From Oscillospiraceae bacterium (GTDB lineage Bacteria > Bacillota > Clostridia > Oscillospirales > Ruminococcaceae), in contig JAGAJN010000012.1 in assembly GCA_017828975.1 (NCBI GenBank), positions 1-64,000 on the forward strand: a stretch of DNA of 64,000 nucleotides. Direction: 5' to 3'. Shown here in pieces: positions 1 to 64,000 of this stretch (positions within the stretch are counted from its first letter, which is position 1; each line of letters starts with the position of its first letter). A program made the translations under genes and the position numbers. The notes beneath the pieces are model-generated. The model made no database searches. It saw only the letters and a list, made by a program, of their open reading frames with translations, and was not told the origin of the DNA.

Positions 1-51
1 AAATGGAACAAATATCCATTTCGCTACGCTCCATGGATATTTGTTCCATTT
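1..51. repeat. Perfect 19-bp inverted repeat
   Basis: Positions 1-19 are the exact reverse complement of 33-51, with a 13-base loop. The arms read AAATGGAACAAATATCCAT and its complement. The hairpin is long and AT-rich without a clear U-tract. It may be the terminator of a gene outside the window or part of a mobile repeat; it does not match the MITE family seen elsewhere in the window. Confidence 0.6.
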
Positions 52-108
52 CGGAGAGCTGATTCCAAAGCAATTTTGGATTTTGGGTAGAAAATGTGTC
101 AAGGGATA

Positions 109-252
109 TTGACAATATCATATTGTGTTTCATTTTACTTTGATTTCGCATATCCGTGATAGAGAATTTTACAACAGAATAATATAATATTTTTTGCAGA
201 AAGAAATTATAATACATACGTACCATTCTGCGGTACAAATATGAAAGGAAAG
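109..252 (+). promoter_or_regulatory. Probable promoter region and RBS of the phosphatase gene
   Basis: A TTGACA hexamer lies at 109-114 and a TATAAT at 183-188, but they are too far apart to form one promoter, so I cannot fix the transcription start. An AAAGGAAAG ribosome binding site at 244-252 serves the ATG at 257 (a second ATG follows at 260). No clear phosphate-regulon box was recognised. Confidence 0.3.
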
Positions 253-256
253 ATCT

Positions 257-1792
257 ATGATGAATTTCAAAAAAACTGCAGCAATGCTCGCTGCGATCGC
301 AGTTGCGGCAACAGCAACAGTAAGCACAGTTTGTGCGGCAGGAACCAAAACTGCTTCTTCCGCAAAGACAACAGCTCAGACTTCGCAGTATAACGGCAAG
401 ACACCCAAGTACATCTTTATGTTCATCGGCGACGGCATGAGCTATCCTCAGATACAGGCAACAGCGGATTATTATTCAGCACTTAACGACACGAACAACA
501 ACGGCATTCTTGACAATACCAAGGTGCTGAACTTTATGAAATTCCCCGTTGCAGGCTCTGCGTCAACATACGATTCCACGTCCTTCTGTCCCGATTCCGC
601 TTCGACTGCAACTTCACTTTCCACAGGTCACAAGACATACAGCGGAACCATCAATATGGACGAAACATTCACAACAAAGTATGAGACCATCTCCGAAAAG
701 CTTAAGGAGCAGTACGGCTACAAGGTCGGCGTTGTTACAACGGTTAATCTGAACCACGCAACACCTGCCGCATATTATGCTCATCAGGCAAGCAGAAAGA
801 ATTATTATGAGATCGGTCTTGAAATGGTGGAGAGCGATTTCGACTATTTTGCAGGCGGCGCACTTCTCAAGCCCACAGGTGCAGATGGTGACCAAAAGGA
901 CATTTATAAGGTTGCCGAGGAAGCAGGCTACAAGGTAGTAAAAACTCAGGCAGAAGCAGAGAAGCTCACTGCTGAGGACGGCAAGTCTATCGTAATTGCA
1001 GAAACTCTTGCAGACAGTGATTCAATGTCCTACCACAAGGACCGCAAGGCAGACGAATGGACACTTGCAGATTATGTTGACAAGGGCATTGAGGTGCTTG
1101 ATAATGACACAGGCTTCTTTATGATGGTCGAGGGCGGAAAGATCGACTGGGCTTGCCACGCAAATGATGCAGGCTCCACAATTTCCGATACAGCGGCTCT
1201 CAGCTTTGCAGTTGCAGAAGCAGTTGAGTTCTACAACGAACACCCCGATGAAACACTTATCCTTGTAACCGGAGACCACGAAACAGGCGGTCTGACTATC
1301 GGCTATGCGGGAACAAATTACGACACATACCTTGCAAATCTCAAAAATCAGAAAATTTCCTACGCTAAATTCGACAGCGATTATGTTGCAAAGTACAAGG
1401 AAAATGGCACTTCCTTTGAAAATGTGCTGAATGACGTTCAGCGTCTTTTCGGACTTGTTGCTCCCGAAAAGGCAACCGATAAGACTGACGCAAATCTTAT
1501 CCTTACCGACTGGGAAATGGAAAAGCTCAGAGCCGCATACGACAAGACAATGAACGGCGGCGATGAGGAGCTTACCGATGAGGAATATATCCTTTACGGT
1601 ACTTATGAGCCTCTTTCCGTAACCATCACACATATCCTCAACAACAAGTCGGGTATCAACTTCAGCTCTTATTCTCACACAGGACTTCCCGTTGCAGTAT
1701 TCGCAAAGGGTGCAGGTCAGGAGCTTTTCAGCGGCTATTATGACAACACCGATATTTACAATAAGCTTGCACTTCTTACAAATGTAGAGTGA
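257..1792 (+). CDS. Secreted alkaline phosphatase (PhoA family)
   Basis: This 511-residue protein hydrolyses phosphate monoesters outside the cytoplasm. The N-terminus is a signal peptide (two Lys, then an Ala/Val-rich core ending near residue 28), followed by a Ser/Thr/Lys-rich linker to about residue 48. The family motifs appear in order: metal-binding FIGDG (D59), the phosphoserine site DSASTA (D113-S114), VEGGKIDWACHAND, and TGDHETGG. Length is normal for the family. The start at 257 is preceded by AAAGGA at 244-249; ATG 260 is an equally possible start and would remove only one Met. It stands alone, and the YibE/F gene follows after 94 bp. Its natural inducer, perhaps phosphate starvation, is inferred from the family and not shown by the sequence. 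Confidence 0.93.
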   Translation: MMNFKKTAAMLAAIAVAATATVSTVCAAGTKTASSAKTTAQTSQYNGKTPKYIFMFIGDGMSYPQIQATADYYSALNDTNNNGILDNTKVLNFMKFPVAGSASTYDSTSFCPDSASTATSLSTGHKTYSGTINMDETFTTKYETISEKLKEQYGYKVGVVTTVNLNHATPAAYYAHQASRKNYYEIGLEMVESDFDYFAGGALLKPTGADGDQKDIYKVAEEAGYKVVKTQAEAEKLTAEDGKSIVIAETLADSDSMSYHKDRKADEWTLADYVDKGIEVLDNDTGFFMMVEGGKIDWACHANDAGSTISDTAALSFAVAEAVEFYNEHPDETLILVTGDHETGGLTIGYAGTNYDTYLANLKNQKISYAKFDSDYVAKYKENGTSFENVLNDVQRLFGLVAPEKATDKTDANLILTDWEMEKLRAAYDKTMNGGDEELTDEEYILYGTYEPLSVTITHILNNKSGINFSSYSHTGLPVAVFAKGAGQELFSGYYDNTDIYNKLALLTNVE

Positions 1793-1886
1793 GATTTCAG
1801 AAAAAATCCTTCTTTATATTCTTCCTTAAGGCGTCTTCATGTAAGTGTATGGGGACGCTAATACTATTTGAAAGGGATATATTCAA

Positions 1887-3011
1887 ATGTCTGAAAAAAT
1901 AAAATACAATGCACCTGTTTTAGCGGCAATACTGCTTATAATAATACTTTTGCTGATACCCACAGGCTTCGAGGGAGCGGCGACCTACACGGGCAGCGAC
2001 CGCTGTGCAGCAAAGGTAATTTCCTGCGATAACAGCTCAATAATCGACACGGGACTTGTTAGGCAGGGGGAGCAGGTTTGCAGAGTTGAGCTGCTCGGCG
2101 GGCTGTTCAAGGGACAGGAAACGGAAGCCGTTAATATGCTGAACGGTTCACTTGAACAGGATAAAATTTTTGCTGAGGGGGACAAGGCATATGTCCTTGT
2201 AAGCTATCGTGACGGCGAGATACTGTCGGTGACAATGGTTGACCATTACCGCCTTACCGGCGAGCTTATTTTAGCGGCTGTGTTTGTCATATTTCTTGCA
2301 GCATTTGCGGGACAGACAGGTGTGCGGGCGGTGCTTTCGTTTATCGTGACGGTGCTTTCTATCTGGAAGGTGCTTGTGCCGTTTTATCTCAAGGGCTTTG
2401 ACCCCATAATTACGGGCGGAATTATCGTTTTGCTGCTTTCGGTGATGATAATTTCCCTTGTTTACGGCTTTGACAGGCGGACTGCGGCGGCTTCGCTGGG
2501 AGTCGGAGCGGGTATTGTCACCACTGCCGTTACGGGAATTATTTTTACGAATATTTTCAAGATACACGGTGCGGTTATGGCGTTCTCCGAAAGCCTTTTG
2601 TATAACGGCTACAATGACTTGAATCTTACAAGAATATTTATGGCGAGCATTTTCATCGGTTCATCGGGAGCGGTAATGGACCTGGCGGTGGATATTACAT
2701 CGGCGGTGCATGAGGTCATTCAGAAAAAACCTGGCATCAGCCGAATTGAAGCAATTAAATCGGGGCTTAACGTGGGCAGGGCGGCTATGGGTACTATCAC
2801 CACGACGCTTCTGCTTGCATATTCGGGAAGCTGCTGTGCGCTGCTTATGGTGTTTATGGCGCAGGGTACGCCTCTCGGAAATATCCTCAATTACAAATAT
2901 GTTGCTGCGGAGATAGTGCATACCGTTGTGGGTAGCTTCGGACTTGTGAGCGTTGCACCGCTTACGGCGTTGGCGTGTGGTGTCCTGCTTACGGAAAAAG
3001 GCGGCAAATAA
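1887..3011 (+). CDS. YibE/F family polytopic membrane protein
   Basis: A 374-residue membrane protein. One N-terminal membrane segment (about residues 10-27) is followed by an extracytoplasmic domain of about 100 residues and then a C-terminal bundle of seven or so hydrophobic segments. The phrases LVPFYLKGFDPI and GSSGAVMDLAVDI are typical of the YibE/F family, whose biochemical role is unknown. The start is supported by AAAGGG at 1871-1876, ten bases upstream. The stop is followed after 95 bp by the VWA-lipoprotein operon, with a separate promoter likely, so a shared function with that operon cannot be claimed. Confident on family, not on function. Confidence 0.85.
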   Translation: MSEKIKYNAPVLAAILLIIILLLIPTGFEGAATYTGSDRCAAKVISCDNSSIIDTGLVRQGEQVCRVELLGGLFKGQETEAVNMLNGSLEQDKIFAEGDKAYVLVSYRDGEILSVTMVDHYRLTGELILAAVFVIFLAAFAGQTGVRAVLSFIVTVLSIWKVLVPFYLKGFDPIITGGIIVLLLSVMIISLVYGFDRRTAAASLGVGAGIVTTAVTGIIFTNIFKIHGAVMAFSESLLYNGYNDLNLTRIFMASIFIGSSGAVMDLAVDITSAVHEVIQKKPGISRIEAIKSGLNVGRAAMGTITTTLLLAYSGSCCALLMVFMAQGTPLGNILNYKYVAAEIVHTVVGSFGLVSVAPLTALACGVLLTEKGGK

Positions 3012-3045
3012 AGTGTTTCACACAGATTTTTCAAATCTCGGATAG

Positions 3046-3071
3046 TTGATTTTACATTGCGGAGATATAAT
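3046..3071 (+). promoter_or_regulatory. Possible promoter of the XpaC/TelA operon
   Basis: TTGATT at 3046-3051 and a perfect TATAAT at 3066-3071 lie upstream of the first gene of the operon. The 14-base spacer is shorter than the usual 16-18, so the -35 assignment is uncertain while the -10 is good. Confidence 0.4.
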
Positions 3072-3106
3072 TTGTTAAATGTAATTTATATAGGGACGGT
3101 TTTGGT

Positions 3107-4699
3107 ATGAAAAAGGTGATTTGCATTATTCTGTCCGCCGTATTGTCCGCAGGGATATTTTCTTCCTGTTCATCTGCTTCGGAAAACAGCTTCGGCGGCG
3201 GAGCTTTTGAAAAGGAAACTATAAGAATTTTGTCGGGCTCGGAAAACAAGGAGCTTTCGGATATACTTGCGGAATGTTCAAAGAAAACAGGCATCGGCAT
3301 TGAAATGACCTACAAAGGCTCTGTGGACATTATGAACGAGTTGAAAAACGGTGCGGAGGATTATGACGCTGTGTGGCCCGCTTCAAGCATATGGCTTTCT
3401 CTGGGCGATGACAAGCATATCATCAAGCACGATAAATCAATTTCATCATCTCCCGTGGTTTTCGGAATTAAAAAGTCCGTTGCGGAAAATCTCGGTTTTA
3501 CAAGCGGAAAAGTTTCGGTAAATGATATTCTCGCTGCAATAAATTCGGGAAATTTAAGCTTCTGTATGACCAGCGCAACGCAGTCAAATTCGGGTGCAAG
3601 CGCATATATCGGATTTCTGTATGCACTTACGGGAAAAACATCAGCACTGAACTCAGCCGACCTTGATTCGCCTTTGCTGAGAGAAAATATATCCTCACTT
3701 TTTTCGGGAATAGAACGAAGCTCGGGCAGCTCCGATTGGCTGAAGGATATGTTCCTTGCGGGAAATTACGACGCCATGGTGAATTACGAATCCCTTATGA
3801 TCGCCGCAAATAAGGAGCTTATTTCACAGGGCAGAGAGCCGCTTTACGCAGTTTATCCCTATGACGGGCTGACCGTTGCGGACTCGCCCCTTGCATATGC
3901 CGACCACGGAAACAAGGACAAGGAAACAGCTTTTCTTGCGGTGCAGGAATATCTTCTTTCCGACAATGCGCAGGAAAAAATTCGCAGGACGGGCAGACGG
4001 ACGGGCTTTACCGAGGACTATTCGCAGTACGGCGATATTTTCAATGCGGATTGGGGAATTGATACCGAAAAAATCCTGTCCCCCATAACGATGCCCTCCG
4101 AGGAAACTCTGATGAAAGCGCTGAATTTGTATCAGACGGCATTCCGCAAACCGTCCCTGAACATATACTGCCTTGATTTTTCGGGGAGCATGTCAGGTGA
4201 AGGAAACAGGCAGCTGGTGGAGGCTATGGAACAGATACTTATCCCCGAAAATGCAGAGAAAAACCTTTTGCAGGCGTCGGAAAACGAGGTAAATATCGTG
4301 GTCACATTTGACGGAAGTGTGCGGAATATCTATACGGTCGAAGGCAGCGAAAATTTGCCGCTGCTTTACGGGGACATTGCCGCCGAGGAGCCCGGGGGCG
4401 GTACGGATATGTATGCCGCTGCTCTCGAAGGTGTTGAATATGCGGTAACGGGTTACGATTTGAACAATTACTGTCCGGCAGTGATAATTATGTCGGACGG
4501 CGCTTCCAAAACCGGCAGCCGTGAGGATTTTATCGGCGGATATAAAGCGTGCGGATACGATATTCCCGTGTTCTCCATAATGTTCGGGGATGCAGATGAC
4601 AGCCAGCTTAACGAGCTAGCGAAGCTTACAAATGCAAGAGTTTTCGATGGAAGAAGCGACCTTATAGCTGCTTTCCGCAGCGTGAAAGGATATAATTAA
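3107..4699 (+). CDS. Lipoprotein with solute-binding-like and VWA domains
   Basis: A 530-residue exported lipoprotein: the signal peptide ends in a lipobox at SSC (Cys21), so it should be anchored outside the membrane. Residues about 40-310 resemble an ABC-type periplasmic binding protein. Residues about 350-530 are a von Willebrand A domain with a complete metal-binding MIDAS: D357-x-S359-x-S361, a Thr in GGGTD, and the Asp of MSDGAS. The two folds in one chain suggest a binding or scaffold role rather than simple import, because no ABC permease is nearby. It is the first gene of a tight operon with xpaC (1 bp gap), a second binding-like protein and telA. That neighbourhood links it to the TelA/XpaC class of stress genes. 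The exact ligand is unknown. Confidence 0.8.
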   Translation: MKKVICIILSAVLSAGIFSSCSSASENSFGGGAFEKETIRILSGSENKELSDILAECSKKTGIGIEMTYKGSVDIMNELKNGAEDYDAVWPASSIWLSLGDDKHIIKHDKSISSSPVVFGIKKSVAENLGFTSGKVSVNDILAAINSGNLSFCMTSATQSNSGASAYIGFLYALTGKTSALNSADLDSPLLRENISSLFSGIERSSGSSDWLKDMFLAGNYDAMVNYESLMIAANKELISQGREPLYAVYPYDGLTVADSPLAYADHGNKDKETAFLAVQEYLLSDNAQEKIRRTGRRTGFTEDYSQYGDIFNADWGIDTEKILSPITMPSEETLMKALNLYQTAFRKPSLNIYCLDFSGSMSGEGNRQLVEAMEQILIPENAEKNLLQASENEVNIVVTFDGSVRNIYTVEGSENLPLLYGDIAAEEPGGGTDMYAAALEGVEYAVTGYDLNNYCPAVIIMSDGASKTGSREDFIGGYKACGYDIPVFSIMFGDADDSQLNELAKLTNARVFDGRSDLIAAFRSVKGYN

Positions 4700-4700
4700 T

Positions 4701-5321
4701 GTGAAAAACGATTTTCGTCAGAATATTGCCGCAATTATTTCCGCAGCGGCGGCAGGAGGAGTTTTTGTGCTGCTTCTTTTTCTGCTTGAATGGTCTGTTT
4801 TTATCGATATTCCCATTGCAGTGGGAACATATGCGGGGCTGTATCTTATAACAAAACCTAAACGGCGGATAGGAAGCATTGACATTGATTTTATCGAAAA
4901 CGGCGAGGAGCTTGAACAGAAGCTGCTTGAAGCAAAAGAGGATCATGATAACATAAAAAGATCTATCGTAAAAATAGTCGATACTCAGGTAAAGGACGAG
5001 GCTGAAGGGCTTGCGGAAACGTCGGCGGCGATAATAGAATATCTCGAAAACAACCCCTCAAAAATACGTCAGGCAAGGCAGTTTATCGACTATTATCAGG
5101 ACACTGCTTCAAAGCTTTTGTCAAAATACATCGGATTGCAGGACGCAAATATCGAAACTTCGGAGATAATTCAGTTGAAAAAGGATACAAAAAGTGCACT
5201 TGCCACCTTAAACAAGGCGTTCAGCGGACAGTTTGAAAAGCTGATGCGGGGCGAAATTACCGATATGCAGGCGGAAATTGAGCTTCTGGAGCAAACGGTG
5301 AAAATGGAGATGGACAGATGA
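4701..5321 (+). CDS. xpaC: XpaC family membrane/coiled-coil protein
   Basis: A 206-residue protein of the XpaC family, named historically for 5-bromo-4-chloroindolyl phosphate hydrolysis although no hydrolase fold is evident. Two hydrophobic segments (about residues 12-32 and 35-50) end in a basic KPKRR stop. The remainder is charged, helical and coiled-coil-like, presumably cytoplasmic. The start is GTG at 4701, immediately after the preceding stop, with AAAGGA at 4685-4690. The end overlaps the next ATG by four bases (ATGA), indicating translational coupling. Pairing with TelA two genes downstream is the recurrent context of this family and supports the call. Molecular function is not established. 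Confidence 0.8.
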   Translation: MKNDFRQNIAAIISAAAAGGVFVLLLFLLEWSVFIDIPIAVGTYAGLYLITKPKRRIGSIDIDFIENGEELEQKLLEAKEDHDNIKRSIVKIVDTQVKDEAEGLAETSAAIIEYLENNPSKIRQARQFIDYYQDTASKLLSKYIGLQDANIETSEIIQLKKDTKSALATLNKAFSGQFEKLMRGEITDMQAEIELLEQTVKMEMDR

Positions 5322-6379
5322 AAGCTAAAATAATAGGTGCGGTCATTTTAATAGTGGTCATAGTTTGTGCGGCAGGCTATTATTTCTACGGAAAATCCAC
5401 CGATGTCACCGTAATAAACGGCTATCTCGGCGGCGAAAAAATAGGCATTATTGAGGACAAACAGATAGCGGATATCCTTTCAAAAAAATATCATATTGCC
5501 TTTGACTATTCCCGTGCGGGTTCGCTGGATATGGTAACGGCAGACCAAACAGGAAGAAACTATCTGTTTCCGTCCAGCAGAACTGCTCTGGAATATTACA
5601 AGGAGCAGCACGGAGATCCTGTTTCCGAAGAAATAATCTTCAACACCCCCATTGTACTCTATTCCCACAAAGCCGTTGCCGAAGCATTTATGACCGACGG
5701 CACGGTCACTTTGTCGGAGGGCGTTTATTATGCGGATATGATAAAGCTGACGGATAAGATAACAAGCGGAGTTACATGGGCGGAGGCAGGTCTGCCCGAG
5801 CTTTACGGAAATGTTTCCGTAGATACCACCGACCCTGTCCGCTCAAATTCGGGAAATATGTTTGCGGCGCTTCTGGCAAATGTGCTGTGCGGCGGAAAAA
5901 CTGCTGACGAAGCAAGCGTAAAGGAAATAATGCCGCAGCTTAAAGCAATTTTTTCCGAGCTGGGATATATGGAAACCTCGTCCTCCGACCTGTTTAATCA
6001 GTTTATCCGAACGGGCATCGGCGCAAAGCCTATTATTGCGGGATATGAAAATCAGCTTCTTGAATATGCGGCGGAAAATCCCGAGCAATATGCAAAGCTT
6101 AAAGATGATATTATAATTATTTATCCGACGCCTACCATATGGTCAACACATATTTACATAGCCCTTGACGAAACGGGAAAGCAGGGTGCGGCGGCTCTTT
6201 GCGATGAAAAAATTCAGCAGCTTGCATGGGAAAAGCACGGCTTCCGAACAAGCGGCTGCGACATTTCCTCCGAGGGCGGGGAGGGCAAGGTAAACGGCAT
6301 CGCACCGCAGCTCAATGCGGTAATAAATATGCCCGATTACAAGGTAATGAAGGTAATAATGGAAGAACTGGAGGACTGA
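5318..6379 (+). CDS. Membrane-anchored solute-binding-like protein
   Basis: A 353-residue protein with one N-terminal membrane segment (about residues 5-22) and no lipobox. The rest is an extracytoplasmic domain that resembles the binding-protein half of the VWA lipoprotein two genes upstream: both contain an IIYPTPT/AVYPYDG-like turn followed by a C-terminal AWEKHGFRTSG / IRRTGRRTGF type ending. This suggests an ancient duplication inside the operon. The start overlaps the xpaC stop by four bases, and telA follows after 2 bp. There is no transporter permease here. I infer that the two binding-like proteins form a surface complex with XpaC and TelA, but the ligand is unknown. Confidence 0.65.
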   Translation: MKAKIIGAVILIVVIVCAAGYYFYGKSTDVTVINGYLGGEKIGIIEDKQIADILSKKYHIAFDYSRAGSLDMVTADQTGRNYLFPSSRTALEYYKEQHGDPVSEEIIFNTPIVLYSHKAVAEAFMTDGTVTLSEGVYYADMIKLTDKITSGVTWAEAGLPELYGNVSVDTTDPVRSNSGNMFAALLANVLCGGKTADEASVKEIMPQLKAIFSELGYMETSSSDLFNQFIRTGIGAKPIIAGYENQLLEYAAENPEQYAKLKDDIIIIYPTPTIWSTHIYIALDETGKQGAAALCDEKIQQLAWEKHGFRTSGCDISSEGGEGKVNGIAPQLNAVINMPDYKVMKVIMEELED

Positions 6380-6381
6380 TT

Positions 6382-7518
6382 ATGTCGGAAATAAGCCTGG
6401 CAACGCTGTCAAAATCAAAAAGCATAGCTGTGGAGGAGGACACTTCTCTTGCGGTTAAAAACGAAAATACTCAGCTTGATCTTTCGCCCGAGGACAGAGC
6501 AAAAATCGCCGAAATAAAGGAAACCATCGACTTTACCGATTCGGGAACAACGGTGCAGTTCGGTATAGGCGCACAGCGCAGACTGACGGAATTTACCGAT
6601 TCTATTTTAGACAATGTCCGCTCAAAGGACGGCGGACAGGTGGGCGATCTGCTGTCAAGCCTTGTGGTGGAAATAAACAGTCTTGACCCCTCATCGCTTA
6701 CAAACGACGGCGGGATATTGTCAAAGATCCCGGGTGTGAAAAATGCGGTAAAAAGCCTTAAAAAGCTTGCGGAACGTTACAGCAAAGCCGAAGTTCAGAT
6801 AGACAAAATAGAAGCCGCTCTTGAAAAAGCAAGAATGGATATGCTCAAAGACATCAGCGTTCTTGATATTATGTACAAGCAGAATCTTGACTGCTTCCGT
6901 GAACTGGGATTGTACATTCAGGCAGGAAAAGAGCGTGTTGAGGAGATAAGAACGGAAACTATCCCCAAGCTGAGAGCAGAAGCACAGGCAAGCGGAAATC
7001 CCATGGACGCACAGCTTGTACGGGATTTTGAGGACGAGATCGACAGGTTTGAAAAGAAGATATACGACCTTGAACTGAGCCGCACCATTGCTGTTCAGAC
7101 CGCACCTCAGATAAAGATGATACAGAATAACGACCGTGTTCTGGTGGACAAGATCCAGACGGCTGTGCTCAACACCATTCCCATATGGAAGAGTCAGTTC
7201 GTTATTGCAATGGGGCTTAACAATCAGCAGAGAGTGCTGAAAATGCAGCGTGAGATAACGGACACCACCAACAAAATGCTGCTGAAAAATTCCGAGCTTC
7301 TGAAAACAAATACAGTGGAAACCGCAAGGGAATCCAACCGCGGAATTGTTGATATTGAAACCCTGCAAAAGGTAAATCAGAACCTTATCAGCACCATTGA
7401 GGAAACTATTCAGATACAAAAAGACGGCAGCCGACAGCGTGCGGAAGCCGAAAAGGCTCTCGGCAAAATCGAGGACGACCTGAAAAACAAGCTTGTGGAA
7501 ATAATGAATAATAAATAA
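6382..7518 (+). CDS. telA: Toxic-anion-resistance protein (TelA family)
   Basis: A 378-residue cytoplasmic, helix-rich protein of the TelA family, associated with tellurite and cell-envelope stress resistance. Recognisable segments include FGIGAQRRLTEFTDSIL near the N-terminus and the conserved central run beginning TAPQIKMIQNNDR and continuing through IPIWKSQFVIAMGL. The start at 6382 is chosen over an upstream in-frame ATG (6226, inside the previous gene) because GGAGGAC at 6369-6375 sits just in front of it. It ends the operon and is followed by a long-stem terminator. The family is well defined, but its biochemistry is poorly known. Here the partners are two extracytoplasmic binding-like proteins and XpaC. 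Confidence 0.88.
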   Translation: MSEISLATLSKSKSIAVEEDTSLAVKNENTQLDLSPEDRAKIAEIKETIDFTDSGTTVQFGIGAQRRLTEFTDSILDNVRSKDGGQVGDLLSSLVVEINSLDPSSLTNDGGILSKIPGVKNAVKSLKKLAERYSKAEVQIDKIEAALEKARMDMLKDISVLDIMYKQNLDCFRELGLYIQAGKERVEEIRTETIPKLRAEAQASGNPMDAQLVRDFEDEIDRFEKKIYDLELSRTIAVQTAPQIKMIQNNDRVLVDKIQTAVLNTIPIWKSQFVIAMGLNNQQRVLKMQREITDTTNKMLLKNSELLKTNTVETARESNRGIVDIETLQKVNQNLISTIEETIQIQKDGSRQRAEAEKALGKIEDDLKNKLVEIMNNK

Positions 7519-7535
7519 TTGTTCCCGCAGCAATA

Positions 7536-7636
7536 AAAAAGCCGCTCATTAGGGAAGTACCGAGCGACGAACTTTGCTCATTTCGTTGTTTACAGAACGA
7601 TTTGACAAAGGAGTCGCCCCTAACGAACGGCTTTTT
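7536..7636 (+). terminator. Long-stem terminator after telA
   Basis: The left arm 7536-7554 and right arm 7618-7636 pair over 19 positions with only two mismatches, starting with AAAAAGCCG and ending CGGCTTTTT. The 63-base interior contains further complementary patches (GAGCGACGAA, CATTTCGTTG). It ends in a T-run, so it should terminate the telA transcript. The interior is much larger than usual, so it could also be a decayed repeat or a small structured RNA. Confidence 0.6.
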
Positions 7637-7738
7637 CTATGTATTCATGACCGAATCATGAAGGTTTGCCGAAAGATGCAAAATCTGCTCCAAGCCACAT
7701 CTTTAACAAAATGTCGGTTAGAAATTTTCCGTCGGGAA

Positions 7739-7767
7739 TTTACTTTCCCGAAAAAGTGTGATATAAT
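7739..7767 (+). promoter_or_regulatory. Promoter of the esterase-mannanase operon
   Basis: TTTACT at 7739-7744, 17-base spacer and perfect TATAAT at 7762-7767. The ribosome binding site CGGAGGT lies at 7815-7821 before the ATG at 7830. Confidence 0.65.
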
Positions 7768-7829
7768 CTTATGGGAATGGACATTGTTCGGTGTTTTAAC
7801 AAAAAATATTAATTCGGAGGTAAACCAAA

Positions 7830-8456
7830 ATGACAGATAAGGAAATGAAAATCGAACGTTACAGAGAGGAAAACAAGACCGCACAAAAGGGTCAGATAGT
7901 TTTCACGGGCTCGTCCCTTATGGAAATGTTCCCCATAAACAAGCTGCTTAAAGAGCACGGTGATGACACTGTAATTTACAACAGGGGAATAGGCGGTTTT
8001 ATATCCGATGAACTGCTTGCTGTTATAGATGTTTGCGCAACCGATCTGATGCCGTCAAAGGTGTTTATCAATATCGGCACCAACGACCTCAGCTGGTCGA
8101 GTATCCCCATAAGTCAGCTTATGGACAATTACGATAAGATAATTACGGCGATAGAAAAGGCTGTTCCCGATGTGAAAATATATCTTATGGCGTATTATCC
8201 CGTGAATTTCGAAGCTGCCTCCGAGGAGATGAAGGAGTGCCTGAAAATACGCACCAATGAGAAGATAAACGCTGCCAATGCCGAGGTAAAAAAGCTCGCC
8301 GAAAAGCACGGTCAGCGTTACATTGACATCAACCGCAATCTCAAGGACGACCGGGGCAGGCTCAAGGCGGAATACACCATCGAGGGTATGCACATAAACG
8401 AGGACGGCTACCGTGCGGTATATGACGATATTATGGCGTTTGTGAAGGAGAGGTAG
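7830..8456 (+). CDS. SGNH/GDSL-family hydrolase
   Basis: A 208-residue SGNH-fold esterase with no signal peptide, so probably cytoplasmic. Block I is GSSLM with nucleophile Ser29. Block III is IGTND with its oxyanion Asn. The final block reads EGMHINEDGY, giving the catalytic His with Glu in place of the usual Asp three residues earlier. It has its own promoter and a strong CGGAGGT site, and the mannanase gene begins one base after its stop, so the two are co-transcribed. This suggests removal of acyl groups (for example acetyl) from mannan-derived oligosaccharides. That substrate is inferred only from the neighbour; lysophospholipase-like activity is also possible for this family. Confidence 0.82.
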   Translation: MTDKEMKIERYREENKTAQKGQIVFTGSSLMEMFPINKLLKEHGDDTVIYNRGIGGFISDELLAVIDVCATDLMPSKVFINIGTNDLSWSSIPISQLMDNYDKIITAIEKAVPDVKIYLMAYYPVNFEAASEEMKECLKIRTNEKINAANAEVKKLAEKHGQRYIDINRNLKDDRGRLKAEYTIEGMHINEDGYRAVYDDIMAFVKER

Positions 8457-8457
8457 T

Positions 8458-9807
8458 ATGATAAAGAAGCTATTGTCCATTCTTTGCGTTACCGCATTTG
8501 CGCTGAATTTGACAGCTTGCAATAAAACCGAAGGCGTTCAGCAAACTGTTTTGGAAGCTTCGGCGGAAACATCTGCAATTTCCGAAGAAACAGAATTAAC
8601 CAAAGCTGATACTGCTTCAACAACATCGGCGGAAACAACTTGCGCTGTAACAGAAGCTGCTGCCGAAGAAACAACAGCTGTTACCGTTGAAGAATCTGTT
8701 ACCGTTCAGACGACCTCCGAATTGACCGAAACTACTGAAGCAGCAGCTCCCGAGCCGACAGAAACAACAACCGCAGAAACGACTGCAAAAACTACCGTTA
8801 CAACCGCAGAAACGACTGCAAAAACCACTGTAACAGCCGAAGAAACAACTGCAAAAACTGCCGTTACAGCAAAAGAAACACAAGCCGTAAATACAGGCTA
8901 TACGCAGAAGCTTTCAAATCCCAACGCTTCAAAGGAAGCCCGTGCGCTTTTTGATTACATATGCAAGACCTATAAAAACGGAATTATTTCGGGTCAGCAG
9001 GAATCCACCTGGATGGGCAGTGACCAATACGAGTTTGACTATATTTATAAAAATACGGGCAAATATCCTGCGATACGAGGGCTTGACTATATGAACGATG
9101 ATTTTAACGGCGTAAACAAGCGTGCTGTCGAATGGCACGGCAGGGGAGGTATCGTTACTATCTGCTGGCACTGCGGCTCCGATTTCAGCGGAAGCTGGGC
9201 AGAATCAATGAAAACCGAAATTACCGACTGGGACAAGGCTCTCACAAAAGGCACTCCCGAATATGAAACACTTATCAAGGGTATGGATAAGGCTGCGGCT
9301 GCCTTGAAAGAACTGAAGGACAAGAATATTCCCGTGCTTTGGAGACCGTTCCATGAATTTGACGGTAAGTGGTTCTGGTGGGGCAAGGGCGGCGCAGAGA
9401 ATTTCAAAAAGCTTTGGATAATGATGTACGACCGTTATACAAACTACTGGGGACTTGACAATCTCATCTGGGTGCTTGGCTATTCGGGCAACGGAAAGGG
9501 CTATGAAAGCTGGTATCCCGGCAGCGAATATGTTGACATTGCAGGTGCGGATTCCTATAACGACGGCGCAAACGGAAATCTCTACAAAAACGTGGGCAAG
9601 GTCGTCGGCGGTGAAATGCCGATCTGCTTCCACGAATGCGGTCGCATACCCACCGTTGACCAGCTTGAAAAAGCAAACGCCGATTGGGTATGGTTTATGA
9701 CTTGGCATACCGAATATATTACAGACCATAATAATATCGATGATCTTAAAAAAATATATAACGACGAATATGTTATCACCCTTGACGAGCTGCCCGATTT
9801 GTATTAA
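8458..9807 (+). CDS. Lipoprotein beta-mannanase, GH26 family
   Basis: A 449-residue surface lipoprotein: signal peptide with lipobox ending LTAC (Cys21), then a linker of about 120 residues rich in Thr, Glu and Ala with repeated TAETTAKTTVT-like units, then a GH26 catalytic domain from about residue 150. Two catalytic Glu residues can be placed: E300 in RPFHEFDG (acid/base) and E393 in FHECGR (nucleophile). The WFWWG motif of the active-site cleft is also present. It should cleave beta-1,4-mannan at the cell surface. It is transcribed with the SGNH hydrolase and converges on an AraC regulator only 16 bp away. Other GH26 activities (such as mixed-linkage glucanase) cannot be excluded. Confidence 0.9.
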   Translation: MIKKLLSILCVTAFALNLTACNKTEGVQQTVLEASAETSAISEETELTKADTASTTSAETTCAVTEAAAEETTAVTVEESVTVQTTSELTETTEAAAPEPTETTTAETTAKTTVTTAETTAKTTVTAEETTAKTAVTAKETQAVNTGYTQKLSNPNASKEARALFDYICKTYKNGIISGQQESTWMGSDQYEFDYIYKNTGKYPAIRGLDYMNDDFNGVNKRAVEWHGRGGIVTICWHCGSDFSGSWAESMKTEITDWDKALTKGTPEYETLIKGMDKAAAALKELKDKNIPVLWRPFHEFDGKWFWWGKGGAENFKKLWIMMYDRYTNYWGLDNLIWVLGYSGNGKGYESWYPGSEYVDIAGADSYNDGANGNLYKNVGKVVGGEMPICFHECGRIPTVDQLEKANADWVWFMTWHTEYITDHNNIDDLKKIYNDEYVITLDELPDLY

Positions 9808-9823
9808 CACGCCAATGCCGTGC

Positions 9824-10627
9824 TTACGGAGTTTGTGAAGGAGAATTGAACCGTATCTCCGTAGGGGAAAGACCGTAGTATTCACGAATTTTTCGGCTCA
9901 TATCGTTTGCGCAGCAGAAGCCCGCAGCGTCGGCAATGTCCCCGATTTTCATGGACGTATAGCGGATAAGCTCGCAGGCTCTTGTGCAGCGGATATGGGT
10001 AAGATATTCACGGGGGGACATTCCCGTTTCCGCCTTAAATGCGTGGGCAAGATACCCCTCGCTGATGAAATTTTCGGCGGCAATATTCGCAATTTTTATG
10101 CTGTCTGAATAGTTTTGCTCGATGTATTCACGGACCCTTTCGGTAAGCAGTTTTCCCGCACGTTCGGCAGACTTTTCGTCACGGGGACGGACAATATCGA
10201 AAAACTCCGATACTATTTCAAGCGCCGCACCAAGCTCCGTATAAATATTTCCCCCCGAAGCAAAAATCTCAGCCATTTTTTCAAAGCCCGACTTTAGCTC
10301 GGGCTTATTTTTTATGACGATGATGCCGCTTTTGCCCGTGTCCATAAGCATTGAAAAAAGGTCGGGACGGGTAAGCTGTTTTTTCAGCTCCCACGGATTT
10401 ATTACGGTGATGAACCGTTTGTACTGCGGTTCGGCTTCTACGGTGACCCCGTGGTGCTGACGGCTTTTTATAAGTGCGGAGTCGCCGTCCGAAAGAGTGA
10501 CCGTTTCATCTCCCGCAGTCAGATGAAGCCGTCCGCTTACGATGTGCATTATCTCGCAGGAGGTGTGTGCGTGGCTCACCTTATGCAGAGGAGTTTCATA
10601 GTATTTTGCGTGTTCGATAATTGACAT
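9824..10627 (-). CDS. AraC-family transcriptional regulator with cupin domain
   Basis: A 267-residue one-component regulator. The N-terminal half is a cupin sugar-sensing fold (HKVSHAHTSCEIMHIVSG, with metal-ligand-like His residues). The C-terminal 100 residues hold two helix-turn-helix motifs, including IAAENFISEGYLAHAFK and IGDIADAAGFCCANDMSRK, and end with the typical YYGLSPTEIR. I place the start at 10627 because GGGTGA lies eight bases before it; an in-frame ATG at 10645 lacks a good site. It converges on the mannanase gene, so a role in sensing mannan oligosaccharides is plausible but not shown. Upstream lies the remnant of another glycan-active gene, which may have been its original target. 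Confidence 0.85.
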   Translation of the reverse strand: MSIIEHAKYYETPLHKVSHAHTSCEIMHIVSGRLHLTAGDETVTLSDGDSALIKSRQHHGVTVEAEPQYKRFITVINPWELKKQLTRPDLFSMLMDTGKSGIIVIKNKPELKSGFEKMAEIFASGGNIYTELGAALEIVSEFFDIVRPRDEKSAERAGKLLTERVREYIEQNYSDSIKIANIAAENFISEGYLAHAFKAETGMSPREYLTHIRCTRACELIRYTSMKIGDIADAAGFCCANDMSRKIREYYGLSPTEIRFNSPSQTP

Positions 10628-10774
10628 AGTATCACCCGTTTTCATTATAACTCATATTACCTTGAATTGCAATAGAAATACAGCAGATTTTATATAATAA
10701 TCAGCAGAAAATATAATGCTATTTCTCTTTAAATAGGCTAAAATATAGGTAAAGACCTTTAGGGAGAAATGGTT

Positions 10775-11653
10775 ATGAATATCAGAAAATTTATATCCGC
10801 TGTGACCTGCATTGCTATGCGGAGATAAGCTTTAAGCTTGACAGCGATAAGTCGGACAACTATGTTTCCTTCGGCGTGCGCTATCTCATACTAAACACCA
10901 TTTAAATCACGGAGAAGAAATCGGCGTAAAAAAACTTGCGTATATGGTTTTTTACGCCGAGAGATTCCCGTGATTAATGGGTGTTTAGTATTACCTCCGA
11001 GCTGGACGCATGGTCGGCGGAAAACGGATACAGCCTGAGAATTTGTCCGAGCGGGTATTATGAGCTGAAAAAGAACACCGAAGCTATGCCGGGCGGCGAG
11101 CTCGGCGGCTTGGCATACCGTCAAAGTCACTGCTTTGGGAAATCATATTTCCGCAGAGCTTGACGGAACGGAAATTGCCGCATTTGACGATGAGTCGGGA
11201 TATGCACATTCGGGACGCATCTCTATCGGCAGCGGACCTTACAATAACATTTTCGACAACCTGAAAATATCTCCCGTTGACGGATATAAGTCTGTCATCA
11301 CAAGAGTGGACGACCACGAGCCGTCCGTTGCCTATAACGGAAACTGGGACAGAAAGGTCCCCGACGATTATATCCATTTCAACCGCACACGTTCAAAGGC
11401 GGATATAACCGAGGAGGACACGGAAGAAAAGAGTATGGAATTCAGCTTTGAGGGCGGTCATTTCGCACTTATCGGCAAGACCTCCGAATGTGGTTTTGAT
11501 GTTTACGTTGACGGAGATCTCCTTGAAGCTGCAGAAACAAAGGGCGTAAAGCCGCGTCAATGCTTCTATTCCGCAGATGTTCCCGAGGGCAGTCACGATG
11601 TAAAAATAGTTGTAACAAGCGGAAGATTTGCCGTTGATGTTATCGAATATTGA
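10775..11653 (+). pseudogene. Remnant of a secreted GH59-like (galactosylceramidase-type) protein
   Basis: A start with RBS GGGAG (10761-10765) and a signal-peptide-like MNIRKFISAV runs into a stop at 10826. A -1/+1-shifted reading then continues with EISFKLDSDKSDNYVSFG, is broken by the 98-bp element at 10891-10988, resumes with ELDAWSAENGYSLRI, shifts frame again near 11105, and continues to 11653. The recovered protein has the beta-sandwich lectin-like pattern WHTVKVTALGNHISAELDG ... NIFDNL found at the C-terminus of GH59-like glycosidases, followed by a second sandwich-like domain. The catalytic domain has been deleted. So at least three lesions are present: an internal deletion, an insertion and a frameshift. 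GH59 is a resemblance from motif memory; other LamG-bearing enzymes are possible. Confidence 0.7.
10891..10988. mobile_element. MITE-like element, copy A
   Basis: A 98-bp near-palindrome beginning CTAAACACC and ending GGTGTTTAG, flanked by TA on both sides. The core AAAACTTGCGTATATGG is shared exactly with copy C at 43003. It interrupts the reading frame of the glycosidase remnant, which proves that it was inserted. It contains no gene; a TA target suggests mobilisation by an IS630/mariner-type transposase supplied elsewhere. Confidence 0.8.
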
Positions 11654-11670
11654 GATAATTTTATTAGCTG

Positions 11671-11714
11671 AAAAGCGTATGAGGACTTCATTATGGGTGC
11701 GCATACGCTTTTTT
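11671..11714 (+). terminator. Terminator after the glycosidase remnant
   Basis: AAAAGCGTATG at 11671-11681 pairs with CATACGCTTTT at 11702-11712 and is followed by T residues, giving an 11-bp stem and U-tract. Confidence 0.75.
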
Positions 11715-11895
11715 CTTTATACTGAACACCATATCTTCTGTTATAATATTTGAAAAAGTAAAGGTTTTGCAGAAGCTTTATCTGCAAGGTATGCTCTCTG
11801 AAATACGCATTTTGGGGCTTTTAATAAAATAGTGGCAAATCTTCAAAAATGTCGTATAAATGTGAAAAACAGTGAATTACAGAAAGTGTGGTACT

Positions 11896-12267
11896 ATGAA
11901 AATAAGCCATTCAATAAAACGTAAAGCTGCGGGCTTTCTTGCGGCATTAATGGCGATGTCTACATTCAACAGCTTTCCCGTAAATATTGCTGCCGAATGT
12001 TGTTGACGGTATACCGTTGCCGAAGAAGCGGACGGTTATATCTGCGAATACGACAGCGGTTCGGGCACATTTATCAACACACTTGCTGCGGATATTAATT
12101 CAAAAATCAAATGGTCGGATTCTGCCGTTACCGAAGCTCGTCCGTCGTCGGAGAGGGTGATGGCGGAGCTGCGCCTTTATCGGTACATAAGCGGAGTATA
12201 TGACGATGTTACAAATGAAGCGGGTCTGTCCGTGTCAGCCCTGTTTGCTTTTTTGGACAGGCAGTGA
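11896..12267 (+). pseudogene. Exported-protein gene with an in-frame TGA, probable remnant
   Basis: The frame starts at ATG 11896 with a clear signal peptide (KRKAAGFLAALMAM, then Ser/Thr/Asn) and ends at TGA 12265. One TGA interrupts it at codon 37 (12004-12006) directly after Cys-Cys. The downstream 86 codons stay open and coding-like (YICEYDSGSGTFINTLAADI). The simplest reading is a small decayed gene, perhaps with an internal deletion joining the signal peptide to the C-terminus. No weighty RBS is seen (GTGTGG only). A selenocysteine reading is possible in principle but unsupported. The C-terminal part is not recognised. Confidence 0.5.
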
Positions 12268-12346
12268 AAAAGCTGAAGCTATTGTAAAATTCGTCATCAA
12301 ATTGTATGAAAATATACAAAGTTGTCGAAAAAAGCAGCCAAACCCC

Positions 12347-12375
12347 TTGATTTTTCCTGCAAGGTGTGTTATACT
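12347..12375 (+). promoter_or_regulatory. Promoter of the hybrid-kinase operon
   Basis: TTGATT at 12347-12352, exactly 17 bases, and TATACT at 12370-12375. It lies about 180 bp upstream of the kinase start, leaving a long leader that contains a terminator-like hairpin. Confidence 0.65.
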
Positions 12376-12466
12376 TATTTCGGGAAAAATTAACAAAAGC
12401 GTCACACTATATTTGGTTAAGTGGTTGTGATGCTGTGACATACAAGATAAATAAAGATAACATACA

Positions 12467-12510
12467 AAGGCGTACATCTTACCATAATTCAAGCTGTACG
12501 CCTTGTTTTA
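12467..12510 (+). terminator. Terminator-like hairpin in the kinase leader
   Basis: AAGGCGTAC (12467-12475) pairs perfectly with GTACGCCTT (12496-12504), followed by GTTTTA. It sits between the promoter at 12347 and the kinase gene at 12556, so it may be an attenuator. Upstream in the leader GTCACA and TGTGAC can also pair. No known riboswitch class was recognised. Confidence 0.5.
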
Positions 12511-12555
12511 TGAGTTCACAAAAAGAAATCTGAGCAAATGATAAGGAGCGGAAAA

Positions 12556-15282
12556 ATGAAATATACCGATGTTGTAACAAACAAAAAGACTGCTGCAAAA
12601 GCGGGGCTGCTGATTTTTATGCTTTGCACGGTAATAATGGGAGCAATGTGCATTTTCAGCGGCTGGGAAACTTGGCTTATCATAATGCTTGCCGTTCATG
12701 CGGTCGTGCTGACGGTTATGACCTTTCACCCGAAAATTCCCGTGAAGGCGCAGTCGGCGGTTCTTATGCTGTTTTCATTCTCAAATATTTTTTCGTGCAG
12801 CATTATGGAAAATGATATTTATCAGTCAATAGCGGTTTTTATTGGCGCTGCAATTCTCATTTCCGTTTACAAGGACGTAAAGCTGCTGCTTACCTATGCC
12901 CTGCTTATCGTGTGTGGTGCATTTTATCACATTTTTGTGCTGGGCAGCGTAAGCTTTGATACAATGACAGACATTACGCATTTTATCGTGAGAATATCCG
13001 TTATGCTCACAGCACTGGTTTTCCTGCTGGTGTTTATCAGCAGCATGAACAAAAATGAGGAGGAGCTTAAAGAAAGCGTTGCCGAAGCAAGACAGGCGGA
13101 GCATTACAAGTCCGATTTCCTTGCCAATATGAGCCACGAGATACGCACTCCTATGAACGCTATCGTCGGAATGTGCGAGCTTATTCTCCGTGAAAGCGGA
13201 CTGAGCGAAAGTGTCCGTGAAAACTGCTTTAACATTCAGACCTCGGGAAGAAGTCTGCTGGCTATCATCAATGATATTCTGGATTTTTCCAAGATAGAAT
13301 CGGGCAAGCTGGAGCTTATCCCCGATGAATTCAACATCGCATCGACTCTCAATACCGTTATCAATATGTCCGAGGCAAGAAGGAGAAACAAAAAGATCGA
13401 GATCATCGTTAAGGCAGACCCCGATATTCCGAGAGGCATTATCGGTGACGAGGTGCGTATCAGACAGGTCATCGTCAACCTTATGACAAATGCTATCAAA
13501 TATACCGAAAAGGGCTATGTAACGCTGACCGTTTCTCAGTCAAAGCAGGATTACGGCATAAATCTTCTGGTTTCCGTCGCAGATACGGGTATTGGCATTA
13601 CCGAGGAAAATATTGAAAAGCTGTTTACAAGCTTCCGTCAGGTGGATACAAAAAAGAACCGCTCCGTTGAGGGTACGGGACTGGGACTTGCTATTTCAAA
13701 GCGGCTTATCACTCAGATGGGCGGATTTGTCGGCGTAAAGAGCGAGTACGGCGTAGGTTCGGAATTCCGTTTTGTTATCCCCGTAAAGGTCACGGACGAA
13801 AGACCTTTTATTACCATCAAAGAGCCGCAGAGCATTCACGCTGTGGGATATTTCGGCAATAATGACCGATATAACAAGCATTTTTGCGAAATAGGCAGGC
13901 AGCTTAATGTAGATTTCAGATGCTGCGAAAGCGATGAAGAGCTGAAGACAATGTCAGACGGCGGAAACATCACTCATTTCTTTGCGGGCAAAGAGGAATA
14001 CATAAATAATGCGGAGCTTTTCGGACAGCTTGCCGAAAAATCTGAGGTTTTTGTCATTCAGGAAAGATTGGATGCAATAGAGCTTCCCGAAAATATCAAG
14101 TGTATTTTCAAGCCGTTTTACGCAATTTCTGTGGCATCGGCGCTTAATAATGAAAATATGGTGGTAAGTCTTAACGAGCGCAGAGGTTCGGATATACGCT
14201 TCTCGGCACCGAAGGCAAGGGTGCTCATTGTTGATGACAACGCTATCAATCTGAAGGTCGCAGTGGGACTTATGCAGCCCTATCATATGCAGCTCATAAC
14301 GGCGGAGAGCGGTCCTGCGGCTATAAATATGCTGCGTTCAAGGGATATAGACCTTGTGTTTATGGATCATATGATGCCCGAAATGGACGGCATTGAGGCA
14401 ACAAAAATAATCAGAGATATGGAGGGCGACTATTACAAAAAGCTGCCTATTGTTGCACTTACCGCAAATGCTGTAAACGGTGTGCGGGAAATGTTCATAC
14501 AGGAGGGGCTTAACGACTTCCTTGCAAAGCCTATTGAGCTTTCAGCCCTGGACAGGATACTGAGAAATTATCTGCCGAAGAAATACATCGAAGCTCCCAC
14601 AGCATCTGATTATGCGGAGAACGACAGGCGAAAGAAGGGCAGAAAGCCTGTTAGCGAATCTGTAATGTTCGACCCCGATAAGGGACTTATGTACACGGGC
14701 GGAAGTATTGACGCTTACCGTGAGATATTGGAAATGTATGCGAAAAAGGGTCCCGAAAAGAGGGTCTATATTGACAAACTGTTTGAGAAAAAGGACTGGA
14801 AAAACTATGTTATCGAGGTCCATGCGCTGAAAAGCACATCTCTGAGCATAGGAGCGGTAAAGCTTTCCGAGCTTGCCAAGGAGCTGGAGCTTGCAGGAAA
14901 ATCGGGAAGCTATGGCACTATTGAAAAGAAAAACGGTATGCTGTCCGACCTTTACGGCGAGGTCATTGACATTGTAAACGATTATCTCGGCGAAAGCGAA
15001 CCCGACGATACCGAAAATGAAACGGCAGAGGAAACAGCCGAGCTTACGGAAATTTCGGCGGAAAAGCTGTCGGAATATATCGGCAGAGCAAAGGACGCTT
15101 GTGCGGGATTTGACGGTGATGCTATGACGGCAATAGCAGACGAGGTGTCGGATTATTCCTACAATGGAAAGCCGCTTAAAGAATATTTCGGCAGGGCGGC
15201 GGAGCTTGCGGAGGATTTTGAATATGATACCGCATTAGAGGAGATCGCACGGCTTGAAGCGGAAACGGAGGTAAGCGTATGA
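12556..15282 (+). CDS. Hybrid histidine kinase with receiver and Hpt domains
   Basis: A 908-residue phosphorelay kinase. About six N-terminal membrane helices (residues 10-170) form the sensor, which lacks a large external domain. HisKA carries the phospho-acceptor His194 in NMSHEIRTP. The ATPase domain shows NAIKYTEKG, DTGIGI and GTGLGLAISKR. Residues about 420-535 look like a receiver that has lost its Asp pocket. A true receiver follows with Asp604 in FMDHMMPEMDG, then an Hpt domain with His756 in VHALKSTS, then a tail also found in the second kinase. The start 12556 is preferred over 12538 because AAGGAG at 12543-12548 precedes it correctly. It overlaps degV by four bases and likely signals to the receiver-GGDEF protein downstream. 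Confidence 0.92.
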   Translation: MKYTDVVTNKKTAAKAGLLIFMLCTVIMGAMCIFSGWETWLIIMLAVHAVVLTVMTFHPKIPVKAQSAVLMLFSFSNIFSCSIMENDIYQSIAVFIGAAILISVYKDVKLLLTYALLIVCGAFYHIFVLGSVSFDTMTDITHFIVRISVMLTALVFLLVFISSMNKNEEELKESVAEARQAEHYKSDFLANMSHEIRTPMNAIVGMCELILRESGLSESVRENCFNIQTSGRSLLAIINDILDFSKIESGKLELIPDEFNIASTLNTVINMSEARRRNKKIEIIVKADPDIPRGIIGDEVRIRQVIVNLMTNAIKYTEKGYVTLTVSQSKQDYGINLLVSVADTGIGITEENIEKLFTSFRQVDTKKNRSVEGTGLGLAISKRLITQMGGFVGVKSEYGVGSEFRFVIPVKVTDERPFITIKEPQSIHAVGYFGNNDRYNKHFCEIGRQLNVDFRCCESDEELKTMSDGGNITHFFAGKEEYINNAELFGQLAEKSEVFVIQERLDAIELPENIKCIFKPFYAISVASALNNENMVVSLNERRGSDIRFSAPKARVLIVDDNAINLKVAVGLMQPYHMQLITAESGPAAINMLRSRDIDLVFMDHMMPEMDGIEATKIIRDMEGDYYKKLPIVALTANAVNGVREMFIQEGLNDFLAKPIELSALDRILRNYLPKKYIEAPTASDYAENDRRKKGRKPVSESVMFDPDKGLMYTGGSIDAYREILEMYAKKGPEKRVYIDKLFEKKDWKNYVIEVHALKSTSLSIGAVKLSELAKELELAGKSGSYGTIEKKNGMLSDLYGEVIDIVNDYLGESEPDDTENETAEETAELTEISAEKLSEYIGRAKDACAGFDGDAMTAIADEVSDYSYNGKPLKEYFGRAAELAEDFEYDTALEEIARLEAETEVSV

Positions 15283-16139
15283 AAAAAATAGGAATTACTA
15301 CCGACTGCGTTTGCGACCTGCCCGAGGAATATTTTATCTTAAATGATGTGGGCGTTGTGTATTTTTACATAACAACAAGCACGGGACGTTTCCGTGACGG
15401 CTATGAAATAGATTCGGCAAACCTAATCGAGTATCTTGAAAACGGCGGAGAAAAGGCTGAGACCTGCGCTCCCGAACCTATTGAATACAAGAGCTTTTTT
15501 GAGGAACAGCTGAAAAAATACGACGAGATCATACACATTTCCATAACGGATAAGGTCAGCCTTTCTTATCGGAATGCGCTTGAGGCGGTGAAGGATATGG
15601 GCGATGAGGGAAAACGTGTTCACGTTGCAGATTCGGAGCATCTGTCCACAGGCATGGGGCATGTTGTAATAAATGCTGTCGATATGCGTAACGGCGGCAG
15701 CTCGGTGCAGGAAATACTTGAGGAAACAGAACGCCTGAAAAAGCGGGTTTCCACCAGCTTTATCGCAAAGAATGCGGATTATCTCTACCGAAACGGAAGG
15801 GTCAGCAAGACGGTCAGGGATATTTGCGATACCTTTATGATACACCCCATACTGCACCTTAAAAACGGTAGAATGACACTGAAGGGTGTTCAGATAGGCA
15901 ACTATGACAACTCGGTAAAAAGGTACATAAGGCAGGAGCTTCGGCACAGCAAAAAGATAGACAAGCGCAGACTTTTCATTACCCATGTAGGCTGTACGGT
16001 CAAAAAGATCTCGGAGGCAAAGGCAGAGGTAAACAGGCTTTGTGCTTTTGAAGAGGTCATAGTCACAAAGGCATCTGCGACAATATCAAGCAACTGCGGC
16101 GAAGGTACCATTGGTGTTTTGTATATAAATGAAAATTGA
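15279..16139 (+). CDS. DegV family fatty-acid-binding protein
   Basis: A 286-residue DegV protein. Family features are the N-terminal ITTDCVCDLP, the middle VHVADSEHLSTGMG, and the C-terminal FITHVGC and SNCGEGTIGVLY segments. DegV proteins bind a fatty acid in a pocket between two domains, and some act as FakB partners of a fatty-acid kinase. It is cytoplasmic, with no signal. Its ATG overlaps the kinase stop by four bases (ATGA), so it is translated with the kinase. The receiver-GGDEF gene starts 10 bp after its stop. A fatty-acid-binding protein inside a c-di-GMP phosphorelay operon is unusual. It might report lipid state to the system, but this is inference. Confidence 0.85.
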   Translation: MKKIGITTDCVCDLPEEYFILNDVGVVYFYITTSTGRFRDGYEIDSANLIEYLENGGEKAETCAPEPIEYKSFFEEQLKKYDEIIHISITDKVSLSYRNALEAVKDMGDEGKRVHVADSEHLSTGMGHVVINAVDMRNGGSSVQEILEETERLKKRVSTSFIAKNADYLYRNGRVSKTVRDICDTFMIHPILHLKNGRMTLKGVQIGNYDNSVKRYIRQELRHSKKIDKRRLFITHVGCTVKKISEAKAEVNRLCAFEEVIVTKASATISSNCGEGTIGVLYINEN

Positions 16140-16149
16140 GGTGGAATCC

Positions 16150-17556
16150 ATGAAAAATATTCTGGTAGTTGATGATAACAAGCTGAATCTTGCGTCCGCA
16201 CGAAAGACGCTCAGCGGTGAATATAAGGTCATTCCCGTAATGAGAGGCGAACAGGCTCTTTCCTACCTTGAACACGGTGAATGTGACATTATCCTGCTTG
16301 ATATAAATATGCCCGAAATGGACGGCTTTGAGGTACTGTCAAGAATAAAGCAGATGGAGCAGTGCAAGAATATCCCCGTAATTTTCCTTACGGCGGATAA
16401 CGATACGGAAACGGAAACACGCTGCTTTAAGGAGGGCGCTGTTGACTTTATCGCAAAGCCCTTTGTTGCCGAGGTAATGCTTTCGAGAATCGGCAGAGTG
16501 CTGGAGCTTGAGGAGCTTCGCCGCAGCCTTGCGGACAAGCTTGAAAAGAAAACGCAGGAGGTTTCCGACATAAAGAACAAGTCCCGTCAGGACGCTCTTA
16601 CGGGGCTTTGGAACAGAGCCCATACCGAGGAAACCGTCAACAAGATGCTGTCCGAGGGAATAAGGGGCGCACTGATGATGATAGATATGGACAACTTCAA
16701 GGCTATCAACGATAACTACGGTCATATCGCAGGAGATCAGACGCTGAAAATGTTTGCGGACACTTTGAGAAAATACTCGGTTGAGGGCGATGTTCTCTGC
16801 CGTATCGGCGGCGATGAGTTCGTGGTATTTGTGAAGGACGTCATCTCCAAGAGCGAGATAGGCAACCGTGCCTCCGATATTATAGCCGACCTTTGCTACA
16901 AGCTTGAGCAGTGCAAATTTGAAACAAATTCCTCCGTGTCAATCGGCATTGCGCAGACTCCCGAGGACGGTACGGAATTTAACAAGCTGTACAATGCGGC
17001 GGATAAGGCACTTTATCATGTCAAGCAGAACGGAAAAAATTCCTATCATTTCTTCAGCGACCATCTTGTGGCAGAGCAAAAACGCTCCTCAAAAAATGTG
17101 GATCTTGATTATCTTAGCGAGATACTCAGCCGCACCGACAGCGGAAAGGGAGCATATCTGCTTGACTTTGACAGCTTCCATCATGTGTACAATTTCATCA
17201 AAAGATTTGTAGACCGCAGCGGAAGAGATGTGCAGACGGTTTTGTTCACCATAAGTGCTGCCGACGGCGCAGGCGAACCCATGCCCGAAGAAACCGAAGC
17301 AGCTCTGGAGATGCTGGACAAGGCTATCTACACATCTCTCAGACGTGTTGACGTTTCCACCAGATATTCAAGCAAGCAGACCATCGTTATCCTTATGGAC
17401 GCAAATTCCGAAAACGGCGATCTTGTTGCAAAGCGTATCATCAGCTGCTTTGAGAAGCTTTATATAGGCAAACATATAAAAGTCGAATATGACATTGCCA
17501 AAATGGAAGCAAGCAGCATCTTGCACAGAAATTTCTCCGAAATGGCAAACAAATAA
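16150..17556 (+). CDS. Response regulator with GGDEF diguanylate cyclase
   Basis: A 468-residue regulator that should make c-di-GMP. The receiver (residues 1-120) has the acid pair DD near residue 9, phospho-acceptor Asp51 in LLDINMPEMDG and the Lys of AKPF. The cyclase domain begins near 150 (RQDALTGLWNRA) and has an intact active site GGDEF at 220-224. The inhibitory RxxD site is VEGD here, so product inhibition is probably absent. Residues about 300-468 look like a second, degenerate cyclase-fold domain without GGDEF. The start 16150 is chosen because GAGGTGG lies just upstream; an ATG at 16129 lies inside degV. It sits downstream of a hybrid kinase that can feed it phosphate, and is paralogous in its receiver to the HD-GYP protein at 21734. 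Confidence 0.92.
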   Translation: MKNILVVDDNKLNLASARKTLSGEYKVIPVMRGEQALSYLEHGECDIILLDINMPEMDGFEVLSRIKQMEQCKNIPVIFLTADNDTETETRCFKEGAVDFIAKPFVAEVMLSRIGRVLELEELRRSLADKLEKKTQEVSDIKNKSRQDALTGLWNRAHTEETVNKMLSEGIRGALMMIDMDNFKAINDNYGHIAGDQTLKMFADTLRKYSVEGDVLCRIGGDEFVVFVKDVISKSEIGNRASDIIADLCYKLEQCKFETNSSVSIGIAQTPEDGTEFNKLYNAADKALYHVKQNGKNSYHFFSDHLVAEQKRSSKNVDLDYLSEILSRTDSGKGAYLLDFDSFHHVYNFIKRFVDRSGRDVQTVLFTISAADGAGEPMPEETEAALEMLDKAIYTSLRRVDVSTRYSSKQTIVILMDANSENGDLVAKRIISCFEKLYIGKHIKVEYDIAKMEASSILHRNFSEMANK

Positions 17557-17574
17557 TTTAAGGATCTGATCTGA

Positions 17575-20500
17575 TTGAAGAAAAGCAGAATGAAACTCAG
17601 CGGCGGTTATCGGGCGGCTTTGGCTGCGATAATACTTGCGTTTGCAACGGTAATAGCTTTGAATATCGCATTGATACAGCGTGCCGAAAGGGAGCGCACA
17701 GAGGCTGAGGGACAGATGCGCCTCAGCAGCATTGCAGAGCGGGCGGACAGCAGCCTTTACCGCTCCGAATGTCTGCTTGACAGCGTGGCAATGCAGATAG
17801 AGCAGCTTATCTCCATGGGCGGAGATGTAGATGAACGGCTGGATAAATATTTTTGTACCGAAACTGTTGAGAATATTGCAAAACAGTCAGGCGGAAAATG
17901 CTTTAACGCATATGCCGCATATAACGGGAATCTCTACATAAACACTGATCTCAATGAGAATTTCGTGCTTGAGGAGCGTTCATGGTATGTGGGCGCAAAA
18001 ATGCAGTTGGGTGAGGTTAATATTACCGAGCCGTATATTGACGCAGGCACGGGCGAAATGTGCTATACTCTCTCAAAGCTTTTGTCCGACGGAGAAACCA
18101 TTGTGGGACTGGATTTTGAGCTGAGCGGAATTCAGAAGTATATTGAGGAGATGAACGCCAACAGCTCAGGAGTAAGCTTTATTGTCGATGACAACGGCAT
18201 TATTGTAGGACATTCAGACCCCCAATATATCGGAAGGGACAGCAGAGAGCTTACCTTCTACAACGAGCTTGTAAACAAGGTGCGTATGCTTTACGGCAAT
18301 TCCTTTGATTACAAGTCGGAGGGCAATAATTACAATATTTTCTCACAGAAGACAAATTACGGCTGGTACCTTGTTGTATGTATGAGATCCGAGGAAATGA
18401 ATTCTAAGTTCAACAGCGATGTTGTTCATATTTCATTGTTCATGGCGATCGCAGCAGGTGCAGTTTCGCTGCTGTTTTACCAGACCTGCCGTGAAAAGCT
18501 AAGGGCTGAAAAGGCTTTGGCTGACAAGAGGACGTATCTCAGGGATATGAGCGCTGAGCTGAAGCGTCCCATTTCAAGGATAATGAATCATGCGGATATT
18601 ATAGGCAGCTACGGTGAAAACGGCATTGAAGCGGGAGATGAAATAACCGATTGCGCCAAAGAGCTTGACCGTATGCTGGACGAGGTTTTATCCGACTCAT
18701 ACGAAGAAAAAATTTCCCAAAAGGAGGAGAACGGCAAAAAGCAAAAGGGGACTTTCAACCATGTGCTGCGTATCTCCCTCGTAACGCTGGTACTCCTTGC
18801 AACGGGTATTTTTGCGATCATTACCAACACCAATACACAGGGAGAGCTTAGCAGGAGAAAGATGGAGCAGGAGGCTAGGGTCTACCTTGATCAGGTGAAG
18901 GAATGGGCGATCACAAACAAGACCGTTCTCGATGTTATTTCCGACAGCATTGCCGCACAGCCGGGCTTTGAGAAGGATTACGATGCGGCTGTTGCTTATC
19001 TTGACAGGGTAATTTCGCAGTATGACGATATTTCCGTTGCATATATCTGCAATACCGAATGGGAGAACTCCACCATTATGAATAACGGCTGGCGTCCCGA
19101 TGAAGGCTTTAAGTTCTGGGAGCGTCAGTGGTACAGCGAAGCATTAATGACCAACAAGGAGCTGTGTGTGACCGCTCCGTATCTTGATGAGCAGACAGGC
19201 TTGTACTGCATTACACTGAGCAAATCTGTTTGCGACGAAAAGGGTAACTTTGTCGGCGTTCTGGGAATAGATTTTTATCTTGACAAGCTTATCGGTATCC
19301 TCGGGGAGAGCTACACCGACACAGGCTATGCCTTCCTGACCGATATTGACGGAAATATCCTCAATCATCCCAATGATGAATATGAGATGAAGCCCGATCA
19401 TTCGGTAAATGTTTCGGAGCTTTGTTACAGAGATGCCCTTTCAAAGACGGACGGCAACTATGAATCCATAACGGATTATGACGGAATGAGCAAGGCTTGC
19501 TTTGTTATGAATGAGGAGATCACGGGATTTAATGTGTTCGTGGTGAAGGATATATTTTTCGTCATGGGCAGCGCAATGTCATCCTTGTTCATATATATTG
19601 TGGTGTTTGCGGTTTGTATAATAATCGTAAATGTTATTATGTACGGACTTACCGTATGGCAGTCGGCGGTCAACAAGGAGTTGAAGGAGGCTGCGGATAA
19701 GGCAATCAGCGCAGGCAAAGCCAAGAACGATTTCCTTGCAAATATGAGCCACGAGATAAGAACGCCTATCAATGCCGTTCTCGGTATGAACGAAATGATA
19801 ATGCGTGAATCGAGCGAAAAGAATATTGTGGAATATGCCGCAAATATCCAAAGCTCGGGCAGAACGCTTCTTTCCATCATCAACGACATTCTGGATTTCT
19901 CAAAGATAGAGTCGGGCAAGATGGAGATAGTGCCCGTTTCCTACGATGTCAGCTCGCTTGTGAATGATATTGTAAACATGGTAAGGATAAGGGCGGAGAA
20001 GAAAAAGCTCAGATTTATTTACGAGATAGACCATAATATCCCGTCAATTCTTTACGGTGATGATGTAAGAATAAGACAGGTAATTACAAACATTCTTACC
20101 AATGCGGTGAAATATACGCCCGAGGGCTATGTGCGGCTGAGAATGAAGGTCGTGCATATTGAGGACGATATTCTGCGCCTTGAAGTCAGCGTTACAGATA
20201 CGGGAATAGGCATTAAGGAAGAGGATATGGACAAGCTTTTTGCGTCCTTCCAGCGCCTTGACCAGGAGAAAAACCGCAGTATCGAGGGCACGGGACTGGG
20301 AATGTCTATCGTACAGCGTCTGCTTGATATGATGGGCAGTGAATTGAAGGTGTCCAGCGTTTACGGTTCGGGTTCCACATTCTCCTTTGAAATTGAGCAG
20401 AAGATAGTTAAGCCTGAGCCTATCGGAGATTTTGAGCAGCGGTTCAAGGCAGCGGCGGCGGAGCATAATTCCGACGGTGTTGTACGCACTGCGCCCAATG

Positions 20501-21540
20501 CAAGAGTGCTTGTGGTTGACGATAACGAAACTAATCTGCTTGTTGCAAAGAGTCTGTTAAAACGGACAAAGGTAAAGCTTGACACTGCACCGAGCGGCGC
20601 AAAGTGCATTGAGCTTCTGAGGAAAAACAGCTACCACATTGTTTTCCTTGACCATATGATGCCCGAAATGGACGGCATACAGACCTTGAAAAAAATCAAA
20701 GAGGAGCAGCTTGCACCCGATACCTGCTTTATCGCACTGACAGCAAATGCTATCCACGGAGCAAGGCAGGGTTATCTTGATGCGGGCTTTGACGATTACC
20801 TTTCAAAGCCGTTTACGGGAATGGATATTGAGAAATGTCTTTTCGGACATATCCCCGCAGACCTTTGCGAAGAAGAGATACAAGTCCCCGAGGAAAAGCC
20901 CGCCGAGGAAAAGAACAGCTCCGATAAAACGGATGAAAATGCTTTGTTCAGCCCCGAAGCGGGAGCAAAATATACGGGCGGAGATACCGAGGCTTACAAC
21001 GAGATACTTGCGCTTTACGTCCGCAAGGCTCCCGAGCTGTCACAGCGCATTGAAAGGCTGTTTAATGAGAAGGACTGGAAGAACTATGTTATTGAAGTCC
21101 ATGCGCTGAAAAGCTCATCTCTTAACATTGGTTCAAGGCAGCTTTCCGAGCTGGCAAAGGAGCTGGAGCTTTCAGGCAAGGCGGGAAATTACGCTGTTAT
21201 CGAAGAAAAGAACGGCGAGCTGCTTGACCTGTACAGAAAGGTCGCAGGACTTGGACAGGAATATCTTGGCGAACCCGATAATTCCGAGGAAACGCCTTCC
21301 GAGGACGTGCAGCTTGAGGAGATAAGGTTGGAAAGGGCAAAGCAACAGCTTCTTGCTGTTAAGGAAGCGTGTCTTGCATATGATGCCGATGAAGCGGAAA
21401 GACTCTGCGGCGAGATAGCAAGCTGTTCGGTAAACGGTCAGCCGCTGAAGCCTGTTCTTGATGAAATTCTGGCAGCTGCAAACGATTTTGAGTATGAAGC
21501 TGCTGCCGAGCTGGCGGAGAAATTTGCCGAAAAGCTTTGA
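17575..21540 (+). CDS. Giant hybrid kinase with duplicated sensor module
   Basis: A 1321-residue kinase with two consecutive sensor modules. Module 1: membrane helix near 15-30, a dCache-like external domain to about 285, a second helix, then a HisKA-like segment DMSAELKRPISRI in which Ala327 replaces the His, with no ATPase domain. Module 2: membrane helix (about 400-420), second dCache-like domain (WYSEALMTNKELCVTAPYL), helix near 665-690, true HisKA with His726, ATPase (NAVKYTPEG, DTGIGI, GTGLGMSI), receiver Asp1026, Hpt His1176 and the same tail as the first kinase. The start is TTG 17575 with AAGGA at 17560-17564; ATG 17590 is an alternative. It is followed by a receiver-HD-GYP gene, its likely target. 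Confidence 0.88.
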   Translation: MKKSRMKLSGGYRAALAAIILAFATVIALNIALIQRAERERTEAEGQMRLSSIAERADSSLYRSECLLDSVAMQIEQLISMGGDVDERLDKYFCTETVENIAKQSGGKCFNAYAAYNGNLYINTDLNENFVLEERSWYVGAKMQLGEVNITEPYIDAGTGEMCYTLSKLLSDGETIVGLDFELSGIQKYIEEMNANSSGVSFIVDDNGIIVGHSDPQYIGRDSRELTFYNELVNKVRMLYGNSFDYKSEGNNYNIFSQKTNYGWYLVVCMRSEEMNSKFNSDVVHISLFMAIAAGAVSLLFYQTCREKLRAEKALADKRTYLRDMSAELKRPISRIMNHADIIGSYGENGIEAGDEITDCAKELDRMLDEVLSDSYEEKISQKEENGKKQKGTFNHVLRISLVTLVLLATGIFAIITNTNTQGELSRRKMEQEARVYLDQVKEWAITNKTVLDVISDSIAAQPGFEKDYDAAVAYLDRVISQYDDISVAYICNTEWENSTIMNNGWRPDEGFKFWERQWYSEALMTNKELCVTAPYLDEQTGLYCITLSKSVCDEKGNFVGVLGIDFYLDKLIGILGESYTDTGYAFLTDIDGNILNHPNDEYEMKPDHSVNVSELCYRDALSKTDGNYESITDYDGMSKACFVMNEEITGFNVFVVKDIFFVMGSAMSSLFIYIVVFAVCIIIVNVIMYGLTVWQSAVNKELKEAADKAISAGKAKNDFLANMSHEIRTPINAVLGMNEMIMRESSEKNIVEYAANIQSSGRTLLSIINDILDFSKIESGKMEIVPVSYDVSSLVNDIVNMVRIRAEKKKLRFIYEIDHNIPSILYGDDVRIRQVITNILTNAVKYTPEGYVRLRMKVVHIEDDILRLEVSVTDTGIGIKEEDMDKLFASFQRLDQEKNRSIEGTGLGMSIVQRLLDMMGSELKVSSVYGSGSTFSFEIEQKIVKPEPIGDFEQRFKAAAAEHNSDGVVRTAPNARVLVVDDNETNLLVAKSLLKRTKVKLDTAPSGAKCIELLRKNSYHIVFLDHMMPEMDGIQTLKKIKEEQLAPDTCFIALTANAIHGARQGYLDAGFDDYLSKPFTGMDIEKCLFGHIPADLCEEEIQVPEEKPAEEKNSSDKTDENALFSPEAGAKYTGGDTEAYNEILALYVRKAPELSQRIERLFNEKDWKNYVIEVHALKSSSLNIGSRQLSELAKELELSGKAGNYAVIEEKNGELLDLYRKVAGLGQEYLGEPDNSEETPSEDVQLEEIRLERAKQQLLAVKEACLAYDADEAERLCGEIASCSVNGQPLKPVLDEILAAANDFEYEAAAELAEKFAEKL

Positions 21541-21733
21541 TCTGACAGTGACCTATTTGTCTGTAACTGTTTCTGTTTTTGAGACAAAGAGCGAAACGTT
21601 CATCAATATTGTAGGTGCTGTCGGCGTTGTTGTTGCTGCTGCGGCAATGTTATTTATGTTAAAATTCGCATCAAAGCCCGAGGAAGCTTCTGATATTTCA
21701 TGAATTACTCTTTGACTGAATTGCGAGGTAATT
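21541..21733 (+). other. Spacer with a possible small membrane-peptide frame
   Basis: Between the kinase stop and the next gene one frame stays open to 21703 and would encode about 50 residues with a clear hydrophobic segment (INIVGAVGVVVAAAAMLFML) and a charged end. Possible starts are GTG 21549 or TTG, but none has a ribosome binding site. It may be a tiny membrane protein or the shifted end of a lost gene. GAGGT at 21723-21727 serves the gene at 21734. Confidence 0.25.
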
Positions 21734-22792
21734 ATGTATCATATACTAATTGTTGACGACGACAAAATTAATCTGACTGCCGCAAGAAATGCTTTGTCGG
21801 GAAGCTACAAGGTCACCGCTGTGACCTCAGGCGAACAGGCGCTGAAATTTCTGCAAAACAACATCTGCGATCTTATTCTGCTTGACATTAATATGCCCGA
21901 AATGAACGGCTTTGAGGTCATGGCGAAGATACGGGAGAATGATATGCTTTCGGATATTCCCATAATTTTCCTTACCGCCGACAGCGACCCGCAGGTGGAA
22001 AGCCGCTGCCTTCAAGAGGGAGCTATGGACTTCATTATGAAGCCGTTTGTACAAAATGTCATGATCTCCAGAATAAGCCATGCGCTGGAGCTGGAGGCTT
22101 TAAGGCAGGATCTTGAAGGGCAGCTTGAAGCACGAACCAGACATATAAAGTACATTCAGGAAATGATGGTCATAGGTATGGCGACAATGGTAGAAAGCCG
22201 TGATCTGTCCACAGGCGGACACATCAAGCGGACAAGCATGGTCGTGCGGATATTTTCGGAAAGGCTCGCAAATGAGCATGACAGCCTGTCGAAAAGCTTT
22301 CTCGATATGGTCATCAGGGCTGCACCTATGCACGACCTGGGGAAGATCTCAGTCGATGACAGAGTTCTTCGCAAGCAGGGAAGATTCACTCCCGAGGAAT
22401 ACGAGGAGATGAAAAAGCACTCTGCCGAGGGCGCAAGGATAGTCAAGCAGATCCTGGAAGGCGTGGAAGAATTAGACTTTGTGGAGATAGCCGCAAATGT
22501 TGCCCATTATCATCACGAAAAATGGGACGGCTCCGGTTATCCCGACGGGCTGGTCGGTGAAGAAATACCGATAGAAGCAAGGATAATGGCACTTGCTGAC
22601 GTGTTCGATGCCCTGGTCAGCAAGCGATGCTATAAGGAGCCATACTCCTATGACAAGGCTTTTTCGATAATAGATGACTCTGTTGGGACGCATTTCGACC
22701 CTATGCTTGCAAGGATATTTCTGGAATGTCGTCCGCAGCTGGAAGCACTGTATGATTCGGTCTGCAATGACTTTTCGCAAAATATTCTCTGA
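21734..22792 (+). CDS. Response regulator with HD-GYP c-di-GMP phosphodiesterase
   Basis: A 352-residue regulator that should hydrolyse c-di-GMP. The receiver has acidic DDD near residue 10, Asp51 in LLDINMPEMNG and Lys in MKPF. After a helical linker (about 120-145) the HD-GYP domain shows H200-D201 in MHDLGK, the His-rich NVAHYHHEKWDG and the GYP signature 268-270 in GSGYPDGL. All usual metal ligands appear present. The receiver is closely similar to that of the GGDEF protein at 16150 (both share SG-YKV and GEQAL), so the two arose by duplication and acquired opposing outputs. The bidirectional terminator 25 bp downstream ends this block. Confidence 0.93.
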   Translation: MYHILIVDDDKINLTAARNALSGSYKVTAVTSGEQALKFLQNNICDLILLDINMPEMNGFEVMAKIRENDMLSDIPIIFLTADSDPQVESRCLQEGAMDFIMKPFVQNVMISRISHALELEALRQDLEGQLEARTRHIKYIQEMMVIGMATMVESRDLSTGGHIKRTSMVVRIFSERLANEHDSLSKSFLDMVIRAAPMHDLGKISVDDRVLRKQGRFTPEEYEEMKKHSAEGARIVKQILEGVEELDFVEIAANVAHYHHEKWDGSGYPDGLVGEEIPIEARIMALADVFDALVSKRCYKEPYSYDKAFSIIDDSVGTHFDPMLARIFLECRPQLEALYDSVCNDFSQNIL

Positions 22793-22816
22793 AAATGACT
22801 GTCTGCAAAAGCAAAA

Positions 22817-22844
22817 CGGGCTGCCGCAGAATTGTGGCAGCCCG
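22817..22844. terminator. Bidirectional terminator
   Basis: CGGGCTGCC (22817-22825) and GGCAGCCCG (22836-22844) form a perfect 9-bp stem. T-rich DNA follows on the plus strand and TTTT follows on the minus strand, so it serves both converging genes. Confidence 0.85.
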
Positions 22845-22850
22845 TATATT

Positions 22851-23693
22851 TTATTCCTTTACAGAACCGTTTACAAGTCCCGCATAAATATATTTTTGAA
22901 GTGAAAGGAAGATGATAAGCGTCGGTATTATACAGATAACGATTCCCGCAAAAATTATCTCCCATTTTGCGCCGTAGGGTCCCATAAACCTGTACAGCGA
23001 GGTAGATACCACCGAAAGCTCTTCGCTGGGCATATACAGCTGGGGTGTGTAGAAATCGTTATAAATGCCGATGACCTTTATGATAAGCACTGTTGCGATG
23101 GCGGGCTTAAGCAGGGGAAGGATTATTTTGAAGTATATGGTGAAATAGCCGGCTCCGTCAAGCAGTGCGCTCTCATCGAGAGAATATGAGATGTTGTCCA
23201 GAAACTGCATGAATATGTAGATGGAAATAATATCCGTTCCCACATAAAGGATAATAGGCGCTGCCATTGTTCCCACCAGATGGAAGCTGTTCATTATCCT
23301 GTACACAGTTACCTGCATGGAAATGGAAGGGAACAGCGTTGCCAGCAGAAAGGCTGCCTTCAGTACCTTTCCGAAGGTCGTCTTGAATCTCTGGAGGACG
23401 TATGCGGTCATAGTACCCGTTATGATAGTTCCCGTACAGGAGATGACTATAATGATGGCTGTGTTTCTCAGTCCGAGAAGCACCTTTCCGTCTATGAACG
23501 CAGTCTTGTAGTTTGACCATTCGATCTTTGTCGGAAGCGCAAAAACATTTGAGGAGAGAAACTCCGTGTTATTTTTGAGCGAGCCGAGAAATACCACGAT
23601 AAGCGGGATAAATACTATGAGGCAGGCAAATATCATTATGGCATATTTGAGCACATCAAAAACAGAAAAGCTCTTTTTGGTTTTTGTATTCAT
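22851..23693 (-). CDS. Carbohydrate ABC transporter permease, MalG type
   Basis: A 280-residue inner-membrane permease of the CUT1 sugar-importer class. The cytoplasmic EAA loop reads ESALLDGAGYFTIYFKIILP and contacts the shared ATPase. About six membrane helices are visible, starting with IMIFACLIVFIPLIVVFLGS. It is the last gene of a minus-strand unit whose upstream partner (binding protein and MalF-type permease) is damaged. So this intact MalG has no functional partner here unless one is encoded elsewhere. No ATPase gene is present, which is normal for CUT1 systems that share MsmK. Substrate is unknown; a LacI regulator lies upstream. Confidence 0.9.
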   Translation of the reverse strand: MNTKTKKSFSVFDVLKYAIMIFACLIVFIPLIVVFLGSLKNNTEFLSSNVFALPTKIEWSNYKTAFIDGKVLLGLRNTAIIIVISCTGTIITGTMTAYVLQRFKTTFGKVLKAAFLLATLFPSISMQVTVYRIMNSFHLVGTMAAPIILYVGTDIISIYIFMQFLDNISYSLDESALLDGAGYFTIYFKIILPLLKPAIATVLIIKVIGIYNDFYTPQLYMPSEELSVVSTSLYRFMGPYGAKWEIIFAGIVICIIPTLIIFLSLQKYIYAGLVNGSVKE

Positions 23694-23708
23694 AGCACAG
23701 CCTCCCGT

Positions 23709-24643
23709 TTACTTTTCTTCCTTGAAAACAAGCTTTTGTATTATCGTAACGATAACGATTATGAAGAACAGCACCACCGCCATTGCCGAGGCAAGTCCGA
23801 CCTTCTGGAACTTGAATGCGGTTTCCGTGGTCTGGATAACGAATGTGCTTGACCCGAAGCGTCCGCCCGTGATGATGAACGGTATCTCATAAACGCTGAT
23901 AGCGCCCTTTACCGCAAGTATCATCTGAAGCAGGATAATAGGTCTGATGCTTGGTGCGATTATGTATTTGAACACCTGGAAACGGTTTGCGCCGTCCAGC
24001 TCGGCTGCCTCATATATGTCGGGAGATACGGACTGTATCATTTTAAGGCATTTCATAAATTCATCGGTGGTGGAAGGAAGCTCGGTAATGCCTGCCTCTG
24101 CCCATACTCTCTTGTTGTAGAGGATACCCGAAGCTGTACCGCCTGTGGGAAGTGCATATACAAGACCATCAACTGTGTAGTTTTCAAGCCAGTAATACTT
24201 CTTGGAAAGCTCCTCATAGGTTCCGAGAGGTTCAAAGAAGTTGGGAAGGTCAGCCTGCTTGAGTGCCTGCGGTGTCATTACAACGTCGCCGTAGTTGTCA
24301 GACTGCATCATTGTTGCAATGTCGTCTGCATAATTTGTAAAGGACTGATATTCTACCTTTACATCGGGATAGAGAGAATTGAAGCCTGCTGTAAGGTTTG
24401 TCATAGTGCCGTCCTGGTCACGGTCGGTTCTGTGGTGGAGGACCTTGATGCTGCCGGACAGTCCGCCTGTGGTGTCTGCTGCGGATGCTGTTGTCCGGTC
24501 GCCGCTGCCGCTGTTATCGGCTGTGTGGTCTGGTCGGTGGTGTTGTTAGTGTCTGTTCCCGATGTGCCGCAGGCTGTGAGCATTGTGCCTGTCATTACAA
24601 ATGCGGCGCAAAAAGCAGCTGTTCTTTTAATTGTGCTATTCAT
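23709..24643 (-). pseudogene. Sugar-binding lipoprotein fused to MalF-type permease by deletion
   Basis: The start at 24643 has RBS GGAGGT and encodes a lipoprotein signal ending LTAC. After a Thr/Gln/Ala linker the frame shifts (between about 24490 and 24560). The binding-protein sequence then continues in another frame (GGLSGSIKVLHHRTDRDQDG, EPLGTYEELSKKYYWLENYT). Near 24035 this binding protein passes without a stop into the second half of a permease: QSVSPDIYEAAELDGANR is the EAA loop of MalF-type proteins, and two or three membrane helices follow to 23709. An internal deletion of about two thirds of the binding protein and half of malF explains this. The product cannot be a normal transporter part. 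An assembly error is the alternative. Confidence 0.8.
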
Positions 24644-24705
24644 AGTTAATTACCTCCGTTTGGTTTGAGTTTATGTAACCCGCAAATGGTTCTTGTGTTG
24701 GTTTT

Positions 24706-24732
24706 ATTATATCCGTACAGGAAAAAAGTCAA
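24706..24732 (-). promoter_or_regulatory. Promoter of the sugar ABC unit
   Basis: Reading the minus strand, TTGACT (24727-24732) is followed after 15 bases by TATAAT (24706-24711); a shifted TAATAA gives a 17-base spacer. The RBS GGAGGT (24652-24657) precedes the ATG at 24643. Confidence 0.6.
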
Positions 24733-24799
24733 CAAAAAAATCGCTTTACGGCGATTTCAACAAGATATTTTTGTTAATCTTTAGCAACTTTACAATATG

Positions 24800-25112
24800 C
24801 AAACCGGTTTGTCAGAAAAAATCGTAAATAATCCACAAAATTATCTATTAAAATAAGGTGTTTTGCACGATATTTTCAGATATTCACACCGCAAGTAAAA
24901 ACGTTTATATTTTTCATAACCCTCAGTTAATAAAACAATGTATGTAAAATTAACATTTAAGAAATATCATTAACTTTGTTAACTGATTTAATCGGTTAAT
25001 GGAAACGTTTCCTCTTGTGCATATTAACTGAAAGCCCGAGCTGTGTTAACTTGCGCTGCTGCTACTGACTTTTTATCCGACAATATGATAAAATGATTAA
25101 AATAACCGGTTT
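24800..25112. promoter_or_regulatory. Cluster of LacI-type palindromic operators
   Basis: Between the ABC unit and the LacI gene there are several CG-centred palindromes: CAAACCGGTTTG at 24800-24811, TTAATCGGTTAA near 24988, GGAAACGTTTCC at 25001-25012 (also close to a catabolite cre box) and AACCGGTT at 25104-25111 just before the lacI start. They fit operator sites for the adjacent regulator and possibly CcpA. The rest of this 500-bp spacer is AT-rich with no gene. Confidence 0.55.
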
Positions 25113-25144
25113 ATTAACACCATTATTTCGGAGGCGAAAAGCTA

Positions 25145-26185
25145 ATGAGCAAAAATGTTACTATGCGTGATATTGCAGATAAGCTTGGGATAACAGCTGC
25201 CGCAGTTTCAAAAGCATTTACGGGAAACGGAAGTATCAGCGACGAAATGCGGAACAAGATCAAGCGCACAGCCGCCGAAATGGGTTATCAATACGAAGAA
25301 AACACACACAAGAAAAAGGTTTACAGCAATAATGTTGGCATAATAGTTGCAGAGCGGTATATTTCCGATAACTCGTTTTACTTCAAATTTATCCGAGGCA
25401 TTTCAACGGCACTCCAAAGGCAGGGGAACTATGCGTTCTTCCATACGCTCACGCCTGTCAACGAGCAGAAAAATATCCTTCCCGATATTTTCTCCACACA
25501 AAGAGTTGACGGCATAATAATTCTCGGTCAGATCTCCGACGAGTACACAAAAGCTGTGCTAAAAACGGGCATACCCGTGATATTCCTGGATTTTTACAAT
25601 GAGCTTACCTCTAACAGCTGCATAGTCTGCGACGGCTTTTATGCCACTTATGAGCTTACAAACTATCTTATCCGCAACGGACACAAAAAGATCGCTTTTG
25701 TGGGGAATATCCATTCGACCGGCAGTATTCAGGACAGGTATCTCGGCTATGCGAAATCGCTTATCGAGCACAATATCCCGCTCACAGACCGCTACTGTAT
25801 CAGCGACCGAAGCACGGAGGACGGCAAATTTATCCAAATCGAACTGCCCATAGTAATGCCGACCGCCTTTGTCTGCAACTGTGACGAAACCGCCTGCACT
25901 CTTATAAAGCTGCTCAACGAAAATGGTTACAGAGTCCCCGATGATATATCGGTGACGGGCTTTGACAATTCCGTTTACAGCAGCATAAGCGTCCCGAAGA
26001 TAACTACCATCGAGGTCAACACCGAACAAATGGCATTCGTAGCGGTAGAATCCTTGCTTACGAAGATAAAGACACCTTCTCAGGTCACGGGAATGGTACA
26101 GATAAAGGGCAAAATTGTTTACAAGGATTCCGTAAAAGCTATTGAAAGCGGCGAAAACACAAATACAAAAAATACTAATTTCTAA
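25145..26185 (+). CDS. LacI-family transcriptional repressor
   Basis: A 346-residue sugar-responsive regulator. The helix-turn-helix is at the N-terminus (MRDIADKLGITAAAVSKAF) with a hinge region to about residue 60. The rest is a periplasmic-binding-protein-like effector domain (VDGIIILGQ, NGHKKIAFVGN, PDDISVTGFDNS). It is divergent from the damaged sugar importer and shares a spacer full of AACCGG palindromes, so it probably represses that unit and itself. The start has GGAGGC just upstream. Its last codons and stop (NTNF, TAA) lie inside MITE copy B, so the original C-terminus has been replaced by a few element-encoded residues. The effector fold looks complete before that point. Confidence 0.9.
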   Translation: MSKNVTMRDIADKLGITAAAVSKAFTGNGSISDEMRNKIKRTAAEMGYQYEENTHKKKVYSNNVGIIVAERYISDNSFYFKFIRGISTALQRQGNYAFFHTLTPVNEQKNILPDIFSTQRVDGIIILGQISDEYTKAVLKTGIPVIFLDFYNELTSNSCIVCDGFYATYELTNYLIRNGHKKIAFVGNIHSTGSIQDRYLGYAKSLIEHNIPLTDRYCISDRSTEDGKFIQIELPIVMPTAFVCNCDETACTLIKLLNENGYRVPDDISVTGFDNSVYSSISVPKITTIEVNTEQMAFVAVESLLTKIKTPSQVTGMVQIKGKIVYKDSVKAIESGENTNTKNTNF

Positions 26186-26271
26186 TCAAAGTTCAGACAA
26201 AAAATCCACGCAAAACCCATAAATGCAAGCTTTTGCGTGGATTTTTTGTCAACCTTATGATAGGAAATCAG
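26175..26271. mobile_element. MITE-like element, copy B
   Basis: A 97-bp near-palindrome beginning CTAATTTCTAATC and flanked by TA. The inner arms GACAAAAAATCCACGCAAAA (26194-26213) and complement form a perfect 20-bp stem, ending in a T-run, so the RNA could act as a terminator. It overlaps the stop codon of the LacI gene. The asymmetric centre has the orientation of copy D. Confidence 0.8.
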
Positions 26272-26275
26272 TATA

Positions 26276-26320
26276 AAATATCCGACGGAAATTTTGCAGA
26301 TGCTCCGTCGGATATTTTTT
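26276..26320. terminator. Terminator between lacI and the thioesterase gene
   Basis: AAATATCCGACGGA (from 26276) pairs with TCCGTCGGATATTT (26304 on), with a T-run after it on the plus strand and A-rich sequence before it. It therefore serves both converging transcripts. Confidence 0.8.
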
Positions 26321-26335
26321 ATATTTTAAGTAAGA

Positions 26336-26842
26336 TCAATATCCCCCGAAAACTATCTCGTCCTTGTCCTTAACGCCTTTGTAGCACATTTCCGTGTGCC
26401 AGTCAATGTCGTGGCCGACTATTTTTTCGGGGGACAGCTTTATGTAGCTCATATCCCCTTCGGCGAGGATATTTCCGTCAATGTCGATGATCTCGGCGTG
26501 TCCCTTGACAAATTTGCGGTTCTCAAAGGTGACTATGCCCCGTCCGAGAAGCGGCTGACCGTAGGGGACGGGCTTGCGGTATTTTGTTTCAAGGGTGGTG
26601 GTCACGGAGAAAATGTTCGGCTCGTGTACCCAAACCGCACGAAAGCCCAGCTCGTCCAGCATTGCGGTGATAAGTCCGCCGTGGACTCTGCTCGGGTAGC
26701 TCTGGTGCTGCTCTCTGTACTCAAAAAGGGTGAACACGGAGTTGTCCTCCATATTGTAGAATCCCGCTTTCAGACCGTATTCGTTATCCATTCCGCAGAT
26801 AATGCACATACGGCTGTTGTCCTGCTTTGATATTACCTTCAT
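26336..26842 (-). CDS. PaaI-type hotdog-fold thioesterase
   Basis: A 168-residue protein with the hotdog thioesterase core: the long central helix segment HGGLITAMLDELGFRAVW carries the active-site region, and strand segments TTLETKYRKPVPYGQP and AEIIDIDGNILAEGD complete the fold. It begins with a two-Cys segment (MCIICGMDN). It probably hydrolyses an acyl-CoA in the cytoplasm, but the substrate is unknown. Its ribosome binding site AAAGGAACG lies in the last codons of the upstream DUF5662 gene, 4 bp away, so they are translated together. Confidence 0.82.
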   Translation of the reverse strand: MKVISKQDNSRMCIICGMDNEYGLKAGFYNMEDNSVFTLFEYREQHQSYPSRVHGGLITAMLDELGFRAVWVHEPNIFSVTTTLETKYRKPVPYGQPLLGRGIVTFENRKFVKGHAEIIDIDGNILAEGDMSYIKLSPEKIVGHDIDWHTEMCYKGVKDKDEIVFGGY

Positions 26843-26846
26843 TTTA

Positions 26847-27386
26847 TTACGTTCCTTTCGGGTTATTTAACAGTTCATTTCTGATATATCGGAAGGCTGC
26901 ATCTTCGCCCTCGTTCATAGCCTTGACAAGGAGCGTTTCCAGAAGCTCCGCTGTTTCGGGGTGGAATGGACAGCGTTCTCTCGATTTTACGAAATAATCG
27001 TAGGCGTCCGAGGGCTTGTAGTCCGCTCCGTGATATACACGGCAGGCAGCCAGTCTGTCGCAGAACATTTCGACGACGTATTTCACGGGCATTTTACCGC
27101 CCGAGTATCCGCCGCCGTCGGGACCGTAATCCATCCAATATTCGGGGTGATGCTTGTTTCTGCCCTTGTGATGGAGCCATGCGGCGCTGTATCCCTTGTC
27201 CTTGCGCTCGCCGCTGTGCGGGCTAAGCTTGCCCAAGTAATATTTCACTCCGGGGAAAAATTCCGCAGGGGAGTATTTGGACAGGTCGTGGAGCAGTCCC
27301 TGGCGGTAAAGTCCCGCACGGAAGCAGTACTGCCTGACAAGCCTTCTGTGTAGGGACACGGTTTTCAAATGACCCCAAAGTTTCAT
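26847..27386 (-). CDS. DUF5662 family protein
   Basis: A 179-residue cytoplasmic protein of a family without known function. The conserved core has many histidines: GLLHDLSKYSP and AWLHHKGRNKHHPEYW, which look like metal ligands of an HD-type hydrolase, although this is not proven. The later segment MPVKYVVEMFCDRLAACRVY is also typical. The start is placed at 27386, with AGAGGC upstream; an in-frame ATG at 27446 overlaps the promoter and is less likely. It has a near-perfect promoter (27418-27446) and is followed by the thioesterase gene in a two-gene operon. Confidence 0.8.
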   Translation of the reverse strand: MKLWGHLKTVSLHRRLVRQYCFRAGLYRQGLLHDLSKYSPAEFFPGVKYYLGKLSPHSGERKDKGYSAAWLHHKGRNKHHPEYWMDYGPDGGGYSGGKMPVKYVVEMFCDRLAACRVYHGADYKPSDAYDYFVKSRERCPFHPETAELLETLLVKAMNEGEDAAFRYIRNELLNNPKGT

Positions 27387-27417
27387 TGCAAAGCCTCTTT
27401 TCGGTGGTATTTTTTTT

Positions 27418-27446
27418 ATTATACCACTTTTTCGCCGAATTTTCAA
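27418..27446 (-). promoter_or_regulatory. Promoter of the DUF5662-thioesterase operon
   Basis: On the minus strand TTGAAA (27441-27446), 17 bases, TATAAT (27418-27423). Confidence 0.8.
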
Positions 27447-27489
27447 GGGAGGATCAAAAAGTGTTGAGAGCTTTGTGTAACGGGAAATC

Positions 27490-29568
27490 TCACATATTTA
27501 TCTCCGTAACGGCACACTTGGTTCCGCTGAGCTTTTCGCTTAATCCATCGGGCTGATGAGTGCCTGCAAACAGCGTAAATCTGCTGCCGAAGCGTTTGCG
27601 CTCGCCGTTCTCGTCAACAGCGGTAAATGCTCTTTCTGAAACGGGTATCTCCACGGAAATTTTCTCGCCCGCCGCAATGCTTACCCTCTTAAAACCGCAC
27701 AGGCTTACATTGGGAACGGCGTTTTCGCAGTAGTCCTTGATGTAAAGCTGGATAACGTCCTCGGACGGTTTGTCACCCGTATTTTCGACGGTGACAGTTG
27801 CCCTTCCGTCCGCATATTCCACGGACGTACACACGATATTTCCATAGGTAAGACCGTATCCGAAGGGGTAAAGCACATTGTTTTCCGCATAGCGGTAAGT
27901 GCGGTTCTTCATGGAATAATCGGTAAATTCGGGGAGCAGCTCGGAATGTTCGTAGAAGGTCACGGGCAGCTTTCCCGACGGTGAAGCATCTCCGAAAAGT
28001 ATCTTCGCAAGGGCAGTTCCGCCCTCGGAACCGGGATACCATGCGTGTATGAGTGCATCGGGCTCGCACTCGGTATTTACGGCACTTCCCGCTGCACATA
28101 CAACGACAACAGGCTTTCCAGTTTTCATTATCTTGTCAACGAGAATACGCTGACTTTCGGGCAGACGCAAATCATTTTTATCTCCCGAAGAAAACTCATT
28201 TCCCGTATCGCCCTCTTCGCCCTCAATGGTGGAATCAAGTCCAACGCAAAGTACAATAAGGTCGGCACAGTCAGCCGCTGCAAGTGCCTCGGCATATCTG
28301 TCACCCGCCTGCGCAAGTCCCGAAACCCTGTCCTTATAGAGATGACAGCCCTCGGCATAGATGACTTTTCCGTCAAATCTTTCCCTGATACCGTCAAGGA
28401 AGGTGACGTATTTATCGGCAGTACCGTTGTAATTTCCCTCAAGGGCAATGCGGCTGTCGCTGTTGGGACCAATTACGGCGATGGTTGCGAGCTTGCTTTC
28501 ATCAAGGGGAAGTATGCCGTTATTTTTCAGCAGGACCATAGATTTTTCGGCACATTCAAGGGAAACAGCCTTGTTCTCTTTGCTTGCAACAACGGTGTAG
28601 GGAATATCGTCAAATTCCGTCTTTTTATCGAACATACCCAGTCTTATCCTTGTCCGCATAAGGTGAATACAGGCTTTTCGGATATCCTCCTCAGTGATAA
28701 GTCCCTCGTCAAGAGCGGCGAGAAGATACATATATGTGCAGCCGCAGTTTACGTCGCAGCCTGCCTTTAATGCAAGTGCGGCAGATTCAACGGGATTTGA
28801 GGTGATCCTGTGGTGCATATGGAAATCCTGTATCGCCCAGCAGTCGGAAACGAAATATCCGTCAAAGCCCCACTCGTTAAGCTTGGACATAAGGAAATCG
28901 CTTGCACAGGCTGCTTCGCCGTTTACACGGTTATATGCACCCATAACGCCCTCAACATGAGCGTCCTTTACAAGCGCTTCAAATGCGGGGAGATAGGTTT
29001 CCTCCATATCCTTTTTCGATGCCTGAGCGTCAAACTCGTGACGGACAGCCTCGGGACCGCTGTGAACGGCAAAATGCTTTGCACAGGCGGCGGCTTTCAT
29101 TGTCTTTCCGTCCCCCTGAAGTCCTCTGACATAAGCCTTGCCGTTTTCGGCGGTCAGATAGGGGTCCTCGCCGTAGGTTTCGTGTCCTCGTCCCCAACGG
29201 GGGTCACGGAAAATGTTAATGTTGGGTGCCCAGAAGGTCAGACCCTTGTAAATGTCCCTGTCGCCGAATTTTGTATAGGCGTTGTACTTTGCACGGGCTT
29301 CATGGGCGGTTATCTCGGCAGCCTTTTGGGTCAGCTCGGTATCAAACATAGCCGCCAGACCGATAGCCTGGGGGAACATTGTCGCAATGCCCGAACGTGC
29401 CAGACCGTGCAGTGCTTCGTTCCACCAGTTATATGCGGGTATGCCCAGCCTTTCGACGGCGGGTGCGTCATATCGCAGCTGAGATGCCTGCTCCTCAACG
29501 GTCATGGCGTCGGTGAGGGCAATTGCTCTTTCCTCGGGGGTGAGGGATTTATCAAGATATTTTTCCAT
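27490..29568 (-). CDS. GH3 family glycosidase (probable xylosidase/arabinosidase or glucosidase)
   Basis: A 692-residue GH3 enzyme without a signal peptide, so it acts on imported oligosaccharides. The barrel domain has WNEALHG, WAPNINIFRDPRWGRGHETY, the substrate-binding KHF at 164-166 and nucleophile Asp242 in YFVSDCWA. The alpha/beta sandwich follows (VLLKNNGILPL, GDTGNEFSSGDKNDLRLP), and a fibronectin-III-like domain ends the chain. This architecture is common in beta-xylosidases and beta-glucosidases. It is the last gene of the araA-araB-araD run (36 bp after araD), which favours release of pentoses from arabinoxylan fragments. The exact substrate cannot be read from sequence alone. Confidence 0.9.
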   Translation of the reverse strand: MEKYLDKSLTPEERAIALTDAMTVEEQASQLRYDAPAVERLGIPAYNWWNEALHGLARSGIATMFPQAIGLAAMFDTELTQKAAEITAHEARAKYNAYTKFGDRDIYKGLTFWAPNINIFRDPRWGRGHETYGEDPYLTAENGKAYVRGLQGDGKTMKAAACAKHFAVHSGPEAVRHEFDAQASKKDMEETYLPAFEALVKDAHVEGVMGAYNRVNGEAACASDFLMSKLNEWGFDGYFVSDCWAIQDFHMHHRITSNPVESAALALKAGCDVNCGCTYMYLLAALDEGLITEEDIRKACIHLMRTRIRLGMFDKKTEFDDIPYTVVASKENKAVSLECAEKSMVLLKNNGILPLDESKLATIAVIGPNSDSRIALEGNYNGTADKYVTFLDGIRERFDGKVIYAEGCHLYKDRVSGLAQAGDRYAEALAAADCADLIVLCVGLDSTIEGEEGDTGNEFSSGDKNDLRLPESQRILVDKIMKTGKPVVVVCAAGSAVNTECEPDALIHAWYPGSEGGTALAKILFGDASPSGKLPVTFYEHSELLPEFTDYSMKNRTYRYAENNVLYPFGYGLTYGNIVCTSVEYADGRATVTVENTGDKPSEDVIQLYIKDYCENAVPNVSLCGFKRVSIAAGEKISVEIPVSERAFTAVDENGERKRFGSRFTLFAGTHQPDGLSEKLSGTKCAVTEINM

Positions 29569-29604
29569 AGTGATCGTCCTTTCGGGTTATTGCTTTTTAT
29601 CGGG

Positions 29605-30297
29605 TCAGCCCTGTCCGTAATAGGCGTTTTTTCCGTGCTTTCTGAGATAGTGCTTGTCAAGAAGCTCCTGCTGCATACGTCCCGCTTCGGGATTCATGGA
29701 CATGGCATGGTAGTTCATAAATGCCACCTCTTCAAGCACAACGGAATTATGCACAGCCTCGTGAGGGTCCTTGCCCCAGGTGAAGGGACCGTGGCTTTTT
29801 ACCAGAACAGCGGGTATGGTGAGCGGGTCAACGCCCTTGAATGCTTCGATGATGACCGTTCCTGTTTCCTTTTCGTATTCGCCCGCAATTTCCTCGGGAG
29901 TCATTGCCCTTGTGCAGGGTATCTCGCCGTAGAAATAGTCGCCCTGAGTTGTTCCCATGGGGATTATGCCCATTCCCGCCTGAGCAAATGATGTTGCCCA
30001 GCGGCTGTGAGTGTGTACAACGCCGCCTATTTCGGGGAATTCCCTGTACAGTTCCAGATGTGTGGGCGTGTCGCTGGAAGGCTTCCACTTTCCCTCTGCG
30101 ACCTTTCCCGTAGCCAGCTCTACGACTACCATATCCTCGGCAGTCATACCGTCATAGGGGACGCCCGACGGCTTTATTACTATCATACCGCTTTCTCTGT
30201 CGATACCCGAAACATTTCCCCATGTGAATGTGATAAGTCCGTATTTCGGAAGAAGGAGATTCGCCTCCAGAACTTCCTGCTTTAATTTTTCAAGCAT
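29605..30297 (-). CDS. araD: L-ribulose-5-phosphate 4-epimerase
   Basis: A 230-residue class II aldolase-fold enzyme that converts L-ribulose 5-phosphate to D-xylulose 5-phosphate, the last step of L-arabinose entry into the pentose phosphate pathway. Signature segments are [31 protein letters not shown], and the zinc-binding [14 protein letters not shown] later His (KSHGPFTWG) completes the metal site. Length matches the family. It follows the ribulokinase after 19 bp and precedes the GH3 gene after 36 bp, all on the minus strand. Confidence 0.95.
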
Positions 30298-30316
30298 TTT
30301 CAGATGTTCCTTTCAG

Positions 30317-31891
30317 TTATTTTGCAGCTGCATATTCGGCAGACAGACCTTTTTTATAATTTTCAATAAATTTGGCAAATCCCGCAGAACCCTCTTTTTC
30401 GGGCAAAACGGTGGTGGATTCCATAGAAGCGAAAACCTGCGTTTCAAGGAAATCGGGAAGAGATTTTCCGTTACCGAAGGAAGCATATGCGGCAAGCACT
30501 GCCATGCCCCATGCGCCGCCTTCGCCCGCGGTTTTCATTACGGAAACGGCGCTGTTAAGACCGTCCGCAAGGAACTGCTGAGCAACGTCTTCGACCTTGA
30601 AAAGTCCGCCGTGTCCCGTTATCTTTTTGACGGACACCTTTTCATTTTCAAAGAGGATATCCATTCCCAATTTAAGTGCAGCCATTGAAGAATAAAGCTG
30701 GGCACGGAAGAAATTTGCAAGGCTGAATTTTCCGTCGGGAGTCCTGAAGTACATAGGTCTGCCGTTTTCCGCACCTGCGACGGGTTCGCCCGAAAGGAAG
30801 TTGTACGCCACCGTTCCCCCGCAGTCGGGAGCGCCGTTCAGAGCGTTTTTATAGAGAGTTTCGTAAAGCTTGGATTTATCCATAGGTGCGCCGCTGAGTG
30901 CCGCAAATTCGCCGAACATATTCACCCATGCGTCAAGCTCGGAGCAGCAGTTGTTGCAGTGTACCATTGCAACGGGAGAACCGTCGGGAGTGGTAACAAC
31001 ATCTATCTCGGGGTAATATCCCGAAAGCGGCTCGGACAGAACAAGCATTGCGAAAATTGACGTGCCTGCGGAAACATTTCCCGTTTCGGGAAGAACGCTG
31101 TTTGTGGCGACCATTCCCGTTCCTGCGTCGCCCTCGGGAGGACAAAGCTTTACGCCCGGTTTGAGAGTGCCTGTGGGGTCAAGAAGCCTTGCGCCTTCCT
31201 CGGTAAGGACTGCATTTACCTTGCCTGCTGTGAGAACGGCGGGAAGCACCTCGTTTATATCCTTGTCAAAGCCCTTTTCCTTAAGAACGGGAATAAGCTT
31301 TTCAATATAGCTCTTGTTATACTGTCCCTTGTCAATGGGGAAAATGCCCGAAGCCTCGCCCACACCAACGCTTCTGTCACCCGTAAGCCGATAGTGGATA
31401 TATCCCGCAAGAGTGTTGATATGCTCAATTTTCGGGACATGCTCCTCCTTGTTGAGAATAGCCTGATAGAGATGCGCAATGCTCCATCTCTGGGGGATAT
31501 TGAACTTGAACAGCTCGGAAAGCTCGGCAGCCGCCTGTTCGGTAATGGTATTTCTCCATTTTCTGAATGGGACGAGAAGATTGTCATCCTTGTCAAAAGC
31601 CATATAACCGTGCATCATGCCCGAAATTCCCATTGCGCCGTAGGTTTCGGGGACAATGCCGTACTTGCTCTTTACATCTGCGGCAAGATTTGCATAGCAG
31701 TCCCGAAGACCAACCATTATGTCGTCAAGGGAATATGTCCAAACGCCGTTTTCATAGCGGTTTTCCCAATCGTGACTGCCCGATGCGATGGGGGCAAAGG
31801 TGTCGTCGATAAGAACTGCTTTAATTCTGGTAGAGCCGAATTCTATGCCGAGATAGGTCTTGCCGTGCCGAATTTTTTTCTGTATATCCAT
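30317..31891 (-). CDS. araB: L-ribulokinase-type FGGY carbohydrate kinase
   Basis: A 524-residue FGGY kinase that should phosphorylate L-ribulose with ATP. The N-terminal phosphate loop is LGIEFGSTRIKAVL, the sugar-site segment is GISGMMHGYMAFD, and the C-terminal ATP domain has GNVSAGTSIFAMLVL and ITGHGGLFKVE. The sequence is of the clostridial type that often receives only a generic kinase name. Here its place between araA (5 bp) and araD (19 bp) makes ribulokinase the best call. The RBS is AGAGGTAAC, near the araA end. Confidence 0.85.
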   Translation of the reverse strand: MDIQKKIRHGKTYLGIEFGSTRIKAVLIDDTFAPIASGSHDWENRYENGVWTYSLDDIMVGLRDCYANLAADVKSKYGIVPETYGAMGISGMMHGYMAFDKDDNLLVPFRKWRNTITEQAAAELSELFKFNIPQRWSIAHLYQAILNKEEHVPKIEHINTLAGYIHYRLTGDRSVGVGEASGIFPIDKGQYNKSYIEKLIPVLKEKGFDKDINEVLPAVLTAGKVNAVLTEEGARLLDPTGTLKPGVKLCPPEGDAGTGMVATNSVLPETGNVSAGTSIFAMLVLSEPLSGYYPEIDVVTTPDGSPVAMVHCNNCCSELDAWVNMFGEFAALSGAPMDKSKLYETLYKNALNGAPDCGGTVAYNFLSGEPVAGAENGRPMYFRTPDGKFSLANFFRAQLYSSMAALKLGMDILFENEKVSVKKITGHGGLFKVEDVAQQFLADGLNSAVSVMKTAGEGGAWGMAVLAAYASFGNGKSLPDFLETQVFASMESTTVLPEKEGSAGFAKFIENYKKGLSAEYAAAK

Positions 31892-31896
31892 AACAG

Positions 31897-33363
31897 TTAC
31901 CTCTTTAACTTAGCCAAAGTATCGAGCATTGCAAGCTGCTGCTCAAAAGCGTTTATATCCGTCTTATCGTCAATTATAACAAGCTCCGTGTCTGTCATCT
32001 TGGCAAACAGGCGAATGTCGTCCTTGTCAAGAGCGGTGGAAACAACGGCGTGATGTGCGCCGCCTGCATATATCCAGGCTGCTGCGCCCGTGGCGAAATC
32101 GGGCTTCAGCTTCCACATAAGCCTTGCAACGGGCAGCTTGGGCATGGGAGCGGGCTGTTTTACAAGAGTAATGTCTGCACATACCAGACGGAAACGGTCG
32201 CCCATATCTATCATAGAAACTGCGATTCCCTCGCCGTCGATACCGTCAAAAACAAGCCTTGCGGGAGGTTCCTTTCCGCCGATGCCGAGGGGGTGAACCT
32301 GTATTTCGGGCTTTGTCGCAGCAAATACGGGGGACACCTCCAGCATATGCGCAGCAAGCTCCAGCTCCTCGCCGCTTGTGAGGTCATAGGTGTAATCCTC
32401 CATAAAGCCTGTTGCGCCGTTTCTGCCCTCTGCCATCTTAAACAGTACGGCACCCAGAGCGGCGGTCTTGTAGTCGCCCTCGGGACCGAAGCCGATGCCC
32501 TTTGCCATAAGGTTCTGTACTGCAATTCCGGGCAGCTGCCGCAGTCCGTGAAGGTCCTGGAATGTATCGGTAAATGCGCCGATATTTTCCTTTGCGATGA
32601 ACTTTTCAAGTGCGACCTCGTATTTAGCCTGTTCTCTGACGGAAGCGGCGTTGTCGGTCGCCATGGTGTACTTTTCGTTATATTCGGCAAGCTTTGCATC
32701 TATCTCGGCGTCCGTGACCGCTTCTGCCATGGAAACAACATCTCCGATACCGTAATAGTTCACGTTCCAGCCGTATCTGATCTCGCTTTCAACTCTGTCA
32801 CCGTCGGTAACAGCAACATCACGCATATTGTTTCCGAGCATTGCTACCTTCATTGTCCTGCCGAAATTTACGGCAGCGGCAGCATGCGCAAAGCTGCGTA
32901 TTTTCCCGATAACGTCGTCATGCTTGTAATAGCCGACAACCACTTCACGCTTTATGCCCAGTCTTGTGCAGATAAATCCGAATTCACGGTCGCCGTGAGC
33001 GGACTGATTGAGGTTCATAAAGTCCATGTCAATGCTGTCATAGGGCAGCTTTTCGTTGTACTGAGTATGGAGATGGAGCATGGGCTTTCTCAGTGCCTTC
33101 AGCGCTCTTATCCACATTTTTGCGGGAGAAAATGTGTGCATCCACATGATAACGCCGATGCAGTCCTTGTCCGCAGATGCCTTTACGCAGACATTTTCCG
33201 CTTCCGCCGTAGTCGTTACCACGGGTTCAAAGCACACCTCGGCAATGCCGCAGAGCTTATCGTTTAAAAAAGCTGACATCTCCTTGCTGTCGCTTGCTGC
33301 CTGTTTGAGAGTCGCTTCACCGTAAAGGTCCTGACTTCCTGTTATGAAATATAGCTTGTTCAT
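31897..33363 (-). CDS. araA: L-arabinose isomerase
   Basis: A 488-residue enzyme that interconverts L-arabinose and L-ribulose, a manganese-dependent first step of arabinose use in the cytoplasm. Recognisable segments: N-terminal FITGSQDLYGE, MWMHTFSPAKMWI, HLHTQYNEKLPY, NMRDVAVTDGDRVE, FTDTFQDLHGLRQLPG and QVHPLGIGGKEPPARL. Length is standard. It is the first gene of the araA-araB-araD-GH3 unit, with a promoter at 33451-33479 and AraR-like half-sites in its leader. Confidence 0.96.
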   Translation of the reverse strand: MNKLYFITGSQDLYGEATLKQAASDSKEMSAFLNDKLCGIAEVCFEPVVTTTAEAENVCVKASADKDCIGVIMWMHTFSPAKMWIRALKALRKPMLHLHTQYNEKLPYDSIDMDFMNLNQSAHGDREFGFICTRLGIKREVVVGYYKHDDVIGKIRSFAHAAAAVNFGRTMKVAMLGNNMRDVAVTDGDRVESEIRYGWNVNYYGIGDVVSMAEAVTDAEIDAKLAEYNEKYTMATDNAASVREQAKYEVALEKFIAKENIGAFTDTFQDLHGLRQLPGIAVQNLMAKGIGFGPEGDYKTAALGAVLFKMAEGRNGATGFMEDYTYDLTSGEELELAAHMLEVSPVFAATKPEIQVHPLGIGGKEPPARLVFDGIDGEGIAVSMIDMGDRFRLVCADITLVKQPAPMPKLPVARLMWKLKPDFATGAAAWIYAGGAHHAVVSTALDKDDIRLFAKMTDTELVIIDDKTDINAFEQQLAMLDTLAKLKR

Positions 33364-33388
33364 TGGGACACATTCCTTTCTGAAATCA

Positions 33389-33415
33389 ATACAAATTTTG
33401 CCGTATGATACAAAT
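33389..33415. promoter_or_regulatory. AraR-type half-sites in the araA leader
   Basis: Two direct repeats of ATACAAAT lie at 33389-33396 and 33408-33415, downstream of the araA promoter. The reverse complement ATTTGTAT matches the half-site ATTTGTAC of known AraR operators, so binding here would block transcription. Confidence 0.55.
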
Positions 33416-33450
33416 CTAATGGATTTATGCCAAAAATATTGCTTGATAAT

Positions 33451-33479
33451 ATTCTATCACAAGGTCATTGCAATTGCAA
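33451..33479 (-). promoter_or_regulatory. Promoter of the araA operon
   Basis: On the minus strand TTGCAA (33474-33479), 17 bases, TAGAAT (33451-33456). Confidence 0.6.
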
Positions 33480-33518
33480 TGCACAAACCGCACATAACCA
33501 ATCAAACTGTTTTATTGC

Positions 33519-33534
33519 TTTTGTACATACATAT
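33519..33534. promoter_or_regulatory. Probable AraR operator
   Basis: TTTTGTACATACATAT matches the AraR operator pattern ATTTGTACGTACAAAT at most positions. It lies between the two divergent ara promoters. A second half-site, ATTTGTACGG, lies at 33615-33624, downstream of the araR promoter. Confidence 0.5.
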
Positions 33535-33573
33535 TTTGCTTTTTGGAAATTTGTATTTTATCGAGGATAACAC

Positions 33574-33602
33574 TTGACAAATTTCCTTCTAAGTTGTATC
33601 AT
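33574..33602 (+). promoter_or_regulatory. Promoter of araR
   Basis: TTGACA (33574-33579), 17 bases, TATCAT (33597-33602). The AraR-like half-site at 33615 just after it suggests autoregulation. Confidence 0.75.
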
Positions 33603-33641
33603 AAAAAGCAGAGAATTTGTACGGTTTTGAGGTGACCGAAA

Positions 33642-34691
33642 TTGAAAAAATATGAGCTTGTGGAGGATTCGCTTTTAAGGCAAATAAATACGGGAGCTTA
33701 CCCAGGCGGAACGCTTCTCCCAACGGAGGAACAGCTTACCGAAATATTCGGCGTAAGCAGACAGACTGTGAGAAAAGCGCTGTCCATTCTTGAAGACAAG
33801 GACATTATCGAGAAAAAACAGGGCAGCGGTTCTATGGTAAAAATAAGAAATCCCGCCGCCGACAGCGGTAAGGTATCGGTTATTGTAACATATATTGATG
33901 ACTATATTTTTCCGGGACAGCTGAGAGGTGTTGAGGAAGTGCTGTCGAAAAACGGGCTTTCTGCTATCCTTTCCGCCACAAAAAACCGTATATGCAGCGA
34001 GCGGAAAATACTTGAGGACATTCTCAATGACCCCGTTGCGGGAATACTTGTGGAGGGCACAAAAACCGCTCTGCCAAATCCCAATATCGACCTTTACGAA
34101 AGGCTTGCCGAGCGGGGGATACCGATAGTGTTCTTCAACAGCGTTTATCCCGCTCTAAAAGATATGCTGTATGTGTGCGCCGATAACCAAAGGGGCGGAT
34201 ATGAGCTTGTGACCTATCTTCTGGGCAAGGGCCACAAGAGTATTGCGTCAATTTTCAAGGCAGATGATATTCAGGGGCATGAACGTTATTCGGGATATAT
34301 TTCAGCTATGTTCGGCAGCGGGCTTTTTGTTTCCGACAGCAAGACCATATGGTACACAACGGAAACCAAGGAAAAGCTGTTTGACGAACCTCGGAATATC
34401 CTCTCCTCCATTGGCGACGCAACTGCCGTTGTTTGCTATAATGACGAGATAGCGTTTATGCTTATAAAGCTGCTTATTTCCTGCGGGAAGAAGGTCCCCG
34501 AGGATATTGCGGTGGTAAGCTTTGACAACAGCAGTCTGAGCGAAATGTCGCCTGTAAAGATAACCTCGCTTTCCTATGGGGACAAAAACATCGGCAGCAT
34601 AGCCGCAGGGAAGCTTGCAGATATTATCGGCGGCAGAAAGGCAAGCTCCGAGATAATTCCCTGGAAGCTTACCGAAAAGGAAAGCTCTTGA
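33642..34691 (+). CDS. araR: AraR-type GntR/LacI arabinose repressor
   Basis: A 349-residue chimeric regulator. The N-terminal 75 residues are a GntR winged helix (GGTLLPTEEQLTEIFGVSRQ, TVRKALSILED, KKQGSGSMV). The remainder is a LacI-type sugar-binding domain (GKGHKSIASIFK, AVVCYNDEIAFMLIKLL, DIAVVSFDNSSLSEM). This combination is that of AraR, which releases DNA on binding L-arabinose. The start is TTG 33642, with GAGGTGA (33629-33635) six bases upstream. It is divergent from araA and the shared spacer carries ATTTGTAC-like sites. Confidence 0.9.
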   Translation: MKKYELVEDSLLRQINTGAYPGGTLLPTEEQLTEIFGVSRQTVRKALSILEDKDIIEKKQGSGSMVKIRNPAADSGKVSVIVTYIDDYIFPGQLRGVEEVLSKNGLSAILSATKNRICSERKILEDILNDPVAGILVEGTKTALPNPNIDLYERLAERGIPIVFFNSVYPALKDMLYVCADNQRGGYELVTYLLGKGHKSIASIFKADDIQGHERYSGYISAMFGSGLFVSDSKTIWYTTETKEKLFDEPRNILSSIGDATAVVCYNDEIAFMLIKLLISCGKKVPEDIAVVSFDNSSLSEMSPVKITSLSYGDKNIGSIAAGKLADIIGGRKASSEIIPWKLTEKESS

Positions 34692-34713
34692 TTTTTGTCC
34701 GCATTTTATTAAA

Positions 34714-34747
34714 AAAACACCAAGGCAGACCTCCGCTTTGGTGTTTT
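34714..34747. terminator. Bidirectional terminator between araR and hydF
   Basis: AAAACACCAA pairs with TTGGTGTTTT around a GC-rich loop. A-run on the left and T-run on the right allow termination of both converging genes. Confidence 0.85.
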
Positions 34748-34750
34748 TCG

Positions 34751-35902
34751 TTAATAGCAAACTCTATCCAACATACCGTTCATATAAGCAATAGCCGCAC
34801 CGAAATTTGTCAGGGGGACGCCCGAATTTTCAAAATCAGCCTGACGGGACAGCATTGCACGGCGGTTGAGCATACAGCCTCCGCAGTGAACGGCAAGCCT
34901 GTAACCGCTAAGCGTCCGAGGGTCGGGACAGCCCGAGATAACGTCAATGACAAGCTCTTTTCCCGTGAATTTGCGGAGCAGCTTCGGCAGCTTTTCCCTT
35001 GCAATATCGCCTTCCATAGGGTGGTGAGTGCAGCTTTCAACGATAAGTACCTTGTCGCCGTTTTCCAGTCGGGAAATGGTTTCTGCGCCTTTTATCAGCT
35101 TCGGGAGATCGCCTTTTATCTTTGCCATAAGCAGTGAAAATGACGTCAGCGGGACGGCTTTCGGCAGCACAGCGTTCACCTGCGGGAAAACCTGCGAATC
35201 GGTAACAACAAGGTCGGGCAGACGGCTCAGACCGTTCAGTGCCGCTTCAAGCTTGTCCGCAGAGGTCATCATTACAATGCACTTGTTGTCGAGCAGATCA
35301 CGGATAGTCTGCACTTCGGGGAGGATAAGCCGTCCCTTGGGTGCCTGAATGTCCTGCGGGGCGACAAGCAGGGCAATATCTCCCGATTTTACGAGATTTC
35401 CCGTAAGCTCGGGGGACAGGTCTGCGGGGGTTCCGTAGGCTTTTATGACGGCATTTCGGAGAATATCTCCCGCATTTTCCGATAAAAGGTTCAGCCGTAT
35501 TTTCGGGATATTTTCCGAATAAGGCTCGTTATTTCTGAGATTTTCAACTATAAGTACGGGGATATTTTTCGGACATTCATCGGGAATTTTATCGCCCTCG
35601 GACAGGACAAAAACCGCCATATCGCAGCTTTTCATAACTTCAATGGTTTTCTCCTTCCGCTTTTCACCAAGGACGGTTTCATCATTAAGCCCTGCCGTGT
35701 CAATGAAAACCACGGGACCTATGGGCAGCAGCTCCATTGTTTTGTAAACGGGGTCGGTTGTGGTTCCTGCAACGGGAGATGTTATTGCGGTGCTTCTGCC
35801 CGTGACGGCGTTCACAAAGGTGGATTTTCCCGCATTGACATTTCCGAAAACGCCGATGTTTACACGTATTCCTCGGGGTGTGGAGTTCAGTTCAGACGGC
35901 AT
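34751..35902 (-). CDS. hydF: [FeFe]-hydrogenase maturation GTPase HydF
   Basis: A 383-residue scaffold protein on which the two-iron cluster of [FeFe] hydrogenase is assembled before transfer to the hydrogenase. The N-terminal GTPase has the P-loop GNVNAGKST, switch AGTTTDP and DTAGLND. A dimerisation region follows. The C-terminal cluster-binding part shows CTHHP and HCGGCM, the expected Cys/His ligands. HydE, HydG and the hydrogenase are not in this window. Its first codons overlap the upstream TPR-like gene by 11 bases, so it belongs to the minus-strand unit that begins at the cobalamin riboswitch. Confidence 0.95.
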   Translation of the reverse strand: MPSELNSTPRGIRVNIGVFGNVNAGKSTFVNAVTGRSTAITSPVAGTTTDPVYKTMELLPIGPVVFIDTAGLNDETVLGEKRKEKTIEVMKSCDMAVFVLSEGDKIPDECPKNIPVLIVENLRNNEPYSENIPKIRLNLLSENAGDILRNAVIKAYGTPADLSPELTGNLVKSGDIALLVAPQDIQAPKGRLILPEVQTIRDLLDNKCIVMMTSADKLEAALNGLSRLPDLVVTDSQVFPQVNAVLPKAVPLTSFSLLMAKIKGDLPKLIKGAETISRLENGDKVLIVESCTHHPMEGDIAREKLPKLLRKFTGKELVIDVISGCPDPRTLSGYRLAVHCGGCMLNRRAMLSRQADFENSGVPLTNFGAAIAYMNGMLDRVCY

Positions 35903-36803
35903 TTTTATCTATCCTTTCCGCAAGCTTCATTTTCAGTTCCGACGCAAGCTGACAGCGGTAGGAAATACCGTTCAGCTGATTTTCCGCCGCAGCGGCATGT
36001 TCAAAGCCCTTTGAAAATTCACCCCGCTCATAAAGGCAGCGGGCAAGTCCGTAATTTATCATTCCCGCCGTCTGATTTTGCCCCGCATCGGCAGAACCCA
36101 TATCCTGACGGCAGAAATACAGCGCAGAAAGCAGTTCAAAGGCTTCGTCAAACCGTCCTGAGGCGATAAGATATTTCTGATAGCACATACAGGTGCCCAT
36201 ATAGCTGTCAAGGTGTTTTGCGGAGCGTTCAATGTAAGGGACGCAGTCTGCAAGAAGTCTGTCTGCGCTTTGAATATCTCCCGTTTCGGAGTATATCTCA
36301 AGCATTGTCATATAATAACCGTCGGGTTCGGTCATTGCGGTGGGGTCAAGCGGAGAAAGCACGCTGTATGCCCGTGAAAATTCTCCGAGATCGACGTAAA
36401 TATCGCCTATGGAATGGATAATGCTCACACGGTGACGGACGTTCGATGTGTCCGCAAGAATCCGCTCAAGCTCGGCGATAAGCTCGTAAGAAGCGCCGTA
36501 TTTTGACATAGCTTCCGACACCTTTTTGCCCGTTTTTGTGGACAGAAAGCCCGATGACCGAAAGGCAGTCCGCTTGATGATAAACTGAACGATATTGGTG
36601 AAAATTATGCCGCCTATCATGACAGCCCAGACCGTCCACAGCCATTTCGGAAGGCATTTTAGAAGCCATGTGACTGCCGTTATTATGAGCATTGGAACTA
36701 ACGACAGCTTGAAAACCGCTTCGGCAATGGCAAATACGGAAACTATCTGCACGGTAAGGCGGAATTTTTTGTGAAGCTCCAAAAGCTTGGCTGCGTTTGG
36801 CAT
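35892..36803 (-). CDS. Membrane protein with TPR-like repeats, unknown function
   Basis: A 303-residue protein I do not recognise as a named family. Two or three hydrophobic segments lie at about 15-50 and 55-75. The rest is helical and resembles tetratricopeptide repeats (RVSIIHSIGDIYVDLGEF, YYMTMLEIYSETGDIQSA, LARCLYERGEFSKGFEHA), with about five helix pairs, probably on the cytoplasmic side. The RBS AGGAGG lies directly before its ATG. It follows btuD by 21 bp and overlaps hydF by 11 bp, so all are co-transcribed. A scaffold role is an inference from the repeats. Confidence 0.7.
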   Translation of the reverse strand: MPNAAKLLELHKKFRLTVQIVSVFAIAEAVFKLSLVPMLIITAVTWLLKCLPKWLWTVWAVMIGGIIFTNIVQFIIKRTAFRSSGFLSTKTGKKVSEAMSKYGASYELIAELERILADTSNVRHRVSIIHSIGDIYVDLGEFSRAYSVLSPLDPTAMTEPDGYYMTMLEIYSETGDIQSADRLLADCVPYIERSAKHLDSYMGTCMCYQKYLIASGRFDEAFELLSALYFCRQDMGSADAGQNQTAGMINYGLARCLYERGEFSKGFEHAAAAENQLNGISYRCQLASELKMKLAERIDKNAV

Positions 36804-36824
36804 GGACTGTCCTCCTTTGTCAGA

Positions 36825-37595
36825 TCATCTCCATATTTCTGCGATCTTTCTCATATACGCCTGAACATCAAAGCCGTAAATATCGGAAAGAATTTTGCTT
36901 TTAAGTACTTCCTTACAGCTGCCGTCGGCGGCTATTTTTCCGCTGTCCATTAATATCAGACGGTCGGAAGCGGCTGCGCAAAGATTCAGGTCGTGGAAAA
37001 CCCCCACTGCTGCGCCGCCGTCCTCCGTCCATTCACGTATCATGGAGATAAGCTCGGGAAGCCCCGAAAGGTCGATGTGATTGGCGGGTTCGTCAAGCAG
37101 GATAAGCTTCGGCTGCTGGGCGAATGTCCTTGCAAGCAGCACCCTTTGAAGCTGTCCGCCCGAAAGCTCGTTGATATATTTGTCGGCGAGGGAAAGTGCG
37201 CCTGTTCTTCGCATACAGTCCTCGGCAATGGAAATGTCCTCCTGTGTAATCGAGGAAAATATGCCGCTTTTATGGCAGAATCTGCCCATGAGGACGGTGT
37301 CCCGAACGGTATATGCGCCGACCGTTTCCGATGCGGAGGTCTGAGAGAACATTGCCGCAAGTCTTGCCCGCTCGTTGGGTTTGAGTTCATCGGTGTTTTT
37401 TCCGTCAATGAGAATTTCACCCGATTTTTTCGGGATAATTCCGCATATGCACCGAAGGAGAGTGGTTTTTCCGCAGCCGTTTTTTCCGCTGACGGACAGG
37501 GACTCGCCCCCGTTTACGTCAAAGGAAATGCCGTCTATAACATCTTCTCCGCCGTAGCCGCAGGTGAGGTTTTTTACGGATAACGCAACGCTCAT
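36825..37595 (-). CDS. btuD: Cobalamin ABC transporter ATPase
   Basis: A 256-residue ABC ATPase of the iron-siderophore/B12 importer class. Walker A is SGKNGCGKTTLLR, the signature is LSGGQLQR, Walker B is LILLDEP and the switch His is in GVFHDLN. I start it at 37595 because AAGGAGG lies nine bases upstream; a longer reading begins inside the permease gene and is rejected. It overlaps the permease stop by four bases (ATGA). The family alone cannot separate B12 from iron chelates; the riboswitch upstream of the unit decides for cobalamin. Confidence 0.88.
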   Translation of the reverse strand: MSVALSVKNLTCGYGGEDVIDGISFDVNGGESLSVSGKNGCGKTTLLRCICGIIPKKSGEILIDGKNTDELKPNERARLAAMFSQTSASETVGAYTVRDTVLMGRFCHKSGIFSSITQEDISIAEDCMRRTGALSLADKYINELSGGQLQRVLLARTFAQQPKLILLDEPANHIDLSGLPELISMIREWTEDGGAAVGVFHDLNLCAAASDRLILMDSGKIAADGSCKEVLKSKILSDIYGFDVQAYMRKIAEIWR

Positions 37596-38623
37596 GCTCT
37601 GCGCCTCCTTTTGAAGAAAACATAGGCGAAAAACGGTGCGCCGATAAGCGCTGTGACCGTTCCCGCGGGAAGCTCCGAGGGGGCTGTGACCGTTCGTGCG
37701 GCAATGTCGCAAATAACCGTAAATGCTCCGCCGACCAGCGCCGACATTGGTATTGACAGGCTGTGCTTTGCGCCGAAAATTCGCCGTACTATCTGCGGTG
37801 CGATAAGGTCAACAAAGCCGATAACGCCCGCAAATGCCACGGAAGTTCCCGTTAAAAGGGACATAACTATCATCAGTATGCGGCGTGTTTTTGCGGGGTC
37901 AATGCCCATAGATGCTGCCTGTTCGTCACCGAAGCTTAAAAGGTCAAGCTCTCTTGAATAGCGAAGATAGACAGCCATACATATCAGCAGGACTGCCGAA
38001 AGGATACCGCAGGCTGTCCAGCCCCGTCCCGAAAAGCTGCCTGTCTGCCATTTGAAAATGAGGGCGTATTTATCTCCCGAAAGATTTGCAACGAGATTTA
38101 CCAAGGCATTTGCAAAAAGGGAAATGACCATTCCCGTTAAAACCACCGTGCTGCTTTCAAAGCCTTTGTCTATCTTCGAGGAAAATCCCACAGTGATAAA
38201 CATTGTGACCACGGCAAACGCAAGCCCCGCCGCAGCAACGGTAAATCCCCCGAAAAAGCTCGCCCCCGACGCTATAACAAGCGCCGCACCCAGGGACGCA
38301 CCGCTTGAAACTCCCAGCGTATAGGGCGAACCCAGCGGATTCCGCAGCGCCGACTGCACCACAGCCCCCGACGCCGACAGTGCCGCACCCGTCAGAAATG
38401 CCAGCAGCACACGGGGCGTTCTTATGTCCATAATGATATTTACGGTGGTGGGGGACATTCCCTCGGGGAGCGGCTGCCCGAAAAGCCGCACGCCCGCAGC
38501 GCTGATTATCTCGCTGACGGGTATGCTCACCGAGCCTGCCGATATGCCGAAAAGCACCGAAATTACGGTGATAACAACAGTTGTTATCACCGCTGCGGGC
38601 TTAGTGTTGCCAAGCTTCTTCAT
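37592..38623 (-). CDS. btuC: Cobalamin ABC transporter permease (FecCD family)
   Basis: A 343-residue membrane protein with about ten helices, of the FecCD/BtuC family. Recognisable family segments are IRTPRVLLAFLTGAALSASG near the first helices, LRNPLGSPYTLGVSSGAS, and GVIGFVDLIAPQIVR close to the C-terminus, which contacts the ATPase. It overlaps both neighbours by four bases, so btuF, btuC and btuD are translationally coupled. It probably imports cobalamin or a precursor. Confidence 0.88.
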   Translation of the reverse strand: MKKLGNTKPAAVITTVVITVISVLFGISAGSVSIPVSEIISAAGVRLFGQPLPEGMSPTTVNIIMDIRTPRVLLAFLTGAALSASGAVVQSALRNPLGSPYTLGVSSGASLGAALVIASGASFFGGFTVAAAGLAFAVVTMFITVGFSSKIDKGFESSTVVLTGMVISLFANALVNLVANLSGDKYALIFKWQTGSFSGRGWTACGILSAVLLICMAVYLRYSRELDLLSFGDEQAASMGIDPAKTRRILMIVMSLLTGTSVAFAGVIGFVDLIAPQIVRRIFGAKHSLSIPMSALVGGAFTVICDIAARTVTAPSELPAGTVTALIGAPFFAYVFFKRRRRA

Positions 38624-39657
38624 TCTCCGAAAATTTCGGGATATACAGCCGCTGCCACCTCACGAATTCCCTTTACAACATTCTGGGACGGTCTGCTTAC
38701 GGGATTGGGTTCAACCTGATAAACACAGCCGTTCTTTACAGCGGAGATATTCTCCCAGCCTGCACGGGCAGAAATTTCGTTAAAGTCGTAGCCGTCGTAT
38801 TTTACGCTTGTGATGATAACATCGGGGTCTGCGGCGATAACCGTTTCCTCGGAGTTGGAGAGCCAGCCTTCCTCATTAGCATAGATATTTTCTGCGCCAA
38901 CGATATTCAGAATGTCATTGATAAATGTGTTGTTTCCGCAGGTGTAGAGATAGGGTGCTGCGGAAATTTCAAAGTAGACCGACTTCTTTTCGGTTATAGC
39001 GGCTGCCTTTTCGGTTATTTCGGAAACGCAGCTGTCGATGTCCGCAATAAGCTCTGCGCCCTTGTCAGCCTTGTCAACACATTCGGAGATAAAGCGTATT
39101 CCGTCCTTCAGTCCGTCAACAGATGCTGCGGAGGGGAGATAGAGAACGGTAACTCCCGCTTCCTTCAAGGTGTGGTAGGGGTCGTCTGCGCCTGTCATGG
39201 AGATGCCGTCGATGATAACTGCGTCGGGTTCGAGAGATGCGATATATTCAATGTCGAGATTGTAGAAATCAAGTGTGCAGACAGACGGGTCAACGCCTTC
39301 AACGTCTGCGGAATACATATCTGCGGCGATTATCCTGTCGCCTACGCCCAGACCTGTGAGAATTTCCGTAGCTGCGGGTGCGCCCGAGATGATAGCGTTC
39401 AGTTCGCCCTTTATCTCAACTGTGCCGCCTTCAAGGTCGTTTACTAAACGTATGTCGTCTGTGATTTCTTCGGCGGTTTCTTCGGTTGTTGTTTCAGATG
39501 GTGCCTCAGTGGTTTCCGATTCCGTTTCGGTCTGAGATACCGCTTCGGTCACGGATATGGTGGTGTCGGTAACGGAGGTGTTTCCCGATGAACAGGAAAC
39601 AGCGGTGAGGGCTGCTGCCATTGCGAGGATAAGTGCGGTTAGCTTTCTTGTTTTCAT
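38620..39657 (-). CDS. btuF: Cobalamin-binding lipoprotein
   Basis: A 345-residue extracytoplasmic binding protein. The signal ends in the lipobox VSC (Cys22), followed by a Ser/Thr/Glu-rich linker to about residue 70, then a class III binding fold (EILTGLGVGDRIIAADMY, EPDAVIIDG, YFEISAAPYLYTCG, EVAAAVYPEIFG). The start at 39657 has AAAGGA upstream; a much longer open frame running back through the riboswitch is an artefact. It is the first gene of the B12 import unit, and the cobalamin riboswitch and terminator hairpin lie between it and its promoter. Confidence 0.88.
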   Translation of the reverse strand: MKTRKLTALILAMAAALTAVSCSSGNTSVTDTTISVTEAVSQTETESETTEAPSETTTEETAEEITDDIRLVNDLEGGTVEIKGELNAIISGAPAATEILTGLGVGDRIIAADMYSADVEGVDPSVCTLDFYNLDIEYIASLEPDAVIIDGISMTGADDPYHTLKEAGVTVLYLPSAASVDGLKDGIRFISECVDKADKGAELIADIDSCVSEITEKAAAITEKKSVYFEISAAPYLYTCGNNTFINDILNIVGAENIYANEEGWLSNSEETVIAADPDVIITSVKYDGYDFNEISARAGWENISAVKNGCVYQVEPNPVSRPSQNVVKGIREVAAAVYPEIFGE

Positions 39658-39681
39658 TTTTCTTTTTCCTTTCTCTACGGC

Positions 39682-39716
39682 AAAAACACATTCGAGCGGT
39701 ATTCCGTCCGAATGTG
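39682..39716 (-). terminator. Riboswitch expression-platform terminator
   Basis: On the minus strand CACATTCG pairs with CGAATGTG (39687-39716) and is followed by TTTTT (39682-39686). It lies between the cobalamin aptamer and btuF, 25 bases before the start codon. This is the expected OFF structure when cobalamin is bound. Confidence 0.75.
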
Positions 39717-39841
39717 CCGAAAAAAGACAAATGCAAAGCAAGCCGTTTCCGATTTCCCGAAAAAACCGTAACAGCCATGACCTCGCACCTGCTGCATCAA
39801 CCGTACACTGCGGAATACAGCTCACCGGACAATACCGGAAT

Positions 39842-40064
39842 TGTACAGGCAGGTATTCCGACTTTGACCCCTTTGCAAGCCTTCCCATAGAATGTTTTTC
39901 TGTGCCTTTCCCCTGCCTTCGCCGGGGGAAAGGCACGCCGATATAAACTAAATTCCACAGTGACATAAGCAAATTACTTGCCCTATGCAAAGGTTCGGGA
40001 TTGTAACGTTTCCCGAGGTCATTACGGCGGCAGGACCGTGCTAAAGCTTCCCTGACTCTGTACA
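39842..40064 (-). promoter_or_regulatory. Cobalamin riboswitch
   Basis: Read on the minus strand, the ends pair (TGTACAG at 40064-40058 with CTGTACA at 39848-39842) as helix P1. Between them come the core-like CGGGAAACGTTACAATCCCG, the variant GTCACTG of the GCCACTG element, a 12-bp hairpin GTGCCTTTCCCC / GGGGAAAGGCAC, TATGGGAAGGC, and the closing GTCGGAATACCTGCC, which is the hallmark 3' end of this class. Length of about 220 nt is typical. It lies downstream of a strong promoter and upstream of a B12-type importer, so cobalamin should shut the unit off. Confidence 0.88.
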
Positions 40065-40120
40065 GGACGCATAATGCGTCTGTGCCGTTATTTACTGCGG
40101 ATATTTTCCGCATCGGAATA

Positions 40121-40149
40121 ATTATATCAGTTTGGCAGTGCTTTGTCAA
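40121..40149 (-). promoter_or_regulatory. Promoter of the B12 import unit
   Basis: On the minus strand a consensus TTGACA (40144-40149), 17 bases, TATAAT (40121-40126). It reads into the cobalamin riboswitch. Confidence 0.9.
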
Positions 40150-40194
40150 TATATATTTGTTTGACAAATTACCGATAAATATGTGCAAAACCCC

Positions 40195-40223
40195 TTGAAT
40201 TTTGGATTTTTTTGTGATATAAT
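40195..40223 (+). promoter_or_regulatory. Promoter of the EAL gene
   Basis: TTGAAT (40195-40200), 17 bases, TATAAT (40218-40223). It is divergent from the B12 promoter 46 bp away. Confidence 0.8.
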
Positions 40224-40270
40224 AATGTAAGTATAGCTTTGTCATAATTTTGAAAAGACAGGTGAGCAGG

Positions 40271-42943
40271 TTGATCAATAACAAAAAAACCATAGGTCTG
40301 TGCCTTACAAAAATTCATGACAGAACAAGGTCGGAGTTTGCCGATTACCTGTTTTCTGCCGCAAAAAAGCTGGGGTACGGTCTTGTCATTTATAACAGCT
40401 TTATCGATTTTTACAAAAAAAGCGTGTATCTCAACGGCTCAAGATTTGTTTATGATAATATCGACTATTCTATCCTTGACGCTATGATAATCATGAACGA
40501 AACTATCTATGACAAGGAGATAGTGAACAACATCATAAGCAGTTCAAAGGCGAATAATGTCCCTGTTATTATCATTAAGGGAGAGGCCGAGGGCTGCATT
40601 TCCATAACCGATGATTATACCGAAGCTTATAAGCAGCTTATCCGCCATGTTATCCGTGACCACGGGGCAAAAAACGCCTTTTTTATTGCGGGAAATGAGG
40701 AAAATGACGGAAACACCGTTAAAAGGCTGGGCTGCTATAAGGCTGTCCTTGCCGAGGAAGGTCTGGAGTTTTCCGAGGATAACGTTGCTTACGGTCGGTA
40801 CTGGAACGGTCCCGTTATAAAGATAATAGACAGGCTCGTTGAGGAAAAACGAATTCCCGATGCTATTATCTGCGCAAATGATATAATGGCTATGGCAGCT
40901 TGTTCAAGGCTTTCCGAGCATGGCTTCAAGGTCCCCGATGATGTTATCGTTACGGGCTTTGACGGCATTGAACAGGCGGATATGTTCCTGCCCGCTGTCA
41001 GCACCTGTCGGGAGGATATAAAGGGGCTTGCCGAAAAGGTCATCTCAATTATCTGCGACCTTACAGAGGGCAGGGAAACCGAGATGAGCTATATAAACGG
41101 CTTTGTTCCCAAGTTCACGGAATCCTGCGGCTGTGCTGCAAGTTCCCATGCAATAAACCGTCAGACGGTATGGGAAATGTTCAATGTTATGAGCGAGATG
41201 AATTCCCATGAGGATTACATCTACTCAAAGCTTGACAGAATACTTGACAAGCCGTCACTTTCCGAGGCGATAAAGATAATCTCATACATAATCCAGGGCG
41301 GCTCCTATCTGTTTATCCGCAACGATTGTCTATCACAGCTTTCCCCCGAAAATATAGAGTATGAGGGGGATTACACCATTGTCACCCATTCCGACAACAA
41401 TGATACGGAGTCAGACCCCTGCTACTCCTTTATGGCGGACGGTACGTCACTTCCCGGGCATGACCCGAATAACAGCGGAATGATAATCCTCAGCCCCATA
41501 TTTGTAGGGGAAACGGTGTGCGGCTATCATACGTCGGTCGTTGACAGCGCAGTTTCCGATGCGCATAAAATAAAGAGGATAACCAAGGCGATAAACATCT
41601 CCTTCAACGAAATGTACAACCGTCAGAAGCAGAAAACCATGAAGCTTCTTGCGGAGGAGGCGGCTTACACCTATTCCCTTACGGGACTGCCCAATCTGCG
41701 CGGCTCATGCAAATGGTTTACCGAGTTTTCCGCCAATTCTGAAAACAGGAACAAGCCTATTTCCGTTTCCTTTTATGCTATTGCCAAGTACAAATATATT
41801 TACGAGAATTACGGTATCGCCGATGTGGAAAATGCGGTCAAGTTCGTTGCCGAGGGGCTGAAATCCTCAAATCCCGACAAGTGCTTTGTGGGACAGGTTT
41901 CCGAAAACGAATTCATTGTTGTCAATTACTATGATTCATCGGAACAGATCTCCAAGACCATCAATAAGGCAACGTCTAACTTCTTTACCCTAATGGCAAG
42001 CTTCAACGGCATTAACGAAAAGGACTATTATGTTGAAGTCAACTGCGGCTGTACGGTCGTTGACCCCGGCTGGAGCGGCACTCTTGCAAGCTTTATAAAA
42101 TCTGCCAGCGGCGAGCTGTATATGAACAAGCTCAAGGCAAATACAGAGCGCAAAAAGAACGCCGAAAACAATGTGGAATTTGATGAAGAGGCGTTTACTC
42201 TCCTTATTGAGCAGAACCTTTTCCGTTATTGCTTCCAGCCTATCGTCGATGCAAGAACGGGCGATATTTACGCTTATGAGGCACTTATGCGCACGGACGA
42301 GAGCATACATATGTCACCCTTTGAGATACTGAATGCTGCCTCTCAGTGCGGACGGCTTTACGACATTGAACGGGCGACGCTCTTTAATGTTATGGAGCAT
42401 TATTCCCATTCTGCCGATGTTTTCAAGGACAGGAAGGTGTTTATCAACCTTATCCCGGGCTATTTCCTGAATGAAGCCGATTATGCAGTTATTGGCAGCA
42501 AATACGGCAAATATATGGATAATTTCGTTTTCGAGATAACCGAGCAGAACACGCTGTCCGACGATGAGCTTGACCGTATCAAAAAGCTTGGCGGCGATTC
42601 CAGAAGCAATGAAGTGGCTGTTGACGATTACGGTACAGGTCATTCAAATATCGTAAATCTTCTGAGATATTCGCCCCAGATAATCAAGATAGACAGGTTC
42701 CTTATCAGCGGCATAGACAAGGACGTTAACAAGCAGATGTTCATCAAGAGCACCATTGATTTTGCAAGACTCAACGACATCAAGGTGCTGGCAGAGGGCG
42801 TTGAGACCTCTGAGGAGATGAAAACTGTTATATCCTTCGGCGTTGACTACATTCAGGGCTATTACACGGGACGCCCCGTTTTTGAGCCCATTTCCGAGAT
42901 AGACGAAGCTATCAGGAAAGAAATAATCGACTGCAATTCATAA
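40271..42943 (+). CDS. Sugar-sensor-like, degenerate GGDEF and EAL fusion protein
   Basis: An 890-residue cytoplasmic protein. Residues about 5-290 are a LacI-type effector domain without its DNA-binding helix-turn-helix (AIICANDIMAMAACSRLSEH, VPDDVIVTGFDGIEQAD). A middle region (about 300-450) is unassigned. A cyclase-like domain follows with SENEF (544-548) in place of GGDEF, so it is inactive. The EAL domain has EAL at 670-672, FINL, FEITEQ, VDDYGTGHSN, IKIDRF, LAEGVET and QGYYTG, so it should hydrolyse c-di-GMP. I choose TTG 40271, preceded by AGGTGAG, over TTG 40250, which lacks a site. It probably couples a small ligand to c-di-GMP breakdown; the ligand is unknown. Confidence 0.88.
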   Translation: MINNKKTIGLCLTKIHDRTRSEFADYLFSAAKKLGYGLVIYNSFIDFYKKSVYLNGSRFVYDNIDYSILDAMIIMNETIYDKEIVNNIISSSKANNVPVIIIKGEAEGCISITDDYTEAYKQLIRHVIRDHGAKNAFFIAGNEENDGNTVKRLGCYKAVLAEEGLEFSEDNVAYGRYWNGPVIKIIDRLVEEKRIPDAIICANDIMAMAACSRLSEHGFKVPDDVIVTGFDGIEQADMFLPAVSTCREDIKGLAEKVISIICDLTEGRETEMSYINGFVPKFTESCGCAASSHAINRQTVWEMFNVMSEMNSHEDYIYSKLDRILDKPSLSEAIKIISYIIQGGSYLFIRNDCLSQLSPENIEYEGDYTIVTHSDNNDTESDPCYSFMADGTSLPGHDPNNSGMIILSPIFVGETVCGYHTSVVDSAVSDAHKIKRITKAINISFNEMYNRQKQKTMKLLAEEAAYTYSLTGLPNLRGSCKWFTEFSANSENRNKPISVSFYAIAKYKYIYENYGIADVENAVKFVAEGLKSSNPDKCFVGQVSENEFIVVNYYDSSEQISKTINKATSNFFTLMASFNGINEKDYYVEVNCGCTVVDPGWSGTLASFIKSASGELYMNKLKANTERKKNAENNVEFDEEAFTLLIEQNLFRYCFQPIVDARTGDIYAYEALMRTDESIHMSPFEILNAASQCGRLYDIERATLFNVMEHYSHSADVFKDRKVFINLIPGYFLNEADYAVIGSKYGKYMDNFVFEITEQNTLSDDELDRIKKLGGDSRSNEVAVDDYGTGHSNIVNLLRYSPQIIKIDRFLISGIDKDVNKQMFIKSTIDFARLNDIKVLAEGVETSEEMKTVISFGVDYIQGYYTGRPVFEPISEIDEAIRKEIIDCNS

Positions 42944-42944
42944 A

Positions 42945-42984
42945 AAAATCCCGTATCCGTTTTTCTGGGATACGGGATTTTTTG
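42945..42984 (+). terminator. Terminator of the EAL gene
   Basis: AAAATCCCGTATCC pairs with GGATACGGGATTTT, followed by TTT. Confidence 0.88.
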
Positions 42985-43002
42985 CGCTTACCTGTTATTA
43001 TA

Positions 43003-43098
43003 CTAATAACCAATTAAAAAGTGAATAAAAAATCAAGCAAAAACTTGCGTATATGGTTTTTGTGCAGATTTTTTATCTATACTTTTATTGGTTATTAG
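43003..43098. mobile_element. MITE-like element, copy C
   Basis: A 96-bp near-palindrome beginning CTAATAACCAAT and ending ATTGGTTATTAG, flanked by TA. The core AAAAACTTGCGTATATGG is identical to copy A in the same orientation. It ends two bases before the stop codon of the TROVE-like gene on the minus strand and 18 bp after the EAL terminator. Confidence 0.82.
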
Positions 43099-43100
43099 TA

Positions 43101-44576
43101 TTAGGCAGCCTTTATGGACTTATATCTGTCGGAGGAAAGAATGTCGTTCATTATCTTCAAGGGGGACATTTCGCCCGATCTCACCATATCAAATATGGCG
43201 GGAGAAGCACCCGACACCAGTGCAGCACCCGTATTGGTAAGCCTTACGGGGACGCAGCCCGAACGGCTGTTGACGTTCCAGAAGATTATATCGGGCAGCT
43301 TGTATCCGTAACGGGCGAACCTTCGCTTCATTGCAGAGAACAGGGTCAGGCTGTTTCCTCCCTCTGCGCAGATGTCAAACTCCATATCGGAGATTATGTA
43401 CATTCTCGAAGGGATCTCAGAGGGTGCAAGCTTGTTGTCAACGGCTGTTTTGAGTATCAGGTCAAAGGTGGCTTCAATGTCGGTGTTTGCGCACTCGTCG
43501 AAGGAAGCGCAGTAGCGGGCTTTTTCGGTAATGTCCTTTCCCTTGACCTCCACAAGTCGGGGGTGCTTGGAGAAGGTGATGAAGTGTCCGCCGAATGCAC
43601 CCTTGTTGTGCTCTGCGAAGTAAATGCCGAGGGAAATTGCGGCGTCTATGGGACGTATGCCGCCGTTTGCCGACCAGGTCATTGACCCCGAGCCGTCCAC
43701 AACTGCAATAGCGTTTGCATTCTCCTCGCCGTCACCGCAGGAGGTAAGGGAGTTCCAGGTGGCGTCGAGGGAAGTACGCTCATCGGGGGTGGGCATGACC
43801 CCCAGCGTCCTGCGGATAACCTCGTAGGGGTAGAGGGTGGAGGCGTTCAGCTTTGCTTCTCCACGCTGAACGGCGCCGAGAAATTCTGTGTAACGCTCCT
43901 TGTCGTTTCGGAGAAATGCCAGCCTGTACTTGAACATTGCTCCCGAGGTCTGCTTTGAGTAGTCAAAGCTGTAATCGGAAACACGCAGGCGGTTTTCGAT
44001 GATGTCGGTGTACTTTCTCAGCGCAGAAAGTGTGCGGCGGTAGTTACGCTCGGACATTTTCAGCTTTCTGCAAAGCATTCTGCCCATGCGGACGGTTTCC
44101 GCAGAAGATGCGTTTACGGAAGGCAGCCACTTTGCCAGCAGGGAAACCGGCTTGCCCTCGGACATTGCCGCAGTGTCGGCGTCAAGGCGTTCCTTTATGA
44201 CCGCAACGGCATCGTCGGCGCAAACTGTGTTAAGAAGGGCGCAGAGGTCGTCGTATCTGCCGTATTCGGCAATGTTTTCTATGTTCGCGCGGACAGATTC
44301 CGGGGCAATTCCTGCCAGAGTTTTTATTGCAATGCGGAAGAATCTGCGCTCGCCCAGACCGCCCCTGACGTCCCTTGCGAAGAAGACTATCTTCATTGCC
44401 TTGTCGGGGTCCTCCACATACGCACGGACAACCGCTGTGGCAATGGTGTTCTCATCGGCGTTGCGGAATGCGCCTGCTTTGAAGAACAAATCAAGGCAGT
44501 CGGAGCCCGATGTGGAATAGGTCACGGCACCGTTTTCGGTGTATGTATTGGGGGTATTTTTAATAGCATTAAGCAT
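43101..44576 (-). CDS. TROVE/Ro60-like RNA-binding protein (DUF2828 type) with VWA domain
   Basis: A 491-residue cytoplasmic protein. Residues about 15-290 form helical repeats like the Ro60 ring (TYTENGAVTYSTSGSDCLDL, AMKIVFFARDVRGGLGERRF, IAEYGRYDDLCALL). The C-terminal part is a VWA domain with MIDAS motif VVDGSGSM, plus YIISDMEFD. Ro60 proteins bind misfolded RNAs and Y RNAs. I start it at 44576 because AAAGGA lies nine bases upstream; a longer frame runs back into the non-coding RNA region. It lies downstream of rtcB on the same strand, separated only by a structured non-coding stretch. This is the arrangement of bacterial RNA-repair operons, in which Y RNAs lie next to rsr and rtcB. Confidence 0.8.
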   Translation of the reverse strand: MLNAIKNTPNTYTENGAVTYSTSGSDCLDLFFKAGAFRNADENTIATAVVRAYVEDPDKAMKIVFFARDVRGGLGERRFFRIAIKTLAGIAPESVRANIENIAEYGRYDDLCALLNTVCADDAVAVIKERLDADTAAMSEGKPVSLLAKWLPSVNASSAETVRMGRMLCRKLKMSERNYRRTLSALRKYTDIIENRLRVSDYSFDYSKQTSGAMFKYRLAFLRNDKERYTEFLGAVQRGEAKLNASTLYPYEVIRRTLGVMPTPDERTSLDATWNSLTSCGDGEENANAIAVVDGSGSMTWSANGGIRPIDAAISLGIYFAEHNKGAFGGHFITFSKHPRLVEVKGKDITEKARYCASFDECANTDIEATFDLILKTAVDNKLAPSEIPSRMYIISDMEFDICAEGGNSLTLFSAMKRRFARYGYKLPDIIFWNVNSRSGCVPVRLTNTGAALVSGASPAIFDMVRSGEMSPLKIMNDILSSDRYKSIKAA

Positions 44577-44610
44577 TGAAATCATTCCTTTCTTCGGTTT
44601 GAAACGGATA

Positions 44611-44673
44611 CCCACTCGGCTCGTAATAGGCTTCGAAGCCATTCAAAAAAATGTTTGCTGTACGAGCCGTGGG
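44611..44673 (-). ncRNA. Hairpin RNA unit G, tRNA-mimic-like
   Basis: On the minus strand CGGCTCGTA pairs with TACGAGCCG over 9 bp (44617-44669, 53 nt). The motif CAGCA follows directly after the 5' stem. The inside ends in GGCTTCGAAGCC, which has a T-loop-like TTCGA. CCCA/TGGG pairing may extend the stem outward. No RNA class could be confirmed by eye alone. Confidence 0.5.
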
Positions 44674-44678
44674 GCTTC

Positions 44679-44731
44679 AAGACACGCCCTCGAGGATTTG
44701 CGGTCCTCAGCACGATTGCTGTGCGTGTCTT
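44679..44731 (-). ncRNA. Hairpin RNA unit F, cloverleaf-like
   Basis: On the minus strand AAGACACGC pairs with GCGTGTCTT, a perfect 9-bp closing stem of a 53-nt unit. Inside are two small hairpins, CAGCA/TGCTG and GAGGA/TCCTC with a 7-nt loop, giving a three-way junction. ACAGCA comes right after the 5' stem, as in the neighbouring units. Confidence 0.5.
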
Positions 44732-44742
44732 ACTTATCCTTC

Positions 44743-44806
44743 AAGGTGCGATAAAAAATATTAAGCAGCCAATTTAAACCGGCTGAAATGCTGTCGTTTC
44801 GGCAGC
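44743..44806 (-). ncRNA. Degenerate hairpin unit E
   Basis: It contains the shared ACAGCA motif and two hairpins (GCTG...CAGC at 44790-44806 and CAGCC...GGCTG at 44766-44785), but I find no 9-bp closing stem. Its minus-strand 3' GCACCTT (44743-44749) can pair with AAGGTGC of unit C, 150 nt away. Confidence 0.3.
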
Positions 44807-44811
44807 GGAAT

Positions 44812-44865
44812 ACACGGCTCTATTATTTGACTTGACAGGTCGGGAAATTGCTGTGTGAGCCATAC
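44812..44865 (-). ncRNA. Hairpin RNA unit D
   Basis: On the minus strand GTATGGCTC pairs with GAGCCGTGT over 9 bp including G-U pairs, closing a 54-nt unit. ACAGCA follows the 5' stem after two bases. Inside, GAC and GTC close a 7-nt loop. The wobble pairs preserve pairing while the stem sequence differs from units F and G. Confidence 0.45.
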
Positions 44866-44872
44866 GCTATCC

Positions 44873-44930
44873 CATAAATCATTTTTTATTGCTGTTAGCA
44901 CCTTAAAAGGGTCAACGGAATGGATTTATG
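44873..44930 (-). ncRNA. Hairpin RNA unit C
   Basis: On the minus strand CATAAATC pairs with GATTTATG (8 bp, 58 nt). Inside is CCTTTTAAGG, similar to the small arm of the tRNA mimic at 45170, and the ACAGCA motif, which is not directly next to this stem. Confidence 0.4.
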
Positions 44931-44954
44931 CAACAAGGCACGTCACTAAAATTT

Positions 44955-45004
44955 TTCGTTAAATAATAAAGGGTGAAAAATCTGCTGTCTGTGCCTTTAA
45001 CGAA
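44955..45004 (-). ncRNA. Hairpin RNA unit B
   Basis: On the minus strand TTCGTTAAA pairs with TTTAACGAA (9 bp, 50 nt). ACAGCA lies eight bases after the 5' stem. The loop region is AT-rich. Confidence 0.45.
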
Positions 45005-45169
45005 TAAAATCCGTCCTCCGAGGGAAAAGCACCGCACCGAATACTGCCGCCCGCATTTCAGCGTCAATTATGCGGCTTTTAGATTGAATTGGCTGCCCGA
45101 AATTTTTCGGACGGCGGGGCATTTCCGTTCGGGATATTGAAATCATTCGTTTGCATTTTGAGATTAAAA
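45005..45169 (-). other. Non-coding spacer between hairpin unit B and the tRNA mimic
   Basis: No open frame is convincing here. Small hairpins are visible (CCGCAT at 45051 with ATGCGG at 45070; CCGAAA with TTTCGG near 45100), so it may be part of the same structured transcript, but it lacks the CAGCA-plus-stem pattern. Confidence 0.4.
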
Positions 45170-45233
45170 CAGGTGCTTTTTGGGATTCGAACCCACCTTG
45201 AAAAAGGCTGCCAACTACTGCTGTACGCACCTG
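45170..45233 (-). ncRNA. tRNA-mimic RNA between rtcB and the TROVE-like gene
   Basis: A 64-nt element on the minus strand folds like a shortened tRNA. CAGGTGC pairs with GCACCTG as a 7-bp acceptor stem. A D-loop-like AGTAGTTGG follows CAGC. A mini-arm CCTT-TTTC-AAGG stands in place of the anticodon arm. The T-arm TGGG-TTCGAAT-CCCA has the canonical T-loop. It is too short and lacks an anticodon stem, so it is not a translating tRNA. Bacterial Y RNAs of the YrlA type are known to carry such a tRNA-like module next to Ro60 homologues, so this is my preferred reading. Confidence 0.75.
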
Positions 45234-45235
45234 AC

Positions 45236-45340
45236 ACGGCTCAGTTTTTTATCCGGCGCTCTGCGTGAGCTAATACTGTCAGATAGTACAAGGGAGTTTG
45301 ACCCTTCCTCCGGGACCTCAATATTTGCTGCCTGAGCCGT
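45236..45340 (-). ncRNA. Y-RNA-like hairpin directly after rtcB
   Basis: On the minus strand ACGGCTCAG (45340-45332) pairs with CTGAGCCGT (45244-45236), a perfect 9-bp closing stem of a 105-nt element. The interior has AGGGTCAAACTCCCT and AGCTCACGCAGAGC hairpins and starts with GCAGCA. It lies only 14 bp after the rtcB stop and 2 bp before the tRNA mimic, so the two may be domains of one RNA. Confidence 0.55.
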
Positions 45341-45354
45341 TCTATGTATAGGCG

Positions 45355-46581
45355 TTACCCTTTGACAACGCCCACTGTAAAGAGCTTTTTGATAGGTTCT
45401 GCAAGGTCACGCTGATTTGCCATTACCTCGTCAATGTCCTTGTATGCGAAGCGGGATTCCTCTGCAACGTCGGATTTCTTGTGCTTTCCGAGGACGACAT
45501 TCAGCGATTTCAGGTCGTTGATGACCGTGTCCACCGCAAAATTCTGCACCGCCGCAGTTCTGGAAAATCTGCGTCCTGCGCCGTGAGAGGAGGACATAAA
45601 GCTGTTGGGGTCGCCCTTTCCTCTGACAATGTAGCTGTATGAGCCCATCGCCCCGGGGATAATGGACAGCTCGCCGTCCCGTGCGCTTATGGCACCCTTT
45701 CGATGCACCCAGACGTCCTCGTCAAAGTGATTTTCAAGGGCGGCATAGTTGTGGTGGCAGTTTATCTCGGAGGAATATTCGGGGACGATACCCGTGTATT
45801 TCTCCACATATCTTGCGAAAATCTCCTTGACCTTTGCAAGCATTGCCGCACGGTTTTCGTAAGCGAAATCCATGGAAAGCTGCATCCAGTCTAAGTACCG
45901 TCTGCCCTCGTCGGAATCCGCAGGCAGGAAGGGAAGCCGCCATTCTGCGGGGACAGCGCTGTACCATCTCTCGTTTAACTCCTTTGCGATATTGTTGAAA
46001 TATTCGCAGACACGGTAGCCGAAATTTCTGCTGCCCGAGTGGAGCATTATGGTACAAAGCCCGCTTTCGTCCTCCTGCAATTCGATGAAATGGTTGCCGC
46101 CGCCCAGCGTTCCTATCTGGAAATAGCCGTCGGAAATATTCTCGGCAAGAGCGGTGTCGGTTTCATATTTGGAAAGCTCCTCCTTTGCCCTGTCAAGGAC
46201 GTTAGAGGGTTGAGCAGTCTTGTAATGGTTGAAGCCCGTGGGGATATTTCGGAGAATATCGCCCACAATTGCCTGAAGCAGAGTGCCGTTTCCCGTAACG
46301 GTTTCACGGAGGAGGCTGACGGGGACATTTGTCTGAACAAAGCCCATTCCGCAGCCGATGTCAACGCCTACCGCATTGGGGATAACAGCATTTTTGCAGG
46401 CAATAACGCCGCCTATGGGCATTCCCTTTCCCGTGTGCGTATCGGGCATAAGAGCGACCCATTTGTGAATAAAGGGGAGCTGCGAAAGGTGCTTGGCTTG
46501 TTCAAGACAGCTGTCCTCAATTGCATCTCTTTCTGTCCATATCTTTATAGGTTTTGAGTTCTCATCGCTGTACACGAACAT
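45355..46581 (-). CDS. rtcB: RNA-splicing/repair ligase RtcB
   Basis: A 408-residue ligase that joins RNA 2',3'-cyclic phosphate or 3'-phosphate ends to 5'-hydroxyl ends using GTP and manganese. Conserved segments include ALMPDTHTGKGMPIGGVIA, VGVDIGCGMGF, LGGGNHFIEL, HSGSRNFG, INCHHNYA and SSSHGAGRRFSR, which together supply the metal ligands and the His that is guanylylated. Length is normal. RBS AAAGGCGG precedes the ATG. No RtcA cyclase is adjacent. Downstream on the same strand lie the structured RNAs and the Ro60-like gene. A CCCGATTCGGG palindrome (46642-46652) upstream may be a regulatory site. Confidence 0.96.
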   Translation of the reverse strand: MFVYSDENSKPIKIWTERDAIEDSCLEQAKHLSQLPFIHKWVALMPDTHTGKGMPIGGVIACKNAVIPNAVGVDIGCGMGFVQTNVPVSLLRETVTGNGTLLQAIVGDILRNIPTGFNHYKTAQPSNVLDRAKEELSKYETDTALAENISDGYFQIGTLGGGNHFIELQEDESGLCTIMLHSGSRNFGYRVCEYFNNIAKELNERWYSAVPAEWRLPFLPADSDEGRRYLDWMQLSMDFAYENRAAMLAKVKEIFARYVEKYTGIVPEYSSEINCHHNYAALENHFDEDVWVHRKGAISARDGELSIIPGAMGSYSYIVRGKGDPNSFMSSSHGAGRRFSRTAAVQNFAVDTVINDLKSLNVVLGKHKKSDVAEESRFAYKDIDEVMANQRDLAEPIKKLFTVGVVKG

Positions 46582-46742
46582 TTTTCTGACCGCCTTTCGT
46601 TTTGATTTGATTTGTGTTCCTTAGCGTGATTACATCATACACCCGATTCGGGAAAAAATCATTTAAAAAAATCTGCGAACTGTAAAAACCATATTGCAAT
46701 CTTATGAAATATCTGCTATTATAAATAGGAAGGAAAAAGCCC

Positions 46743-46766
46743 CGCAGACGAAAAAATCTACGGGAC
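46743..46766. terminator. Hairpin after the adenylate-forming enzyme gene
   Basis: CCCGCAGA and TCTACGGG pair with one mismatch around an A-rich loop, just downstream of the gene ending at 46775 on the minus strand; the run of T expected there is short (CTTTTTCC). Confidence 0.5.
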
Positions 46767-46774
46767 GGAACGCT

Positions 46775-48115
46775 TTATTTGCAGATAATATGCTTGAATT
46801 TTCCGCTTTTCGGGTTTACGGTAGGCTCTTTATCGGACAGAATTATCTCTGCATTTACACCTTTTTCCGACAAAAATTTCGTCAGAGCGGCAGAGGCTTC
46901 TTTAAATGCAGCCTGTTTATCCTCGGAAATAATGCGAAGCTCCAAAACGTCCCCGCCGGTCATCACCAGCTGGAAACGCTTCATTCCGTGAACCTCCTTC
47001 AAAATCGCGTAAACGGAAAGGGGAGCGATCTTCACGCCGTTTGAGAATCTGAGAATATCGTCCGTTCTGCCCTCAATTTCCAGCCAGGGTCTGTCATTTC
47101 CGCAGGGGCAGGGGTCGTTGTGGAGAATAACTCTGTCGGTTATCTCAAATCGGATAATTGGGCAAATTTTGTTTGCGAGATTTGTCAGCAGAATTTTTGC
47201 CGACTGTGTGCCGAAAGGAACGGGCTTGTTGTTCTCGTCAACGGCTTCGATGATTATCCAATCGTCGTTGATATGGAAATGTCGCTCGGGACATTCACAC
47301 GCCATTGTGCCGCCCTCGGTGCAGGAATAATTCGTCTGAACGTGACATTTGAACACCTCGGAAAGGCGTTTTCTCACATCGTCCGACAGATATTCGCCGC
47401 CTGTCATAATAAGTACGGGGCGGATATTCAGCCGTCCCGCAAGCTGCTCATCTGCCAGAAGCTCCGCAGCGGTGGGGTAAATTCCCAGCATTGTGGGCTG
47501 AAAATCGTTCAGGATGGCGTTCAGCTTTTCGGGGTCATATCTTACGTCGGCTATCATCATCTGACGTTTTTTCCAAGGCATTCTGTGAAGCTGATACCTT
47601 ATAGAGCCGCAGCCGAGATAAAAGCCCTTGTCTGCGAAAACGGCTGCCGATTTTCCGCCCGCCTTAATAAAACGCTTCATAATTTCGCCGCTTGAAAAGC
47701 TTCTTGTTATCCCGATGGCGGAGGAAACATTCATTGCGTTGTCGTCATAAAGGACGATACAAGGGTTCCCCGTTGAGCCTGAGGTGCTGAAAACAAGATA
47801 TTTTCCGTCCAGCTTTCTGCCAACATTGTCGGTGTCGGTCATAAACTTCCTGACCTTTTCAAGGGTAACGTCGGGGTCGGTATGCCAGCGGTCGAAATGC
47901 TCCATAAGCATAAGCTTGTTAGTGACGGGAAATGCGTCGGGGGGCGATTCGGGGGATATTCCGCTGTACAATTCCGAGAAAAACGGGCTGTTTTCCTTTA
48001 CATATGCGATATGCTCCGTAAGGCGTTTTCGCTGAAGCAAAAGCCGTTTTTCAAGGGGCATTTTGTCCGCCTTATGGGTTTCGGAGATAGCTTTCAGTAG
48101 TCCAATCTGTTTCAT
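46775..48115 (-). CDS. Adenylate-forming ligase, phenylacetate-CoA ligase/CapK-like
   Basis: A 446-residue member of the ANL superfamily, which activates carboxylic acids as adenylates. The phosphate-binding loop is FSTSGSTGNP. Later segments TNYSCTEGGTMACEC, the Cys-rich NDPCPCGNDRP and EGRTDDILRFSNGVKI are typical of phenylacetate-CoA-ligase-like and CapK-like proteins. A C-terminal hinge domain follows. It is cytoplasmic. The substrate is unknown. Its ATG overlaps the upstream TetR gene by four bases, so the regulator and the enzyme are made together. Confidence 0.82.
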   Translation of the reverse strand: MKQIGLLKAISETHKADKMPLEKRLLLQRKRLTEHIAYVKENSPFFSELYSGISPESPPDAFPVTNKLMLMEHFDRWHTDPDVTLEKVRKFMTDTDNVGRKLDGKYLVFSTSGSTGNPCIVLYDDNAMNVSSAIGITRSFSSGEIMKRFIKAGGKSAAVFADKGFYLGCGSIRYQLHRMPWKKRQMMIADVRYDPEKLNAILNDFQPTMLGIYPTAAELLADEQLAGRLNIRPVLIMTGGEYLSDDVRKRLSEVFKCHVQTNYSCTEGGTMACECPERHFHINDDWIIIEAVDENNKPVPFGTQSAKILLTNLANKICPIIRFEITDRVILHNDPCPCGNDRPWLEIEGRTDDILRFSNGVKIAPLSVYAILKEVHGMKRFQLVMTGGDVLELRIISEDKQAAFKEASAALTKFLSEKGVNAEIILSDKEPTVNPKSGKFKHIICK

Positions 48116-48684
48116 TTTTCTTCCTCCTTTGCGGCTTTGACCATTTCGGCAACAGTTCGTTTCATAATGTCAAGACCTGCTTCAAGTGTGAAATCTACGT
48201 GGTTTACGCATATCATAGATGCTGTTCCGTGGAGCAGAAGAAAGCTTCTTTGGAGAATGTCAAGGCATTTTTCACGGCTAAGACCGTACAGCTGCGTCAT
48301 TCGTTCAAGGGTCGCCATATTGCAGTTGTAGCTTAACATCTGAGTGAGCAGGTCCTTGCTTTTGTAGCTGTCGGAGAGATAGAGAAATTTGAACAGATTC
48401 GGGCGTTCCATTGCCAATCGCAGCACCCATTCGGACGATTTTGCGAGGTTTTCCGAATTTCCCGAATACTCCGAAATTTCCTTCCCGCAGACGGCGCACA
48501 CATAGTCGAAGGCTTCCTCTTTCAGCGCAGAAGCCGTTTCAAATCGGCTGAAAACAGGCTGTATGGAGCAGCCCGCACGTTCGGCAAGGCTTCTTACGGT
48601 CAGGGCATCGCTGCCGTTTTCCAGGATTATTTCATATGCGCATTTTAAAAGCTCTTCTTTGGATATTTTTTGTTTTGGCGGCAT
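48112..48684 (-). CDS. TetR-family transcriptional regulator
   Basis: A 190-residue repressor. The N-terminal helix-turn-helix is ALTVRSLAERAGCSIQPVFSRF, and the C-terminal part is a ligand-binding helical bundle (SEWVLRLAMERPNLFKFLYL). It overlaps the enzyme gene downstream by four bases. Two perfect palindromes lie just upstream (48709-48735), probably its own operators, between it and the divergent WYL genes. Confidence 0.88.
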   Translation of the reverse strand: MPPKQKISKEELLKCAYEIILENGSDALTVRSLAERAGCSIQPVFSRFETASALKEEAFDYVCAVCGKEISEYSGNSENLAKSSEWVLRLAMERPNLFKFLYLSDSYKSKDLLTQMLSYNCNMATLERMTQLYGLSREKCLDILQRSFLLLHGTASMICVNHVDFTLEAGLDIMKRTVAEMVKAAKEEEK

Positions 48685-48708
48685 TTTTCATCTTCCTTTA
48701 AATAGCTT

Positions 48709-48735
48709 CTGATATATATCAGCCGATATATATCG
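48709..48735. promoter_or_regulatory. Tandem palindromic operators for TetR
   Basis: CTGATATATATCAG (48709-48722) and CGATATATATCG (48724-48735) are perfect palindromes one base apart, followed by a related half-site TTGATATATT. They lie between the divergent TetR and WYL genes, so one regulator may control both directions. Confidence 0.7.
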
Positions 48736-48790
48736 TTTGATATATTATAGCACAGATTTATTTATCTGTCAATAGAAAGGCGGTCATAAA

Positions 48791-50041
48791 ATGAGCGGAT
48801 TTTCCGAGCTGATAAAAAGCTTTGATAAAACACGTGATTATGTACGTGACTTTTTCATCTACGGCTTTAAGGTGCGAAACGAATTTGACAGAAAAAGCGC
48901 CCGCACCTATGACGACGAAAAGCGCCGTGTGGAAAGCTGGCTGGGCGATTTCCTCCGCTATGACAGCAGCGAAAGGGGAAAGCAGGTTTCTATCTCCGTA
49001 GACAGCGGACGTGTCCCCGAAAATCCGCTTTACAAGGCGTTTTACTCAAAAAGCTTTACGGACAATGACATTCGGCTGCATTTCCTTTTGATGGACATTC
49101 TCGCTGCCGGAGAAGCGCTTACTGTCAAGGAGTTGACAAACCGTCTTGACGAGGAATACGACGCTTTTTTCGACGAACAGACCGTCCGCAACAAGCTTAA
49201 AGAGTATGTTTCCGAGGGGATTTTTATCTCCGAAAAACGTGGAAAGACCGACTATTTTTCACTTTCCCCCGACACGTCGGACAGCTTTTTCGGCGAATAC
49301 GAGGGCCTGGACGATGCTGTGAAATTCTTCTCGGAAGCGTCGGAATTCGGTGTTGCGGGCAACAGTATGCTGAAAACGGCAGGGCTGAAAAACGACATTT
49401 TCCTGATGAAGCACAACTACATCGTCCATGCTCTGGAGGACGAGATCCTGCTGAAAATAACCGAACTCATAGAAAAAAAGCATTACATAACCGCCGTAAA
49501 TTTCGGCAAGCAGAACGCCGCTTCGGAGAATTACGGTATTCCGCTGAAAATCTACACGTCATCGCAGACGGGCAGGCGGTATCTGGTGATGTATCTGCCC
49601 TTATACAAGCGGCTGAATTCCTTTCGGCTGGATTTTATCAAGTCTGTCCGTGACGGCGGGGAGTGTCCCGATTATGACAAATATGCGGAATTTCTGGGCA
49701 AAAATGAGGGGAAATGCTTTGGTGTGTCCTTCGGAAACAGACAGGAATTTGGCAGTATGGAGGCTTTGCGGATAACATTTTCCGCAGACGAGGAACGGGA
49801 GAAATTCATCATCGACCGCCTGAATCGTGAAAAACGCTGCTGCACCGTGGAAAAGGTGGGCGACAATCTTTTTATGCTGACCGCCGAGGTGTTCGACGTG
49901 AATGAAATGATGCATTGGGTGAAAAGCTTTATCGGCAGGATAGTCCGCATTGAGGGCGGAAATGAGGAAATTATCAGCCGTTTTTACCGCGATATTTCCC
50001 GTATGCACCGTATTTATTGCAGGGAGGGGGAAAGATTATGA
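48791..50041 (+). CDS. WYL-domain protein with internal winged helix, first of a pair
   Basis: A 416-residue protein. Residues about 90-160 contain a winged helix-like segment (LTVKELTNRLDEEYDAFFDE, TVRNKLKEYVSEGIFISEKRG), after an N-terminal region of about 85 residues. The WYL-like domain follows (about 215-290; ITAVNFG, GIPLKIYTSSQTGRRYLVMY), then a C-terminal extension of the WCX type. WYL proteins sense nucleic acids or nucleotides and regulate transcription. RBS AAAGGCGG sits before the ATG. It overlaps the next WYL gene by four bases. Target genes are unknown; the nearby TetR gene or the rtcB operon are possibilities by location only. Confidence 0.75.
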   Translation: MSGFSELIKSFDKTRDYVRDFFIYGFKVRNEFDRKSARTYDDEKRRVESWLGDFLRYDSSERGKQVSISVDSGRVPENPLYKAFYSKSFTDNDIRLHFLLMDILAAGEALTVKELTNRLDEEYDAFFDEQTVRNKLKEYVSEGIFISEKRGKTDYFSLSPDTSDSFFGEYEGLDDAVKFFSEASEFGVAGNSMLKTAGLKNDIFLMKHNYIVHALEDEILLKITELIEKKHYITAVNFGKQNAASENYGIPLKIYTSSQTGRRYLVMYLPLYKRLNSFRLDFIKSVRDGGECPDYDKYAEFLGKNEGKCFGVSFGNRQEFGSMEALRITFSADEEREKFIIDRLNREKRCCTVEKVGDNLFMLTAEVFDVNEMMHWVKSFIGRIVRIEGGNEEIISRFYRDISRMHRIYCREGERL

Positions 50042-51063
50042 ACATTTTCAGCGAGATTTACGGCGCATATTTTCGGGTTGTGGAGCGGCTTCTTTCCCTT
50101 GAAAAATTTGATAAAAGCGAGATACCGGACGCCATTGAACAGGAGGCTTTCCGTGATTCTGCGCTGTTTATCGAGCCGAAGCTTCTGCCTAAAAAGGCTG
50201 ACAGCTCCGATTGGGGACTGCTTTTGCGGAATGATGACGGCAGCTTTTCGCCCGTGACGAGAAATCAACCTCCGAAAATCGTCACGGAACTGCAAAAACG
50301 CTGGCTGAAAGCAAAGCTGTCCGACCCGAGATTTGCGCTGTTTTTCGGGGACGATACATTGGAGCGATTGACAAAGCGTCTGGAAAATGTGAAGCCGCTG
50401 TACGACCCGAATTGTTTCCGCTGCTTTGACGTTTACGCTGACGGTGATGATTATTCCGACGAGAATTACAGGAAAAATTTTCGGACGGTGCTGGTTGCGG
50501 TCAAGAAAAGGGAGATACTGAAAATCGACTTTGTTTCGGGAAAAAACGAGCCGATGTTCGGTCAGTATCTGCCCATAAAAATCGAGTATTCCCGAAAAAA
50601 CGACAAGTTCCGTGTGTTCTGCTATCGTATGCGCTGCGGACATTTTTCGGGGATAACACTGCTGAATATCGGCAGAATGACAAGCGTCAGGGCGACGGGG
50701 ATATGCTTTCCCGTTCCTCACGCCGACCTTGATGAAACCGACAGATTGTTCAGGGAACGCCGCTGTAAGGAGCCTGTTTTGGTGGAGGTCAGCAGCGAGC
50801 GCAACGGCATTGAGCGATTTATGATGGAGTTTGCGAGCTTTGAAAAGCAGACCGAGCTTGATATGTCTGCGGGGAAATGTATGGTTCGCATCTGGTACGA
50901 CAGTCAGGACGAAACGGAGCTGCTGATACGCCTGTTGGGGTTTGGACCTGTCCTCAGAATAATCGGTCCCGAGGATTTTCGGAAACAGGCGGCGGAGAGG
51001 GTGGAGAGGCAGTTTAAGCTGTTATTTTCCGATAATGAGGAAAATATTTCGGAAACCTCTTGA
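50038..51063 (+). CDS. WYL-domain protein, second of a pair
   Basis: A 341-residue protein with a WYL domain (about 150-240; EILKIDFVSGKNEPMFGQYL, PIKIEYSRKNDKFRVFCY) and a WCX-like C-terminus. The N-terminal 130 residues have no helix-turn-helix I can identify, unlike the upstream protein. The start 50038 overlaps the previous stop by four bases and has GGGAGGGGG directly before it; an upstream ATG at 50017 is rejected. The pair may act as a heteromeric regulator. It ends 32 bp before MITE copy D. Confidence 0.75.
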   Translation: MNIFSEIYGAYFRVVERLLSLEKFDKSEIPDAIEQEAFRDSALFIEPKLLPKKADSSDWGLLLRNDDGSFSPVTRNQPPKIVTELQKRWLKAKLSDPRFALFFGDDTLERLTKRLENVKPLYDPNCFRCFDVYADGDDYSDENYRKNFRTVLVAVKKREILKIDFVSGKNEPMFGQYLPIKIEYSRKNDKFRVFCYRMRCGHFSGITLLNIGRMTSVRATGICFPVPHADLDETDRLFRERRCKEPVLVEVSSERNGIERFMMEFASFEKQTELDMSAGKCMVRIWYDSQDETELLIRLLGFGPVLRIIGPEDFRKQAAERVERQFKLLFSDNEENISETS

Positions 51064-51095
51064 CTTTGACACGGTGTCATACCTTATAATTAATA

Positions 51096-51192
51096 CTAAT
51101 AACCAATAAAAGTGTAGACAAAAAATCTGCGTAAAAACCATATACGCAAGCTTTTGTACGGATTTTTTGTCAACTTTATGATAGGAAATTAG
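51096..51192. mobile_element. MITE-like element, copy D
   Basis: A 97-bp near-palindrome beginning CTAATAACCAAT and ending with GGAAATTAG, flanked by TA. The core AAAACCATATACGCAAGC is the reverse complement of that in copies A and C. It lies between the WYL gene and the gap terminator, and its T-run makes it a possible terminator for the WYL transcript. Confidence 0.82.
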
Positions 51193-51219
51193 TATAAAAA
51201 CCAATTCAGCCACAAAAAA

Positions 51220-51245
51220 CCGCCCCGCGCATATGCACGGGGCGG
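51220..51245. terminator. Terminator of gap
   Basis: CCGCCCCG and CGGGGCGG form a perfect 8-bp stem with A-run and T-run on the two sides, ending the minus-strand gap transcript. Confidence 0.88.
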
Positions 51246-51272
51246 CAATTTTTTAGTTGTTCAAAAAGAAAA

Positions 51273-52310
51273 TTAGCAGTTCTCAGCGAAGTACTTGATA
51301 GTTCTAACCATCTGAGAAGTGTAGGAGTTCTCGTTGTCGTACCAGGAAACAACCTGTACCTGATAGGTATCATCGTCGATCTTGGAAACCATTGTCTGAG
51401 TAGCATCAAACAGAGAACCAAACTTCATTCCAACGATGTCGGAAGAAACGATCTGCTCGTCGTTGTAGCCGAAGGACTCAGTAGCAGCAGCCTTCATAGC
51501 AGCGTTGATGCCTTCCTTAGTAACGTCCTTGCCCTTAACAACAGCTGTGAGGATAGTTGTGGAGCCGGTAGGAGTAGGAACTCTCTGAGCGGAGCCGATG
51601 AGCTTGCCGTTCAGCTCGGGGATAACCAGACCGATAGCCTTAGCAGCACCTGTGGAGTTAGGAACGATGTTAGCAGCACCAGCTCTTGCTCTTCTCAGGT
51701 CGCCCTTTCTGTGAGGACCGTCGAGGATCATCTGGTCGCCGGTGTAAGCGTGGATAGTGCTCATGATACCAGAGGAGATGGGAGCATAGTCGTTCAGAGC
51801 CTTAGCCATAGGAGCGAGGCAGTTTGTTGTGCAGGAAGCAGCAGAGATGATGTTGTCTTCCTTAGTAAGAGTTGTGTGGTTTACGTTGTAAACGATAGTG
51901 GGCAGATCGTTGCCTGCGGGAGCAGAGATAACAACCTTCTTAGCACCTGCGTCGATGTGAGCCTGGCTCTTAGCCTTGGATACATAGAAGCCTGTGCACT
52001 CGAGAACAACGTCAACGCCGATCTCGCCCCAGGGGAGCTCAGCAGCGTTAGCCATAGCGTAGATCTTCAGAGTCTTGCCGTCAACTGTGATAGTACCTGC
52101 CTCGTCATCAGCGGTAACAGTGTGAAGGTTCTCGCCGATCTTTCCGCAGTAACCGCCCTGAGCGGTATCGTACTTGAGAAGATGAGCAAGCATGGAAGGC
52201 TTGGTCAGGTCGTTGATAGCAACAACCTCGTAGCCCTCAGCGCCGAACATCTGACGGAAAGCAAGACGGCCGATACGGCCAAAACCATTAATAGCAACTT
52301 TAACTGACAT
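51273..52310 (-). CDS. gap: Glyceraldehyde-3-phosphate dehydrogenase
   Basis: A 345-residue glycolytic enzyme. The NAD-binding start is [18 protein letters not shown], the catalytic Cys is in SAASCTTNC, and [15 protein letters not shown] and [14 protein letters not shown] are standard. Codon use is clearly more biased than its neighbours (frequent AAC, GTT, CTG/CTT and GCT), as expected of a highly expressed gene. It has a strong promoter (52344-52372), AGGAGGT RBS and its own terminator, so it is monocistronic. Confidence 0.97.
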
Positions 52311-52343
52311 GGGATTTTACCTCCTAAAATTATTACTATCCTT

Positions 52344-52372
52344 ATTTTACACCATTTCGCAGAATTTATCAA
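52344..52372 (-). promoter_or_regulatory. Promoter of gap
   Basis: On the minus strand TTGATA (52367-52372), 17 bases, TAAAAT (52344-52349), followed by the AGGAGGT RBS just before the start. Confidence 0.75.
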
Positions 52373-52692
52373 GTCTTTTTGATAAAAAAATCACGAAGTT
52401 TGAGTAATTTTTTTCGGCGGTGTTTTCTGTATGCTTTGCAAAGGGCGGTTTTTGGGGATATTTACGGTATCCGTCCCGATGGTCAATGTTTTGTTCAATA
52501 AAAATTTACATTAACAAAACATTTACTTTCCGAAAAAATATCGGGAAATGAGCGTTTGACTGCACTTTAAGTGGTAGGAAAGTTTCCGTAGTTAAACAAG
52601 AATGTAATTTAGAATATAAATTAATATATTCGTGCAATATATATATATATATATTAATACTTGTTTTATCTGACAAAAATAATCATAAACTA
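52373..52692. other. AT-rich spacer upstream of gap
   Basis: No gene is visible. It is far more AT-rich than its surroundings and contains a nine-fold AT dinucleotide run near 52637-52654. It may be a replication-related or protein-binding region, or simply horizontally acquired DNA. Confidence 0.4.
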
Positions 52693-52720
52693 TTGACTTT
52701 CATTGTTAATAAGTTATAAT
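52693..52720 (+). promoter_or_regulatory. Promoter of the small AT-rich gene
   Basis: TTGACT (52693-52698), 16 bases, TATAAT (52715-52720). Confidence 0.7.
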
Positions 52721-52750
52721 TAAGTTAATGCAGCAGGTAAATGGTGCAGC

Positions 52751-52797
52751 AAGAATATACAATCAAACTTTTGAATTTTTGTTGAGTGTATATTCTT
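52751..52797 (+). promoter_or_regulatory. Leader hairpin before the small gene
   Basis: AAGAATATAC (52751-52760) pairs perfectly with GTATATTCTT (52788-52797). The hairpin ends nine bases before the ribosome binding site GAGAGG, so it could affect translation or RNA stability. Confidence 0.5.
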
Positions 52798-52820
52798 GAA
52801 TATGATGAGAGGTGAAAATA

Positions 52821-53063
52821 ATGTTACTTGAAATTTTAGGTGCTGTAGCAATAGGGGCAATTGCCATATCGAATCCGGAGGCTACAAAAAAAGTTTGTGA
52901 TAAATTGGTGGATCAAGCTGATAAGAAGTCAGATGAATTTTTGAAGACTGCGGAGAGAAGATACCAAAATGGAGAAATTTCATATTCACAGTATCAACAC
53001 GCACTTGATGAGTATTATAATGCAAAATCAAATATCAGTGATTACAATTCAAAACATAGATAA
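52821..53063 (+). CDS. Small AT-rich hypothetical protein
   Basis: An 80-residue protein of no recognised family. An N-terminal hydrophobic segment (about residues 2-17, LLEILGAVAIGAIAI) is followed by a charged, helical tail (KKVCDKLVDQADKKSDEFLK, YSQYQHALDEYY). The tail could be coiled-coil, giving a membrane-attached helix. The start 52821 has GAGAGG eight bases upstream; a GTG at 52812 is weaker. It has its own promoter, leader hairpin and terminator. Its codon use is strikingly AT-rich compared with flanking housekeeping genes, which suggests recent arrival. Function is unknown. Confidence 0.65.
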   Translation: MLLEILGAVAIGAIAISNPEATKKVCDKLVDQADKKSDEFLKTAERRYQNGEISYSQYQHALDEYYNAKSNISDYNSKHR

Positions 53064-53085
53064 ATTGTTTTGTCATTAAGAAATA

Positions 53086-53123
53086 GAACGGGATATTGCG
53101 TTTAATTTGCAATATCCCGTTCG
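53086..53123 (+). terminator. Terminator of the small gene
   Basis: GAACGGGATATTGC pairs with GCAATATCCCGTTC in a perfect 14-bp stem around GTTTAATTT. Confidence 0.85.
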
Positions 53124-53167
53124 CTATTTAAATTCAATATAATTAACTAATTTTTTAGTGGCGTTGT

Positions 53168-54277
53168 TCATTGTACCTCATAATCCTTAGCGATAACAAA
53201 CGCCTTATCCAGCAGGGCAATAGTGTCATTCCAGCGGGCAGCTGCATTTTCGCCGCCCATAACGACAGCGATTATCTGATGGTCATACCTTTCGGCAAGC
53301 TCAACAACGCAGTAGCCTGCTTCGTCGGTCATACCCGTTTTCATTCCCTTGGAATAGCAGTAGTAGAACTGGCTGTACGGATTTATCATAACATTGGAAT
53401 TTTTCCAGTAAATGACTTCGCCGCTTAAAAATGTCTGCTCCAGATCGACTTTCTGCACCGACTCGGCTATCATATCGCAGTCCTTTGCATAGAGAGCGAT
53501 CTTCAGCATATCCATAGCGGTGGTGTAATGGTCATCATCGTGGAAGCCGTCGGGGTTGGCGAAATGGGTGTTCTCTGCACCGATACGCTTTGCCTTGCGG
53601 TTCATCATGGTGACGAATTCCTTGACTGCACCCTCGTCGGACATATTGGGGTTATCTGCGATAACCCGTCCGATATTTGCGGCGGTGACGTAAGCAGCGT
53701 CATTTCCCGAGGGGAGCATAAGTGCGTCTATCATCATTTCTGTGGACAGCTGACTGCCCTTGTTGAGATATGCAAGGCTTGAACCTGGATTTACGAAATC
53801 CAGCTCATCTCCCGCCGTGAAAACGAAGTCGTCGTCCGCATAATCCAGCGCAAGAGCGGCTGTCAGCAGCTTTGTGGTGCTGGCGGGATAGCATTTCTCC
53901 TCGGCGTTTTTCGCATAGAGGACGGTGTTTGTGGTAACATCGTAAACTACCGCATATTTCGAGCTTATCTCCATATCAATGGGATAGGTCTTTTCGTTTT
54001 CGGCAACGGCTGCCGTTGTTTCGGGAGCGACGGTCTCAAACGCCGTTTCGGCAGGTTCGGCTGCCTGATAATCCTCGGCGGCGATAATATCGTTTGCTGT
54101 GACGGCTTCTGCCTCCATATTTCGGATAAGCCTTTTTGCGCCGTTTATGCCAAAGACGGAAACTGTTACAAACACAGCCGCCATAACCGTGAGCTTCAGC
54201 CGTGCTTTGAGCATTTGCTTTCTGCGGTAAGCGGCACTTCTTGCAATTGGTCTTGATTTGTAGCTGTAATTTTTCAT
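53168..54277 (-). CDS. D-alanyl-D-alanine carboxypeptidase (PBP5-type, S11 family)
   Basis: A 369-residue penicillin-binding-protein-like peptidase that trims the terminal D-Ala of peptidoglycan side chains. A single N-terminal hydrophobic segment (about 28-45) anchors it or acts as a signal, followed by an Ala/Glu/Thr-rich linker to about residue 100. The three catalytic motifs are present: STTK (in PASTTKLL), SGN (in LPSGNDAAY) and KTG (in GMKTGMT). I start at 54277, where an AAAGAA-type site is visible, rather than at the upstream in-frame ATG 54367. It lies just downstream of ftsZ on the same strand, but a terminator separates them. Confidence 0.92.
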   Translation of the reverse strand: MKNYSYKSRPIARSAAYRRKQMLKARLKLTVMAAVFVTVSVFGINGAKRLIRNMEAEAVTANDIIAAEDYQAAEPAETAFETVAPETTAAVAENEKTYPIDMEISSKYAVVYDVTTNTVLYAKNAEEKCYPASTTKLLTAALALDYADDDFVFTAGDELDFVNPGSSLAYLNKGSQLSTEMMIDALMLPSGNDAAYVTAANIGRVIADNPNMSDEGAVKEFVTMMNRKAKRIGAENTHFANPDGFHDDDHYTTAMDMLKIALYAKDCDMIAESVQKVDLEQTFLSGEVIYWKNSNVMINPYSQFYYCYSKGMKTGMTDEAGYCVVELAERYDHQIIAVVMGGENAAARWNDTIALLDKAFVIAKDYEVQ

Positions 54278-54447
54278 ATAATTCTTTCTTTTGTTGACGG
54301 GAAATTCCCGATGGTTTATATCTCTGTTCGGCTGCCGCTGCGAAATCTCACCGACAGCACTGCACATTATATTTTACCATAGTCTGCACATTTTTTCAAC
54401 TGTGATTTTACATAAAAAATATACAGATATTCCGACAGACAGCAAAA

Positions 54448-54483
54448 CCCCCGTTCCCGGAAAAACTGTTCCGAAAACGGGGG
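54448..54483 (-). terminator. Terminator of ftsZ
   Basis: CCCCCGTT and AACGGGGG form a strong stem, with an inner CGG/CCG pairing. On the minus strand it is followed by TTTTG, so it ends the ftsZ transcript. Confidence 0.8.
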
Positions 54484-54505
54484 AGAAAATCTGTGTTAAA
54501 GCACC

Positions 54506-55594
54506 TTATGTTCTGTCATTGAAAATGCTGAAAAGGTCGCTGAAATCTGCGCCTGCGCTTGTGTTCTTAGCTTCCTTGACACTTTCGATCACTCTGGAAT
54601 TGTCAACAGTATCAACGATAGGTCTGCCTTCGTCCTCAAAGCCCGTAGCGATAACTGTGATATTGATCTCGTCGCTGAGATTTTCATCGAAGGAGGTACC
54701 GAAGATCATATCAACGCTGGGAGCAGCAGCCTCGGAAATAAGCTTGGTGGCTGTATCCACATCGGAGGAAAGAACGTCCTCGGACATAACGATGTTGACC
54801 AGCAGCCTTGTTGCGCCCTTGATAGAGGTTTCCAGGAGGGGGCTGGAGATAACTGCGTTTGCAGCTTCCTGAGCCTTATCCTTGCCCGAGCCGTGACCGA
54901 TAGCCATGTGGGCATAGCCTGCGTTCTTCATGGTAGTTTCAACATCAGCAAAGTCGAGGTTGATCATACCTTCAACGGTAATAAGCTCTGCGATGGACTT
55001 AACACCTGTTTTCAGGATATTATCAGCCAGCGCAAAGGATTCCTTCATAGTAAGGGGCTTTTCGGAGCCGACCAGCAGCTTTTCATTAGGGATAACAACG
55101 AGGGAGTCAACATGCTTCTTAAGCTCCTCAATACCCTTTTCCGCCTGGAGCATCTTAGCCTTCTGCTCAAAGTTAAAGGGCTTTGTAACGACAGCGACTG
55201 TCAGAATGTCCATTTCCTGTGCGATCTCCGCAACAACGGGAGCTGCGCCTGTACCTGTGCCGCCGCCCATACCTGCTGCGATGAACACCATATTTGCGCC
55301 CTTGAGAGCGGCAGCGATCTCATCTCTGTTCTCCTGTGCGGAATCGGAACCTATATTGGGCTTATTTCCTGCGCCTCTTCCTCTTGTCAGCTTTACGCCG
55401 ATCTGGACCTTTGTGCTTGCCTTAGAGGAGCTGAGAGCCTTGGCATCGGTATTGACAGCTATGTAGTCAACATCCTTGATGCCCGAAGTTACCATGCAGT
55501 TAAGTGCGTTTCCGCCGCCGCCGCCGACACCAACAACCTTTATATTAATGTCGGGGATAAAAGAAGTATCGTTATCCAGCATAAAGTCGCCCAT
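54506..55594 (-). CDS. ftsZ: Cell division GTPase FtsZ
   Basis: A 362-residue tubulin homologue that forms the division ring. N-terminal VVGVGGGGGNALNCMV, nucleotide-binding signature GGGTGTGAAPVVAEIA, and core segments PFNFE, ADNILKTGVKSIAELI and NIVMSEDVLSSDVD are standard. The C-terminal linker after ATGF is short (about 45 residues), and the usual DIPxFLR tail that binds FtsA is replaced by FSDLFSIFNDRT. No ftsA is nearby, which fits. AGGAGG precedes the ATG, and a separate promoter (55661-55689) lies upstream. Confidence 0.97.
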   Translation of the reverse strand: MGDFMLDNDTSFIPDINIKVVGVGGGGGNALNCMVTSGIKDVDYIAVNTDAKALSSSKASTKVQIGVKLTRGRGAGNKPNIGSDSAQENRDEIAAALKGANMVFIAAGMGGGTGTGAAPVVAEIAQEMDILTVAVVTKPFNFEQKAKMLQAEKGIEELKKHVDSLVVIPNEKLLVGSEKPLTMKESFALADNILKTGVKSIAELITVEGMINLDFADVETTMKNAGYAHMAIGHGSGKDKAQEAANAVISSPLLETSIKGATRLLVNIVMSEDVLSSDVDTATKLISEAAAPSVDMIFGTSFDENLSDEINITVIATGFEDEGRPIVDTVDNSRVIESVKEAKNTSAGADFSDLFSIFNDRT

Positions 55595-55660
55595 TTGAAA
55601 ATCCTCCTATATATAACATCTCTATTATTTCTAAATTTTAACCTGATAATACATACTATT

Positions 55661-55689
55661 ATAATAACACATTTTTTCAATAATATCAA
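55661..55689 (-). promoter_or_regulatory. Promoter of ftsZ
   Basis: On the minus strand TTGATA (55684-55689), 17 bases, TATTAT (55661-55666). It lies in the 190-bp spacer between ftsQ and ftsZ, which is otherwise AT-rich and gene-free. Confidence 0.7.
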
Positions 55690-55784
55690 GTGAAAATTCA
55701 GTTTTTTTTCAATAATTTAAAGATTATCGAACTTGTATAAATCATTTTAATGAAAATACGGAATTTTTGTGTAATTTACTCCGA

Positions 55785-56684
55785 TTAACCGCTGTTTCCG
55801 CTTTCCGTTTCGACAGGATCGCCGTTTTCATCGGTAACAGCCTCCGTTTCGGAGATGCCGTTCTTCCTGTCCTCGATGTTCTGATAATACTGTTCAATGC
55901 CGCTTTTTTCCATAAACGATGCCGAACCGTTGAACATGGTCAGGACACCCTCTGTCTTTGAGCCGATCTTTTCGCTGAGGATTATCTCGGTGAATTTCAG
56001 CTTGTAGTCCAGCTCATTCACAGAACCCAGACGTACCTCAACACGGTCGTCGAAAAGGTACTTTATGTTATATCTGTCGGTAACGTCGATGTAGGAGACC
56101 TTTTCCGTATTGCGGCTCTGCATAGCATTGCAGACGGAAAGCATTGCATTCAGCTTGCCCTCGTCATCTGCGGATTCAAAAATCATTCCCGGCTCCAGAT
56201 CATAGACGGGTTCGGAGCCCTTGATAAGGTAAAGTCCCTCGACAGGCGTTTGAGAACGGTCAAAAATTTTTCCCGTGGTGCTCATAATGAGGTAGTCGTT
56301 TTCCGCTTCAAGGCAAGCCAGCGGTTGGCATACCGTAACGCTTATCTCAATGCCCGTAGGCAGCTTTCTTTTGACCTCGCAGGATTCCAGATAGACGACG
56401 TTCTGCATTATCTGTTCGGCGTGGCCGGACATTTTTGTGAGGAACATATTCTCGCCGAATTCCAGCCCCGAGGCGCTGATAATTTCGGATTCGTCATACT
56501 GTCCGTCACCCGTTACGGTTATCTTTTCGATATTGAAAAAAATAGTCAGGGACAGGATCAGCATTATCAGGAAAACGACAGTGAAAATTATCTGCATATA
56601 TACTCGGATAACACGTTTTCGTTTCTGCCTTGCCTTGTCGGAATTCGACCGCCGTCCGTTGTCCCGTTTTACAACATCATTCAT
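55785..56684 (-). CDS. ftsQ: Cell division protein FtsQ/DivIB
   Basis: A 299-residue bitopic protein. A basic cytoplasmic tail (residues 1-28) precedes one membrane helix (VYMQIIFTVVFLIMLILS). The external POTRA domain begins NIEKITVTGDGQYDESEI and includes the typical beta-strand CEVKRKLPTGIEISV. The C-terminus has a disordered Glu/Thr-rich tail. It helps to assemble the division machinery. It lies between murA and ftsZ in the division/cell-wall cluster, the usual place. Confidence 0.88.
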   Translation of the reverse strand: MNDVVKRDNGRRSNSDKARQKRKRVIRVYMQIIFTVVFLIMLILSLTIFFNIEKITVTGDGQYDESEIISASGLEFGENMFLTKMSGHAEQIMQNVVYLESCEVKRKLPTGIEISVTVCQPLACLEAENDYLIMSTTGKIFDRSQTPVEGLYLIKGSEPVYDLEPGMIFESADDEGKLNAMLSVCNAMQSRNTEKVSYIDVTDRYNIKYLFDDRVEVRLGSVNELDYKLKFTEIILSEKIGSKTEGVLTMFNGSASFMEKSGIEQYYQNIEDRKNGISETEAVTDENGDPVETESGNSG

Positions 56685-56706
56685 AGAGATTCTCCTGTTG
56701 AAATTG

Positions 56707-57960
56707 TCAGCCGATACGTCTTACAGATGCACCTGCCGCTGACAGAACGTCCTCAATATTTTCATATCCTCTGTCGATATATTTAACGCCGCCAAGCTCC
56801 GTCCTGCCCTCTGCGGACAGTGCCGCAACAGCCAGCGCAGCCCCGCCTCTCAGGTCGGAGGCTTCGACGTTTGCACCGTAAAGCGTCGGGACGCCGTTCA
56901 CCACAGCGACCTTCCCCTCGGCGATGATGTCTGCGCCCATTCTGCGAAGCTCGCCAACGTGCTTGAAGCGGTTTTCAAATATATTTTCGATAAACACCGT
57001 GCTGCCCTCCGCCTTGCAGACAGCCGCCATTACCACCGCCTGCATATCCGTCGGAAACCCCGGATATACCATTGTGCGGACAGTCCCCGGTGCTTTCAGA
57101 CGCTTGTTTGCACGGATATAGATGCCGTCATTTCCAAAGCTCAGCTGACAGCCCATTTCCTCGAAAACGGACAGTACCGAGTCCAAATGACGGTGCAGGG
57201 CGTTTTTCACATACAGCTCGCCCCCTGCCGCAGCACAGGCGGAAAGCCATGTGGCAGCGCATATCCTGTCGGGCATAACGGTGTATTCGCAGCCGTGAAG
57301 GGGTTTGCCGCCGTTTATGACGATAGTCCCGCCGCCGTCCCCCGAAATATCTGCGCCGCAGCTTCTGAGAAATTCGGCAAGGTCGGCAATTTCGGGTTCT
57401 CTTGCACAGTTTTTGATGACCGTTTCGCCCCTTGCGCAGACGGCTGCCAGCATAATATTTTCCGTTGCGCCCACGGACGGAAACGGCAGGGCAATTGAAA
57501 CGCCGTTCAGCCCGTTGTCCGCCGTGCAGCATAGCCGTCCGTGTTCCTCGGTTATGACGGCACCCATCTTTTTCAGGGCGGAAATGTGCATATCTATGGG
57601 ACGGGGACCCAGCTCGCAGCCTCCGGGATATGACAGGACGCATCTCCCCGTTTTCCCGAGGACAGCCCCCAGAAATATCACCGAGGAACGCATTTCTCTC
57701 ATAAGCTGCTCGGATATTTCCGAAAGGCAGCCGTCCCCGTCAACGGTAACGACGTTTCCCTCCGCCCTTATCCTGCACCCCAATGAGGTAAGTATGCGCA
57801 TTGCGGAATATGTATCGGAAATTCGGGGGACGTTTCTGATTACCGTCTGTCCCCTTGGAAGAAAAGCGGCGGCAAGTATGGGCAGAGCGGAATTTTTTGC
57901 GCCCTGAGTGATTATCTCGCCTGACAGCCGCCTTCCGCCGTCAATAACAAGCCTTTGCAT
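56707..57960 (-). CDS. murA: UDP-N-acetylglucosamine 1-carboxyvinyltransferase
   Basis: A 417-residue enzyme that transfers enolpyruvate from PEP to UDP-GlcNAc, the first committed step of peptidoglycan synthesis. The start LVIDGGRRLSGEIITQGAKN has the substrate-binding Lys-Asn. The flexible loop with the catalytic Cys is YPGGCELGPRPID, and later DRICAATWLSACAAAGGEL. The Cys predicts fosfomycin sensitivity by the family rule. It sits between murG and ftsQ. Confidence 0.95.
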   Translation of the reverse strand: MQRLVIDGGRRLSGEIITQGAKNSALPILAAAFLPRGQTVIRNVPRISDTYSAMRILTSLGCRIRAEGNVVTVDGDGCLSEISEQLMREMRSSVIFLGAVLGKTGRCVLSYPGGCELGPRPIDMHISALKKMGAVITEEHGRLCCTADNGLNGVSIALPFPSVGATENIMLAAVCARGETVIKNCAREPEIADLAEFLRSCGADISGDGGGTIVINGGKPLHGCEYTVMPDRICAATWLSACAAAGGELYVKNALHRHLDSVLSVFEEMGCQLSFGNDGIYIRANKRLKAPGTVRTMVYPGFPTDMQAVVMAAVCKAEGSTVFIENIFENRFKHVGELRRMGADIIAEGKVAVVNGVPTLYGANVEASDLRGGAALAVAALSAEGRTELGGVKYIDRGYENIEDVLSAAGASVRRIG

Positions 57961-58010
57961 AGAAAACCCTCCAATAACGATCTATTGGTGTATTCTATGC
58001 GAGCGGGCTT

Positions 58011-59138
58011 TTATTTGTCAATCAGTCCCGAAATTACCCTGTAAATTCTGTCGGGAGTGTCGGAAATGGCAAGTGCGGCAGCGTTTTTGCTGAGTTCTGC
58101 CAGCCTTTCGGGGTCGTGATACAGCTCGTCAACGGTTTTGATAAGCAGCTCGGAGGTAAGGTCCTTCTGCTCAAAAACCACCGCAGCGCCCGCATTTGCA
58201 AGAACCATTGCGTTATGATACTGATGATTTCCCGCAACTATGGGCGACGGGATAAGTATGGAAGCCCGCCCTACCGACTCTATCTCACAAAGCGCATTTG
58301 CACCCGAACGGCTGATGATAAGGTCTGCCGCCGCCATGCAAACGTCCATATTGTCAATGTATTCCTTCACCATAAGGCGGGGATTGTTTTCGAGGACAAC
58401 GCCTTTTTCGGTCAGAGATTTCACGAATGTATCTTTACCCATCTGACCGTAGCTGTGAATGTGATTTATCTGCCTGCCGTTTTTCTGCGACCATGCGATA
58501 AGGTCGGCGACGGTCTCATTTATCATTCCCGCACCGAGGCTGCCGCCTGTGGAGAGAATACAGATTCCGTCGTCAAGACCAAGCTGACGCTTTGCTTCCT
58601 GTCTGCTGCGGTGGGTGAACCCTTTTCTTACGGGCAGACCGGTCACGGTATATTTCACGGAAGCGTCGAAATAATCCTTTGCCGCTTCAACGGTAAGCAT
58701 TACCTCGTCCACCTTTTTTGTCAGCAGACGGGTGGTGACTCCCGGGTATGCGTTCTGTTCGTGGATAGCGGTGGGGATCCCCATCTGCGCAGCCTTCATT
58801 ACAACAGGACCGCTGACATATCCGCCTGTGCCTATGACAATATCGGGCTTGAAGCCGTCGATTATCTGCTTTGCACGGTGTCCCGCAGTGGTGAGATATG
58901 CCACGGACTTAATGTTTCGGGCAATATTTTTCGGAGTAAGCTTTCTCTGAAATCCGCTGACCTTAATGGGTGCAAACTCTATCCCCGCTTTGGGAACAAG
59001 CCTTGCTTCCATTCCGTTTGGAGTTCCCGCATATAAGAACTCAGCGTCGGGACGCTTTTCCTTGATTATCGAGGCGATAGCAAGGGCGGGATTAATGTGT
59101 CCGGCAGTTCCTCCGCCGGCGAGAAGTACCTTTAACAA
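58011..59138 (-). CDS. murG: MurG glycosyltransferase
   Basis: A 375-residue membrane-associated GT28 enzyme that adds GlcNAc to lipid I to make lipid II. The N-terminal glycine loop is LAGGGTAGHINPALAIA, a donor-site segment is ILSTGGSLGAGMINETV, and SRSGANALCEIESVGRASIL follows. Length is normal. It follows ftsW by 17 bp. Confidence 0.96.
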   Translation of the reverse strand: MLKVLLAGGGTAGHINPALAIASIIKEKRPDAEFLYAGTPNGMEARLVPKAGIEFAPIKVSGFQRKLTPKNIARNIKSVAYLTTAGHRAKQIIDGFKPDIVIGTGGYVSGPVVMKAAQMGIPTAIHEQNAYPGVTTRLLTKKVDEVMLTVEAAKDYFDASVKYTVTGLPVRKGFTHRSRQEAKRQLGLDDGICILSTGGSLGAGMINETVADLIAWSQKNGRQINHIHSYGQMGKDTFVKSLTEKGVVLENNPRLMVKEYIDNMDVCMAAADLIISRSGANALCEIESVGRASILIPSPIVAGNHQYHNAMVLANAGAAVVFEQKDLTSELLIKTVDELYHDPERLAELSKNAAALAISDTPDRIYRVISGLIDK

Positions 59139-59155
59139 TGTCTATCAGTCCTTTA

Positions 59156-60394
59156 TTATGTGGATTCGCTTGGCTTCGGGGCATTATTTTGCTTTGGGGG
59201 CGATGAGAAGATACATTGCCTTGAAACATTCAGTATAACGCCCATCTGTGCCAGCTGCATACAAAGCGCCGTGCCGCCGTAGCTGAAAAACGGCAGAGAA
59301 ATTCCCGTATTTGGGATAGCGTTTGTGACAACTGCGAAATTGAACATTGCCTGAAGCCCTATCTGGAAGGTGAGTCCCACTACAAGTATCATACCAAACT
59401 TATCGGGAGCCTTTGTGGCAATGTAGAAGCCTCTGAAAACGAACATCAGGAAGATAAGGATAACCAGCACAGCTCCGCAGAAGCCCAGCTCCTCGCATAC
59501 CACCGCAAAAACAAAGTCGTTTTTCGATTCGGGGAGATAGAGGAATTTCTGACGGGAATTTCCCAGACCCATTCCGAAAAGTCCGCCCGAACCGATAGCG
59601 ATAAGGGAGTTCTGAGTCTGCCATTCCTTGGGGGACGTGCCCGCAAAGGGGTTCTGCCATACGTTGATACGGTCGGTAAAGTATCCGATACCGTCAACAT
59701 TTATCTTATAGGCAACGATGATGCACACCGCTCCCGCCGCTATTCCCGCCAGAAGCAGCAGATGTCTTATCTTGACACCGCCTACAAACATCAGCACAAG
59801 ACCGATACCGCAGATGATGATAGTTGCGGAAAGATGCGTCTGCGTCAGGACAAGCACTGCGGGAATTCCCAGCAGAATGAGAAACGGTGCAACGCCGTAG
59901 GAAAATTTATCCAACTTTGAGTAATTCATTGAGATAAGGTACGCAAAAATTATGATGATAGCAAACTTTGTTATCTCCGAGGGCTGAAATTCAAAGCTTG
60001 TGCCGGGTATGACGAGCCAGCGTTTTGCGCCGTTGTGATCTTTTCCAAGGGGCGAGAATTTTACCAGTAGCAGCAGCACCAGCTGGAATACATATAATCC
60101 GTAAGCAATAATGGGCTTTCGGAAATTATGGTAATCGAAGTAGGAGAGAAAGTACATGGCAGCAAGTCCCAGAGCCGAGAAGATAAGCTGCTTTGAGATG
60201 TAAGCGGTGCCATCGCCGTTCTCCTCCTTGATAGCCCATGCATAGCCTGCGGAGAACATCATTATCAGACCGAACACAAGCAGTATGAACACGATGGAAA
60301 AGAAAACCAGATCCATTGGTCCCTGTATTATCTTTTCCTGTTGTCCGCGGGAATTTTTCTTGTCCCATTTTATATTACGGGCAGCCTCCGCCAA
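59156..60394 (-). CDS. ftsW: Lipid II polymerase FtsW (SEDS family)
   Basis: A 412-residue polytopic protein with about ten helices. Typical segments: VFGLIMMFSAGYAW, FQPSEITKFAII, the catalytic-region motif INVWQNPFAG with GYFTDR, and GNSRQKFLYLPESKNDFVFAV. It polymerises glycan strands with a class B PBP at the septum. It follows mraY by 30 bp; in many clostridia murD lies at this point but is missing here. SpoVE, its sporulation paralogue, is the alternative name. Confidence 0.9.
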   Translation of the reverse strand: MAEAARNIKWDKKNSRGQQEKIIQGPMDLVFFSIVFILLVFGLIMMFSAGYAWAIKEENGDGTAYISKQLIFSALGLAAMYFLSYFDYHNFRKPIIAYGLYVFQLVLLLLVKFSPLGKDHNGAKRWLVIPGTSFEFQPSEITKFAIIIIFAYLISMNYSKLDKFSYGVAPFLILLGIPAVLVLTQTHLSATIIICGIGLVLMFVGGVKIRHLLLLAGIAAGAVCIIVAYKINVDGIGYFTDRINVWQNPFAGTSPKEWQTQNSLIAIGSGGLFGMGLGNSRQKFLYLPESKNDFVFAVVCEELGFCGAVLVILIFLMFVFRGFYIATKAPDKFGMILVVGLTFQIGLQAMFNFAVVTNAIPNTGISLPFFSYGGTALCMQLAQMGVILNVSRQCIFSSPPKQNNAPKPSEST

Positions 60395-60424
60395 TGCAAT
60401 ACGCCTCCTTGAATTTGTTGGTTT

Positions 60425-61447
60425 TTACATCATCATTATAACATTTGCAATAACGCCCGCCAGCAGTCCCACAAGAGAGAAAGCTATGACGATCTTGTAT
60501 TCCGACCAGCCGCAAAGCTCAAAATGATGGTGGATAGGGGACATTTTGAAGATACGCTTGCCCGTTGTCTTGAAGCTTATCACCTGGATAACCACGGAAA
60601 GCGCTTCGCAGATGTAAACTATTGCCACAAGGAAGAAAAGCAGATGCTGTCCCGTCATCATACCGAGGGCAGCCACCGCACCTCCTAAGTACATTGAGCC
60701 TGTGTCGCCCATAAACACCTTTGCGGGGTGAAGATTCCACACAAGAAATCCCACGCAGCCCCCTGCCACCGCAACGCCGAAAATCGTACATTCCCACAGT
60801 CCCAAAACGGAAAGCATCATCACAAATGACAGGGAGGAAACCACCGTTACCGTCGAGCAAAGCCCGTCAACGCCGTCGGTGAGATTTACCGCATTTACGA
60901 TGTAGATAAGCACAAGTATCATCAGAGGATAGTAGAAGATACCGAAATCAACATCTCCGAAAAAGGGAAGAAGTATCTTCGTGTCGTCCCCGAGAAGCTT
61001 TAATACCCACAGAAAAACGGAGGTCAGAACAAGCTGCATGACCATTTTCTGCTTGGGGTTCAGACCCTTGTTCTGCTTTTTTACCGCCTTGATGTAGTCG
61101 TCGATAAAGCCAATGCCGCTGTTTAAAAGCGCAAAGCCCATACAGGTGAGTATTCGGTACAGGGGCAGGTCTTTTCCCATAGGTACTCCGTTTTCCGAGG
61201 TCGAACGCCAGAGCAGAAAGCCCACAGCACCTGCCACAAGCGAGCCGATAATGAACATAAATCCGCCCATCATAGGCGTTCCCTGCTTTTTCTTCTGACT
61301 TTCCAGCGCTGCTCCGACGAACTTTTCAATAGTCTGCCCAAAATGGAGCTTTTTAAGCAGTGGAATGAGAAAAATTCCCGTTGCCGCCGAAATTCCGAAC
61401 GCAAGCGCAGCGGTCACAACGTTTATCCATAAAGCCATTTTATTCAA
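60425..61447 (-). CDS. mraY: Phospho-MurNAc-pentapeptide transferase
   Basis: A 340-residue polytopic enzyme that makes lipid I on the membrane. Conserved motifs are FIDDYIK, VNAVNLTDGVDGL, FMGDTGSMYLGG and the C-terminal SPIHHHFELCGWSE. It overlaps the murF stop by four bases. Length is standard. Confidence 0.96.
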   Translation of the reverse strand: MNKMALWINVVTAALAFGISAATGIFLIPLLKKLHFGQTIEKFVGAALESQKKKQGTPMMGGFMFIIGSLVAGAVGFLLWRSTSENGVPMGKDLPLYRILTCMGFALLNSGIGFIDDYIKAVKKQNKGLNPKQKMVMQLVLTSVFLWVLKLLGDDTKILLPFFGDVDFGIFYYPLMILVLIYIVNAVNLTDGVDGLCSTVTVVSSLSFVMMLSVLGLWECTIFGVAVAGGCVGFLVWNLHPAKVFMGDTGSMYLGGAVAALGMMTGQHLLFFLVAIVYICEALSVVIQVISFKTTGKRIFKMSPIHHHFELCGWSEYKIVIAFSLVGLLAGVIANVIMMM

Positions 61448-62805
61448 CCTTTCCGAAGCTCACTGATGATATTTTCCAGCTTCATTCCTCTGCTGCCCTT
61501 GAAAAGCACCGTATCTCCGTCGGAAATTTTTGCTTTCAGCCACTCTGTCAGCATTGCGGGGTCGTCGGTGCTGCCCGAGTGAAGTCCCGCTTCATCGGCG
61601 GCAGCGGCGATATATTTAGCCATTTTTCCGTAGCAGGCGATGTAGTCAAGCTTCTTTTCGGCGGCATAGCGTCCGATCTCTGCGTGAAGCTCGGGGGAAC
61701 GTTCGCCGAGTTCAAGCATATCCGCAAGAACAGCGCCCCGTCTGCCCGTGCATTTCATATCGCAGAGGGCATCAATGGAAGCCTTCATTGAGGTGGGTGA
61801 AGCGTTGTAGCAGTCTATAACAGCGGTAAATCCGCCTATTTTCTCAATTTTCTGCCTCATTCCCGCAGGAATGTAGCTTGCAAGAGCTGCCGCAGACTTT
61901 TCGGGAGATGCACCCAATTCCGCCGCAGCAGCCACTGCCGCCAAAGCGTCAAGAGCGTAATGCTTTCCGATACAGGGCAGCTCACAGGGGACAGATCTGC
62001 CGTTCGATACAATGTCAAAACGAAGCTTTTCTTCCTCCTGAACGATATTTTCGGCAACATAATCGCAATCCTTGTTCTCAATGCCGAAGCTGATGACCTT
62101 TCTGTCGGTCACGGAGCGGGTCAGGGGGAAAAGCCGTTCATCATCGCCGTTTACGATAAGCGGTGCATTGGGCTTTGCGCCTGAGATTATCTCCAGCTTT
62201 GCCTTTAAAATATTGTCCTGACTTCCAAGCTGTTCCAGATGACAAAGCCCGATATTTGTTATCAGGCAGACATCGGGATTTGCGGCTTTGGACAGCCTTT
62301 CTATCTCACCGAAGCCCGACATTCCCATCTCAATGACAGCGGCTTCAAAGCTTTTGTCAAGGCGGAAAAGGGTGGTGGGCAGACCTATCTCGTTGTTGAG
62401 ATTTCCCTCGGTTTTCAGCATATTAAATGCCGATGATACCGCCAATGCGGTCAGTTCCTTTGTGGTAGTTTTGCCGACACTTCCCGTAATTCCGACTACC
62501 TTGACGGGCAGAGTGCGCCTGTAATATCCCGAAAGGTCAAGCAGCGCCTTTCTTGTGCTTTCGCAGACTATTGTTGGGATTCCGTCAAGTTTTTTTTCGC
62601 TGAGAACGGCAGCTGCGCCCTGTTCGATGGCGGAAGCGGCAAAGTCGTGTCCGTCAAAGCGTTCGCCCTTTATGGCAATAAAAAGGCAGCCCGCTTCGAT
62701 CTTCCTCGTGTCGGAGGAAACGGCGGTTATTGACCTTTCGGGAGATATGCCGCAAAGCTCTCCGCCTACGGCTTTTCGGATTTCATCGACAGTTATTTTT
62801 TCCAT
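61444..62805 (-). CDS. murF: UDP-MurNAc-tripeptide D-alanyl-D-alanine ligase
   Basis: A 453-residue Mur ligase that adds D-Ala-D-Ala to the stem peptide. The ATP loop is GITGSVGKTTTKE. Further segments are NNEIGLPTTLFRL, VIEMGMSGFGEIERLS, and the MurF-type IDCYNASPTSMKASIDAL. It follows murE by 13 bp and overlaps mraY by four bases. Confidence 0.96.
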   Translation of the reverse strand: MEKITVDEIRKAVGGELCGISPERSITAVSSDTRKIEAGCLFIAIKGERFDGHDFAASAIEQGAAAVLSEKKLDGIPTIVCESTRKALLDLSGYYRRTLPVKVVGITGSVGKTTTKELTALAVSSAFNMLKTEGNLNNEIGLPTTLFRLDKSFEAAVIEMGMSGFGEIERLSKAANPDVCLITNIGLCHLEQLGSQDNILKAKLEIISGAKPNAPLIVNGDDERLFPLTRSVTDRKVISFGIENKDCDYVAENIVQEEEKLRFDIVSNGRSVPCELPCIGKHYALDALAAVAAAAELGASPEKSAAALASYIPAGMRQKIEKIGGFTAVIDCYNASPTSMKASIDALCDMKCTGRRGAVLADMLELGERSPELHAEIGRYAAEKKLDYIACYGKMAKYIAAAADEAGLHSGSTDDPAMLTEWLKAKISDGDTVLFKGSRGMKLENIISELRKG

Positions 62806-62818
62806 AACAGTTCCTCTT

Positions 62819-64000
62819 TTAAGTTAATTGTGCAAGAGCCTCGGCAGCAATTTCACGTTCGTCAAAATGGATATGTCTGCCGCCTGCAAGTATCTGATAA
62901 TCCTCGTGACCCTTGCCCGCCAGCAGCACCAAATCGCCCTTTTTTGCGATCTTTACGGCGTGGAAGATAGCGTCCCTTCGGTCGGTTATACGGTCGCAGG
63001 GCTTTGTTCCCGACAGTCCCGTGAAAATGTCGTCGATGATAGCATCGGGGTCCTCGTTTCGGGGATTATCCGACGTAACTATGAGATAATCTGCGTATTT
63101 TTCTGCAGCCGCACCCATTTTGGGACGCTTTGTCCTGTCCCTGTCGCCGCCGCAGCCGAAAAGGCAGATAAGCCGTCCCGAAATTTGTTCTTTGAGGGCA
63201 GGCAGGACGTTTTCCAATGCGTCGGGGGAGTGGGCATAGTCGCAGATAAGCATAAAATCCCGTCCAGTGGGGATAATTTCGCACCGTCCTCTGACGCCCT
63301 TGCTTTCATCAAGGGACTTTTCGATAATGTCCGCCGAAACGCCCATTTTCAGGGCTACCTTAACGGCAGCTGCGGTGTTTGCGGCGTTGAAACGTCCCAT
63401 CATACCGAGAGAAATGGGATATTCCGTCCCAAAATCGCTGAGAATAAAGTGTATTTTATCGCCCTTTGCGGCAATGTCCCGAGCGTTTACGTCGGCATCG
63501 GGGTGCAGACCGTAGGAGCATTTTTCGCAGGAAATCTCGGAAAACAGCCGCTTGCCGTACTCGTCGTCCGTATTCACAACGGCAAATCCACAGCGGTCAA
63601 AAAGCAGCCGCTTGGCAAGGTAATAGTTTTCCATATCTCCGTGATAGTCAAGGTGGTCCTGAGTAAGATTGGTGAAAACGGCATAGTCGAAAAATGCGGG
63701 ACCAATGCGGTTTTGATGCAGGGCAAATGAGGTCACCTCCATGACCGCAGCCGTGCAGCCGTCATTGCACATTTTCTCGAAAATGCTGTAAAGCTCGCCG
63801 ACCTTTGGTGTGGTGGGGGTGGATTCGTCCCTTTCGATGGGCTCAGTTCCCGTAAAAACGCCCGTTGTGCCGATAAGACCGACCTTTCTGCCGTCCCTTG
63901 CCAGAATGTCACGGATAAGGGTGGTCATGGTGGTTTTGCCGTTTGTGCCCGTTACACCGATGAGAGTGAGCTTTTTCTCGGGGTGACCGTGCATTGCGGC
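62819..64000 (-). CDS. murE: UDP-MurNAc-dipeptide ligase MurE, partial (5' end outside the window)
   Basis: At least 393 residues of MurE; the N-terminal about 100 residues lie beyond the window edge, since the first visible Met is internal and the frame stays open to position 64000. The ATP loop is GVTGTNGKTTMT, and TNLTQDHLDYHG follows. The motif DNPRNEDP (Asp-Asn-Pro-Arg) identifies the meso-diaminopimelate-adding type rather than the L-lysine type. It adds the third residue of the stem peptide and is the first gene of this cluster in the window. Confidence 0.95.
   Translation of the reverse strand, partial: AAMHGHPEKKLTLIGVTGTNGKTTMTTLIRDILARDGRKVGLIGTTGVFTGTEPIERDESTPTTPKVGELYSIFEKMCNDGCTAAVMEVTSFALHQNRIGPAFFDYAVFTNLTQDHLDYHGDMENYYLAKRLLFDRCGFAVVNTDDEYGKRLFSEISCEKCSYGLHPDADVNARDIAAKGDKIHFILSDFGTEYPISLGMMGRFNAANTAAAVKVALKMGVSADIIEKSLDESKGVRGRCEIIPTGRDFMLICDYAHSPDALENVLPALKEQISGRLICLFGCGGDRDRTKRPKMGAAAEKYADYLIVTSDNPRNEDPDAIIDDIFTGLSGTKPCDRITDRRDAIFHAVKIAKKGDLVLLAGKGHEDYQILAGGRHIHFDEREIAAEALAQLT

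What the first reader, a model, noticed from the sequence alone, without database searches (positions are those of the whole stretch)
44611..45345. Tandem array of structured RNAs between rtcB and a Ro60-like gene
The 780 bp between rtcB and the TROVE-like gene hold no gene but a repeating pattern on the minus strand. The motif CAGCA occurs eight times (ACAGCA seven times), where chance predicts well under one ACAGCA on one strand. In five of the units it follows the 5' half of a 7-9 bp closing stem, directly or within a few bases (eight in unit B). The stems differ in sequence (AAGACACGC, CGGCTCGTA, GTATGGCTC, TTCGTTAAA, ACGGCTCAG) yet all keep exact or G-U complementarity, which is the mark of selected RNA structure. 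Units G to B have a period of roughly 60-80 bp. One unit carries a true T-loop (TTCGAAT). Single Y RNAs next to rsr and rtcB are known; an array of this kind is not one I recognise.
Basis: partly seen in the sequence, partly recalled or inferred. Interest (0 to 1): 0.9.

Follow-up and report, generated by a model that had tools for sequence, protein, structure and literature searches.

The report
Tandem Y-RNA array for Ro60-like protein
A Ruminococcus-like bacterium carries, just before the gene for a bacterial cousin of the human Ro60 autoantigen, a row of seven different small folded RNAs that share one handle; relatives and many phages carry similar rows, so this Ro60 cousin probably uses a whole set of Y-type RNAs, some of them shaped like tRNAs.

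The parts
45235..45341 (-). Unit A: closing helix ACGGCTC/GAGCCGT, GCAGCA, then T-arm-like hairpin (AAGGG/CCCTT, 7-nt loop TCAAACT, not the canonical T-loop), acceptor-like hairpin, D-arm-like hairpin (GCTC/GAGC); YrlA-like tRNA mimic
   Evidence: MFE -34.5, z -2.56; in the sister genome the D stem is GTTC/GAAC and the motif ACAGCA; row. Not found by model R1 nor by Rfam
45169..45234 (-). Unit B: closing helix CAGGTGC/GCACCTG, ACAGCA, insert with canonical T-arm (TTCGAAT loop)
   Evidence: z -2.43; 1 difference in 66 from the sister genome. R1 gives only 15.1 bits, E 0.29, no better than a stray match at 12466 (15.5 bits)
44934..44998 (-). Unit D: helix AAGGCAC/GTGCCTT, ACAGCA, predicted hairpin insert
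   Evidence: R1 40.0 bits, E 5.1e-7; z -3.43
44742..44905 (-). Unit E: helix TAAGGTGC/GCACCTTG, ACAGCA; its insert contains unit F
   Evidence: closing strands conserved in the sister genome. Not found by R1, as expected for so long an insert
44813..44864 (-). Unit F: helix ATGGCTC/GAGCCGT, ACAGCA, short insert with CTGTCAA
   Evidence: R1 35.6 bits, E 5.3e-6; a 5'-arm T to C change turns T-G into C-G in the sister genome; folding z only -1.27
44678..44732 (-). Unit G: helix TAAGACACGC/GCGTGTCTTG, ACAGCA, hairpin with 7-nt loop
   Evidence: R1 28.7 bits, E 2.1e-4; z -3.27; motif reads ACAGCC in the sister genome
44615..44671 (-). Unit H: helix CGGCTCGTA/TACGAGCCG, ACAGCA, hairpin GGCTTCGAAGCC; last unit before the Ro60-like gene
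   Evidence: R1 19.1 bits, E 0.034; z -4.28
44999..45168 (-). Stretch inside the array without a recognised unit; predicted hairpins only
43101..44576 (-). Ro60-like protein (DUF2828 + DUF7788, Ro60 fold), predicted partner of the units; start taken from alignment with homologues, an open frame with an earlier ATG begins at 44642
45355..46581 (-). RtcB RNA ligase
   Evidence: PF01139 E 1.8e-108
48791..50041 (+). Probable WYL-type regulator, divergent from the array operon
   Evidence: Homologue in 54 of 80 loci; WYL E 0.096, under the cut-off; BLASTP 4e-10 to a WYL/WCX protein beside a canonical TROVE gene
50017..51063 (+). Second regulator-like gene of the pair
   Evidence: Homologue in 51 of 80 loci; WCX E 0.013, under the cut-off

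Best explanation
The gap encodes a tandem array of Y-type small RNAs for the neighbouring Ro60-like ring protein. Each unit is one RNA module. The shared 7-bp helix with the following ACAGCA and the A-rich strand opposite is the handle that the Ro60-like protein recognises. The variable insert is an effector module: in some units a tRNA mimic (T-arm, acceptor hairpin, D-arm, the order of YrlA), in others a T-arm alone or a small hairpin of a recurring type. The array is transcribed in the sense of the Ro60-like gene, probably with the rtcB/Ro60-like operon, and cut into units or small clusters. The RNAs tether or gate the Ro60-like ring, handing it different partners (tRNA-binding proteins, nucleases such as PNPase, perhaps RtcB) for RNA quality control and repair, under a divergent pair of WYL-type regulators. 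Shown here: unit anatomy, covariation, sense-strand position beside the gene, tRNA-like modules, Ro60 fold of the partner. Inferred: transcription, processing, binding, tethering, regulation and function.
Against: No match to RF02553 (YrlA) reaches its gathering score of 69 bits: best 47.8 and 46.1; the window gap gives no YrlA match up to E 10. Scores up to 41.2 bits occur in genomes at large, probably at tandem tRNA genes (the cause is inferred), so YrlA scores alone, that of the canonical locus included, are weak. The handle differs from the YrlA consensus next to the helix (ACAGCA against AUGCU). R1 finds nothing at the two canonical TROVE loci examined, and the second of them has no YrlA match either. 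R1 finds only 4 of the 7 window units at E <= 0.05. Folding alone is not significant for unit F (z -1.27). No RNA or binding data. In 25 of 71 distinct viral loci no unit was found near the gene, and R1 hits 43 of 70. The Listeria phage region reported as most transcribed is a ROOL match, not the Y units.
Confidence: 0.77

Rival explanations
1. Autoregulatory leader: the units are binding sites in the 5' leader of the Ro60-like mRNA; free protein binds them and represses its own translation or stabilises the message.
For: Units lie upstream of the gene in sense in 93 of 96 distinct loci; 38 nt separate window unit H from the start codon used.
Against: In phages FelixO1 and Wilder the units lie downstream of the gene; in L186 four matches (the weakest 15.6 bits, E 0.17) precede RtcB rather than the Ro60-like gene; an isolated unit followed by a terminator-like hairpin is conserved on another contig in two species; tRNA-like inserts are not needed for a mere binding site.
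Confidence: 0.12
2. Decoys or substrates for tRNA-targeting nucleases and for RtcB: the tRNA-like units imitate tRNA so that anticodon nucleases or modification enzymes are titrated, or the units are themselves cut and religated.
For: tRNA-like modules; RtcB next door; phage tRNA genes around the units in L270 and L273; PMC7790460 suggests competitive inhibition by YrlA (passage).
Against: Only 94 of 441 unit calls have a T-arm by my detector; by eye the 15 modules have no anticodon arm; PMC7790460 found no YrlA fragments and infers that it is not a substrate of the nuclease (passage).
Confidence: 0.07
3. Type III toxin-antitoxin-like module: tandem RNA repeats upstream of a protein whose activity they neutralise.
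For: Tandem RNA units 5' of one protein gene; the Ro-like protein gp53 of mycobacteriophage LeBron is listed as cytotoxic on overexpression (PMC13148394, passages).
Against: The protein has the Ro60 fold; the units differ widely in sequence and length and may lie downstream.
Confidence: 0.03
4. Degenerate tRNA genes or chance hairpins.
For: T-arm and D-arm sequences occur in some units.
Against: No tRNA gene by ARAGORN in the window or in 10 related loci; covariation and strand bias speak against chance; T-arm before D-arm inside a closed stem is not the order of a broken tRNA gene.
Confidence: 0.01

Closest known systems
YrlA / YrlB, bacterial Y RNAs (Rfam RF02553; Salmonella rsr-yrlBA-rtcBA operon)
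   Same: Beside a Ro60-fold protein and RtcB; ends paired into a stem; the helix acggCga/ucGccgu of the Rfam consensus resembles the unit helix; T-arm, acceptor, D-arm order in the effector
   Different: Arrays beside rtcB hold 2-7 units by the strict caller, 4-10 by a looser one, instead of one or two; ACAGCA in place of AUGCU; most inserts lack the full tRNA module; below the Rfam threshold
Deinococcus radiodurans Rsr-Y RNA-PNPase (RYPER)
   Same: Ro60-like ring with a partner RNA that tethers an effector (described in PMC8394870, passage)
   Different: No PNPase link tested here; protein matches Pfam DUF2828/DUF7788 rather than TROVE
Phage-borne Ro-like proteins with Y RNAs
   Same: Stem-ACAGCA units beside homologous genes; PMC12282133, citing Chen 2014, says Y RNAs were identified in mycobacteriophages (passage)
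   Different: Units partly interspersed with tRNA genes (L273) and in FelixO1 and Wilder downstream of the gene
Type III toxin-antitoxin RNA repeats (ToxI, recalled)
   Same: Tandem RNA units next to a protein gene
   Different: Partner has the Ro60 fold, not that of a ToxN nuclease; units heterogeneous

Membership tests
Bacterial Y RNA (in the broad sense) | Encoded next to a Ro60-type gene | tested here: met
   position; fold
Bacterial Y RNA (in the broad sense) | 5' and 3' ends pair into a conserved stem | tested here: met
   that the transcript ends lie there is not shown
Bacterial Y RNA (in the broad sense) | At least one Y RNA per species has a tRNA-like domain (recalled from the abstract of Chen 2014) | tested here: inconclusive
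   A T-arm in at least one unit of 41 of 42 rtcB-adjacent arrays (38 of 39 distinct) but only 19 of 60 other loci; T plus D arms in 13 of 441 unit calls by a crude pattern; 15 aligned modules
Bacterial Y RNA (in the broad sense) | Binds the Ro60-like protein | not testable with these tools
   -
Rfam YrlA RF02553 | Score at or above 69 bits | tested here: not met
   Searches (window; 14 loci), 23, 34, 85: best 47.8 bits
Ro60/Rsr protein (fold) | HEAT-repeat ring plus vWA domain | tested here: met
Ro60/Rsr protein (fold) | MIDAS residues in the vWA domain | tested here: met
   D294, S296, S298, T365, D397 invariant in 43 sequences; that these form the MIDAS is recalled
Pfam TROVE PF05731 | Match to the TROVE profile | tested here: not met
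   (E up to 0.001): DUF2828 and DUF7788 only; no match in the own genome at E 1e-10
Type III toxin-antitoxin | ToxN-fold endoribonuclease partner | tested here: not met
   Ro60 fold along most of the chain (residues 7-470)

The most novel reading that the evidence does not exclude
A modular Ro60 system: one Ro60-like ring protein serves a whole repertoire of Y RNAs encoded as an array, each with the same handle and its own effector module (tRNA mimic, T-arm, loop-motif hairpins), so that an array of several units programs the ring with different partners; the handle is shared between Clostridia and phages whose hosts belong to several phyla.
Probability: 0.35. Interest if true: 0.9.

Novelty: new variant of a known kind. 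Interest (0 to 1): 0.75.

Why it matters
What Y RNAs do and how they choose partners is a long-open question. This gives a compact signature (7-bp helix plus ACAGCA) that finds Y-type RNAs which Rfam's YrlA model does not call, ties an uncharacterised protein clade (homologues in 681 of 50,697 phage records by tblastn) to Ro60, and offers natural series in which the handle is constant and the effector varies, so that the roles of handle and effector can be separated by experiment.

Tried and rejected
Rejected or set aside: tRNA genes (ARAGORN none in the window or in 10 loci); a protein-coding gap (single-base indels between sister genomes argue against it; not tested further); a general 5'-leader role (units downstream of or away from the gene); type III toxin-antitoxin. 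The YrlA family search over 199 genomes was uninformative: 133 genomes match, none over the cut-off, probably at tandem tRNA genes. The hope that Listeria phage RNA-seq shows expression of the Y units failed: the most transcribed region maps to a ROOL match and the passages read give no coordinates for the other two regions. The G128 hit of R1 (E 0.0056) has no Ro60-like gene on the 5.7 kb of its contig that was read and is taken as probably false. A first stem test with a wide search range was poor (68% of random positions also passed) and was replaced by framed and leave-one-out tests. Not held: Burroughs & Aravind 2016, Chen 2014, Sim & Wolin 2018, Wang 2018, so what they say is recalled. 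Searches for prior description of such arrays; none of the listings showed one, but the key papers are outside the library.

Selection to disclose: alignment A3 holds 48 units left by a diversity filter from 92 short units (loci L023-L102) that had been called by the stem itself. Alignment A5 holds 15 hand-picked tRNA-like units: of 17 distinct rows printed I used 12, dropped L026 and L214 as near-duplicates and L200, L210 and L230 as unclear, and added L005, window unit A and L074 unit A; the L005 row lacks its 5' arm and the L074 row was cut short at its 3' end, which lowers the closing-helix count. One search used 70 of the 80 viral loci, near-duplicates left out. Of the 42 rtcB-gap arrays 39 are distinct. 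The loose unit caller also accepts NCAGCA and one mismatch; the strict one needs ACAGCA, a G-C at pair 4 and at least 6 pairs.

Full report
Observation. The window lies in contig C39 of a 2.57-Mb genome; the named relatives by protein are mostly Ruminococcus and other Oscillospiraceae. Between RtcB (45355-46581, minus) and the Ro60-like gene (43101-44576, minus) lie 778 bp. On the minus strand ACAGCA occurs 7 times and CAGCA 8 times; ACAGCA does not occur on plus. Dinucleotide shuffles give 0.21 ACAGCA on average and never more than 3 in 3000. There is no tRNA and no Rfam match at the curated thresholds in the whole window.

Comparative material. The Ro60-like protein was found in 22 of 247 genomes of the family and in 151 confirmed stretches of genome contigs, of which 80 were kept. 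Of the 102 loci held, 42 have an RtcB of over 60% identity directly upstream with a gap of 378-1320 bp; in others rtcB is absent, more distant in kind, or beyond the stretch held. In these 42 gaps ACAGCA occurs 230 times where base composition predicts 7.3, the most enriched hexamer of those seen at least 40 times.

The unit. Aligning by ACAGCA shows a fixed register. Position 4 of the ten bases before the motif is G in 340 of 415 distinct sites and in all 162 sites of the commonest register that had passed a stem filter. The helix comprises pairs 2 to 8. To avoid circularity each pair was scored after the 3' arm had been chosen from the other pairs: pairing was 84-90% at pairs 2-8, 42% at pairs 1 and 10 and 52% at pair 9; random positions gave 37-41%. 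The identities change together: A-U/C-G at pair 3, G-C/A-U/U-A at pair 5, C-G/U-A at pair 6, A-U/U-A/G-C at pair 7, C-G/G-C at pair 8. A MAFFT alignment of 48 short units (A3) gives 99.7% paired cells and a covariation score of 0.601, against 0.212 for shuffles and at most 0.123 for slid partners; those units had been selected by the stem, so the leave-one-out test is the stronger one.

Specificity. Over 96 distinct loci, framed units occur at 2.47 per kb in the 1.6 kb upstream of the Ro60-like gene in sense, 0.050 per kb elsewhere in sense and 0.044 antisense; 93 of 96 loci have at least one and 86 at least two. Arrays beside rtcB hold 2-7 strict units (42 arrays, 39 distinct; 4 is commonest) and 4-10 by the looser caller. 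A covariance model (R1), built without window or phage sequence, finds 4 of the 7 window units at E <= 0.05 and matches at E <= 0.01 in 19 of 244 family genomes; 18 of the 19 are among the 22 protein-bearing genomes. Of the four protein-bearing genomes without a listed match, three show units when their loci are searched alone, one weakly (19.3 bits); the fourth, G107, has only the C-terminal part of the gene. In 15 of 15 DUF2828-bearing genomes of the class sample (15 of 391) at least one framed unit lies upstream within the stretch held; in G256 and G190 it precedes a divergent RtcB that abuts the Ro60-like gene, and L186 (G190) shows four tandem matches there, the weakest at 15.6 bits and E 0.17. 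Thus the constant partner is the Ro60-like operon, not the rtcB gene as such.

Inserts. In 441 unit inserts hold a T-arm, against 2.4% of shuffled inserts; 41 of the 42 rtcB-adjacent arrays, but only 19 of the 60 other loci, have at least one. Some inserts carry T-arm, acceptor hairpin and D-arm in that order. Fifteen hand-picked such units, among them window unit A and units from phages of Bacillus, Salmonella (FelixO1), Mycobacterium (Wilder) and Enterococcus (Ben), give T stem 98.7%, acceptor 92%, D stem 100% and closing helix 85.6% paired, with double changes in 19 of 21 pairs. This is the order of the Rfam YrlA model, which scores one such unit at 46.1 bits and an Enterococcus phage stretch at 47.8 bits, both under the curated 69 bits. 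Because genomes at large reach 41.2 bits, probably at tandem tRNAs, I rest the tRNA-mimic claim on the paired modules inside closed units, not on those scores. Other inserts recur as classes, for example a hairpin with a CTGYCA loop.

Position. A canonical TROVE locus (L279) has a YrlA match (39.9 bits) directly upstream of TROVE and a divergent pair of genes, one of them a WYL/WCX protein. The window has a related divergent pair (BLASTP 4e-10). The array therefore occupies the place of that Y RNA. The second canonical locus examined (L280) shows no YrlA match, and such a pair was not searched for there. R1 finds no unit at either, so the handle is a feature of the DUF2828 clade so far.

Phages. 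tblastn finds homologues of the protein in 681 of 50,697 phage records. Of the six phage records scanned, units lie upstream of the gene in Listeria LP-048, Bacillus PJN02 and Enterococcus Ben, and downstream in FelixO1 and Wilder; in the sixth, an unannotated faecal scaffold (L271), two lie about 1.5 kb upstream. R1 supports most of them, weakly for FelixO1 (22.4 bits, E 0.006) and Wilder (17.8 bits, E 0.07). In 70 of the 80 viral loci R1 gives 88 matches at E <= 0.05 in 43 loci, all in the sense of the gene. Of 71 distinct viral loci, 46 have a framed unit near the gene and 25 do not. Listeria phage CKA15 has three highly transcribed noncoding regions near its Rsr homologue, which its authors suggest may be Y RNAs (PMC12282133, passages); the most transcribed one maps to a ROOL match, so this is not proof for the units.

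Mechanism. Most likely each unit is a Y-type RNA: constant handle for the Ro60-like ring, variable effector. The Salmonella operon rsr-yrlBA-rtcBA and Deinococcus Rsr-Y RNA-PNPase are the models (PMC7790460, passages; PMC8394870, passages). Units downstream of the gene (FelixO1, Wilder) and an isolated unit conserved in two species beside a glutamate-dehydrogenase-type gene and followed by a terminator-like hairpin (hairpin judged by eye) speak for action in trans rather than a leader switch. Transcription, processing, binding and partners remain to be shown.

Verdict. Real, conserved, strand-specific structured RNAs of Y type in tandem: a new variant of a known kind. It is not a member of Rfam YrlA by score. 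Whether larger arrays have been described before could not be settled because the main papers are not in the library.

Noticed in passing
G000:C25:26437-26494 (L182:4438-4495, minus) and G111:C40:6234-6289 (L183:3735-3790): An isolated stem-ACAGCA unit just past the end of a glutamate-dehydrogenase-type gene (Pfam ELFV dehydrogenase), on the opposite strand, followed by a strong terminator-like hairpin, conserved in two species of the genus: a possible stand-alone Y RNA gene.
   Followed up: partly
window 48791-51063 (+): Two WYL/WCX-like regulator genes divergent from the operon, with homologues in 54 and 51 of 80 related loci; probably the operon's regulators.
   Followed up: partly
L270:4460-5011; cka15 (OR088597.1) 26,236-26,727: The most transcribed noncoding region of Listeria phage CKA15, annotated as small ORFs CKA15_059-061, maps to a ROOL RNA match (90 bits, E 4e-17, just under the curated 99.1).
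   Followed up: yes
window 43000-43101 and about 51093-51200: Two copies of a ~100-nt imperfect palindrome (TACTAATAACCAAT...ATTGGTTATTAGTA), right after the Ro60-like gene and shortly after the second regulator gene, flanking the cassette; MITE-like.
   Followed up: partly
L024, last unit of the array (181 nt): The insert of one unit holds a long inverted repeat (TAATACTAAACACC...GGTGTTTAGTATA, seen by eye), apparently an inserted mobile element between T-arm and closing strand.
   Followed up: no
window 44575-44587 and 45136-45148 (minus): The 13-mer GAATGATTTCAAT at the Ro60-like start codon recurs inside the array stretch without units; shuffles give 0.13 matches at up to one mismatch.
   Followed up: no
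Arrays of L064 and L075 and L047: A recurring non-tRNA insert with GGRCYCA...ACCATC...GGRCTGRGT-like motifs, seen by eye; a possible separate effector class.
   Followed up: no
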